From the NCBI GenBank assembly GCA_003584895.1, contig QVQF01000119.1, positions 1 through 40,214 on the forward strand: 40,214 bases of DNA, in the 5' to 3' direction. Below the pieces are notes generated by a model. The model searched no databases. It worked only from the letters and a program-made list of their open reading frames with translations, and had not been told where the DNA came from. The stretch comes from Methylococcales bacterium (GTDB taxonomy: Bacteria > Pseudomonadota > Gammaproteobacteria > Methylococcales > Methylomonadaceae). Below, in pieces: positions 1 to 40,214 of this stretch (position 1 is its first letter; each line of letters starts with the position of its first letter). The position numbers and the translations under genes were made by a program.

Positions 1-97
1 CTTAACTTAATGACATTGGCTCGCATCCCTTTATTTTCACTCATTAACCCATGTCTAGGCGAGTTTCCCATAATGGTTGTTATGACTTTCGGCGTGG

Positions 98-114
98 CGG
101 GGTTGCAAACCCCG
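98..114. repeat. Small GC-rich hairpin
   Basis: A perfect 7-bp stem (CGGGGTT/AACCCCG) with a 3-base loop. No T tract follows it on either strand, so it is not a convincing terminator and looks more like a short dispersed palindrome. The rest of bases 1-276 shows no recognisable gene or gene remnant. Confidence 0.45.
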
Positions 115-276
115 TCCCGCGTTGTGAGCGGTAGAATAAAAATTAAATCATTAGCTGACCTCAATAACGTGCACACCCCCGATCATTATTGAAAATATAG
201 AAGCGAGGTTAGAGAGTTTCAGAACGATTATGTCGGCTTTGATTAAGGGTTTCTTATAACCGATTCGTATCTTGCT

Positions 277-570
277 CTATAGGTGGGTTTCTATATCCAT
301 TCGTTCGTGAAGGATACGAACTATTTCAATGAGATTTGCGTTAACTTCACGGAAGAAAATAATGTGCTTACCTACATTATATTTACGATAACCTATACGA
401 ATTTCGCTACAATCACGTCCTTTAAGGTGATCTGTCGCTAAAGAATAGAAAGATTTGTCGAGTTTGGTTAGATAAATATTTCTTTGGCGCTTTCCCCAAG
501 TGTTTTGGGTATAAATAGCAATAATTTTAAGATCAGATTTGGCTTTATTGGTGAGCTCAAATCCGGTCAT
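277..570 (-). CDS. parE: ParE/RelE-superfamily toxin
   Basis: A 97-residue protein with the ParE-toxin layout: an N-terminal helical part (ELTNKAKSDLKIIAIYTQNTW), then the basic beta-sheet segment around residues 55-90, including EIRIGYRKYNVGKHIIFF and the closing VRILHERMD. ParE toxins of this fold poison DNA gyrase, while RelE relatives cleave mRNA; pairing with a ParD-type antitoxin favours ParE. Its ATG shares one base with the stop codon of parD (TAATG), so it is probably translated by coupling from the antitoxin. Length is normal and no damage is visible. The substrate is inferred from the partner, not shown. Confidence 0.85.
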   Translation of the reverse strand: MTGFELTNKAKSDLKIIAIYTQNTWGKRQRNIYLTKLDKSFYSLATDHLKGRDCSEIRIGYRKYNVGKHIIFFREVNANLIEIVRILHERMDIETHL

Positions 571-815
571 TAGTTGACGCTTTCTTGGTCAATCTCTTTA
601 ATTAAACCTTTTAACGAATAATCGGCCCGACCGCTTTCTTCACCTTGTATTAGTGCTTTTTGTATAGCTGCTAATTTTAATTCTCTCTCTTCTAATAAAC
701 GTAATCCTGCCCTGACGGTTTCACTTGTCGATCCATATCGCCCATCATTAATTTGTTTGGCTATAAATTGCTCAAAGTGAGCACCGATGGACACACTTGT
801 GTTTTTTTGCGGCAT
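570..815 (-). CDS. parD: ParD-family antitoxin
   Basis: An 81-residue ribbon-helix-helix antitoxin beginning MPQKNTSVSIGAHFEQFIAK, followed by the ParD hallmark GRYGSTSETVRAGLRLLEERE at about residues 26-46. The acidic C-terminal tail would wrap the toxin. The start at 815 is preferred to the longer ORF start at 845 because GAGGGGAAAGG lies just upstream of it, and family members start right before the RHH strand. Antitoxin precedes toxin with a one-base overlap. ParD normally represses its own operon; the repeated decamer at 851-870 is a candidate binding site. Confidence 0.88.
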   Translation of the reverse strand: MPQKNTSVSIGAHFEQFIAKQINDGRYGSTSETVRAGLRLLEERELKLAAIQKALIQGEESGRADYSLKGLIKEIDQESVN

Positions 816-850
816 AACCTTTCCCCTCTTCTTAATAAGTACCAATAAAT

Positions 851-888
851 ATTATTTAATATTATTTAATAATCAAGGTCAAATTATA
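851..888 (-). promoter_or_regulatory. Candidate parDE promoter/operator
   Basis: On the minus strand a TATAAT -10 hexamer lies at 888-883. Downstream of it is an exact tandem direct repeat of the decamer ATTATTTAAT (plus strand 851-860 and 861-870), in very AT-rich DNA. Tandem short repeats between the -10 and the start codon fit ParD autorepression. No good -35 is seen: the expected -35 position falls inside the group II intron's 3' end, so the intron insertion may have changed the promoter. Confidence 0.4.
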
Positions 889-901
889 ATAAACCAGCAA
901 G

Positions 902-1542
902 GTCGAGTCGCCCGAGGGATCTTCCCCCTCAGGCTCTCACAGAACCGTACGTGAGACTCTCGCCTCATACGGCTCTTCATGTCCCTTGCAAATTACCAAG
1001 TTTGCGTAAATCTTTAGTTCTTCCCATTACTGGTTGACCAAAGTTCTATTTTGGACATGTCAGCCCCTTCGCTCCATTTCCATTACAGAAACTTCATCAC
1101 TACTACGAGCTGATCCGCCCCTGTGCTCTGCATTGGTACTCTCGCCTTGTGGGTTTTCCACTTGAGCTTCTCCCTTGACATCAGAACGACAGGTTCTCAT
1201 GTTCCGTATTAAAGCCTGTATTGAGTTCATGCCCCCTCTATGCCGGTTGCCGCTCCGCCCGTGTACCAGTTATCGTCGGAGCTTATCTCTGGCTAAGGCT
1301 AGAAACCAGATTTTGACAACATCATATACATTTCGACACCTCATCAGGGGTTCACTTGCGTTCATCTCCTCAATACGCACCTGACAGTTCTTTGACTGCC
1401 TTTTCCACAATCGCTCACGACCAGTGCTCTTAACAAAAGCCGCATTGGGTGGTTTAGTTCCGACTTCTGGTCGCCGAAACTGAGAGGCCTACTCTCATCT
1501 TTAATACAGCATGAAAGGCTTTCGCCTTTCTTCATGACACAC
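902..1542 (-). mobile_element. ORF-less group II intron
   Basis: A 641-nt group II ribozyme read on the minus strand, without a reverse transcriptase ORF. The 5' end is GTGTG at 1542-1538 (GUGYG consensus). A domain I hairpin with stem TCTGG/CCAGA exposes TAGCCT at 1301-1296, which pairs perfectly with the last six bases of the upstream exon, AGGCTA (1548-1543), as EBS1-IBS1. A short domain IV is closed by CATGTCC and GGACATG. Domain V is at 975-942. Domain VI has stem GCCTGAGGG/CCCTCGGGC, a bulged A at 908 and a 3' end in AC at 903-902. Removing 902-1542 restores the terminal sequence GGCTA-CTTGC of the surrounding palindromic element, which fixes both boundaries. Splicing or mobility would need a maturase supplied from elsewhere. 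No protein gene in this interval is credible. Confidence 0.85.
942..975 (-). ncRNA. Group II intron domain V
   Basis: A 34-nt hairpin beginning GAGCCGTATG and ending ACGTACGGTTC, with a GAGA-type loop region and the catalytic AGC triad near its 5' strand. Length and sequence agree with bacterial group II domain V. It is followed at once by domain VI. This is the strongest single marker that the surrounding 641 nt are a group II ribozyme and not a terminator cluster. Confidence 0.9.
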
Positions 1543-1624
1543 TAGCCTCGATGGAGTAACACGGAATCGAGGTTTTTTTGCAATGATTTCCTCGATTCCA
1601 CTGTGTTACATCGCGGCTACTTGC
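1543..1624. repeat. Palindromic element copy A, split by intron
   Basis: An ~87-bp imperfect palindrome. Its first five bases (GCAAG, 897-901) are separated from the rest by the intron. Rejoined, its ends are GCAAGTAGCC and GGCTACTTGC, a perfect 10-bp terminal inverted repeat. It contains TCGATGGAGTAACACGGAATCGA followed by a T7 run, which could act as a plus-strand terminator, and then a second inverted half. A second copy lies at 3173-3255. The organisation resembles REP/REPIN or a MITE. Bases 1625-1889 beyond it hold no recognisable gene. Confidence 0.8.
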
Positions 1625-1889
1625 TTTTAAAGGACGAGTAGCATGTATCGCCGCTTATTGAAAGTCAAATAAAGGCACTGCAATATCAAACTAGGCGTGA
1701 GGAAAGAATAACTAAACCTGAATTATAAGCTATTGCAGGTAAATTAAAAATCAGTACGCTGTATGTTTGAGCCTCATTGCAAGCTTAAGATACAAGGCAT
1801 GTCTAAGGCATCGGATGTGCTGGGCAAACGATTAGTTATTTCAGCTATGTACAATAAGATTAGCTATTTGTTAGCGGTTTGACGCTGCG

Positions 1890-2222
1890 CTAGGCATGAG
1901 TCGCTTCACCCAATACCTCAGTAGCCCATTGATTGAGGCTCTTACCAACAGATTTAGCCTTAATTATCGCCGCCGCATGGATTTCAGGCGGAATACGCAA
2001 CAACAGCTTGCCGTTGGCGGGTTTTTCTGGGGATTTTCCGACTTTAGCGCAAGTCTCTAGGTAGTCGTCAACGGCCTCCTCAAGCGCCAATCGCAGTTCG
2101 ACGACATTATCAGCATGAAAGCCGATAACATCGTTAATGCCCAACAATCTTCCTACCAAGATATTGTCTCGGTCGTCGAAATCAATACGGGCGGCATAGC
2201 CTTTATAGGTCAAGGTGTTCAT
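1890..2222 (-). CDS. hicB: HicB-family antitoxin
   Basis: A 110-residue antitoxin. The N-terminal HicB domain has the degraded RNase H-like pattern: YKGYAARIDFDDRDNILVGRLLGI, then the HADNVVELRLALEEAVDDYLE segment. The C-terminal DNA-binding segment LRIPPEIHAAAIIKAKSVGKSLNQW is typical of HicB proteins. Its ATG overlaps the stop of the upstream hicA reading frame (ATGA), so the pair was built for translational coupling. HicB neutralises HicA and represses the operon. Because hicA carries an amber codon here, hicB is probably an antitoxin without a working cognate toxin at this locus, and coupled translation from hicA would stop early. Confidence 0.85.
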   Translation of the reverse strand: MNTLTYKGYAARIDFDDRDNILVGRLLGINDVIGFHADNVVELRLALEEAVDDYLETCAKVGKSPEKPANGKLLLRIPPEIHAAAIIKAKSVGKSLNQWATEVLGEATHA

Positions 2223-2473
2223 GGCTTAACTCCAATGGCGGTTAAAAAGTCTCTAGCTTGTTCAACTTGGTAGGGTTTAGCTTCTTTGGCCGGATGAGAG
2301 CGATGGAACGCGGTAATTATGCCGTTATATTCAAACCTAACCCGCGAACCTCGTCCCTCAATGACATTGCAGCCTAGTGCTAATAAAAGAGACTATAGCT
2401 TCGCCCATTCTAATTTAGAGGCTGTTGGCTTTAAAAATATAGCCTGCAATGTTTTAGTCTGTTTTGAATTCAT
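2219..2473 (-). pseudogene. hicA: hicA toxin interrupted by amber codon
   Basis: The frame starting ATG at 2473 reads MNSKQTKTLQAIFLKPTASK and continues as a full HicA mRNA interferase to the TGA at 2221-2219: double-stranded-RNA-binding-like core, GCNVIEGRGSRVRFEYNGI, then the motif TAFHRSHPAKEAKPYQVEQA with the catalytic-type histidine, ending ARDFLTAIGVKP. It is interrupted once, by TAG at codon 27 (2395-2393), where relatives usually carry an acidic residue; a GAG-to-TAG change would explain it. No frameshift or other damage is visible over 84 codons, so inactivation looks recent. Alternatives are a sequencing error or amber suppression. Confidence 0.85.
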
Positions 2474-2483
2474 AAGTAATATG

Positions 2484-2500
2484 CTATCAAATAATGATAG
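2484..2500. promoter_or_regulatory. Inverted repeat before hicA (possible operator)
   Basis: A perfect inverted repeat CTATCA-N5-TGATAG, 11 bp upstream of the hicA ATG. HicB proteins with a DNA-binding C-terminus usually bind short inverted repeats in the hicAB promoter, so this is a candidate operator. No strong Shine-Dalgarno is seen before the hicA start. Confidence 0.4.
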
Positions 2501-2619
2501 CAGTTTCATGCGCCATTAGCAGCCGATTCATCTTGTTAAAACTCCTACGAAAAGATTGAATTTAGTAGTTAGCAGTATAAAGTCAGTTTTTGTTTTAAGT
2601 TATTTACGTAGGTTAACGC

Positions 2620-2647
2620 TTGACTTGACTGCTTTTGTACATACAAT
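2620..2647 (+). promoter_or_regulatory. Candidate sigma-70 promoter of brnTA
   Basis: TTGACT (2620-2625) and TACAAT (2642-2647) with a 16-bp spacer. A start of transcription about 6-7 bases after the -10 would fall on or next to the two brnT ATGs at 2651 and 2654, giving a leaderless message. BrnA antitoxins usually repress this promoter. The hexamers are good, but the promoter role is inferred. Confidence 0.5.
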
Positions 2648-2650
2648 GTA

Positions 2651-2941
2651 ATGATGATAAAATTTGAGTGGGATGCCAACAAGGCGCTGACTAATCAGAA
2701 AAAACACGGTGTTTCTTTTGAGGAAGCGAAGTCCGTTTTCTATGATGACTTTGCTGTGCAATTCTATGATGATGAGAATTCCGGAGAAGAACATCGTTTT
2801 TTGATGCTCGGTTTTAGTTGTGAATCCAGAATGCTTCTTGTCTGTCACTGTGAACGAGAATCAGGTAATACGATCAGAATAATATCATCTCGTAAAGCAA
2901 CTAAATCTGAATGTAGTCATTACAAAGGTAACGTGTCATGA
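2651..2941 (+). CDS. brnT: BrnT-family toxin
   Basis: A 96-residue BrnT ribonuclease toxin. The N-terminus IKFEWDANKALTNQKKHGVSFEEA is the family signature (W-D..K...N..KHG..F), followed by the SVFYDDFAVQFYDDENSGEEHRF strand region and the closing RIISSRKATKSE, where Arg and Lys/Ser residues conserved in the RelE-like active site occur. Two ATGs (2651, 2654) are possible; no ribosome-binding site precedes them and the promoter is very close, so translation may be leaderless from 2654. The stop overlaps the brnA start (ATGA). The toxin-first order is usual for brnTA. Appears intact. Confidence 0.88.
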   Translation: MMIKFEWDANKALTNQKKHGVSFEEAKSVFYDDFAVQFYDDENSGEEHRFLMLGFSCESRMLLVCHCERESGNTIRIISSRKATKSECSHYKGNVS

Positions 2942-3171
2942 AAGCGGAATATGATCTTTCTCAAATGAAATCCCGAAAAAATCCTTATGCATCAAAACTG
3001 AAAAAATCAGTGACTATTCGTTTAGGTGAAGATGTAGTCGGATATTTTAAAGAAATGGCAGAAGGTACAGGTGTGCCTTATCAAAGCTTAATCAATTTGT
3101 ATCTTCGTGATTGCGTGCAGCAACATCGAAAAGTTGATATTTCTTGGCAGCCAACCATAAAGACGCTTTAA
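2938..3171 (+). CDS. brnA: BrnA-family antitoxin
   Basis: A 77-residue antitoxin. The N-terminal part (YDLSQMKSRKNPYASKLKK) contacts the toxin in this family. The C-terminal ribbon-helix-helix has the strand KSVTIRLGEDVVGYFKEMA, followed by GVPYQSLINLYLRDCV. The ATG overlaps the brnT stop by four bases. BrnA binds DNA as a dimer and represses brnTA. No damage is visible. A palindromic element copy begins two bases after its stop codon. Confidence 0.87.
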   Translation: MKAEYDLSQMKSRKNPYASKLKKSVTIRLGEDVVGYFKEMAEGTGVPYQSLINLYLRDCVQQHRKVDISWQPTIKTL

Positions 3172-3172
3172 A

Positions 3173-3255
3173 GCAAGTAGCCTCGATGAACGCAGTGAAA
3201 TCGGGGGGACTGAGATGTGTAAATCCTCGATTCCGCTTTGCCTCATCGAGACCTG
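3173..3255. repeat. Palindromic element copy B
   Basis: The second copy of the palindromic element found at 897-901 plus 1543-1624. It starts with GCAAGTAGCCTCGATG, has the internal AATCCTCGATTCC and the returning CTCATCGAG, but the far end (ACCTGAGC) has diverged from GGCTACTTGC. It lies two bases past the brnA stop codon and has no intron. Confidence 0.72.
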
Positions 3256-3392
3256 AGCTAAGTCTAGGTTGAAATGTCCAGCACCTAGATGATTTGATCT
3301 AACGTCACTCTTTTATTTGTTATACTGCTGACATCTTGAAATTAGCTTGATTTTGCAGTGCAGACCATTGAAAGCTATCTGAGCGTGAAGCC

Positions 3393-3581
3393 ATGACCAT
3401 TACTACAGCAGTTGATATTAATAAGCAACTACAGGAAGTATTAACGCACTTTCCTGATTTGGTGCTGGCGCTAGTGTTTGGCTCGGTCGCCAAGGGGCAT
3501 CAACGCACAGACAGTGATTTGGATATTGCTGTTGCCGCCAAACAGGCGCTGACAGTGGATGAGACCATGGCGCACATCTGA
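3393..3581 (+). pseudogene. mntA: Truncated MntA-type nucleotidyltransferase antitoxin
   Basis: The first 62 residues of a minimal nucleotidyltransferase: LALVFGSVAKGHQRTDSDLD carries the GS(x)nDxD motif that binds nucleotide and metal (D-S-D-L-D). MntA proteins of the MntA-HepT type VII system are roughly twice this long and polyAMPylate the HepT toxin. Here the frame ends at a TGA directly at a junction with a HepT remnant in another frame. The C-terminal half of MntA and the N-terminal part of HepT are missing, consistent with one internal deletion. An active protein is unlikely. Confidence 0.8.
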
Positions 3582-3820
3582 TTTCAGGCATGGATGTGCC
3601 ACCGCCTGACACCATGGGTCAAACGTTTGATAGGTTAGAACAGGTTGGGGTGTTGACTGCGTCACTAGCACTTAACTTAAAAAAAGCCGTTGGCTTTCGC
3701 AATATAGCTGTACATAATTACGATGCAATCAATTGGCACATTGTTCATAGCCTTGTTAAATGCCACTTAGAAGATTTTTTGGCTTTTGCTAGGGTAGTAG
3801 CGATAAAGCTTGATGAATAA
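3572..3820 (+). pseudogene. hepT: C-terminal remnant of HepT-like toxin
   Basis: The frame from about 3572 reads AHLISGMDVPPPDTMGQTFD and continues to the HEPN active-site motif RNIAVHNY (R-x4-H-x-Y) and the C-terminal helix HLEDFLAFARVV. This matches the last two-thirds of a HepT (DUF86) HEPN ribonuclease. The first helices, about 50 residues, are absent, and the frame joins the mntA frame out of register. The internal ATG at 3590 could still start a 76-residue fragment keeping the RNase motif. Whether that fragment is made or toxic cannot be told here. Confidence 0.8.
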
Positions 3821-3998
3821 TAACTCGTAAACCTAATCAATAGGGCTGTCAAACAACGTAAAAACCCAAACAACGAACCCTAGTCCTTGATGTGAAAAGA
3901 TGGCATAAACATGTCCCTGATAGCCTCGCCTGTGGGATAATGGCACGCTCAGGCATGATTATCTCAATGGTATTGCCTATTGGTTCTTTGGATAATTA

Positions 3999-5291
3999 AT
4001 GAAAGTTCACCTTAAAACACTCGGCTGTCGGCTTAATGAAGCTGAATTAGAAACTTGGGCGCAAGCCTTTCAAAAATCTGGCCATGCTATTACTAAACAA
4101 GCCGAAGCGGCTCAACTCATCGTTATTAATTCTTGCGCGGTTACTCAAGATGCAGCGAGAAAATCACGTCAACTCATACGCCGCATTCATCGTGATAATC
4201 CTCAAGCAAAACTCGTGGTTAGCGGTTGTTATGCTACTTTAAACCAAGAAGAAGCTGGGGCTTTATTAGGCGTAGACTTGGTCGTTAGTAACAAAGATAA
4301 AGATCAACTAGTAGAAAAAACCTTAAGCGAACTTAACATGGATACGATGCCGACTATGGCTACCGATCCAGGTGAAACGTCTTTATTTACACGCGGCAGG
4401 CAAAGAGCCTTTATTAAGGTACAAGATGGCTGTCGTTATCGCTGCACCTTTTGTATCGTCACCGTGGCTCGTGGCGAAGAAGTCAGTCGCTCTATACAAA
4501 CTGTTGTTGATGAAATTAATGAGCTACATCAGCAAGGCATCACCGAAGCTATTTTAACGGGCGTGCATTTAGGCGGTTATGGCAGTGATTTGGACATTAA
4601 TTTATCTGATCTAATTAAAGCCATTCTTGCTGAAACCGACATCCCTAGACTTAGGTTAGGCTCTTTGGAACCTTGGGAATTACCTGATGACTTCTTTGAG
4701 TTATTTCATAATCCTAGGCTTATGCCACACTTACATTTACCTTTGCAAAGCGGTTCAGATACCGTACTACGCAGGATGGCCAGGCGTTGTAAAACAGAAG
4801 AATTTTCTACTATCGTTCAGCAATTACGCACAAAAATACCTCACTTTAATATCACCACCGATATTATTGTCGGCTTTCCTGGCGAAACAGAACAGGAATG
4901 GCAAGATAGCTACAACTTCATCAAACAAACCGGTTTTGGCCATATTCATATTTTTACTTATTCACGTAGAGAAGGGACTAAAGCCGCTAATTTGCCCGAA
5001 CAAATTGCCGAAGACATTAAAAAACAGCGTAGCCGACAATTGCATGAATTAGCCAACACCATGAAGCTACAGTTTTTCAAGGATAATCTAGGTCAAGAAT
5101 TCCCAGTACTCTGGGAAGGTTACAGCATCGCGCAGGACGACGGCAGTCAGCAAGTATTTGGTTATACGCCTAATTACTTACGAGTCAGCGGCATCATTGA
5201 AGCTGGTGTTTCAGTTGAAAATAAGACCCTTAAGGTAAAGTTATCAGAATTAGGCGAAGACTATATAATAGCCAGCATGTCATATAACTAA
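3999..5291 (+). CDS. mtaB: tRNA (t6A37) methylthiotransferase MtaB
   Basis: A 430-residue radical-SAM methylthiotransferase that converts t6A37 to ms2t6A37 in tRNAs decoding ANN codons. The N-terminal UPF0004 domain holds the three cysteines of the auxiliary Fe-S cluster (C10 in TLGCRLNEAE, C46 in NSCAVT, C77 in SGCYAT). The radical-SAM CxxxCxxC is at C145, C149 and C152 (DGCRYRCTFC), followed by ILTGVHLGGYG, LHLPLQSGSD and DIIVGFPGE. A TRAM-like RNA-binding region forms the C-terminus. MKVHLKTLGCRLNEAE as N-terminus distinguishes MtaB from MiaB and RimO. The preceding intergenic region (3821-3998) holds nothing clear. Confidence 0.95.
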   Translation: MKVHLKTLGCRLNEAELETWAQAFQKSGHAITKQAEAAQLIVINSCAVTQDAARKSRQLIRRIHRDNPQAKLVVSGCYATLNQEEAGALLGVDLVVSNKDKDQLVEKTLSELNMDTMPTMATDPGETSLFTRGRQRAFIKVQDGCRYRCTFCIVTVARGEEVSRSIQTVVDEINELHQQGITEAILTGVHLGGYGSDLDINLSDLIKAILAETDIPRLRLGSLEPWELPDDFFELFHNPRLMPHLHLPLQSGSDTVLRRMARRCKTEEFSTIVQQLRTKIPHFNITTDIIVGFPGETEQEWQDSYNFIKQTGFGHIHIFTYSRREGTKAANLPEQIAEDIKKQRSRQLHELANTMKLQFFKDNLGQEFPVLWEGYSIAQDDGSQQVFGYTPNYLRVSGIIEAGVSVENKTLKVKLSELGEDYIIASMSYN

Positions 5292-5314
5292 ACAGAGGGG
5301 CATGCGCCTCTACA

Positions 5315-5453
5315 GTTAACATTACGACCATTTAGTTAAGTAATCTATGTGTGGAGTAAAACAGCTTCAGCTGTTTTATAAAGCAATAGCTAAAGCTATT
5401 GCACTCCAGCCCTCTATTATTTTCGCTTACCTAAATGGTCATAACCATTAACA
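5315..5453. repeat. Nested-palindrome, MITE-like element
   Basis: Outer arms TTACGACCATTTAGTTAAG (5322-5340) and CTTACCTAAATGGTCATAA (5426-5444) are inverted and match at 17 of 19 positions, extending weakly outward. Inside are two further near-perfect palindromes, AAAACAGCTTCAGCTGTTTT and CAATAGCTAAAGCTATTG, bracketed by GGAGT/ACTCC. It fills the mtaB-valS gap. A short hairpin at 5294-5311, just after mtaB, lacks a T tract. No ORF is present, and it looks like a non-autonomous transposable or REP-type element. Confidence 0.55.
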
Positions 5454-5484
5454 TATTTCCCATTTAATACAATATAACGCAATC

Positions 5485-8295
5485 ATGGAAAAAAAATACG
5501 CTCCTCACGATATAGAACAACGCTGGTATCAAAACTGGGAAGAACAAGGTTATTTTGCAGCCAAATCAGAGGGCGAATCCTATTGCATTATGATTCCACC
5601 GCCTAATGTCACCGGCAGCCTACACATGGGCCATGCTTTCCAAGACACCATCATGGATGCCCTCACCCGCTATCATAGAATGAAAGGTTATAGCACCTTG
5701 TGGCAAGCGGGTACGGATCATGCCGGTATTGCTACGCAAATGGTGGTAGAGCGTCTTTGCAATGCCGAAGGTAAAACCCGACATGATTATGGACGTGAAA
5801 AATTCGTCGAAAAAGTTTGGCAATGGAAAGAAGAATCAGGCGGTGCTATTACCCAGCAACTTCGGCGCATGGGTTCTTCATTAGATTGGAATAGAGAACG
5901 CTTCACCATGGATGATGGCATGTCCGATGCCGTTCAAGAAGTCTTTATACGCTTATACGAAGAAGGCTTAATTTATCGCGGCAAACGCTTAGTTAACTGG
6001 GACCCCGTATTGCATACCGCTGTTTCTGACTTAGAAGTCTTATCTGAAGAAGAAAATGGCTCTATGTGGCATATCCGTTATCCTTTATCGAATGGACAGG
6101 GACATTTAATCGTTGCTACCACTCGTCCAGAAACCTTATTGGGTGATGCGGCAGTTGCGATTCATCCTGATGATGATCGCTATAAACATTTGTTAGGCGA
6201 ATTTGTAGAGTTGCCTTTAACCGGCCGTAGAATTCCAATTATTGCCGATGACTATGTTGATCCTGAATTTGGTACGGGTTGTGTCAAAATCACACCGGCC
6301 CATGATTTTAATGATTATGAAGTCTGGACACGTCATCGTCATACCTCTGCAATTCAAGACTTGCCTCATGGCGGCTTGATTAATGTCTTGACTGTCGATG
6401 CTTCAATACGCAGCAATGACGAAAACGAAAATCAACTGATACCAGAACAATACAGTGGACTCGATCGTTTCGCTGCACGTAAACAAATGGTTGCGGATCT
6501 TGATGCTCTGGGCTTATTAGAAAAGATAGTCGACCATAAATTAATGGTACCTCGTGGTGATCGCACTAACAGTGTTATCGAACCCTTACTGACTGATCAA
6601 TGGTACGTTAAAGTTGGGCCATTAGCAGAACCCGCGATAGCCGCCGTGGAAAATGGCGATATTAAATTTGTCCCTGACAACTGGAAAAACACTTATTTTG
6701 ACTGGATGCGTAATATTCAAGATTGGTGTATTTCTCGGCAAATTTGGTGGGGACATCGCATCCCTGCTTGGTATGATGATCTCGGCAATATTTATGTCGG
6801 CGAATCTGAACTAGCTATTCGTGAAAAACACAACTTAGCGGCTGATTATGCCCTTAAACAAGACGAAGATGTATTAGACACTTGGTTTTCATCGGCACTC
6901 TGGCCTTTTTCAACCTTAGGTTGGCCAGAAAATACTGAAGAACTTGCCAAACATTATCCAACCAGCGTATTGGTAACAGGGTTTGATATTATTTTCTTCT
7001 GGGTCGCCCGTATGATTATGATGGGGCTTAAGTTCCAAGGCGCTGTGCCCTTTAAAGAAGTTTACATACATGGTCTAGTGCGCGATGCCGAAGGCCAAAA
7101 AATGTCAAAATCTAAAGGCAACGTACTTGATCCAATAGATATCATTGATGGTATAGAGCTTGAAGCGCTGGTCGCTAAAAGAATTGCGGGCATGATGCAG
7201 CCTCATTTAGCTAAAAAGATTGAACAGGCCACCCGCAAAGACTTTCCTGACGGCATACAATCTTACGGTACCGATGCCTTACGTTTTACTTTTGCCTCTT
7301 TAGCCTCAACCGGTCGCGATATTCGTTTTGATATGGCGAGAACAGAAGGTTATCGTAATTTCTGTAACAAGCTGTGGAATGCCGCACGTTACGTATTGAT
7401 GAATACCGAAGAGCAAGATAACGGTTTATCTGATGCACCGTGTACCTATACCCAAGTTGATCGTTGGATTATCTCCAGACTCAACCAAGTCACGACCACA
7501 ACGAGTCATGCCATAGATAATTATCGCTTTGATTTAGCCGCACAAGCGCTTTATGAATTCACTTGGAATGAGTACTGCGACTGGTATTTGGAGCTCGCTA
7601 AAATCTCCTTACAATCTGATGATGAGGCATTACAGCGCGGCACTCGTAAAACTTTATTGACAGTATTGGAAACTCTGTTACGCTTAGCCCATCCGCTAAT
7701 GCCTTTTATCACCGAAGAAATTTGGCAACGTGTCGCCCCTTTGGCAGGCATTCATGCTGACACCATTATGTTACAGCCTTATCCGATAGCAGATGAATCG
7801 CTCATTGACGATAATGCGGTCACAGAAGTTAATTGGGTCATGAGCTTTATTCTAGGTGTACGACGTATTCGGGGTGAAATGAATATTGCTCCTGGCAAGC
7901 CTTTACCCGTATTACTACAAAACGGCTCACTCAATGATCAAGACTTCTTAAACAAGAACCGTGTTTATTTACAAAAGATAGGTCGTTTAGAATCTATATT
8001 GTGGTTAGAAAATGAAGAATCCACACCAGAATCTGCCATTGCCTTAGTGGGCGAAATGAAAATCTTAATTCCTATGGCAGGTCTTATCGATAAAGATGCT
8101 GAATTGGCACGCTTGGAAAAAGAAATACAAAAAATAAACAATGACTTACCTAGAATTAAAGATAAGTTAACTAACCCAACCTTTATCGATAAAGCACCAC
8201 CCGCTGTTATCGATAAAGAAAAAGCTAAATTAGCTGAGTTAAATTCACTGCTCAGCAACCTAGAACAACAACACGCTAAAATACTAGCGATGTAA
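5485..8295 (+). CDS. valS: Valyl-tRNA synthetase
   Basis: A 936-residue class Ia aminoacyl-tRNA synthetase that charges tRNA-Val. The HIGH signature is H47-MGH in [15 protein letters not shown], and KMSKS is at 539-543 followed by KGNVLDP. The editing (CP1) domain lies between, with [10 protein letters not shown] and the threonine-rich entry typical of Val/Ile editing. The [10 protein letters not shown] segment and the C-terminal coiled coil (about 875-936, rich in Glu/Lys/Leu) are ValS-specific. The length is that of a normal bacterial ValS. The start ATG is followed by the usual [20 protein letters not shown]. Confidence 0.97.
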
Positions 8296-8300
8296 AGAGC

Positions 8301-8505
8301 AGGCGAAGGGCAAAAGGTGAAAGGCAAAAAACATAAGCTCTACACCATCCTTTAGCCATAAGTTTGCGCCCCGAGGGAACGAGAATAAACACCGTAGGGG
8401 CGTATTGCATGCGCCCCTACTATCACAACAATGTTATATAACACTTACTTGTGAAGATACCTTTAGCCTTTAGCCTTTTCTAACCCTTAACCTTAAACCT
8501 TGCCT
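8301..8505 (+). repeat. Pyrimidine-array leader element before pilB
   Basis: A purine-rich arm (8301-8332, GGCGAAGGGCAAAAGG-like) and, about 125 bases later, a pyrimidine-rich array (8458-8505) of TTTAGCC/CCTTAAC-type heptamers that runs directly into the pilB ATG. The arms are imperfectly inverted and could pair. No Shine-Dalgarno is visible before pilB. A related element sits in the same orientation immediately upstream of topA (30840-30942). The gap between the arms also contains the 8394-8420 hairpin. Confidence 0.55.
8394..8420. repeat. REP-like hairpin GTAGGGGCG
   Basis: Perfect 9-bp arms GTAGGGGCG and CGCCCCTAC around a 9-base centre. No T run follows it, so it is probably a dispersed palindrome and not a valS terminator. 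It lies inside the loop of the larger leader element before pilB. Confidence 0.5.
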
Positions 8506-10224
8506 ATGGCTAGTTCATCTGAAAACATCCCATTAAGCGAGTTCATTCATTACTTAATTAAAGATGGACTACTTTCAGCAAACCAAGCCGAAATTTATAA
8601 CGCACAAGCACAAAAGAAACAAACACCTTTATTAAGTTATCTTGTCATTAATAATCTTATTGATAGCCAACAAGTCGCCATAAAAGCCTCACAAGCATAC
8701 AACTTTCCGTTTTTTGATCTTGATGCTATTGAACTTCAGAGCCTTCCGATACACTTAACGAATGAAAAAATCATCCGTGAACATCATATACTTCCGCTTT
8801 TTAAACGCGGTGAAACCTTATTTATAGCCACCTCAGATCCTTCTAATTCCCAAGCTTTAGAAGACATCAAATTTCAAAGCCAATTGCACCCAGAGATCAT
8901 ATTGGTTGATGAAAAAAAATTATTCAAAGCCATAGAAACTCTGTTAGAAGCCACAGATACTTCAATGTCTGATCTACTCGACGATGAACTAGAGCATCAG
9001 GGCATTAACAAAAATAGTGATGACGAAGATTTAATTAAAACTGACATTAATGCTGAAATTGACGACGCTCCAGTGGTACGCTTTGTTAATAAAATATTGT
9101 TAGATGCCATCAAAAAAGGTGTTTCTGACATTCATATGGAACCTTATGAAAAATACTTCCGCATCCGCTATAGATCTGACGGCATACTCTACCAAATTGC
9201 TAGCCCACCTACTCATATAGCGCCTAGAATCATATCGAGAATTAAAGTCATGGCCAAAATGGATATTGCCGAACGCCGCGTTCCGCAAGATGGCCGGATT
9301 AAAATAACACTCTCTCAAAATCGAGATATTGATTTTCGAGTAAACTCATGTCCAACACTATTTGGTGAAAAGATTGTGCTACGCATTCTAGATCCAAGTA
9401 GTGCTCAGATTGGTATTGAAAAGTTAGGCTTTGAACCTGAACAAGAACAGATTTTTCTGAATGCCATTAACAAACCTTATGGTATGGTTTTAGTAACAGG
9501 ACCTACCGGCAGTGGCAAAACGGTTACTCTCTATACCGGATTAAACCTACTTAATAGTATCGAACGTAATATATCTACCGCCGAAGATCCCGTTGAAATT
9601 ACGGTCGAAGGCATTAATCAAGTTAACATGAATGTCAAAGCAGGACTGACCTTTGCCAATGCCTTACGTGCTTTTTTACGTCAAGATCCTGATGTTATTA
9701 TGGTCGGTGAAATTCGTGATTTAGAAACCGCAGAAATTGCCGTTAAAGCAGCACAAACAGGCCATTTAGTGCTATCAACACTTCACACCAATGATGCTCC
9801 CCAGACCTTAAATAGGCTTATGCAAATGGGTATTGAACCGTTCAATATCGTATCGGCTATTATTTTGATCATAGCCCAGCGCTTGGCTAGACGTTTATGT
9901 GAACATTGTAAAACCCCCATACATCTACCTGACACCACACTTATAGCCACTGGCTTTAAAACAGCGGAATTAAGCAGCCTTAAGCTTTTTAGCCCTGTCG
10001 GCTGTGAACATTGCACCAACGGTTATAAGGGCAGAATCGGTATTTATCAAATGATGACCTTAAGTGATGCTATGCGTAGCCTTATTTTAGAGGGTGGTAA
10101 TGCTTTGCAATTGGCAGAACTTGCAAAATCCGAAGGCATCAATGATTTACGCAGTTCCGGATTAAATAAAGTTCGTATGGGCATCACTAGCCTTGAAGAA
10201 ATCGATAGAATAACCAAGGAATAA
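8506..10224 (+). CDS. pilB: Type IV pilus assembly ATPase PilB
   Basis: A 572-residue GspE/PilB-family hexameric ATPase that powers pilus extension from the inner-membrane base. The N-terminal MshEN/T2SSE-N domain covers about residues 1-150. Walker A is GPTGSGKT (332-339), Walker B lies in DPDVIMVGEIRDLETAE, and the His box is HLVLSTLHTNDAPQT. A zinc-binding tetracysteine is formed by CEHC and GCEHC near residues 465-505. ATG 8506 is chosen over the in-frame TTG at 8500. The stop shares a base with the pilC start (TAATG). The prepilin peptidase pilD and pilin pilA, often beside pilBC, are not here. Confidence 0.93.
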   Translation: MASSSENIPLSEFIHYLIKDGLLSANQAEIYNAQAQKKQTPLLSYLVINNLIDSQQVAIKASQAYNFPFFDLDAIELQSLPIHLTNEKIIREHHILPLFKRGETLFIATSDPSNSQALEDIKFQSQLHPEIILVDEKKLFKAIETLLEATDTSMSDLLDDELEHQGINKNSDDEDLIKTDINAEIDDAPVVRFVNKILLDAIKKGVSDIHMEPYEKYFRIRYRSDGILYQIASPPTHIAPRIISRIKVMAKMDIAERRVPQDGRIKITLSQNRDIDFRVNSCPTLFGEKIVLRILDPSSAQIGIEKLGFEPEQEQIFLNAINKPYGMVLVTGPTGSGKTVTLYTGLNLLNSIERNISTAEDPVEITVEGINQVNMNVKAGLTFANALRAFLRQDPDVIMVGEIRDLETAEIAVKAAQTGHLVLSTLHTNDAPQTLNRLMQMGIEPFNIVSAIILIIAQRLARRLCEHCKTPIHLPDTTLIATGFKTAELSSLKLFSPVGCEHCTNGYKGRIGIYQMMTLSDAMRSLILEGGNALQLAELAKSEGINDLRSSGLNKVRMGITSLEEIDRITKE

Positions 10225-11444
10225 TGATGGTTAACAACCCAAAGCAAGTTGATTTTATTTGGGAAGGTCTTGATAAAAACAGGCAAAAAAGCAAGGGTGT
10301 AATCACTGCAAAAAGCGAAGTATTGGCACGCACGGAGTTAAGACGACAAGGTTATCGTATTACAAAAATAAGAAAAAAATCTAAACCATTATTTTCCAAA
10401 GTACGTGAAATCACAGCCAGTGACATAGCAATTTTCTCAAGACAATTAGCCACCCTGCTTAAAGCCGGAATTCCTTTAGTACAAGCATTCGACATCATTG
10501 GTAAGGGCCATGAAAATCCAAGCATGCAACTCATGCTGTTGAGTATAAAAACCAATCTTGAAAGTGGCGATACCTTAGCCGAATCACTAAAAAAGAACCC
10601 TCTCTATTTTGATGAATTATTCTGCAATTTAGTTGAAGCTGGCGAAAGTGCAGGCGTACTGGAAACTCTACTTGATAAGATTGCCACTTATAAAGAAAAA
10701 ACTGAATCCATAAAAAAGAAAATAAAAAAAGCTCTAACTTATCCAACGGCTGTCATTTTCGTTGCGTTTATTGTCACTGCCATACTTCTACTCTTTGTGG
10801 TGCCTGTCTTTGAAGAGCTATTTAAGAGTTTTGGTGCTGATCTACCCATATTTACTCGCCTAATTGTTGATATATCTAAAACATTGAAACAAATCTGGTG
10901 GCTACTACTGGTTATTATCATCTCAGTAATTTATAGCTTTATTTATTTTAAGCGGCGCTCACGAGCTTTTAATCGCTTCCTAGATAAAACCTTATTAAAA
11001 ACCCCAGTGATCGGCACTATTTTAAATAAATCAGCAATTGCCCGCTTTTCGAGAACCCTATCTATCTTATCAACGGCAGGCATCCCATTGGTTAATGCCT
11101 TAAACTCGGCTTCTGGTGCTTGTGGCAATATTATGTATAGCGAAGCCGTGTTAAAAATGCGTGAAGAAGTAGCAACGGGGCAACGTTTACAATTTGCTAT
11201 GCTGCAAACGATACTATTCCCACACAGTGTGCAACAAATGATTGCCATTGGTGAAGAATCGGGCTCTCTGGATGCTATGCTTGCTAAAGTTGCCGATTTT
11301 TATGAAGAAGATGTTGATAATCTAGTCGACAACTTAAGCAATTTGATAGAGCCTATGATTATGGTAATCTTAGGCATACTTATAGGCGGCTTAGTGATTG
11401 CTATGTACCTGCCTATCTTTAAAATGGGCGCAGTTATTAATTAA
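10224..11444 (+). CDS. pilC: Type IV pilus inner-membrane platform PilC
   Basis: A 406-residue GspF/PilC platform protein that links the PilB/PilT ATPases to the growing pilus. Two tandem GspF cytoplasmic domains each contain the family pattern FSRQLATLLKAGIPLVQAF (about 72) and FSRTLSILSTAGIPLVNAL (about 275). Three membrane spans are visible: YPTAVIFVAFIVTAILLLFV, WWLLLVIIISVIYSFIYF and the C-terminal PMIMVILGILIGGLVIAMYL. It starts in overlap with the pilB stop; either of two adjacent ATGs may be used. Together with pilB it forms a two-gene operon. Confidence 0.93.
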   Translation: MMVNNPKQVDFIWEGLDKNRQKSKGVITAKSEVLARTELRRQGYRITKIRKKSKPLFSKVREITASDIAIFSRQLATLLKAGIPLVQAFDIIGKGHENPSMQLMLLSIKTNLESGDTLAESLKKNPLYFDELFCNLVEAGESAGVLETLLDKIATYKEKTESIKKKIKKALTYPTAVIFVAFIVTAILLLFVVPVFEELFKSFGADLPIFTRLIVDISKTLKQIWWLLLVIIISVIYSFIYFKRRSRAFNRFLDKTLLKTPVIGTILNKSAIARFSRTLSILSTAGIPLVNALNSASGACGNIMYSEAVLKMREEVATGQRLQFAMLQTILFPHSVQQMIAIGEESGSLDAMLAKVADFYEEDVDNLVDNLSNLIEPMIMVILGILIGGLVIAMYLPIFKMGAVIN

Positions 11445-11483
11445 AACTAAAAACCCCTGTGCTCTCAGCAGCTATTGATTATT

Positions 11484-11618
11484 ATGAATACCTGCGTAGA
11501 ATCAGCTGATAGTATTAAACAGAGTCACAATAAATATAAAACTCATCTTGAGTCATTGTCGCAACAATGTCAGTATCACTTAAGCAGACCCACTGTTCCT
11601 CTCAGGAGTCGTAATTAG
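11484..11618 (+). CDS. Possible 44-residue leader ORF before hoxH
   Basis: An ATG-to-TAG frame of 44 codons fills the pilC-hoxH gap and ends one base before the hoxH ATG. The predicted peptide starts MNTCVESADSIKQSHNKYKT and matches no family I recognise. It has no strong ribosome-binding site. The AGGAG used by hoxH lies inside its last codons, so it could couple to hoxH, or it may be chance. It is not a HoxY remnant that I can recognise. Confidence 0.2.
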   Translation: MNTCVESADSIKQSHNKYKTHLESLSQQCQYHLSRPTVPLRSRN

Positions 11619-11619
11619 T

Positions 11620-13116
11620 ATGTATAGTCATTTAGAAACCGCCAAGAATCCTGAAAATCTTAAACGCGTCGTTGTTGACCCTGTATCTCGTGTTGAGGGT
11701 CACGGTAAGGTGACCTTATTATTAGATGCGGACAATAAGATACAGCAAGCCCGATTACATATCGTTGAGTTTCGTGGTTTTGAGCGTTTTATTCAAGGTC
11801 GCCCCTACTGGGAACTGCCTGTCTTAGTGCAAAGATTGTGTGGCATTTGTCCCGTCAGCCATCATTTGGCTGCCGCAAAAGCCATCGATCAATTAGTCGG
11901 TGTAGATCCCGAGAACCTGCCTATTTCAGCCGACAAACTAAGGCGCTTATTGCATTTTGGACAAGTACTACAATCTCATGCTCTGCATTTCTTTCATTTA
12001 TCCAGTCCCGATTTATTGTTCGGTTTTGAAAGTGATATCAGTCAACGTTCGATTATGGCCGTTCTGGCCGCTTATCCTGATTTAGCACTACAAGGTGTTA
12101 AGCTGCGTAAATACGGACAAGAAGTCATCCGTATGGTCTCTGGAAAACGAATTCATGGTACGGGCGCTATAGCCGGTGGTATGAATAAATCATTATCTAA
12201 AGCCGAACGTGACTATTTACTGGAAGACATCGACCAAATTATCGTCTGGGCAGCCGCGTCAGTAACGCTCATTAAAACAGTACATGAATCGAATCTACCT
12301 TATTTCGATGACTTCGCCACCATTCCTACTAATTATATGGGCCTAATTCAGCCAGATGGGGCGCTAGAACTTTATCATGGTGGCTTACGCGCCAAGAATG
12401 CGCAGGGTCAAACCATCATGGATCATGTTGATTACTGTCACTATAACGATTATATCCACGAAGAAGTTCGCTCTTGGACTTACATGAAATTCCCTTATTT
12501 ATTATCGTTAGGTCAAGACGATGGCTGGTATCGAGTCGGACCTTTAGCCAGAATTAATAACTGTGATTTTATTAAGACACCACAAGCAGAAGCCGCTCGT
12601 ATTACTTTTAAAGCCCATAGTCCAGGTGCGATGGTTCATAGTACCCTAGCTTTTCATTGGGCTCGCTTGATTGAGCTATTACATTGTGCTGAAGCCATTA
12701 AAGAACTACTACATGATCCCGACATTATGGGCTTAGATTTAGTCGCCAAAGGCGAAAAGCGTTATGAAGGTGTTGGCGTTATTGAAGCGCCTCGCGGCAC
12801 TTTATTTCATCATTATCAGGTTGATGAAAATGACATCGTCACCAAAGCTAATTTAATCGTTTCTACCACCAGTAATAACAGGGCTATGAATGAATCAGTA
12901 CGCCAAGTAGCCGCTGAATATTTATCTGGCAGAGAACTCACTGAGCCCTTATTGAATAATCTAGAAGTAGCGATCCGCGCTTATGATCCTTGTTTGTCTT
13001 GCGCCACTCATGCCATGGGAAAAATGCCCTTGCAGTTAGAGCTAATGGATGCAAACGGTCAATTAATTGATAAACTGGTTAAGCATAGTAATGGTCAAAT
13101 CGAACGACTGGCATGA
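11620..13116 (+). CDS. hoxH: [NiFe]-hydrogenase large subunit HoxH
   Basis: A 498-residue large subunit of the bidirectional NAD-linked (group 3d) type. The L1 motif RVEGHGK (residues 24-30), L2 RLCGICPVSHH with C74 and C77, and the C-terminal L5 DPCLSCATH with C458, C461 and H464 supply the four Ni-Fe ligands. A 34-residue tail after H464 would be removed on nickel insertion. Stretches such as HIVEFRGFERFIQG, WSYMKFPYL, RVGPLARIN, GVGVIEAPRGTLFHHY and IRAYDPCLSCATHA are HoxH-like. AGGAG precedes the ATG. The partners hoxF, hoxU and hoxY that normally lie upstream are absent from the window. Confidence 0.92.
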   Translation: MYSHLETAKNPENLKRVVVDPVSRVEGHGKVTLLLDADNKIQQARLHIVEFRGFERFIQGRPYWELPVLVQRLCGICPVSHHLAAAKAIDQLVGVDPENLPISADKLRRLLHFGQVLQSHALHFFHLSSPDLLFGFESDISQRSIMAVLAAYPDLALQGVKLRKYGQEVIRMVSGKRIHGTGAIAGGMNKSLSKAERDYLLEDIDQIIVWAAASVTLIKTVHESNLPYFDDFATIPTNYMGLIQPDGALELYHGGLRAKNAQGQTIMDHVDYCHYNDYIHEEVRSWTYMKFPYLLSLGQDDGWYRVGPLARINNCDFIKTPQAEAARITFKAHSPGAMVHSTLAFHWARLIELLHCAEAIKELLHDPDIMGLDLVAKGEKRYEGVGVIEAPRGTLFHHYQVDENDIVTKANLIVSTTSNNRAMNESVRQVAAEYLSGRELTEPLLNNLEVAIRAYDPCLSCATHAMGKMPLQLELMDANGQLIDKLVKHSNGQIERLA

Positions 13117-13592
13117 TTAAACCCATATTAGTGTTCGGCTACGGTAATCTTAGCCGTGGTGATGATGCTTTAGGGCCATTATTGTTAGACTATATTGAAA
13201 AGCACTGTGATTTAAGCAAAATAGAACTGTTAACCGACTTTCAGTTGCAAATAGAACATGCACTGGATTTAGAACACCGCTCATTAGTCTTATTTGTCGA
13301 TGCCTCTGTAGCCTGCATTAACCGCTGTGATTTTTCACCGCTAACAGCAGCCAGAGACAAAAGCTATACCACCCATGCCATGAGTCCTGCGGCGGTTTTA
13401 GCAGTGTATGTTTCCATAAAAAAACAAGCACCGCCACCGTGCTTTCTGATGAGCATTAAGTCTGAAAGTATGGAATTAGGTGCAGGCTTAAGCAGTGCCG
13501 CTGAAAATAATTTGCAGCAGGCTTGTTTATTTGTAAAACAATTATTGCAACAACCGACTCTTAATCACTGGCTACAACAAACAAGCTATTAA
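13113..13592 (+). CDS. hoxW: Hydrogenase maturation endopeptidase HoxW
   Basis: A 159-residue HyaD/HybD-family protease that clips the C-terminal extension of HoxH after nickel insertion. It has the GNLSRGDDALG motif at the N-terminus, with D17 at the nickel-sensing position, D63 in VLFVDAS and H88 in YTTHAMSP, matching the metal ligands of the family. DFQLQIEHALDL is the HoxW-type substrate-side segment. It overlaps hoxH by four bases (ATGA), so the two are coupled. Its TAA stop lies within the 7-bp target duplication of the repeat element that follows. Confidence 0.9.
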   Translation: MIKPILVFGYGNLSRGDDALGPLLLDYIEKHCDLSKIELLTDFQLQIEHALDLEHRSLVLFVDASVACINRCDFSPLTAARDKSYTTHAMSPAAVLAVYVSIKKQAPPPCFLMSIKSESMELGAGLSSAAENNLQQACLFVKQLLQQPTLNHWLQQTSY

Positions 13593-13595
13593 TCA

Positions 13596-13901
13596 CTGAT
13601 GTAACGCAGTGACGTCGTTTTATTCTCGTTTGCCGCGCCGAGCATCGCAGGTTTTGTTGGGATTAGCCCGAAGGGGCGCGGCATGGATGCCGTGCGTCGG
13701 TAGGAGGGCAGGAAGCCCTCTCTACCGACCCCCGACAAAACCAAGAAGCGCAGGAAGAAGCGGCAACCGAGCCGCCTTTTCTTTGGATACTTTCTTTTGG
13801 CGGAGCAAAAGAAAGTGTCTCGCCTTCGGGTGCGAGAACCCGATCAAAAAGCGTCGCATTAGCGACACAGAACAAAATACAAACTATCTGCGTAACATCA
13901 G
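13596..13901. mobile_element. MITE-like structured element, copy A
   Basis: A 306-bp element with terminal inverted repeats CTGATGTAACGCAG (13596-13609) and CTGCGTAACATCAG (13888-13901), one mismatch, flanked by 7-bp direct repeats TTAATCA (13589-13595) and TTAACCA (13902-13908). The interior folds into strong hairpins: GGTTTTGTTGGG pairing with CCCCGACAAAACC around GTCGGTAG...CTACCGAC, and ACTTTCTTTT/AAAAGAAAGT. It has no transposase; short ORFs on both strands are not credible genes. A second copy is at 19521-19838. The right end supplies the stop codon of the neighbouring nitrilase gene. Confidence 0.85.
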
Positions 13902-14767
13902 TTAACCAAATCTACTTGCAACGGCCAATCTCTATAATTAAAAACTTGTCCTTGTTCTCTAACCGTTGCACAAGCGCTAGGTGATATTTCTGCGAATACC
14001 CATTGCAACTCATTAAAGATACCCTCCGATAAAATACCATTATCAGGAAAACCTCTATCTACTGGCGTATAAACAGCCGCCGCGCCCACATTAACATCCA
14101 CGGCTTCTGACCATGGCGCATTACCGACTAACGAAGCTTGAACGACATAACATTGATTTTCTAAGGCTCTAGCTTGACAGCCAATTTTAACGCGATTAAA
14201 ACCCGCGACAGTATCCGTACAACTAGGCACTAAAATTAATATACAACCTGCCTCCACTTGTTTTCTGACTAATAAAGGAAACTCGCTGTCATAACAAATA
14301 TTAATGGCAATTTTTCCATATTCTGTGTCAAAGCATTTCAGTTCTTTTCCGCCTTTAATTAACCAGCGTTCGTTTTCAAAGCGGGTCATCATGAGTTTAT
14401 CTTGATAATCGACTGAACCATCCGCCATAAATAAATAAGCGCGGTTATGATAAACCTCTCCTTCAATAAGCACCGGAAAGGTACCTGCTTGAATAATACA
14501 ATGATGCTGTTGAGCTAAGCGTGTAAACAGCGCAATAAAATCACCATGCAATAATTGCATAGCGACTAACTGTTTACTTAAAGATGAATAAATTTCCTGA
14601 GCAAATAATGATGCCAGCTCCATACTAAAGTACTCTGGGAACACTAAAATATTAGCGTTTTGTGCGCTAGCCTCACCCACCCAACGCTCAATTTTTTGCT
14701 GATAAGCTGACCAATCGGCCAAAAAACTAATATCGTATTGAGCTGTAGCAATTTTAACGTTCATCAT
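13898..14767 (-). CDS. Carbon-nitrogen hydrolase (nitrilase superfamily)
   Basis: A 289-residue nitrilase-superfamily amidohydrolase. The Glu-Lys-Cys triad is E45 in VFPEYFS, K124 in YQDKLMMTRFE and C158 in INICYDSEFP. Such enzymes hydrolyse amides or nitriles; the subtype resembles bacterial hydrolases of unknown substrate and is not assigned. ATG 14767 is used in place of the TTG at 14773. Its last codons VNTGA fall in the repeat element: the TGA stop (13900-13898) lies in the terminal inverted repeat, so insertion replaced the original C-terminal tail. The function is general only. Confidence 0.85.
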   Translation of the reverse strand: MMNVKIATAQYDISFLADWSAYQQKIERWVGEASAQNANILVFPEYFSMELASLFAQEIYSSLSKQLVAMQLLHGDFIALFTRLAQQHHCIIQAGTFPVLIEGEVYHNRAYLFMADGSVDYQDKLMMTRFENERWLIKGGKELKCFDTEYGKIAINICYDSEFPLLVRKQVEAGCILILVPSCTDTVAGFNRVKIGCQARALENQCYVVQASLVGNAPWSEAVDVNVGAAAVYTPVDRGFPDNGILSEGIFNELQWVFAEISPSACATVREQGQVFNYRDWPLQVDLVN

Positions 14768-15265
14768 AGCCAAAAAGTCATAGGTGCGTGTCCAGTTTTA
14801 AAGGAATGACTTATATAGAAGCCAACTAAAACCAAGAGTTTACTTAGACCTAATGACATTTACAATAGCGATACACTGTAAGTAACTGACTACAGTAGCG
14901 AAGCTAACCATGAGTGATGAATAAGCCTTTTATTTACCCTAAAAATAAGACCTATCCTCACTCACTATTTGACTATTGTAACTTTATCAAGTTATCCCCA
15001 AATCCTGTGGATAACTCTGTGGACGATTACTTTATAGAGTAACTAACTCTTTAATTTTTAGCTAAGTTTCTTAGATTGTCCAAATTTCATACAATTGCTT
15101 TCTATAATACAAAATCAACGACTTACGATTAATTTAATCGCAATATCTTATAAATCATTATTAACTATCGATTTCATAAGCATTAGTTTGAATATGTGTG
15201 TAACTTATGAAAATTCTTTGTCATAAAAGCATTGTCAAGGAAATATTGAATTAAATGAGCAAGCT
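14768..15265. other. Gene-free AT-rich region with DnaA-box-like cluster
   Basis: About 500 bp without a credible gene. At 14992-15026 are TTATCCCCA, TGTGGATAA (a perfect DnaA box on the minus strand) and TGTGGACGA (7 of 9) within 35 bases, next to a strongly AT-rich stretch (15040-15250) that includes GATTAATTTAATC and ATCGAT palindromes. It resembles a small DnaA-binding locus. Neighbouring genes are not those that normally surround oriC, so an origin is not claimed. The minus-strand promoter for the nitrilase gene should also lie here. Confidence 0.4.
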
Positions 15266-15769
15266 TTAAAAGCAACTACCATAATCCAGCAGTAATTCCT
15301 CACAGCCAAAAAATAGACGGGGATAATCTATCCTTATTAATAACTTTAACCCGTATTCAAAGAATACCGCTAAAGTTAACAGCCGACTTCCCGCTGCAAA
15401 AATACTCTGCGTAGTGTTTGCTGAACAGTGCCAAACGGCAGTAGTCCACCAAATAATAGGCAATAACAGCATCAAATGCACATCATCCCAACTGGAAACC
15501 GTTAGCAAGCCCATTTTTGCTAAGGTATCGGCGACATATAAACTGATATTTAAAACAATAAAAAACGGCCAAAGCACCCAGCGCAGCGACACGCCACCGA
15601 CCCAAGCCGAAAACAAATACTTATTTAAAGAGAGTTGTTGGCCTTTTTCTGCAAGTACTGGCGCACTTAAAAACAAAACCAGTAGCAAGGCGACCACTAT
15701 CACCAGCAACTCAACGGGGCTTGCCCAAGCAATTTCTGCAAAAAATAAAGGTAAGGTATAAATGAACAT
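15266..15769 (-). CDS. Membrane protein of unknown function
   Basis: A 167-residue protein that I do not recognise. Hydrophobic segments at about residues 17-41 (PVELLVIVVALLLVLFLSAP), 60-80 (VLWPFFIVLNISLYVADTL), 95-112 (HLMLLLPIIWWTTAVW) and 125-145 suggest four membrane spans. The C-terminal CEELLLDYGSCF contains two cysteines. It lies 51 bp downstream of cobO on the same strand, so the two may be cotranscribed. That context hints at cobalamin or cobalt use, but nothing in the sequence proves it. Confidence 0.65.
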   Translation of the reverse strand: MFIYTLPLFFAEIAWASPVELLVIVVALLLVLFLSAPVLAEKGQQLSLNKYLFSAWVGGVSLRWVLWPFFIVLNISLYVADTLAKMGLLTVSSWDDVHLMLLLPIIWWTTAVWHCSANTTQSIFAAGSRLLTLAVFFEYGLKLLIRIDYPRLFFGCEELLLDYGSCF

Positions 15770-15820
15770 AACTGCGCCTATTAAATAGAAAGATGACGAC
15801 TGATCAATACTGGACTGCTA

Positions 15821-16357
15821 TTAAAACTCTATGCCCTGCTCTGCAATAATGCCCTGCTCATAAGCATGTTTTATTTTTGTCATTTCCGTTACAGTATCAG
15901 CTATGGCAATGACTTCGGGCGCGGCATTTCGACCGGTCATAATCAAATGCAACCAAGGTGGTTTTTCATCGCGGATAAAGTCAGCAATTTCTTGACCAGT
16001 AATCCATTGATAACCACAGCAATAATTGATTTCATCTAATAACACTACATCAAATTCTTCAGATAAAATTTTCTGTTTACTAAGCTCCCATATAGCTTGG
16101 CTGGTTTTAATATCTTGTTCAGGATTCTTAGTATCCCAAGTAAAACCGTCACCTAAAGCATGCCACTCAATATTATCAAAGCGCTGCGCTGCTTTTTGTT
16201 CGCCGGTTTGCCATTGGCCTTTAATATACTGAATCACACAGACTTTCATATCCCAGCCTGCGGCACGGAACACCATACCAAAAGCGCTGGAAGATTTACC
16301 CTTACCTTCACCAGTATTCACAACCACCAAACCATGGCGTCTATCTCTTGATTTCAT
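15821..16357 (-). CDS. cobO: Cob(I)yrinic acid a,c-diamide adenosyltransferase
   Basis: A 178-residue CobO/BtuR (CobA-type) ATP:corrinoid adenosyltransferase that attaches the 5'-deoxyadenosyl group to reduced corrinoids in adenosylcobalamin synthesis or salvage. The P-loop is GEGKGKSS near residues 16-23, followed by the family blocks RAAGWDMKVCVIQYIKGQW, ERFDN-like, VVLLDEINYC (Walker B) and LIMTGRNA. The C-terminus has MTKIKHAYEQGIIAEQGIE, typical of the family. No other cobalamin gene is in the window. The unknown membrane protein follows it. Confidence 0.93.
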   Translation of the reverse strand: MKSRDRRHGLVVVNTGEGKGKSSSAFGMVFRAAGWDMKVCVIQYIKGQWQTGEQKAAQRFDNIEWHALGDGFTWDTKNPEQDIKTSQAIWELSKQKILSEEFDVVLLDEINYCCGYQWITGQEIADFIRDEKPPWLHLIMTGRNAAPEVIAIADTVTEMTKIKHAYEQGIIAEQGIEF

Positions 16358-16437
16358 ATATCATTCCGTAAGTTGACTCGTTTTCACGCATTAATACCAT
16401 TGCCATTCAATTAAGTAGGTTTGGAGTGTGAACTTCA

Positions 16438-16489
16438 AGCTATTACTTTTTAAAACAGCTAAAACTGTTTTACTTCAAAATTAATAGCT
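16438..16489. repeat. AT-rich nested palindrome before hemL
   Basis: Inverted arms AGCTATTA (16438-16445) and TAATAGCT (16482-16489) enclose AAAACAG...CTGTTTT. It shares the GGAGT, AAAACAGCT and CTGTTTT elements with the nested palindrome at 5315-5453 and may be a diverged relative. It lies about 120 bp upstream of the hemL start, possibly in its leader. Confidence 0.35.
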
Positions 16490-16607
16490 GTGACACTTTA
16501 ACGCATAACAAAAGTTATTAGTTTTGTATGGACGCATTGAGAACTTTCAATCTTTGCAAAGTTGTCCTATTCTTTACGCCATTCATTGTAACCTTAAAAA
16601 AACCAAT

Positions 16608-17888
16608 ATGACCGAAGCAACTGTTTTATTTTCCAATGCCAAACACGTTATTCCCGGAGGTGTTAATTCACCCGTACGTTCTTTTAGTGGCGTAGGTGGT
16701 ATACCTGTTTTTATCGACCATGCCAGTGGCGCTTATATTTATGATAATAACCAAAAGCGCTATATCGATTATGTAGGCTCTTGGGGCCCTATGATTTTAG
16801 GTCATGCACATCCTGAGGTTATAGCAGCGGTTAAACTGGCGGCTGATAAAGGCTTGAGTTTTGGTGCACCTACCGAAATAGAAACCTTAATGGCCAATAA
16901 AGTCTGCGAACTCATGCCTAACATTGAAATGGTTAGAATGGTCAGCTCTGGTACAGAAGCCACTATGAGTGCCATACGTTTAGCTCGAGGTTATACAGGT
17001 CGCGATAAAATCGTTAAATTTGAAGGTTGTTATCACGGCCACTCTGATTCCCTATTAGTTAAAGCCGGCTCTGGCGCATTAACCTTTGGCGTACCTAGTT
17101 CTCCCGGAGTACCCGCCACCGTCGCGGCTGATACTATTACCTTACCTTATAATGATAGCGAGTCGGTAATCGCCTTATTTGCTGAATTAGGCGAACAAAT
17201 TGCCTGTATTATCGTAGAACCTGTCGCGGGAAATATGAACTGCATACCCCCTGCCCCAGGCTTTCTGGAAACCTTACGCCTAGTCTGTGACCGTTATCAA
17301 AGTGTGTTAATTTTTGATGAAGTGATGACCGGCTTTAGAGTGGCGCTGAATGGTGCGCAAGGCCTTTATAACATTAAGCCCGATTTAACCACGTTGGGTA
17401 AAATCTTAGGAGGCGGTATGCCGGTAGGTGCCTTTGGCGGACAACGCAAAATCATGGAACACCTTGCGCCTTTAGGCCCTGTTTATCAAGCAGGCACCTT
17501 ATCAGGCAATCCGATTGCTATGGCTGCTGGTTTGAAAACCTTAGAACTTATTTCTCAAGCGGGTTTTTATGAATCCGTCAGCGCAAAAACCGAAAAATTA
17601 ACCACTGGCTTAAAAGCACTTGCTCATCAAGCAGGCATCCCATTCACTACCAACAACGTTGGCGCTATGTTTGGTCTGTTTTTCAGCACAGAAACACAAG
17701 TTGATAGTTTCGCCAAAGTGATGCAATGCGATCAAGATAGATTCAAAGCTTTCTTTCATGCCATGCTAGAAAAAGGAATCTATTTAGCGCCCTCAGCCTT
17801 TGAAGCCGGTTTCGTTTCAGCCGCGCATAGCGAAGCTGATCTGGATGAAACGCTAGCGACAGCGGCTGCCATATTTAAGCATTTATAA
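16608..17888 (+). CDS. hemL: Glutamate-1-semialdehyde 2,1-aminomutase
   Basis: A 426-residue PLP enzyme making 5-aminolevulinate from glutamate-1-semialdehyde in tetrapyrrole synthesis. The start at ATG 16608 gives [20 protein letters not shown], the family N-terminus; the frame is open further upstream but has no similarity there. The PLP lysine is K265 in [18 protein letters not shown]. Other conserved parts are [34 protein letters not shown] and [16 protein letters not shown]. It supplies precursor for haem and corrinoids, which fits the adjacent cobO only loosely. rmuC follows after five bases. Confidence 0.96.
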
Positions 17889-17893
17889 TAAAT

Positions 17894-19234
17894 ATGGATT
17901 TCATCAATACCTTACCGCCATGGCTTTTGGTTTTTATCGGTTGTTTGCTAGGCGCATTATTAATGCGCCTAGCCAATGGCAAAGACAAAACAACTATCGC
18001 CAAACTGATAACCGATGTTGCGGTGCTGTCAGAGAAATTAACGCAATTTCAAGACAAAGACGCGCAATTCAAACAATTACAACAACATTATCTTGAGGCC
18101 AAAACCCAAATTGCCGAAATAGAGTCACGTACAGCTGAACAATTAAAACATGCTGAAGAAAAATTAAACTTATTAAAAGACGCTGAACTCAGACTAATTA
18201 ATCAATTTGAACATCTGGCCAGTAAAATTTTCGATGAGCGCAATAAGCAATTTACCGAACACAATAAAACCAGCTTAGATCATATTGTTAAACCCTTGCG
18301 CGAACAATTAGGTGAATTTAAGCAACGTATAGAAACGGTTTATGACAATGAAAACAAAGATCGTATTTCACTGCGCGAAGAAATTGTCTCGTTAAGGCGT
18401 GATACGGCGCAAATGAATCAAGATGCACTTAATCTAACTCGCGCTTTAAAAGGTGATAATAAAACCCAAGGTAACTGGGGAGAAATGATCTTAGAAACCG
18501 TATTGGAAAAATCCGGTTTACGTAAAGGCATCGAATACGAAACCCAAGGTGCATTCCGCGATGAAAGCAATAAGCTGTTTAAGCCGGATGTCATCGTGCG
18601 CTTACCTGAAGATAAAGATATTATTATCGATTCTAAAGTTTCATTAGTCGCCTATGAGCGTTATTGCTCTAGTGACGATGATCAGGAACGCAGTGCTTCC
18701 TTAAAACTACATACCGAAGCAGTGCGTACGCATATAAAAAATCTGAGTGAGAAAGATTACTCGGGGCTTAAAGGTATACGTTCACTGGATTTTGTTTTGT
18801 TGTTTATGCCGATAGAAGCCGCCTTTATTGCCGCCTTTCAAGCCGATGAGCGTTTATTTTCTGATGCTTTCGAACATAAAATTATCGTGGTAACTCCTAC
18901 CACCCTATTAGCAACCTTACGTACCATTGAAAACATTTGGCGTTATGAGCGCCAAAACGAGAATGCCCGTGCCATCGCCGATAAAGCAGGGATTGTTTAT
19001 GACAAGATTCGTGGTTTTGTAGAAGACTTAGAAAAGCTAGGTAAGCAATTAAGTACAGTTCATAGTACCTATGATGGTGTAATGAACAAATTAACCTTAG
19101 GCAATGGTAACTTAATTCGCCAAGCCAGTAGCTTTGTTGATTTAGGTGTTAAAGTTAAGAAAACGCTACCCAAAAGTATCACCGAACAAGCTGGTCTTGC
19201 TATTGATGAAATCGATCCACTCTCTACAGACTAA
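17894..19234 (+). CDS. rmuC: DNA recombination protein RmuC
   Basis: A 446-residue RmuC-family protein. The N-terminal membrane segment PPWLLVFIGCLLGALLMRLA (about 8-27) is followed by a long coiled coil (about 40-190). Then comes the nuclease-like RmuC core with KTQGNWGEMILETVLEKSGL, PDVIVRLPEDKDIIIDSKVS (the PD-(D/E)xK-like segment) and FVLLFMPIEAAF, VVTPTTLLATLRTIE and IWRYERQNENARAIADKAG. RmuC limits inversions at short inverted repeats in E. coli; here it acts in a genome rich in such repeats. A strong terminator follows, ending the hemL-rmuC unit. Confidence 0.92.
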   Translation: MDFINTLPPWLLVFIGCLLGALLMRLANGKDKTTIAKLITDVAVLSEKLTQFQDKDAQFKQLQQHYLEAKTQIAEIESRTAEQLKHAEEKLNLLKDAELRLINQFEHLASKIFDERNKQFTEHNKTSLDHIVKPLREQLGEFKQRIETVYDNENKDRISLREEIVSLRRDTAQMNQDALNLTRALKGDNKTQGNWGEMILETVLEKSGLRKGIEYETQGAFRDESNKLFKPDVIVRLPEDKDIIIDSKVSLVAYERYCSSDDDQERSASLKLHTEAVRTHIKNLSEKDYSGLKGIRSLDFVLLFMPIEAAFIAAFQADERLFSDAFEHKIIVVTPTTLLATLRTIENIWRYERQNENARAIADKAGIVYDKIRGFVEDLEKLGKQLSTVHSTYDGVMNKLTLGNGNLIRQASSFVDLGVKVKKTLPKSITEQAGLAIDEIDPLSTD

Positions 19235-19260
19235 GGCTTACCAAAATCTGCAAGACAAAA

Positions 19261-19292
19261 AAAAGGCGCTTAAATTAAGTTAAGCGCCTTTT
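19261..19292. terminator. Bidirectional intrinsic terminator after rmuC
   Basis: Perfect 13-bp arms AAAAGGCGCTTAA (19261-19273) and TTAAGCGCCTTTT (19280-19292) with a 6-base loop. The U-tract is built into the stem on both strands. It terminates hemL-rmuC. Between it and the repeat element at 19521 (bases 19293-19520) no gene is seen. Confidence 0.85.
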
Positions 19293-19520
19293 GAGGGGAC
19301 GACGACGGAGAGAGAGCAACAACATCACAATAATATATAGCAGTTGTTATGCCAATAATTAAGAAGCCTTTATTTACCGAATATCACATATAAAAGACAG
19401 TCTATTTGCTTTATATTGATCATCAATCCCGCTTCATTCGAGAGCAAAACAACCTAGTTATGCACCTTTGTTGTGCAAATTAACCACCTTACTGTATAGG
19501 TCGATAAACCGATCTACTAA

Positions 19521-19838
19521 CTGATGTTACGCAGTAACGTTGTTTTACTCTCGTTTGCCGCGCTGAGCACCGCAGGTTTTGTTGGGATTAGCCCGAAGGG
19601 GCGCGGCATGGATGCCGTGCGGCGGTAGGAGGGCAGGAAGCCCTCTCTACCGCCCCCCGACAAAACCGAGGAGCGCAGGAAGCAGCGGCAATCGAGCCGC
19701 CTTTTCTTTGGATACTTTCTTTTGGCGGAGCAAAAGAAAGTATCTCGCCTTCGGGTGCGATAACCCGATACAACAATTGTCGCGATAGCGACCTCATTAT
19801 TTGTTTTTTTTAACCGCTAAATGGCTGCGTAACATCAG
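19521..19838. mobile_element. MITE-like structured element, copy B
   Basis: A 318-bp second copy of the element at 13596-13901, in the same orientation. Its terminal inverted repeats are perfect over 14 bp (CTGATGTTACGCAG/CTGCGTAACATCAG). It is flanked by exact 7-bp direct repeats CTACTAA (19514-19520 and 19839-19845). Hairpins are conserved: where copy A has T13697-A13728, this copy has G19622-C19653, a compensatory change. GATACTTTCTTTT/AAAAGAAAGTATC is a perfect stem here. The right duplication contains the epmB stop codon (19844-19842). Confidence 0.88.
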
Positions 19839-19841
19839 CTA

Positions 19842-20852
19842 CTAAAATATTGCTTGTTTAGAGACTCCTCCCGCCTGTTCTTTTACTAACTTAGGTACTA
19901 AATAACCTGGCAACAAAGCTTGAACCTCTGCAATAAGTGCTATGGCAGCCGATTCTGACACCTCAAAATGTCCCGTACCCGTGGCTTTATCTAACAGATG
20001 TAAATAATACGGAATAACGCCATGGCTGAACAGTTTTTCACTCAAAGCACCTAAGACCGCAGCATTATCATTAACGCCTTGTAATAATACCGATTGATTA
20101 AATACCGTGATGCCATTGGCTCTAAGGCGTAAAAAGGCTGCTATGACGCTGGCACTGATTTCATTGGCGTGATTACAATGCACGACTAATATGATGGTTT
20201 TAGTGCTTAATTTTAAGGTATCAATAAATGCTGAGCTTATACGTGCTGGCAAGACTATTGGTAAGCGACTATGAATTCGAATACGCTTTATATGCTCGAT
20301 AGCATTGAGTTGCTCTAATAATTTACCTAAGCGCTCATCGCTGAGTAACAAAGGATCACCACCACTTAAGATGACTTCGGTAATATCAGTATGATCTTGA
20401 ATATATCGGATAGCCTCACTTTCTGCTTGTTTACTCAGTTGTAAATCAGCATAAGGGAAATTACGGCGAAAACAATAGCGGCAATTAATGGCACAACTAC
20501 CGGTGTTGATGAGTAAAACTCGGCCATGATATTTATGTAAAACACCCGTCAACGGTGCTGAGGCTAAATCACCTACGGGATCATTATTAAATCCAGGGTA
20601 TGTTACTAACTCATCATTAATCGGCAAGACTTGCCGTAATAATGGATCATTTGGATTGCCTTTTTCCATGCAGTCGGCAAAGCCTACCGGAACCCGCAAC
20701 GGGAAATTTTTAGTTGCAGCCACAGAAACAGGTAAGTCTTTATACGATAGGCTCAGATAACGACATAAGTCCTCAATATTACTAAAAGCGCCGGCCAATT
20801 GTTGTTGCCAGTTTTTAGCAATGTATAGGTTTTCATTAGGTAGATCTGACAT
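19842..20852 (-). CDS. epmB: EF-P beta-lysylation protein EpmB
   Basis: A 336-residue radical-SAM, PLP-dependent lysine 2,3-aminomutase-like enzyme that makes (R)-beta-lysine for EF-P modification. The cluster motif is CxxxCxxC in NTGSCAINCRYCFRRNFP, followed by EVILSGGDPLLLSD. RLPIVLPARI and YYLHLLDKATGTGHF with the PLP-lysine region fit the family. It is shorter than clostridial aminomutases, as expected for EpmB. It is divergent from efp-epmA, which confirms the role. The stop TAG lies in the target duplication of the adjoining repeat element. Confidence 0.93.
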   Translation of the reverse strand: MSDLPNENLYIAKNWQQQLAGAFSNIEDLCRYLSLSYKDLPVSVAATKNFPLRVPVGFADCMEKGNPNDPLLRQVLPINDELVTYPGFNNDPVGDLASAPLTGVLHKYHGRVLLINTGSCAINCRYCFRRNFPYADLQLSKQAESEAIRYIQDHTDITEVILSGGDPLLLSDERLGKLLEQLNAIEHIKRIRIHSRLPIVLPARISSAFIDTLKLSTKTIILVVHCNHANEISASVIAAFLRLRANGITVFNQSVLLQGVNDNAAVLGALSEKLFSHGVIPYYLHLLDKATGTGHFEVSESAAIALIAEVQALLPGYLVPKLVKEQAGGVSKQAIF

Positions 20853-20893
20853 GAGTTGTTTATTTTAAAGTGTCTATCGATAGTAGCCTCTAT

Positions 20894-20899
20894 TATAAT
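20894..20899 (+). promoter_or_regulatory. Candidate -10 of efp promoter
   Basis: TATAAT 39 bases upstream of the efp ATG in the epmB-efp divergent region. No clear -35 is found at the proper spacing. A CTATCGATAG palindrome (20874-20883) lies where a -35 or operator would be. Confidence 0.4.
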
Positions 20900-20937
20900 G
20901 CTCAAGTTTTGTATTGTTTGTAATCTTGAGGGTAAAA

Positions 20938-21507
20938 ATGGCCAGTTATAGCACCAATGAATTTAAAGCCGGGTTAAAAGTCATGTTAGATAGTGACCCT
21001 TGTGCCATTATCGAAAATGAATTTGTTAAGCCAGGTAAAGGCCAAGCCTTTAATCGGGTGAAAATTCGTAACCTTAAAACAGGTCGAGTGATTGAACGTA
21101 CCTTTAAATCAGGTGACTCGCTTGAAGCGGCGGATGTCGTTGATGTTGCTATGCAATATCTTTATAACGACGGTGATTTTAGACACTTTATGGTGCCCGA
21201 TACTTTTGAGCAATATCAATGTACTGAAAAAGCAGTCAGTGATGCTAGCAAATGGCTTAAAGATCAAGATATCTGCACGGTCACTTTATGGAATGATTCT
21301 CCTTTATCGGTCACACCGGGTAACTTTGTTGAGTTAGCCATCATTGAAACCGACCCAGGCGTTCGTGGCGACACCTCTGGTGGCGGTGGAAAACCTGCTG
21401 TCTTAGAAACGGGCGCTGTTGTTAGAGTTCCGTTATTTGTACAACAAGGCGAAGTAATTAAAGTAGATACCCGCACCGGTGAATATATCTCGCGCGTTAA
21501 AGAATAG
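20938..21507 (+). CDS. efp: Elongation factor P
   Basis: A 189-residue EF-P that relieves ribosome stalling at polyproline. The start at ATG 20938, with TTGAGGG upstream, gives [20 protein letters not shown]. The modified lysine is K34 in KPGKGQAF. The three-domain length and the C-terminal signature [21 protein letters not shown] are intact. Neighbouring epmB and epmA supply (R)-beta-lysine and its ligation to K34. The stop overlaps the GTG start of epmA (TAGTG), which couples them. Confidence 0.97.
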
Positions 21508-22487
21508 TGCAATCTGACTGGCAACCCAGCTGTTCTATTGAATTACTGCGCTTAAGAGCCCAGCTTCTAGCAGAGATACGCGGTTTTTTTTCAGCCCGGG
21601 CAGTGCTTGAAGTTGAAACACCTTTACTCAGTTATAGTAGCGGAACAGACCCTCAATTAGATTTTTTTACGTCTGATTATTGTTCATATCCGCTGCAACA
21701 AACGCTATACCTACAAACATCACCTGAGTTTGCAATGAAGCGTTTGCTGGCTGCGGGTAGCGGTTCAATTTATCAAATCTGTAAAGCTTTTCGAAATGGG
21801 GAATCTGGACGCACTCATAATCCTGAATTTACTATAATAGAATGGTATAGCGTTGACTTTACCTTAACGCAATTAATGGATGAAATCGCTGACTTAATAG
21901 CAGTATTGTTCAAAGATCGCTATCAACTAGAAACTACGCAACGAATCAGTTATCAGGAGGTATTTTATAAAAATACCGGATTAGATCCCTTGCTGTTCAA
22001 TTATGAACAATACAGTGCTTATGCTCTAAAATCGGAGTCACCCGAAGCCATAGAGCTATGTAAGGCCGATCATAATGCGTGGTTGGATTTTATTTTTAGC
22101 CATCATATACAGCCATCCATGGGTAAAAATGCCTTATGTATGGTTTATGGTTATCCTGCATGCCAGTCTTCATTAGCACGTATTAACAAAGACAATTCTA
22201 AGGTGACTGATCGTGTTGAAATTTTCATAAACGGCATTGAATTAGGCAATGGTTATTATGAATTGACTGATGCACAAGAGCAGAATCAACGCTTTGACAA
22301 AGAAATAGAACTTAGACAGCAAAGTAATCGACCTATCATAGTAAAAAACACTCAACTCATTGCCGCCCTAGAAGCGGGACTTCCTGAATGCTCTGGCATG
22401 GCGATAGGCATAGATCGATTATTGATGGTCTTGACTAAAAATAACCATATCGAGGATGTTATTCCTTTCTCACTAGCGCGTTCTTAA
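21507..22487 (+). CDS. epmA: EF-P--(R)-beta-lysine ligase EpmA
   Basis: A 326-residue class II lysyl-tRNA-synthetase paralogue without the tRNA anticodon-binding domain (EpmA/PoxA/GenX), which joins (R)-beta-lysine to EF-P Lys34. Motif 2 is in FRNGESGRTHNPEFTIIEWY, and motif 3 in GLPECSGMAIGIDRLLMV. LYLQTSPEFAMKRLL and ELGNGYYELTDAQEQ are family blocks. It starts with GTG overlapping the efp stop; MQSDWQPSCSIELLRLRAQL fits the family N-terminus. The hydroxylase epmC is not seen nearby. Confidence 0.94.
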   Translation: MQSDWQPSCSIELLRLRAQLLAEIRGFFSARAVLEVETPLLSYSSGTDPQLDFFTSDYCSYPLQQTLYLQTSPEFAMKRLLAAGSGSIYQICKAFRNGESGRTHNPEFTIIEWYSVDFTLTQLMDEIADLIAVLFKDRYQLETTQRISYQEVFYKNTGLDPLLFNYEQYSAYALKSESPEAIELCKADHNAWLDFIFSHHIQPSMGKNALCMVYGYPACQSSLARINKDNSKVTDRVEIFINGIELGNGYYELTDAQEQNQRFDKEIELRQQSNRPIIVKNTQLIAALEAGLPECSGMAIGIDRLLMVLTKNNHIEDVIPFSLARS

Positions 22488-22506
22488 TCCAATTCAACTT
22501 TTGTTG

Positions 22507-22515
22507 TGTTATAAT
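22507..22515 (+). promoter_or_regulatory. Extended -10 promoter of bamA
   Basis: TGTTATAAT, an extended -10 (TG-N-TATAAT), about 50 bases before the bamA ATG in an AT-rich gap. No -35 at good spacing, as is common with extended -10 promoters. A sigma-E site, usual for bamA, is not recognised. Confidence 0.5.
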
Positions 22516-22565
22516 TTTTTTGTTTTAATCTTTTCTATCCTGTTGTTTTACTTTTAGCCGCCTAC

Positions 22566-24881
22566 ATGAATCAAAAATTTTTTTCTTGCTTACTATTGCT
22601 AGGCCTGCTTGTTTCAAATGCAACCAAAGCTGATGAAGAGTTCGTTGTAAAGGATATTAAGGTTAAAGGCCTACAACGTATCTCCTTAGGCACTGTTTAC
22701 AACTATCTGCCTGTCAATGTCGGCGCAAAATTCTCTCTAGATAACGTCGCACCCTCGGTCAAAGCCTTATTTAAAACTGGCTTTTTCAAAGACGTCTCTA
22801 TGGAACGAGAAGGTTCAACCTTAATCATTAATGTTGTAGAGCGCCCTTCTATTGCTAAAATTGTTTTTGAAGGCAATAAAGATCTCAGTAAAGATGACTT
22901 AACTAAAGCCTTATCTAAAATTGGCTTAGCTGAAGGAAAAATATTTGATCGACAACTTTTGGATAAAGTTGAGCAAGAGTTATCTCGCCAATACCTTAGT
23001 CATGGAAAATATAGCTTAAGAATAAAAACGGAAGTCACCAATCTATCTCGAAACCGTGTCAACATTGAGATAAAGATTTCTGAAGGCAGGGTCACTAAAA
23101 TCAAGCAGATTAATATCGTCGGCAATAATGCCTTTGATGACAAAATGCTGATGAAAAACTTTGAATTAAGTACCTCTAATTTAATATCGTTTTATACAAA
23201 AGACGATCAATATTCTAAGCAGAAGCTACAAGGCGATTTAGAATCACTAAGATCTTATTATTTAGATCGCGGTTATATTAACTTTTCAATTGAATCGACA
23301 CAGGTCGCTATCACCCCTGATAAAAAAGACATTTATGTCACCATCAATGTTAAAGAAGGTGATATTTACAAGCTGTCTAAAGTAAAGCTAGCCGGCAATT
23401 TAGTCGTAGCGCCTGATCAGCTCATTAAATTAGTCAGCGTCGGCCCGGAAGAAACATTCTCCAGAAAAAATGCAACGGAAACATCAAAAGCCATACAAGA
23501 TCGTTTAGGTGATGAAGGCTATGCCTTTGCCAACGTCAATATGGTTCCAGAAATCAACGAAGCTCAGAAAACCGTCGACATGACTTTCTTTGTGGATCCT
23601 GGTAAACGAGTTTATGTACACCGCATTAATTTTCATGGCAATTCTAAAACTCGCGATGAAGTACTGCGACGAGAAATGCGCCAAATGGAAGCTAGCTGGG
23701 CTTCTAGCTCTAAAATTGAACGCTCTAAAACCCGCCTTGAGCGCTTAGGTTACTTTTCATCTACTAACGTAGAAACACCGCCTGTTGTCGGTACTCCTGA
23801 CCAAATTGATGTCAACTATAAAGTCGAAGAAAAAGCATCAGGTAACTTATCGGCAGGGGTTGGTTATTCACAGGTACAAGGTATCGTGTTAAATGCTAAC
23901 ATCGCTCAAGATAATATCTTCGGTTCTGGCAAGCGCGTGAATGTCGCATTTAACAATAGTACCTATATGCGTAGCTATCAATTTGGCTTTAATAATCCTT
24001 ACTTTACCCCTGATGGCGTCAGTCAAGGTTATAATCTTGGCTGGACTACAAGAAACTCCGGCGCTATCAACATTGCCAATTATAATTCTAGCATCGCCAA
24101 TGCCAGCACCAGCTTTGGTTTACCTATCAATGAAACGGATTATTTGTTGTTTACCACTGAGGTAAAACATACCGCATTGGCAGCAACAACTTATTCATCC
24201 TCTCAAATTACCGACTTTATCAGTAATGTAGGTAGTGATTTTATGACCTACAGCCAAGGCATTAACTGGACTCATAATACGCTTAATAAAGCTATCTTCC
24301 CTACTTCAGGCATACAACATCGCATCTCTGGTGTCGGTATGATTCCAGGCAGTGATATAGATTATTACAAGGTAGGTTACCGTCAGCAACGTTATTACCC
24401 CCTTGCCAGAGATTTTATCTTTAAATTAAATGGTGAAATAGGTTATGGCAGCGGCTACATGGGCACTAAAGGCTTGCCGTTCTTTGATAATTATTTTGGT
24501 GGCGGCAATGGCTCAGTGCGTGGCTATAGAAATAACTCGTTAGGACCTAGAGATTCCAATGGCTATCCTATCGGTGGCGCCACCAAAGTCATTGGCAATG
24601 CCGAAGTATTTTTTCCCGTGCCGTTCTTATCAGAAACTAAATCTGTCCGTATGGGCACTTTTTTTGATGCAGGACAGATTAGTGACGGCCTTTCATTAAG
24701 TGGTATGAAATATTCTGCGGGTCTTTCTGGTGAGTGGTTGTCACCCTTCGGAGCCTTATCTGTAAGCGCTGCCTACCCACTCAATGTAGGCTCTTATAGC
24801 TATACGCCAGTAGGAGGAGAATTAACTACCGCTAAAGATCAAACACAGCTCTTTCAATTTAATTTTGGCCAAAATTTCTAA
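22566..24881 (+). CDS. bamA: Outer membrane assembly factor BamA
   Basis: A 771-residue Omp85 protein, the core of the BAM complex that folds outer-membrane beta-barrels. A signal peptide (LLLLGLLVSNATKA, cleavage before DEEFVV near residue 22) is followed by five POTRA domains (about 24-420), then a 16-stranded barrel. The barrel's conserved loop-6 motif is VRGY in GNGSVRGYRNNSLGPR, and the C-terminus ends FQFNFGQNF, with the terminal aromatic residue expected of a barrel. It leads a run bamA-skp-fabZ-lpxA-rnhB of envelope genes. Confidence 0.96.
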   Translation: MNQKFFSCLLLLGLLVSNATKADEEFVVKDIKVKGLQRISLGTVYNYLPVNVGAKFSLDNVAPSVKALFKTGFFKDVSMEREGSTLIINVVERPSIAKIVFEGNKDLSKDDLTKALSKIGLAEGKIFDRQLLDKVEQELSRQYLSHGKYSLRIKTEVTNLSRNRVNIEIKISEGRVTKIKQINIVGNNAFDDKMLMKNFELSTSNLISFYTKDDQYSKQKLQGDLESLRSYYLDRGYINFSIESTQVAITPDKKDIYVTINVKEGDIYKLSKVKLAGNLVVAPDQLIKLVSVGPEETFSRKNATETSKAIQDRLGDEGYAFANVNMVPEINEAQKTVDMTFFVDPGKRVYVHRINFHGNSKTRDEVLRREMRQMEASWASSSKIERSKTRLERLGYFSSTNVETPPVVGTPDQIDVNYKVEEKASGNLSAGVGYSQVQGIVLNANIAQDNIFGSGKRVNVAFNNSTYMRSYQFGFNNPYFTPDGVSQGYNLGWTTRNSGAINIANYNSSIANASTSFGLPINETDYLLFTTEVKHTALAATTYSSSQITDFISNVGSDFMTYSQGINWTHNTLNKAIFPTSGIQHRISGVGMIPGSDIDYYKVGYRQQRYYPLARDFIFKLNGEIGYGSGYMGTKGLPFFDNYFGGGNGSVRGYRNNSLGPRDSNGYPIGGATKVIGNAEVFFPVPFLSETKSVRMGTFFDAGQISDGLSLSGMKYSAGLSGEWLSPFGALSVSAAYPLNVGSYSYTPVGGELTTAKDQTQLFQFNFGQNF

Positions 24882-24986
24882 GAAGTAATTTGGTTTAATA
24901 GAATTAAGCCCTTATAATTTAACGAAATATACTATCCTTTTTATTATTATTATTTTATTTAACTGTCATCGGAGATTTATATAACA

Positions 24987-25490
24987 ATGAAAACAAAAAC
25001 TGCTTTATTTCTAGGCTTAATGTGTGCAACTAATGTGAGTTTTGCTGACTTAAAAGTGGGCGTTATCAATATGAACTTGGTATTGGAACAAGCACCTCAA
25101 ATGGAAAAAGCTAAAAAACGCTTTGACCAAAAATTTGGACCTAGAGGCAAAATACTGGAATCTCAACAAAAAGAACTACAAACTTTAGAAGAAAAGTTGA
25201 ACAAAGATGCTTCGGTCATGAGTGAAGCTGAAAAACAAAAAGCCGGTAAAGACTTTCAAAATAGAATTAGAGATTTCAAAAAAACTGAGCAAGAATTTAA
25301 AGAAGACATTAATGCTAACCGCAATGAAGAACTAGGCAAATTACAGCGTAAAATCGGTGAAGTCGCTAGCGGTATCGCTAAAGATGAAGAATATGACTTA
25401 CTTTTATTATCTGACGTTGTTGTTTATAAAAAAGAACAATTTGACATCACCACTCAAGTTGTAAAAAAACTGTCTACTATTCCTGAATAA
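24987..25490 (+). CDS. skp: Periplasmic chaperone Skp/OmpH
   Basis: A 167-residue secreted protein. Signal peptide to about residue 20 (LFLGLMCATNVSFA), then LKVGVINMNLVLEQAPQMEK and a long charged coiled coil (about 35-120) forming the tentacles of the Skp trimer. It holds unfolded outer-membrane proteins in the periplasm for BamA. CGGAGAT lies before the ATG, and a TATAAT occurs in the gap after bamA, so it may have its own promoter. Directly after it fabZ begins, not the usual lpxD. Confidence 0.92.
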   Translation: MKTKTALFLGLMCATNVSFADLKVGVINMNLVLEQAPQMEKAKKRFDQKFGPRGKILESQQKELQTLEEKLNKDASVMSEAEKQKAGKDFQNRIRDFKKTEQEFKEDINANRNEELGKLQRKIGEVASGIAKDEEYDLLLLSDVVVYKKEQFDITTQVVKKLSTIPE

Positions 25491-25528
25491 CAGCACCTAT
25501 AACCTAACCCATAAGAAGCACTCTATTC

Positions 25529-25972
25529 ATGTCTATAACTTTAGATATATTACAAATACAAGCATTCTTGCCTCATCGATACCCCTTTCTATTGATTGAC
25601 AAGGTGATTGAGTGCGAACCTGGCGTAAGGTTGTTAGGAGTGAAAAATGTCACTTATAACGAACCTTTTTTTCAGGGGCATTTTCCACAAAAGCCTATTA
25701 TGCCGGGCGTACTCATATTAGAAGCGTTAGCGCAATCAACTGGGCTTTTAGCGTCTGAAACAGCCGGCGATGAACTAATCGGCATGATCTACTACTTAGT
25801 GGGTATAGATAAAGCCAAATTTAAACGCCCCGTGGTACCGGGTGACCAACTCATGTTGGAAGCCAAATTCATCAAAAGTAAACGTAATATTTGGGCTTTT
25901 GAATGCCGTGCAGAAGTTGACGGTGAGTTTGTTGCTAGCGCAGAAATCAGATGCGCGGCTGTGGTAAATTGA
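25529..25972 (+). CDS. fabZ: 3-Hydroxyacyl-ACP dehydratase FabZ
   Basis: A 147-residue hot-dog-fold dehydratase of fatty-acid elongation. The catalytic His is in [13 protein letters not shown], and the catalytic Glu in [22 protein letters not shown]. The C-terminal [15 protein letters not shown] fits the family. The stop TGA overlaps a TTG start of lpxA. It shares 3-hydroxyacyl-ACP substrates with lipid A synthesis, which explains the lpx neighbourhood. Confidence 0.95.
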
Positions 25973-26745
25973 GTTTGATACATCCAACAGCCATCATTGA
26001 TAGCCATGCTGAATTAGCCAATGATGTCACTGTTGGCGCTTTTTCAGTCATCGGAGCGGATGTAAAAATTGAATCCGGTACGGTGATAGGTCCTCATGTT
26101 GTCATAAAAGGTCCTACGTCCATTGGTAAAGATAATCATATCTATCAATTCACTTCCATCGGTGAAGACCCGCAAGATAAAAAGTATGCAGCAGAAATTA
26201 CACGATTAGAAATTGGTGATAGAAATACTATTCGTGAATTTACCTCTATGCATAGAGGGACTCTTCAAGACCAAGGTGTAACTAAAATAGGTGATGATAA
26301 TTTATTCATGGCCTACACGCATGTCGCACATGATTGTGTTATTGGTAATCATGTCATTATGGCCAATGGAGCCTCATTAGCAGGGCATGTACAACTGAAT
26401 AATCATGCTATTTTGGGGGGATTTACTTTAGTTCATCAATTCACCCAAATAGGTCAATTTAGCTTTGCAGCTATGGGTAGTGCCATTACCCAAGATATTC
26501 CTCCATTTATTATGGTCGGTGGTAAGCCAACTAGGCCTCATGGCATTAACTCGGTCGGCATGGAGCGGAATGGCATTTCGGTAGAAGATATTAGATTAAT
26601 CAGAAATGCTTACAAAATCATCTATAAGATGAATTTGCGCTTAGAAGATGCCATTATCCAAATGGAAGAACTGGCGGGAGATAGCAGTGAGCTGTTAAAT
26701 ATGATTAGTTTTTTACGTAATGTACGTAGAGGCATACTACGCTAA
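25969..26745 (+). CDS. lpxA: UDP-GlcNAc O-acyltransferase LpxA
   Basis: About 258 residues of left-handed beta-helix made of hexapeptide repeats ([20 protein letters not shown] onward), which performs the first step of lipid A synthesis. The catalytic His is in [39 protein letters not shown] and the C-terminal helical bundle are typical. The start is ambiguous: TTG 25969, overlapping the fabZ stop (TTGA), gives SLIHPTA as in the family, while ATG 25951 adds six residues that are a shifted reading of fabZ. lpxB, the usual next gene, is replaced by rnhB. Confidence 0.93.
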
Positions 26746-26800
26746 GATTGAATTCCTCCAAAAACTGCTTTCTAAGTACCCACGCATCAGTCCTGTTGCC

Positions 26801-27424
26801 ATGAATATCCGACAACAAAACCTTCCCAATAAAATTCATTTGATGGCTGGCATAGATGAAGCAGGGCGAGGACCACTAGCAGGGCCGGTAGTAGCGGCGG
26901 CTGTTATTCTTGATCCACAATGGCCTATTGATGGCTTAGCTGACTCAAAAATACTGAGTAAACTTAAACGTGAAAGCCTTGCTAAACTCATTAAAGCACA
27001 AGCTCTAAGCTGGTCTATAGCGGTTGCTAGTGTCGAAGAAATTGATGAGCTCAACATCTTACAAGCAACCTTACTGGCTATGCAGCGCGCAGTTAATGGA
27101 CTGCATATTCAGCCAGATGAAGCCTTAGTCGATGGCAACCAAACGCCTAAGCTATTAATGCCCACGCTAGCCATTATAAAAGGCGATAGTAAGATACCGG
27201 CTATCAGCGCTGCCTCAATTATTGCAAAAGTTGAGCGTGACAGCCTGATGCTTGCTTATCATCAACTGCACCCCCATTATTCGTTCCATTTACATCAAGG
27301 TTACGGAACGAAGCTACATTTAGCCGAAATAGCACAATTCGGTTTTTTAGAGATACACAGAAAATCGTTCAATCCTTTAAGAACCCTACTCAGCCAACAA
27401 ACGTTACTAGAGACCAATCGGTAA
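26801..27424 (+). CDS. rnhB: Ribonuclease HII
   Basis: A 207-residue RNase HII that removes ribonucleotides and RNA primers from DNA. The active-site [13 protein letters not shown] motif comes early, followed by VDGNQ, KGDSK-type residues and [12 protein letters not shown] with HQGYGTKLH. The chosen ATG 26801 gives [20 protein letters not shown]; the ORF is open upstream into lpxA but without similarity. Its last 18 bases overlap the 3' end of srkA on the other strand. Confidence 0.94.
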
Positions 27425-28393
27425 CTCATCCATTAAGGCAATCTGTTCACGTAACTCAATGATTCTATCTTGCCAATAGCGAGGATTATTAAACCAAGGG
27501 AAAGCCATAGGAAACGCAGGATCATCCCAACGCTTTGCAATCCATGCCGAATAATGCAGCAAGCGCAAAGTACGTAAAGCTTCCAGTATATGCAGTTCCA
27601 TGACATTAAAATCATAGAATACTTTATAGCCATCAAGTAGATGTTTAAGCTGAAAACTCATCTCCTCACGATCACCGGACAGTAACATCCATAGATCTTG
27701 AATCGCAGGACCCATTCGACTATCATCAAAATCCACAAAATGAGGACCGTCATCCGTCCATAAAATATTACCGGGATAACAATCACCATGTAGCCTTAGC
27801 GTTTTTAGTTTGCCGGCACGCTCAAAGCATCGCTTTACCGCATCCAAGGCATGGGCGCTAGTGCTGCTATAAGCATCCAATAGATCAGCAGGAATAAAAT
27901 CATGCTTAAGCAGATAATCCCTAGGCTCATCACCAAAATTAAGCACACTTAATACAGGACGCACCTTAAAAGGTTTTGTCGCGCCTACTGCATGTATACG
28001 GCCGATAAAGCGCCCCATCCATTCTAGCTTTTCGCGACTATCAATTTCAGGGACACGCCCGCCTTGCTTAGGAAAAACTGAAAACCTAAAACCCTCAAGC
28101 TGATTAAGGGTCTGAGTTCCGATCAAGATTAAAGGTGGGACTACCGGTATTTCATTGTCGGCCAACTCCTGAACAAAACTGTGCTCTTCTAAGATGGCAT
28201 CGTCGGTCCAGCGCTGAGGTCGGTAAAATTTGGTGACCACCGTATCTGCGTTTTCTATGCCCACCTGATAAACACGGTTTTCATAGCTATTTAGCGCCAA
28301 CAAGCGACCGTCACCAGACAGCCCTACACTTGTCATTGCATGAAGCACAAAGTCGGGAGTTAATGCTGAAAAAGGGGTTAAATGTGTATTCAT
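27407..28393 (-). CDS. srkA: Stress response kinase A (SrkA/YihE)
   Basis: A 328-residue aminoglycoside-phosphotransferase-fold Ser/Thr kinase. Catalytic loop [11 protein letters not shown] and metal-binding [19 protein letters not shown], with N-terminal [19 protein letters not shown] (nucleotide loop), are those of SrkA/RdoA, which protects cells under oxidative or envelope stress. It converges on rnhB with an 18-bp overlap of coding ends, so transcripts of the two are partly antisense. No dsbA partner gene is adjacent, unlike E. coli. Confidence 0.92.
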
Positions 28394-28456
28394 GGTTTTA
28401 TTGTAACGTTGAATACACTTTATATTAGAGATAATTCATTTACTAACGGAGATAAA

Positions 28457-28499
28457 ACTAATACAGCCTCATTTTTAAATGAATTGAGGCTGTATTAGT
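28457..28499 (-). terminator. Intrinsic terminator of topA
   Basis: Perfect 15-bp arms ACTAATACAGCCTCA (28457-28471) and TGAGGCTGTATTAGT (28485-28499), with a 13-base loop. On the minus strand it is followed by TTTTATC. It lies one base past the 36-bp palindrome that spans the topA stop codon. Confidence 0.8.
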
Positions 28500-28500
28500 A

Positions 28501-28536
28501 CCCCAAAGAAACGGTTAGCTAACCGTTTCTTTGGGG
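28501..28536. repeat. Perfect 36-bp palindrome over the topA stop
   Basis: Every base of the 36 pairs with its mirror: left half CCCCAAAGAAACGGTTAG, right half CTAACCGTTTCTTTGGGG, with no loop. The minus-strand TAA stop of topA (28517-28515) lies just past the centre, and the last residues PKETVS are encoded by one arm. Together with the next hairpin it makes a tandem stem-loop 3' end. Confidence 0.9.
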
Positions 28537-30839
28537 CCATGAACATCTAAAGGGTCACCTTCATAAGGCGTGGCATAACTGCAATCTTTCTGGGGACAAA
28601 CTTTTTCGATACCACGTCGTTTAGTTTCTTTTACTGTCAAAATTGGCCAATGACAATCTGGGCAACTTTCTTTGATAGGCGCATTCCAGAGTGCATACTT
28701 ACACTTTGGATATACCGAACAAGAATAAAATATTTTGCCATTGCGAGACTTACGTTTAAAAATCACGCCTTTTTTACACTCAGGACATTCAACGCCCGTA
28801 TCGGCAGGTTTCTCTAAGGGCTCGATATGACGGCAGGTTGGATAACCGCTACAACCAATAAATTTACCATAGCGACCTATTTTAAAAACTAAAGGTGATT
28901 CGCATTCTGGACAGACTCTACCTTCAACGGTTTCTGATTCTTCCGTTGCATTAGCATCATCATTCAAATTTCGTGTATAGGAACACTCTGGATAATGAGT
29001 ACAGCCAATAAAGCGACCATTTCGACCCAAACGAATGGATAATGGACTTTCACATTCAGGACATTTCTCATCTATCGCTTCCTGAGTAACATCTTTACGC
29101 TGTACGCTAGCGTCTTTTTCTTGAATCATGACATTAAAAGGCTGCCAGAATTCATGCATTAATGGAATCCAATCCTTTTCACCACGAGAAACGGCATCTA
29201 ATTCATCTTCTAAATTAGCCGTAAAATCGTAATCAACATATTTGGTAAAATGTTCCGTTAGAAACTTATTGACGATTCTACCGACATCCGTAGGGTAAAA
29301 ACGCTTATTGTCTAAAGTAACATATTCACGATTTTGCAGAGTCGAGATAATAGACGCATAGGTTGAAGGTCGTCCTATGCCATGCTCTTCTAAGGACTTA
29401 ACTAAGCTGGCCTCACCATAACGGGGGGGTGGATCAGTAAAGTGCTGTCCGGCAATGATATCATTTAGAGGAATTGGACGACCTTCTTCTAATGGCGGTA
29501 AAAAGCTTTCTTTATCGTCACTTTCTTTACTGTCATCTTTTCCTTCCAAATAAACTGACATAAACCCGGGCGTGGCAATGGTGGAACCCGTTGCTCTAAA
29601 CACATGTTTGCCATCGCCACAGCTTAAATCCACAGCGACCATATTAAGGGTTGCATGAATCATCTGACAGGCTATAGTGCGTTTCCAGATTAAATCGTAC
29701 AGCTTGTATTGTTCAATACTGAGATGGTCTTTTATCTGACTAGGTAGATATCTAGGATAAGTGGGGCGTATCGCCTCATGAGCTTCTTGAGCATTCTTTG
29801 ATTTGGTCTTAAATAATCGAGGTTCTTTGGGCACATTTTCAGCGCCGTATTTTTCCGCAATCAAGGCACGCATATCCTCAACAGCTTCTACCGATAAGTT
29901 GACCGAATCGGTACGCATATAGGTAATCAGACCTTCTGTTTCTCCACCTATATCAATACCTTCATACAGTTGCTGGGCAACTATCATGGTACGTTTGGTA
30001 GTAAAGCCTAATTTACGAGAAGCTTCTTGTTGCAGGGTAGAGGTTATAAAAGGCGGCGCTGGATTACGTTTCTGCTGTTTCTTTTCTAATTTAGAGACTA
30101 ATAACTGACCATCGGCAGCAGAAAGTAAGGCTTGCTTGGTTTTTTCTGCCAACTCTTCATCAGTAATACTAAATTGAGTTAGTTTTTCATTATCAAACTG
30201 TGTCAATTTGGCTTTAAAGTTTTGATCATGTGCCGTGAGTGCGGCATCAATAGTCCAATATTCACGGGTTTTAAACGCTTCTATTTCTAGTTCTCGTTCA
30301 ACTATCATCCGTAAAGCAGGACTTTGTACTCGACCGGCCGACAATCCCCTACGTATTTTTTTCCACAATAAAGGTGATAACTTAAAGCCAACTAAATAAT
30401 CTAAAGCGCGTCTAGCTTGCTGAGCATTGATTAAATTAATCGCTAACTGAGCCGGATTAGCAATCGCTTCAGTTACAGCTTTTTTAGTGATCTCATGAAA
30501 AACAACGCGATACACAGGCTTATCTTTAAGCAATTTCTTTTCTTTTAGTAGCTCATACAAATGCCAAGAAATCGCCTCCCCCTCTCTATCAGGATCGGTT
30601 GCTAAATATAAAGTATCTGCAGATTTAAGCGCTTTACTAATAGCTTGAACATGACGCTGATTACGTTCAATGATTTCGTATTTCATTGCAAAATCATTAT
30701 TGGGATCAACAGCACCTTCTTTAGGAACAAGATCACGGACATGGCCATAAGAGGCTAATACCTGAAAATCTTTACCCAAGTATTTTTCAATAGTTTTGGC
30801 TTTTGCAGGCGATTCTACAATGACGAGATTTTTACTCAT
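28515..30839 (-). CDS. topA: DNA topoisomerase I
   Basis: A 774-residue type IA topoisomerase relaxing negative supercoils. The Toprim domain starts NLVIVESPAKAKTIEKYLG and has TDPDREGEAI (about 81-90). The nucleophile is Y307 in GLITYMRTDS. Four C-terminal zinc-ribbon motifs start at CPECESPL, CPECESPLVFK, CPECKKGVIFK and CPDCHWP; the fourth closes with VCPQKDC. Length is that of a short-tail gammaproteobacterial TopA. The start has no Shine-Dalgarno and follows a TTTAGCC-repeat leader. Two tandem palindromes form the 3' end. Confidence 0.96.
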   Translation of the reverse strand: MSKNLVIVESPAKAKTIEKYLGKDFQVLASYGHVRDLVPKEGAVDPNNDFAMKYEIIERNQRHVQAISKALKSADTLYLATDPDREGEAISWHLYELLKEKKLLKDKPVYRVVFHEITKKAVTEAIANPAQLAINLINAQQARRALDYLVGFKLSPLLWKKIRRGLSAGRVQSPALRMIVERELEIEAFKTREYWTIDAALTAHDQNFKAKLTQFDNEKLTQFSITDEELAEKTKQALLSAADGQLLVSKLEKKQQKRNPAPPFITSTLQQEASRKLGFTTKRTMIVAQQLYEGIDIGGETEGLITYMRTDSVNLSVEAVEDMRALIAEKYGAENVPKEPRLFKTKSKNAQEAHEAIRPTYPRYLPSQIKDHLSIEQYKLYDLIWKRTIACQMIHATLNMVAVDLSCGDGKHVFRATGSTIATPGFMSVYLEGKDDSKESDDKESFLPPLEEGRPIPLNDIIAGQHFTDPPPRYGEASLVKSLEEHGIGRPSTYASIISTLQNREYVTLDNKRFYPTDVGRIVNKFLTEHFTKYVDYDFTANLEDELDAVSRGEKDWIPLMHEFWQPFNVMIQEKDASVQRKDVTQEAIDEKCPECESPLSIRLGRNGRFIGCTHYPECSYTRNLNDDANATEESETVEGRVCPECESPLVFKIGRYGKFIGCSGYPTCRHIEPLEKPADTGVECPECKKGVIFKRKSRNGKIFYSCSVYPKCKYALWNAPIKESCPDCHWPILTVKETKRRGIEKVCPQKDCSYATPYEGDPLDVHGPKETVS

Positions 30840-30942
30840 TTAATTAAAAGGGCTAAAGACGAAAGGTTAATGGCTAAAGGCTAAAGGCTAAAGGCGAAAA
30901 TGTACATTCTTTTTTGCCTTTAGTCTTTTTCCTTTCGCCTGA
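30840..30942 (-). repeat. Pyrimidine-array leader element before topA
   Basis: Read on the minus strand: a purine-rich arm (GGCGAAAGGAAAAAG, ending near 30909), a short AT spacer with TGTACA, then CGCCTTTAGCCTTTAGCC and related heptamers up to the topA ATG. The arms are inverted and could form a long hairpin in the 5' leader. It is the same kind of array, in the same orientation, as that before pilB (8458-8505). No other feature fills the topA-smg gap. Confidence 0.6.
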
Positions 30943-30946
30943 TGTA

Positions 30947-31414
30947 TTAATGCAAATAAGTGGGGATTAGATTATAAACAATGTCTTCCATTCTAGAAAA
31001 AGCAATTTCCTCGTCAGGTTGACTTAATAAAATCATCAAAACTATCCATTTCAGTTTTTCCATTGAAATTTCTTCATTTTCTAAAGCCATAGCCCGATCT
31101 ATTACAATTTCTCGATTAACAGAATTCAAAATTCCATTTTGCTCCAGAAACATAATAAGGTTACGGCACTCAATATCCAGCTTTGCAATTTCCTGAGAGC
31201 AGAATATACGAAAGGTAGCTGTAACACTTGATTTTACGGTTTGCTGTAGACTCAGCGAATCAAGCCAATCAAAAGCCTTATTAACTTCACAAGATTCAAA
31301 ACCTGCTTCCAACAACTCTGTTCTAATGACATCAGTATCAGGAAACATCTCTATTTCCTCTTCCATGTAGTTCTCAAACAAATACATTAAAACATCAAAA
31401 ATATTTTCTTTCAT
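30947..31414 (-). CDS. smg: Smg family protein (DUF494)
   Basis: A 155-residue Smg protein: MKENIFDVLMYLFENYMEEE is the family N-terminus, then the acidic middle and EQNGILNSVNREIVIDRAMAL and KWIVLMILLSQPDEE. Function is unknown. It is regularly found between dprA and topA in gammaproteobacteria, as here. It is downstream of dprA with a 20-bp gap and is probably cotranscribed with it. Confidence 0.92.
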   Translation of the reverse strand: MKENIFDVLMYLFENYMEEEIEMFPDTDVIRTELLEAGFESCEVNKAFDWLDSLSLQQTVKSSVTATFRIFCSQEIAKLDIECRNLIMFLEQNGILNSVNREIVIDRAMALENEEISMEKLKWIVLMILLSQPDEEIAFSRMEDIVYNLIPTYLH

Positions 31415-31434
31415 AAGTAGGCTTACTGCTTAAT

Positions 31435-32541
31435 TTATTTTATTCTCATATAACAACCGCCAGCGATTGCTTCTAGGTAACCTTGCAACTCCAAAATTAA
31501 AAGCATTGAAGAGATAGATTCAATAGATAAATCACTATTTTCAACCAAATAATCAATAGAAGTTGGGCTAAACATGACACGATTCAATAATGTTTGTTGC
31601 TCTAGGTCAAGTGTTGATTGCATAGCAACCGGCAACATTTCTTTATCTTGTTGATAAACAACATTTAATTCCTCAAGAATATCTTGCGTTGTTTCAACAA
31701 GTTTTGCACCTTCACGGATCAATGCATTACATCCTCTTGCCAAAGGATTATGAATAGACCCCGGTATGGCAAATACCTCACGATTTTGTTCTAAGGCCAT
31801 TTTAGCGGTAATCAATGAGCCACTTTGTATAGCAGCCTCAACCACTAGCAAACCTTGGCATAACCCACTGATGATACGATTACGTCTAGGAAAATGATTA
31901 GATTTAGCAAGAGTGCCTGGTGGAAACTCTGAAACCATCAAGCCCGTTTCAACAATTTCAAGCGCCAAATCTTTATGCCTAGCAGGATAAACACGATCCA
32001 AACCCGTACCGGTAACGGCAATAGTATAACCTTGAGCCGCTAAGGCACCTCGATGACTTGCGCCATCGATACCTAAAGCCAATCCACTAGTAATAACAAA
32101 GCCAAACTGAGATAGTTGCTTTGCAAAATCGAAAGCCGTTTCTACACCTATCGAAGAAGGATTGCGACTACCCACAATAGCAATTTGTGGCAATGCCAAT
32201 AATTCGGGATTACCGCGTATAAATAATATCGGTGGCGGATCAGAAATTTCCTTTAATTGACTAGGATAATTTGCATCATTAAAAGTAATAACCCCATTAT
32301 TTTCTAATGCTAACCATTCGAGATCATAAGCTATACTTGCCCAGTCCGGATTCTTGATGGCTTGGATAATAGCACTTTTTAAACCTAAAGCCGACAATGC
32401 GGCTGTTGATTCAGCATATAACTGCTCAGGAGTATGCTGTTCTAGCAAATTAAGAAACGTTCGAGTACCAACACCCTGCACACGAGACAATACTAACCAG
32501 TACTTTAAATTTTCATTTATCGAGTCAGTGGCGATATTCAA
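31435..32541 (-). CDS. dprA: DNA-processing protein DprA (Smf)
   Basis: A 368-residue DprA that loads RecA on incoming single-stranded DNA in natural transformation. N-terminal helical (SAM-like) part VLSRVQGVGTRTFLNLLEQH, then the Rossmann core with IAIVGSRNPSSIGVETA, ITSGLALGIDGASHRGAL, TIAVTGTGLDRVYPARH and FPRRNRIISGLCQGLLVVEA. A C-terminal winged-helix (DML1-like) closes with LQGYLEAIAGGCYMRIK. It overlaps the upstream LysM-like gene by four bases (ATGA). With the pilBC genes in the window it fits a competence-capable cell, though that is inference. Confidence 0.95.
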   Translation of the reverse strand: MNIATDSINENLKYWLVLSRVQGVGTRTFLNLLEQHTPEQLYAESTAALSALGLKSAIIQAIKNPDWASIAYDLEWLALENNGVITFNDANYPSQLKEISDPPPILFIRGNPELLALPQIAIVGSRNPSSIGVETAFDFAKQLSQFGFVITSGLALGIDGASHRGALAAQGYTIAVTGTGLDRVYPARHKDLALEIVETGLMVSEFPPGTLAKSNHFPRRNRIISGLCQGLLVVEAAIQSGSLITAKMALEQNREVFAIPGSIHNPLARGCNALIREGAKLVETTQDILEELNVVYQQDKEMLPVAMQSTLDLEQQTLLNRVMFSPTSIDYLVENSDLSIESISSMLLILELQGYLEAIAGGCYMRIK

Positions 32542-33443
32542 GGCGCTTTAACCTTATCCAATAAATGTATATCTTGAGTCGCCGTCATTACTAAGGCATA
32601 ACTCACTCGTTCAAAACTACGAAAAACCATCAACGTTCCAACTTGCTCATCAGGAAGCTTAATCATATCGTTATTATTAAGCTGATAGGGATCTTTAATA
32701 TGTCGGCCATTTTCAATAATAGTTAAAACGTGTCCTTCGGAGATACCATCTTGAATGCCTTTATCAATTACAATGACATCTAATGAACCTATTTGTGAAA
32801 GTCCCCCAAAAACTCGAATAATAGTAGCATTTACCTTTATTTTCGGTGGTTTTGGAAAATAACTTAATGTAAACCCTTCATCAGCCTTTGGCATGACCCA
32901 GTCACCATGAAGAACTTCACTATTCGATTGAGTAATGATTAATGTGGCTGGATCAGCAGATTTTTGCAATGTGGCATCTGCAATGTATTCCAACTCGTAT
33001 CCTAACACTTCACCATTAACTGGGCTAATATAGCCATCACCTTTACGATATACAGTAAAGACTTGCTGCTCTGAATCAGCTAAGCCATTAACATAAATTT
33101 TATCACCTGTACCGGCCATCAGATGATCTTTTGCAATATCGACGACATAAGCAACATTAGTCAATTTATTGCCCGACACTACTTTAGAATGATTCAAGAA
33201 TGCCGCTATTTTTTCATAAGGAATTAATTCACTGCCTTGTTTATCAGGAACCTCACGAATACATGGCAATAGCTTACCTGCTTTTGAAACAATAAAATCA
33301 GTCCGCCCTTTTTTGCTAGCCTCGTCTTTAAGCATGCACGTTGATTGCTGAGAATGCGTAGCATTCAATCGTATTTCATCAGCAAAAACGTTAAGGCTAG
33401 CAAAAAGAACAATCATAAATCCAAACACTATTCTCTTAGTCAT
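32538..33443 (-). CDS. Secreted LysM-locus protein upstream of dprA
   Basis: A 301-residue protein with a signal peptide (FGFMIVLFASLNVFA, cleavage before DEIRL). Genes at this position before dprA usually encode a LysM peptidoglycan-binding protein. The C-terminal two-thirds match that family's pattern (VAYVVDIAKDHLMAGTGDKIYVNGL, YEIKYIADA-like, GSLDVIVIDKGIQDGISEGHVLTI, MVFRSFERVSYALVM). A clear LysM repeat is not visible: the N-terminal region (30-100) looks replaced or diverged. It is exported and probably envelope-associated. Coupled to dprA by an ATGA overlap and divergent from fmt. Confidence 0.7.
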   Translation of the reverse strand: MTKRIVFGFMIVLFASLNVFADEIRLNATHSQQSTCMLKDEASKKGRTDFIVSKAGKLLPCIREVPDKQGSELIPYEKIAAFLNHSKVVSGNKLTNVAYVVDIAKDHLMAGTGDKIYVNGLADSEQQVFTVYRKGDGYISPVNGEVLGYELEYIADATLQKSADPATLIITQSNSEVLHGDWVMPKADEGFTLSYFPKPPKIKVNATIIRVFGGLSQIGSLDVIVIDKGIQDGISEGHVLTIIENGRHIKDPYQLNNNDMIKLPDEQVGTLMVFRSFERVSYALVMTATQDIHLLDKVKAP

Positions 33444-33586
33444 AATGATCCTTAAAGATACCTACTTAACCTTAACGATTTAAAATTTATATGAATTCAG
33501 TTAGAATTTCTGCACGACATTCGTTATTCGATGAATGACAAATCAAGAACAACTTAGATACCTCATCAACTGGAAACAATCTGATC

Positions 33587-34522
33587 ATGAAGATTATTTT
33601 TGCTGGCACCCCTGAATTTGCGGTACCCAGTTTACAAGCACTGCTCGATTCCAAGCATGAAGTCTGTGCTATTTACACCCAACCTGATCGCCCAGCAGGT
33701 AGAGGCCAACAATTACATATCAGTCCCGTTAAAGCACTCGCTTTAACACACGCTATTCCTGTATTCCAACCGCTTAGCTTTAAAACAGATGAGGATTTAC
33801 AACAACTACTCTCATTCAATGCCGATTTGATGGTGGTTGTCGCCTATGGCATGATCTTAACTCAAGCCGCCTTAGAAGCACCCAAATTAGGCTGCATTAA
33901 TGTTCACGGATCATTATTGCCACGCTGGCGAGGAGCCGCACCTATTCAACGAGCATTAATGGCCGGCGATGCTAAAACAGGGGTTACCATTATGCAGATT
34001 GTTCGTAAGCTCGATGCCGGCGATATGTTACATAAAGAAGAATACACCATAACTGACAATGATACCGCCAGCACACTACATGACACACTAGCCATACTAG
34101 GCGCGCTAGGCTTAGCTAAAGTACTCACACAGATAGACTCTGGGGTAATAAAAGCCGAACCTCAAGATGAAAACTTAGTCACTTATGCAGAAAAATTAAC
34201 AAAAAGTGAAGCCGTTATAAATTGGCAACAATCAGCTCATGAAATAGCCCTAAAGGTAAGAGGCCTGAATGCTTGGCCTGTCGCCCAAACGCTATATCAA
34301 GATAAAGTACTACGTATATGGGATAGCGAAGTTATAGAAACAAGTGATCAGCAATCGTTAGTATTAAGTCCAGGTACGGTTTGTTGTACTAATAAAACAT
34401 TAGACGTAGTCACTGGAAATGGCCTCTTACGCTTGCTAGAAATACAACTACCCGGCGGAAAGCGCATGAACACCCAAGCGTTCTTAAATGCTCATGCGAT
34501 GCAGGGCGTAAAATTAGGCTAA
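33587..34522 (+). CDS. fmt: Methionyl-tRNA formyltransferase
   Basis: A 311-residue enzyme that formylates initiator Met-tRNA. The N-terminal MKIIFAGTPEFAVPSLQALL is the family signature; catalytic residues N105 and H107 lie in INVHGSLLPRWRGAAPI. The C-terminal OB-like domain (about 205-311) includes LKVRGLNAWPVAQT and ends LNAHAMQGVKLG. Its usual partner def (peptide deformylase) would lie upstream and rsmB downstream; neither is present here. A hairpin terminator follows. Confidence 0.95.
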   Translation: MKIIFAGTPEFAVPSLQALLDSKHEVCAIYTQPDRPAGRGQQLHISPVKALALTHAIPVFQPLSFKTDEDLQQLLSFNADLMVVVAYGMILTQAALEAPKLGCINVHGSLLPRWRGAAPIQRALMAGDAKTGVTIMQIVRKLDAGDMLHKEEYTITDNDTASTLHDTLAILGALGLAKVLTQIDSGVIKAEPQDENLVTYAEKLTKSEAVINWQQSAHEIALKVRGLNAWPVAQTLYQDKVLRIWDSEVIETSDQQSLVLSPGTVCCTNKTLDVVTGNGLLRLLEIQLPGGKRMNTQAFLNAHAMQGVKLG

Positions 34523-34543
34523 ATGTGAAAGCGTTACACGAAA

Positions 34544-34585
34544 ACAGGTCTGGTTACTTTGCACTAACTAGGCCTGTGTTTTGTC
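34544..34585 (+). terminator. Intrinsic terminator after fmt
   Basis: A 13-bp stem, ACAGGTCTGGTTA (34544-34556) with TAACTAGGCCTGT (34565-34577), including two G-U pairs, an 8-base loop and the tail GTTTTGTC. On the other strand it could also serve psd, which converges on it. Confidence 0.6.
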
Positions 34586-34614
34586 GCATAAAACTATGAA
34601 GCTTTTAGGCCACA

Positions 34615-35523
34615 CTAATCTACGCGTTTAGCTATCATTTCTCCAAGCTTAACAATCTTATCCGCTACAAACTCGCTATCCCACTGTACTTTATTATTTG
34701 CAAATAAAACAATAATAGTAGAGCCCATATTAAAACGCCCCATTTCTTCACCTATTTTAAGTGTAGGTGCGTTTTCCTTGTAATCCCAAGTTTGCACTGA
34801 AGTGACACTGGGTGGCGTAACCACGCCATGCCATACCGTTTCTATACTCGACACGAAAATAGCGCCTACTAAGACTAAAGCCATAGGCCCTAGCTCAGTA
34901 TCAAAAATAGCAACGACACGTTCATTTCTAGCAAATAATCTAGGCACAGACCGAGTAGTCGCGGTATTAACACTGAATAAGCGACCAGGCACATGTACCA
35001 TTTCTCGCAACGTACCTGTTATAGGCATATGCAAGCGATGATAATCTTTAGGTGACAGATAAATAGTCGTAAACACGCCATTATTAAAAGCTTTAGCACG
35101 CTCTTCACTACCACCTAGCAAATCTAGCGCGGTATAACTTTTACCTTTAGCTTGAAATATCTCACCCTCAGAAATAGCACCTGCTTGACTAACAGCACCA
35201 TCAGCAGGACTAGCAATGGCATTAACTTCTGACGTTAACTGCCTAGCGCTAGGCTTTAAATCACGAGTAAAAAAATCATTAAAACTTTTATAGGCATTAA
35301 TATCTGGCTGTTGAGCCTCATCCATATTAACCCCGTAATGCCTGATAATCTGCTTGATAAACAGATTTTTCCAAGCCTTATTTTCACAATGGGTTAACTT
35401 ACTCATCATTCTAGATAAAGCATGATGAGGTAGGATGTACTGCGGCAATGTTGTTAAAGCGTCTTTAAGAGTCATAAGAATCAATTGAATAAGTCGAACT
35501 GTAGCTTTACTCAAAGCGATCAC
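34615..35523 (-). CDS. psd: Phosphatidylserine decarboxylase proenzyme
   Basis: A 302-residue membrane-associated enzyme making phosphatidylethanolamine. It self-cleaves at the Gly-Ser of a (L/M)GST motif, here MGST in GRFNMGSTIIVLF, giving the pyruvoyl group on the small alpha chain. DGAVSQAGAI, DYHRLHMPITG (catalytic His) and FSVNTATTRSVPRLFARNER are type I Psd blocks. LGST is more common, so the Leu-to-Met change is notable but conservative. It converges on fmt. Confidence 0.94.
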   Translation of the reverse strand: MIALSKATVRLIQLILMTLKDALTTLPQYILPHHALSRMMSKLTHCENKAWKNLFIKQIIRHYGVNMDEAQQPDINAYKSFNDFFTRDLKPSARQLTSEVNAIASPADGAVSQAGAISEGEIFQAKGKSYTALDLLGGSEERAKAFNNGVFTTIYLSPKDYHRLHMPITGTLREMVHVPGRLFSVNTATTRSVPRLFARNERVVAIFDTELGPMALVLVGAIFVSSIETVWHGVVTPPSVTSVQTWDYKENAPTLKIGEEMGRFNMGSTIIVLFANNKVQWDSEFVADKIVKLGEMIAKRVD

Positions 35524-35625
35524 ATCTTGGGTCTTTGTAACTATTGGGTTACGCTATCGCTAACCCAACCTACATTAATCTAGAAATTTGTAATCGCTTT
35601 AAATATAGGCAAAAAAGATTATAGA

Positions 35626-36015
35626 TTAAGGCAGATTAACTAACTCTGGAGCCTGCCATTGCTTATCTTTATGTTCAACAACAACCGTCGTATAAATACC
35701 ACCACGAACATTAAACTCGGCGCGTATACGCATAAAATTTGGAGCAATTGCCGCAACGATATCATTAAGAATTTCATTAGTGACCGCTTCATGAAAAGCG
35801 CCTTGCTCACGAAATGCCCACATATAAAGCTTAAGTGCCTTTAATTCCACACACAATGCACCAGGCACGTATTCAATTTGAATAGTCGCAAAATCAGGCT
35901 GTCCGGTTTTTGGACATAAACAAGTAAACTCTGGAATATCAATGCGTATGGTGTAATCACGATCAGGCTGTGGATTAACAAATGTTTCTAAATCTTTAGT
36001 GGGTCTTGTAGTCAT
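35626..36015 (-). CDS. queF: preQ0 reductase QueF
   Basis: A 129-residue unimodular (type I) NADPH-dependent 7-cyano-7-deazaguanine reductase of queuosine synthesis. Catalytic C34 sits in [17 protein letters not shown]. The QueF signature [20 protein letters not shown] follows, and [11 protein letters not shown] ends the fold. It lies alone between psd and the response regulator. No other queuosine genes are in the window. Confidence 0.95.
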
Positions 36016-36085
36016 GGTACTTATAGGATAAATTTGAAAGTAGCCAGATTTTAACAGCTTTAAGCCGATACAACGACACTCTTCA

Positions 36086-36730
36086 CTAAATTAAGGCTGT
36101 TTCAAAATATCCCACTTTATAAGCCAATCTTGTTAATTCAACATCATTTTTTATTTTCAGCTTATCGTAAAGCCTATAACGATAGGTATTAACGGTTTTA
36201 TCGCTCAATATCAACATATTAGACATTTCCTTAATCGATTTACCCTGCAGAATTAAGGTGACTACTTCAGCTTCTCTGCGGGAAAGCTTTAAAAAAGGTG
36301 ACTCATAATATTCAGGTAAACAACGAGAAGCGAGATTATAAACCGTATCAAAACTCAGATAACGATCTCCAGAAACTACTTTACGAATAGCATTGATCAT
36401 CTCCTCAACAGGTGATTCTTTAGAAATAAAACCTGACACACCTAATTTAAATAATTCCGGTGGAATATGGCTATTGTTATTGACAGATATAACAATAATC
36501 TTTGCCTCAGCATTATTCTGTAAGATTTGACGGCAGGCTTCTACACCACCAATTCCAGGCATATCAATATCCATCAACACAACATCAACCGACAAAACCG
36601 ATACTTTTTCAACTGCTTCTTCACCTGATTTAGCCACACCTACGACACAAATATCATCGCAAGCATTCAGTATAGCTTCAATACCAGTGCGGACTAATTC
36701 ATGATCATCAGCAAGTAATATTTTTATCAT
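36086..36730 (-). CDS. uvrY: GacA/UvrY-type response regulator
   Basis: A 214-residue NarL/FixJ response regulator. The receiver has the acidic pocket ADDHE, the phospho-acceptor D54 in VLMDIDMPG and the switch residues ISVN and GFISKES. The C-terminal LuxR-type helix-turn-helix is [20 protein letters not shown] with [18 protein letters not shown]. It closely resembles GacA/UvrY/LetA, which activates small RNAs antagonising CsrA. ATG 36730, preceded by GGGAGG, is preferred over GTG 36736. The usual neighbour uvrC and any sensor kinase are absent. Confidence 0.85.
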
Positions 36731-36863
36731 AACCACCTCCCATTATTAATTCTAAAATATAAATCTAATAAACTAACTGTGGTCACAACTGCCTATAACT
36801 GTTGGCTTAGGCTATGGCTAACCCAACCGGACTCTCTTTATTAAGTATCAGCAATCATGATCA

Positions 36864-37634
36864 CTACAACTCTTTACTAGGCACATTAAGAAAATTTCGA
36901 TAATCAATAGACACTTTAAGACCTGCAAACCGGCCACTCATGCCAATTAATTCATCCGTTTTTTTATCAAAGCGGATCTTGATCTCATTAAGCGCCCTAT
37001 CTTCATAGCCTTTATCTATATGGTGCGTATCCAGTAGAAAGTGATACATGTACACCTCCATTTCACCTTCATCGGTAATTTCTAATGGCTCACCTAATTG
37101 CGCTATAACCGATGCTTTTTTAGGTAATTGATCAGAAATCTTAGTTAATAACTCAGTATTAGCCCGTAACTGTTGTTTTTCTTTATCAATTTCAGCACCA
37201 CCAATTGAACGCAAAGATACTTCAAGAAATTTGGGTGGTGCAATCTTTAAAAATAACGATGAAAATGACCACGCCGTTAGCAAACCTTCTTTATTAAAAT
37301 TTAAATCCGAATAAAAACTAATTTCAGGGGCTATTAAATGATTATTGGCATCAATCTTACGAAACCAATACCGCCAACGCCGTCCGTCTTGAGTAACGGT
37401 ATCCTCACTTGCATATAATCGAGATAAAGACACAAAATCTTTACTATATAAAATAGGTTTTTTAAACTGCAAAGTGAAATCATCTGCACTTACCACCGAA
37501 AAATACTTATCAAATTCATCCATTTGCAGATAAGTTTGATACGCTCGCACCCAATACATACAACCAGACAATGATACCGCCAACAATACCAAGCCAATAA
37601 TGCGTGCAAAACGCTTAATAGTTTTTATCTTCAT
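36864..37634 (-). CDS. Predicted lipoprotein of unknown function
   Basis: A 256-residue protein starting with a basic N-terminus, a hydrophobic core (IIGLVLLAVSLSGC) and a lipobox whose Cys would be lipidated at about residue 25. The mature part is alpha/beta in appearance, with KISDQLPKKASVIAQLGEP in the middle and a strand-rich C-terminus; the segment around SVIAQLGEP resembles a BamE/SmpA-type fold, but this is weak. No domain can be assigned. Aspartate after the Cys is not present (Met), so outer-membrane sorting is likely. It lies upstream of uvrY on the same strand, 133 bp away. Confidence 0.72.
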   Translation of the reverse strand: MKIKTIKRFARIIGLVLLAVSLSGCMYWVRAYQTYLQMDEFDKYFSVVSADDFTLQFKKPILYSKDFVSLSRLYASEDTVTQDGRRWRYWFRKIDANNHLIAPEISFYSDLNFNKEGLLTAWSFSSLFLKIAPPKFLEVSLRSIGGAEIDKEKQQLRANTELLTKISDQLPKKASVIAQLGEPLEITDEGEMEVYMYHFLLDTHHIDKGYEDRALNEIKIRFDKKTDELIGMSGRFAGLKVSIDYRNFLNVPSKEL

Positions 37635-38100
37635 ACCGACATAGCCTTAAAAGCCCATAAAAACCACTAGTTTACACCGACAGATAACGCTACTCATCTA
37701 GTCATTGTCATTATGACTACAAAGCACATAAGCTAAAACTTTCATAAATGCTTACGAGGATGCACAGAATAGTGGATTAAAAGAACTGGTACAATTAGTA
37801 GAATTACCTATAACCGCAAGATTTCGCCACTTGCTTATTGCGTTATCTTGCATTTATTAGGTAGTGGCGTTCTGATAACAGCTGCGTTTTATTACAAACT
37901 CCTTATAAATCAGTGGGCGCTTATGCCCTAATGAGCATTGCCAAATTGGCATTCAATACTACTGTGATTGTGTTAAGACTATTTGTATCGGTTACAATAA
38001 ACTTGGCAATTTGAAAACATAATCATAATTAGTATGTAACGATAGAAATGTACTATTAATTCCATGCCCTAAGCCGCTACTTTCACTTCTAAAAGATGCC
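37635..38100. other. Gene-free divergent region
   Basis: About 465 bp between the lipoprotein and the Nudix gene, which diverge. No credible ORF or RNA gene. A CGCCACT/AGTGGCG inverted repeat (37825-37831, 37863-37869) and a long-range ATTGCCAA/TTGGCAAT pair are the only structures noted. Promoters for both genes should be here, but none is clear. Confidence 0.5.
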
Positions 38101-38565
38101 ATGTATAAACCTATTACGCCCTTGATTGCTGCCGATATTATTATTGAGTTAGTCGATTTTCCTGACCGTCCCATTGTATTAATTGAACGAGCTAATCCGC
38201 CTTATGGCTGGGCAATTCCAGGGGGATTTGTTGATATAGGTGAAATGGTCGAACAGGCTGCCATACGTGAAGCCCAAGAAGAAGTAAGTCTTAATGTACG
38301 CTTGATAGCCTTACTTGGAATTTATTCAGATCCTTCACGTGATACCCGTGGACACACGGTGACGGCGATTTATGTAGCAGAGGCCTCTGGAACACCGAAA
38401 GCTGCAGATGATGCAAAAAATTGCCATCTATTTAGCTTGAATGATCTACCTGATCCCTTAGCATTCGATCATGCCAAAGTGCTAGCTGACTATAAGAAAT
38501 ACCGAGAAACAGGACAAGTTACACCCTTACGAGACCATGCTATTAGAGCTTCAGAACAAGATTAA
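38101..38565 (+). CDS. Nudix hydrolase
   Basis: A 154-residue Nudix protein. The Nudix box G-x5-E-x7-REUxEExGU is seen as GFVDIGEMVEQAAIREAQEEVSL, at about residues 41-63, although the last Gly is replaced (VSLNV). The preceding GWAIPGG is typical. Such enzymes hydrolyse nucleoside diphosphates linked to other groups, often ADP-ribose; the substrate here is not known. The ATG follows a gene-free region and no SD is obvious. Confidence 0.88.
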   Translation: MYKPITPLIAADIIIELVDFPDRPIVLIERANPPYGWAIPGGFVDIGEMVEQAAIREAQEEVSLNVRLIALLGIYSDPSRDTRGHTVTAIYVAEASGTPKAADDAKNCHLFSLNDLPDPLAFDHAKVLADYKKYRETGQVTPLRDHAIRASEQD

Positions 38566-38731
38566 ACCATCGTCAAAAAAATCTTTTAATCGGCGAGGGC
38601 AAAGTTGAATACATCGCATAATCACATAAACTATGGACTCTATTTAATCCTATCTGTCGCAGCTTTAGCTAAGTAACGGCATAACAATACTACCTACCTA
38701 TTTCTAAGGGCCATTGAAAACTAAATTATCT

Positions 38732-39082
38732 ATGCAAGAAAAACGCTGTTCAAATTGCGCTGCCATATTGAGTTGTAGCTCAAATCAAGTTGAAATAGCT
38801 TGTTGGTGTAAGGCTTATCCCGCCATTATGACCATTGAGGCTCAACAAGATTGTCTTTGTAAAAACTGCCTTAGTCAGGCTATACAAGAAAAGATCATTA
38901 ATCTCATCAATACGCTTAGTCAGCAAGATATCATTGCTATAGCTCATCAGTATCGTACTAATGAGCCATTGATAGTCGGCATAGACTATATAATAGAGAA
39001 CAATAACTGGGTTTTTACTCAGTGGTATCACTTGAAACGAGGCCACTGTTGTGGAAATGCTTGTAAAAACTGCCCTTATTAA
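38732..39082 (+). CDS. Cys-rich CWC domain/DUF5522 fusion
   Basis: A 116-residue protein. The N-terminal half has the cysteine-rich CWC pattern: RCSNCAAIL, CSSNQVEIACWCKAYPAIM and CLCKNCL. The C-terminal half ends in WYHLKRGHCCGNACKNCPY, the DUF5522 signature. In many proteobacteria these occur as separate neighbouring genes, so a fusion is plausible. The cysteine spacing suggests zinc or another metal. ATG 38732 is used, not the TTG at 38714. Function unknown. Confidence 0.8.
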   Translation: MQEKRCSNCAAILSCSSNQVEIACWCKAYPAIMTIEAQQDCLCKNCLSQAIQEKIINLINTLSQQDIIAIAHQYRTNEPLIVGIDYIIENNNWVFTQWYHLKRGHCCGNACKNCPY

Positions 39083-39131
39083 TAACTGGATTCAACTCTG
39101 CAATACAAGCAATGTGAAAACCCACTTTGAT

Positions 39132-39404
39132 ACCACCAGCACCCATCGCCATAGCGCGACTACCCAACTTCATACTACGACTACCCAACTTCATACTACG
39201 ATTACCTATAGCCATACCGCGGCTACCCGATTTCATAGCTCGAATAGACAGCCTCATGCCTCGGCCACCCATCGCCATAGCATGACTACCCAACTTCATA
39301 CATCTAATACCTAACGTCATACTGCGACTACCTATAGCCATACCGCGGCTACCCGATTTCATACCCCGAATAGCCTATCTCATACTGCGAGAGGCTCACT
39401 TCAC
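39132..39404. repeat. 21-bp tandem repeat array
   Basis: Thirteen 21-bp units with consensus ACYRCGRCTACC-N6-CAT on the plus strand. Units 4-5 (39195-39236) and 10-11 (39321-39362) are identical over 36 bases, and units 1-2 resemble 7-8, giving a higher-order period of six units (126 bp). Decayed units continue to about 39530 and one precedes 39132. There are no CRISPR-type spacers. Read as protein on the minus strand it gives MxxGSRx heptads, on the plus strand T/H-rich heptads; stop codons break both in the decayed units. It fills the gap 39083-39660. Confidence 0.8.
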
Positions 39405-39660
39405 ATGATGCCTACCGGTATTCTTATTACGAATAGTGCACTTCCTAGTATGAATAACAGACTCCAGGTTACAAAGGGTTCATAGCATGGTGCAAATAGT
39501 CAGCTTTAAGATAAGCAGAGCATCACTCACAGTGAAAATTCGGGTACTATCAGTAGTTATAAGGCATTAATATGGTCAGCAATCGCCTATAAATAGAAAC
39601 CTAGATCATTGTCACCTTTTATTTAGAGGATTATTTTTAGATTAAAACCGGAGTGCAACC

Positions 39661-39792
39661 CTAATCATCATCGTCCTCATAAGGCTGAGCTTTTAGACTG
39701 CCGGGAATATTAGGCAGTTTGGCTGAGCGTAAGAGAATTAAAGCACTACCTAGTACAAACAGAAATACGACTATTAAAACTATTATCCACAT
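39661..39792 (-). CDS. Small single-span membrane protein (DUF2897-like)
   Basis: A 43-residue protein, MWIIVLIVVFLFVLGSALIL followed by a short LRSAKLPNIPG-type cytoplasmic tail and an acidic DDDD C-terminus. This is the layout of DUF2897 proteins. The start at 39792, with AAGG upstream, is chosen over the longer frame because the extra residues have no such character. It is divergent from trhP. Function unknown. Confidence 0.6.
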   Translation of the reverse strand: MWIIVLIVVFLFVLGSALILLRSAKLPNIPGSLKAQPYEDDDD

Positions 39793-39868
39793 AGATTGTG
39801 ACCTTAATTTGGCTTGCTTAAACGGGTTGATATAGAATACTCCAACCCAATCATTTAGACAGCTAAAC

Positions 39869-40214
39869 ATGAAACAAGTCGAATTACTCTCTCCTGCCGG
39901 AACCCTTAAAAACATGCGCTATGCTTTTGCCTTTGGTGCAGATGCTGTCTATGCCGGACTACCTCGTTATAGTTTGCGTGTACGCAATAATGACTTTTTG
40001 GAAGATAATCTGGCCAAAGGCATCGCTGAGGCCCATCAACTCAATAAAAAGTTTTTCTTGGCAACCAATGTTATTCCCCATAACACTAAGGTCAAAACCT
40101 TCATTAAGGATCTGACTCCGATTATAGCCATGCAGCCGGATGCCTTGATTATGGCAGATCCTGGTTTGATTATGATGACGCGAGAGGCTTGGCCGGATAT
40201 GCCAATTCATTTGT
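39869..40214 (+). CDS. trhP: tRNA hydroxylation protein TrhP (partial, 3' cut)
   Basis: The first 115 codons of a U32-peptidase-family protein, running off the window. MKQVELLSPAGTLKNMRYAF, then GADAVYAGLPRYSLRVRNN, KKFFLATNVIPHN and PDALIMADPGLI fit TrhP/YegQ, which helps make 5-hydroxyuridine at tRNA position 34 and is not a true peptidase in its characterised members. Only the N-terminal third is seen, so RlhA or UbiU/UbiV relatives cannot be ruled out entirely, but the LRVRNNDF segment favours TrhP. Confidence 0.85.
   Translation, partial: MKQVELLSPAGTLKNMRYAFAFGADAVYAGLPRYSLRVRNNDFLEDNLAKGIAEAHQLNKKFFLATNVIPHNTKVKTFIKDLTPIIAMQPDALIMADPGLIMMTREAWPDMPIHL

Follow-up and report, generated by a model that had tools for sequence, protein, structure and literature searches.

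On the minus strand of the window, the stretch of 40,214 nucleotides from a Methylococcales bacterium analysed here as a whole, positions 1542 to 902 are a complete group II intron that carries no reverse transcriptase (RT) and interrupts a short repeated palindrome. This element is probably a non-autonomous intron of an IIB-like, RmInt1-related type, which pairs with its exon through EBS1 and EBS2, borrows an RT in trans, is aimed by its EBS at palindrome ends, and was re-aimed by exchange of the EBS-bearing segment. The intron comprises the following parts:

902 to 1542, minus strand: ORF-less group II intron of 641 nt, with 5' GTGTG at 1542 and 3' end ..CGAC at 902 (Rfam RF01999 and RF00029)
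1496 to 1379, minus strand: domain I core, Rfam RF01999 (group-II-D1D4-2), 95.4 bits, E 2e-18, gathering 36
978 to 1059, minus strand: domain IV (D4) without RT, 82 nt, a hairpin with stem CATGTCC...GGGACATG
942 to 975, minus strand: domain V (D5), 34 nt, starting at 975, from the RF00029 alignment
902 to 938, minus strand: domain VI (D6), with A908 unpaired, 6 nt upstream of the intron's final nucleotide, from the RF00029 alignment and the consensus fold

The initial annotation had read this segment as a group II intron lacking an ORF and bounded by these two ends, which the two Rfam matches and the GTGTG at 1542 bear out. The RF00029 match (Intron_gpII, D5–D6), at 977-902 on the minus strand, scores 66.4 bits against a gathering value of 40, and its alignment, together with the fold, agrees with the 34-nt domain V (975-942) and the bulged A908 claimed beforehand. 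Group II introns begin with GTGYG, end with AY, and contain a bulged A in D6; the window intron fits all three rules, its 3' dinucleotide being AC at 903-902. D4 (1059-978), correctly described as free of an RT, is only 82 nt long and contains a reading frame of 14 codons whose significance is questionable. The 5' end is identical in a 99% copy in genome G033 and a 91% copy in G005, while the 3' end reads CGAC in G005 and CGGC in G033. A common D1–D6 fold of five ORF-less introns (the window, G033, G005, G132, and G147) has 194 pairs, and at 58 of these both partners have changed in one sequence or more. Judged from its sequence, the window intron is presumably able to splice. Splicing at this site may nevertheless not occur, because no promoter-like site was found over 780-1900 (0, compared with 2.0 in shuffles); terminator-like sites on the minus strand of the same interval were likewise not found.

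The host element and the sequences that face each other across the junction are:

1543 to 1624, minus strand: 5' exon, palindromic repeat GCAAGTAGCC...GGCTA, with inverted arms at 1543-1572 and 1590-1619 and related copies in the same genome
1543 to 1548, minus strand: IBS1 AGGCTA, the last six bases of the 5' exon
897 to 901, minus strand: 3' exon CTTGC, the last five bases of the palindrome, its first base C being the IBS3 position
1296 to 1301, minus strand: EBS1 loop TAGCCT, 6/6 pairs with exon AGGCTA (1548-1543), covarying with the exon across 13 introns
1327 to 1331, minus strand: EBS2 candidate ATGTA, 4/5 pairs with exon -9 to -13 (hand count), the top peak outside EBS1

Joined, the exon ends GGCTA and CTTGC give GGCTACTTGC, which mirrors the other end of the palindrome at 1615-1624, as expected from the excision proposed earlier. 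In other words, a repeat that starts with GCAAGTAGCC would end with GGCTACTTGC once the intron is excised, and excision would restore the repeated palindrome. The base after the intron is C in G033, G005, G082, and G132, and T in G147 and G146. In the window genome, the palindrome matches 24 stretches at E ≤ 10, the interrupted copy counted, several of which overlap or lie at chance level. Five uninterrupted copies (L005, L006, L007, L011, and L012) end with (G/A)GCT(A/G)CTTGCT and lack the intron; of the remaining displayed copies, some diverge past the C and some are partial. The element has the features of a REP or REPIN: GTAG..CTAC ends, a palindromic structure, multiple copies, and an intergenic position (by the window's ORF list). 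PF01797 (Y1 transposase / RAYT family) has one match in the window genome, with two in-frame TGA codons.

The 641-nt intron is present in a single copy in its own genome; the other close copies are the 99% one in G033 and the 91% one in G005. The initial annotation had named, as its own refuting case, other copies of the element that contain the 902-1542 sequence, and the five empty repeats of the same genome led to the rejection of that reading. The view that the palindromic element normally includes these 641 nt, in favour of which nothing was found, can be regarded as almost certainly wrong, given also that the 91% copy lies at an unrelated site in G005.

Several further features surround the interrupted repeat. 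A diverged second copy of the palindrome lies at 3172-3250, about 1.6 kb away. A ParD/ParE pair (277-845, minus strand) directly adjoins the intron downstream, an AT-rich palindrome (850-871) precedes parD, and a HicB-like gene (1890-2222, minus strand) and a BrnT toxin gene (2651-2941, plus strand) also lie within 3 kb, forming a small toxin–antitoxin cluster.

The pairing of EBS1 with the exon, pointed out in the initial annotation, is complete in the window copy and matched to the repeated palindrome. Over 13 introns, own-site EBS1–IBS1 pairing amounts to 75/78, a value reached by 0/20000 shuffles. Both sequences were sought in 24 sources, 14 of which fitted the motifs; 13 were used, with the disrupted copy G146b omitted (its EBS1, CGTAAC, forms 5/6 pairs with its exon by hand). 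The EBS1 of G041 and of G075:C78 were read later and stand outside the 75/78 total. The weakest pairings are those of G147 (4.5/6) and of G132, L031, and L075 (5.5 each). The combination of TAGCCT with exon AGGCTA is common to the window, G033, G078, and G082, and G041 also has TAGCCT, while G005 combines TAGTCC with GGACTA, and G139 combines GAGCGT with ACGCTC. In G075, whose palindromes (counted within the retrieved loci only) end differently, the only readable EBS1, TAGGGCG of C78, matches the CCGCCCTA sites of that genome; by hand, it fits the CGCCCTA ends of C4, C21, C49, and C75 fully and is off at one or two positions in C78, C175, and C231.

A scan of all positions ranked EBS1 and its overlapping registers first, followed by intron 212-216 against exon -9 to -13, a peak reached by 0/400 shuffles; the near-duplicate L031 was excluded from both the scan and the shuffle test. 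This putative EBS2 forms 4/5 pairs in the window copy and pairs poorly in some relatives. An earlier reading by eye of EBS2 as GATG/CATC was rejected, as the unbiased scan ranked ATGTA at 1331-1327 top instead. The palindrome 10-mer ATC[CG]AGGCTA occurs at 5/7 AGGCTA insertions versus 80/1507 AGGCTAC sites of six genomes (p 8e-6), a background of all such sites, intergenic or not, to which gene avoidance may contribute; with the background doubled, p is 2e-4. In the insertion count, the base after the junction is unread in three G078 copies and the G041 copy, and the G029 insertion, which follows AGGTTA, stands outside the seven although its genome is inside the background.

Similar sequence is found in 13/35 genomes of the genus (E 0.001), namely the 99% and 91% copies, an 87% 5' fragment in G029, and others that are shorter or more distant. 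A search with a 5'-end pattern gave 18 places in 10/311 genomes of the order, all within the window's family, and the reversed pattern gave 0 places in the same 311 genomes. The flanks of 11/18 were classed as GTAG/CTAC-type palindromes (G000, which is the window genome, G033, G029, G041, G082, G078:C77, G078:C117, and G075:C4, C21, C49, and C175); this REP-type label is our own reading of flanks and stem data rather than an automatic call, and the 18 sites are not all independent, since 7 are in G075 and 3 in G078, with G075:C4 and C175 lying in copies of one longer repeat. The other seven are G005, G139, G063, G075:C75, C78, and C231, and G078:C122, among which G063 (8 pairs) and G075:C78 (6 pairs) still have a stem close to the junction. 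Introns L027/L098, L029, L065/L092, L059, L080, and L060/L094 lie directly 3' of the ..GGCTA or ..GGTTA of such repeats, and the relatives in G078 and G075 are truncated by contig ends.

Independent copies thus share the palindrome placement in G033 (99% identical), G029, G041, G078, and G082, a recurrence that the match between the guide sequences of these relatives and the palindrome would explain. The earlier statement that the intron targets a repeated palindrome holds insofar as EBS1 is matched to the palindrome and 11/18 sites are of this class; it is too strong for the whole lineage, as 7/18 sites are not so classed. Similarly, several copies follow GGCTA in such repeats, but the 91% copy of G005 sits elsewhere with a different EBS1. 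That palindromes serve as safe landing sites can fairly be supposed. A second pattern, applied to named genomes, gave 11 contigs; five match the intron by BLAST, from Methylobacter sp. (3), Crenothrix polyspora, and a Methylococcaceae bacterium, and six without a match at E 1e-4 were set aside. A phage collection yielded two short partial matches.

Palindrome-sited introns that encode an RT occur in G082 and G078:C77. The former has a 432-codon RT frame that matches Pfam RVT_1, GIIM, and, weakly, RdRP_1, with no endonuclease domain among its Pfam matches. The RT of G078:C77, cut by a contig end, is of the same type (83% over 208 aa), and the RTs of introns in G002, G004, G010, and G019 are 48-60% identical to that of G082. 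The latter is also 55.6% identical over 414 aa to a group II RT of pSymB of Sinorhizobium meliloti, a match not assigned to a particular intron of that species. Intron 3' remnants followed by CTTGCTG are found in G033 and G026, the former preceded by an RT C-terminus 79% identical to that of G082 over 39 aa.

No RVT_1 match was obtained in the draft assemblies of the window genome and G033, nor in G041 and G063, so that, by this search, a related RT able to act on the intron is absent from G000 and G033, and the helper would be gone, unassembled, or foreign. The RT loci of the other three genomes with full-length ORF-less copies reach at most 34.9% (G005), 38.0% (G132), and 35.6% (G147) identity to the G082 RT, at least one locus having been compared per score group (3 groups of 6 matches in G005, 6 of 14 in G132, and 1 in G147). 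Accordingly, for none of the five full-length ORF-less copies is a close helper seen in the same genome. The description of the element as a likely trans-mobilised intron is not borne out by these assemblies; for the window intron, trans-mobilisation is only inferred.

The ORF-less D4 is common to three genera (g1, g16, and g17). It is nearly identical in the window, G033, G005, and G132, and diverged but recognisably related in G147; in bins 501-600, the window agrees with G132 at 94/100 positions and with G147 at 79/100, while intron 1-200 is only 65-69% identical among the three. Related intron 3' parts are also present in G146. RT introns are conserved in their 3' part as well (80-90% over 401-480, 79-87% over the final 82 nt), and for this reason only D4 clearly marks the ORF-less lineage. 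The G132 copy lies on plasmid CP157007.1 of Methylomonas sp. AM2-LC. A plain deletion derivative of the G082-type intron was rejected, since the D4 of G082 ends CAATCATTCA..TGAATGAT, against CATGTCC..GGGACATG here. The G033 copy (L171 / L027) has base changes in D6 and GC for AC at its 3' end, and may be splicing-dead for these reasons. On plasmid pS13 of Neochlamydia sp. S13 (NZ_AP017978.1, L147), a 68% match over 555 nt lies beside 49-codon genes at 645-nt spacing, and the seven matching places on this plasmid may be a tandem array of RT-less introns.

The window intron is not uniformly related to its closest relatives. Identity to G005 is 94% (1-200), 69% (201-300), 91% (301-400), 99% (401-480), and 98% (last 82 nt), whereas identity to the RT-encoding G078 intron is 84%, 98%, 88%, and 90% over the first four of these intervals. 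At informative sites, intron 201-300 is G078-like in 34/36; outside, 43/58 decided sites are G005-like and 15/58 G078-like, with 3 undecided (Fisher 1.7e-11 for a bin picked after the identities were known). A scan for bounds delimits the following segment, which holds both EBS2 and EBS1:

1231 to 1345, minus strand: recombinant EBS-bearing segment (intron 198-312), G078-like at 37/40 decided informative sites versus 12/54 outside

The G078 copy used for comparison shows a gap of 12 nt in D1 and is cut off by a contig end. A chimeric assembly is unlikely, because G033 shares the same mosaic at 99% and the G005 genome consists of 4 contigs. The window intron is, on this comparison, a mosaic whose EBS segment resembles the palindrome-sited RT intron of G078 and whose remainder mostly resembles the ORF-less intron of G005, which is aimed elsewhere.

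The probable course of events may be outlined as follows. The ORF-less lineage would have lost its RT, or never had one, and spread among methanotroph genera using an RT in trans. Intron RNA bound to the RT of a relative would have reverse-spliced between GGCTA and C (retrohoming), with the pairing of EBS1, and of EBS2, to the palindrome end directing insertion. Palindrome specificity would have been gained by swapping the portion of domain I that carries the EBS with a relative that encodes an RT and sits in a palindrome. The past helper, the retrohoming route, and the direction of this exchange are all suppositions of the model. Movement was recent, to judge from the 99% identity between the window and G033 copies, which occupy different sites in their respective genomes.

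Whether the window copy is now a dead relic, inserted once in the palindrome, deprived of its helper, and decaying intergenically where splicing is not needed, is close to an even question, with the balance slightly against it. Its single copy, the assembly devoid of an RVT_1 match, the interval 780-1900 without a promoter-like site, and the altered D6 and GC end of the 99% identical G033 copy are in keeping with decay; however, the window copy has kept its whole fold, with D5, D6, and the splice ends on either side, and the recent movement just mentioned speaks against a long-dead element. Present idleness and past trans-helped movement are, moreover, compatible. The palindromes could also be used merely because they are numerous, with any AGGCTA^C site accepted and counter-selection in genes sparing intergenic repeats. 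The palindrome is indeed multi-copy, and intergenic in the window, and EBS1 alone accounts for much of the specificity, but palindromes make up 80/1507 AGGCTAC sites and receive 5/7 insertions (gene avoidance not factored in), and this explanation is rather unlikely.

It is more doubtful still that insertion is directed to the hairpin as such, in the manner of group IIC introns at terminators or attC, with EBS1 pairing secondary. Stems of 7 or more pairs that stop 1-4 nt short of the junction occur at 8/18 sites versus 186/5948 overlapping control positions of the same loci, and L069 and L070 lie 10 nt past CCGC..GCGG hairpins. On the other hand, 10/18 sites fail the stem test, and G005 and G139 have no such stem although their EBS1 is fully paired. 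Group IIB introns combine six or seven EBS1 pairs with EBS2, a pattern that the 6-7 EBS1 pairs and the EBS2 peak found here resemble. Sequence and hairpin targeting are partly confounded, because the palindromes supply both, and the hairpin may contribute; the REP-classed sites G033, G029, G041, and G082 fail the strict test because their arms contain mismatches. A plain group IIC intron was rejected on EBS1 covariation and the non-hairpin sites.

The reading of a non-autonomous, re-aimed intron can be placed among known systems. The intron in the surface-layer gene of Clostridium tetani is C.te.I1. In the cited passages, C.te.I1 lacks an ORF and its bacterial host genome holds no related RT (PMC4424553), and the intron of the surface-layer gene splices (PMC3919590); the window intron differs in being intergenic and, by sequence alone, a candidate for splicing. 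A 2015 review describes ORF-less bacterial introns as rare and nearly always accompanied by related RTs, with one bacterial case without a related RT known to it, and gives the known kinds of target as homing sites, terminators, and attC (PMC4424553, passages cited). As presented there, group IIC (class C) introns share insertion next to hairpins, outside genes (PMC4424553); here, in contrast, EBS1 pairs 6-7 bases overlapping the 3' arm of the stem, an EBS2 peak exists, and some sites are hairpin-free. Group IIB introns near attC-like structures have been reported as well (PMC7923331, in part).

According to the consulted part of PMC5894124, RmInt1 and RmInt2 of S. meliloti (IIB3, class D) have an RT without an endonuclease domain, a domain that Pfam did not match in the RT of G082 either, and RmInt2 targets the inverted repeats of ISRm17. 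Both carry an RT and target insertion sequences, whereas the window intron has none and lies in a short intergenic palindrome. Another comparable system is TeI of Thermosynechococcus elongatus, described in PMC2882425 (in the portion cited) as ORF-less introns served by driver RTs in trans and spread through EBS divergence and retrohoming. In that species, the drivers occur in the same genome as the ORF-less introns, unlike the full-length ORF-less copies here, beside which no close RT is seen, and the recombination described involves the shuffling of exons between two introns rather than exchange of an EBS segment. In Pseudomonas putida KT2440, 2/9 group II intron copies lie in REP sequences according to one table line (PMC1525189), a precedent for REP insertion for which that table states neither intron type nor EBS analysis.

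As far as these sources extend, insertion in REPs (PMC1525189) and ORF-less introns with driver RTs (PMC2882425) are already known, while the ORF-less D4 across three genera and the window copy as a mosaic with an exchanged EBS segment are new points. A literature search, covering mostly titles and abstract starts and few subscription journals, returned no report of REP-targeting introns with matched EBS or of EBS-segment exchange. At title and abstract level, literature on group II introns with methanotrophs or REPIN, or on retrohoming with REP elements, contained nothing on such placement.

A broader possibility, put forward tentatively and with less than even confidence, is an intron lineage specialised on REP-type palindromes that switches between palindrome families through exchange or rewriting of its EBS module, with an RT-less sub-lineage, seen in several genera and a plasmid, that would owe its target specificity to autonomous relatives and use any RT it meets as its enzyme. 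If this were true, REP-type palindromes would be a further class of bacterial intron target besides homing sites, terminators, and attC. The introns offer a natural series in which a near-identical backbone carries different EBS1 sequences, each matching its site, with one exchange of a whole EBS segment. This is relevant to the survival of RT-less introns in genomes with no visible RT, and to the question of whether REP palindromes offer retroelements a refuge.

Other kinds of site were encountered among the relatives. At L069 and L070, introns of about 70% identity, CTTCGTCCAA and TTTTGTCCAA, respectively, come next after the CCGC..GCGG hairpins mentioned above, and the EBS1, TTGGAC, matches; these hairpin sites are perhaps attC-like. 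The RT-type relatives L030, L039, and L075 follow GA(C/T)GAAA in a transposase-like reading frame, which we take to be of the IS66 type, and EBS1 TTTCGT matches in L030 and L075. In genus g17, introns L138, L074, and L141 (G147, G143, and G139) follow a common GACC..AAAGCG motif, possibly a further repeat target.
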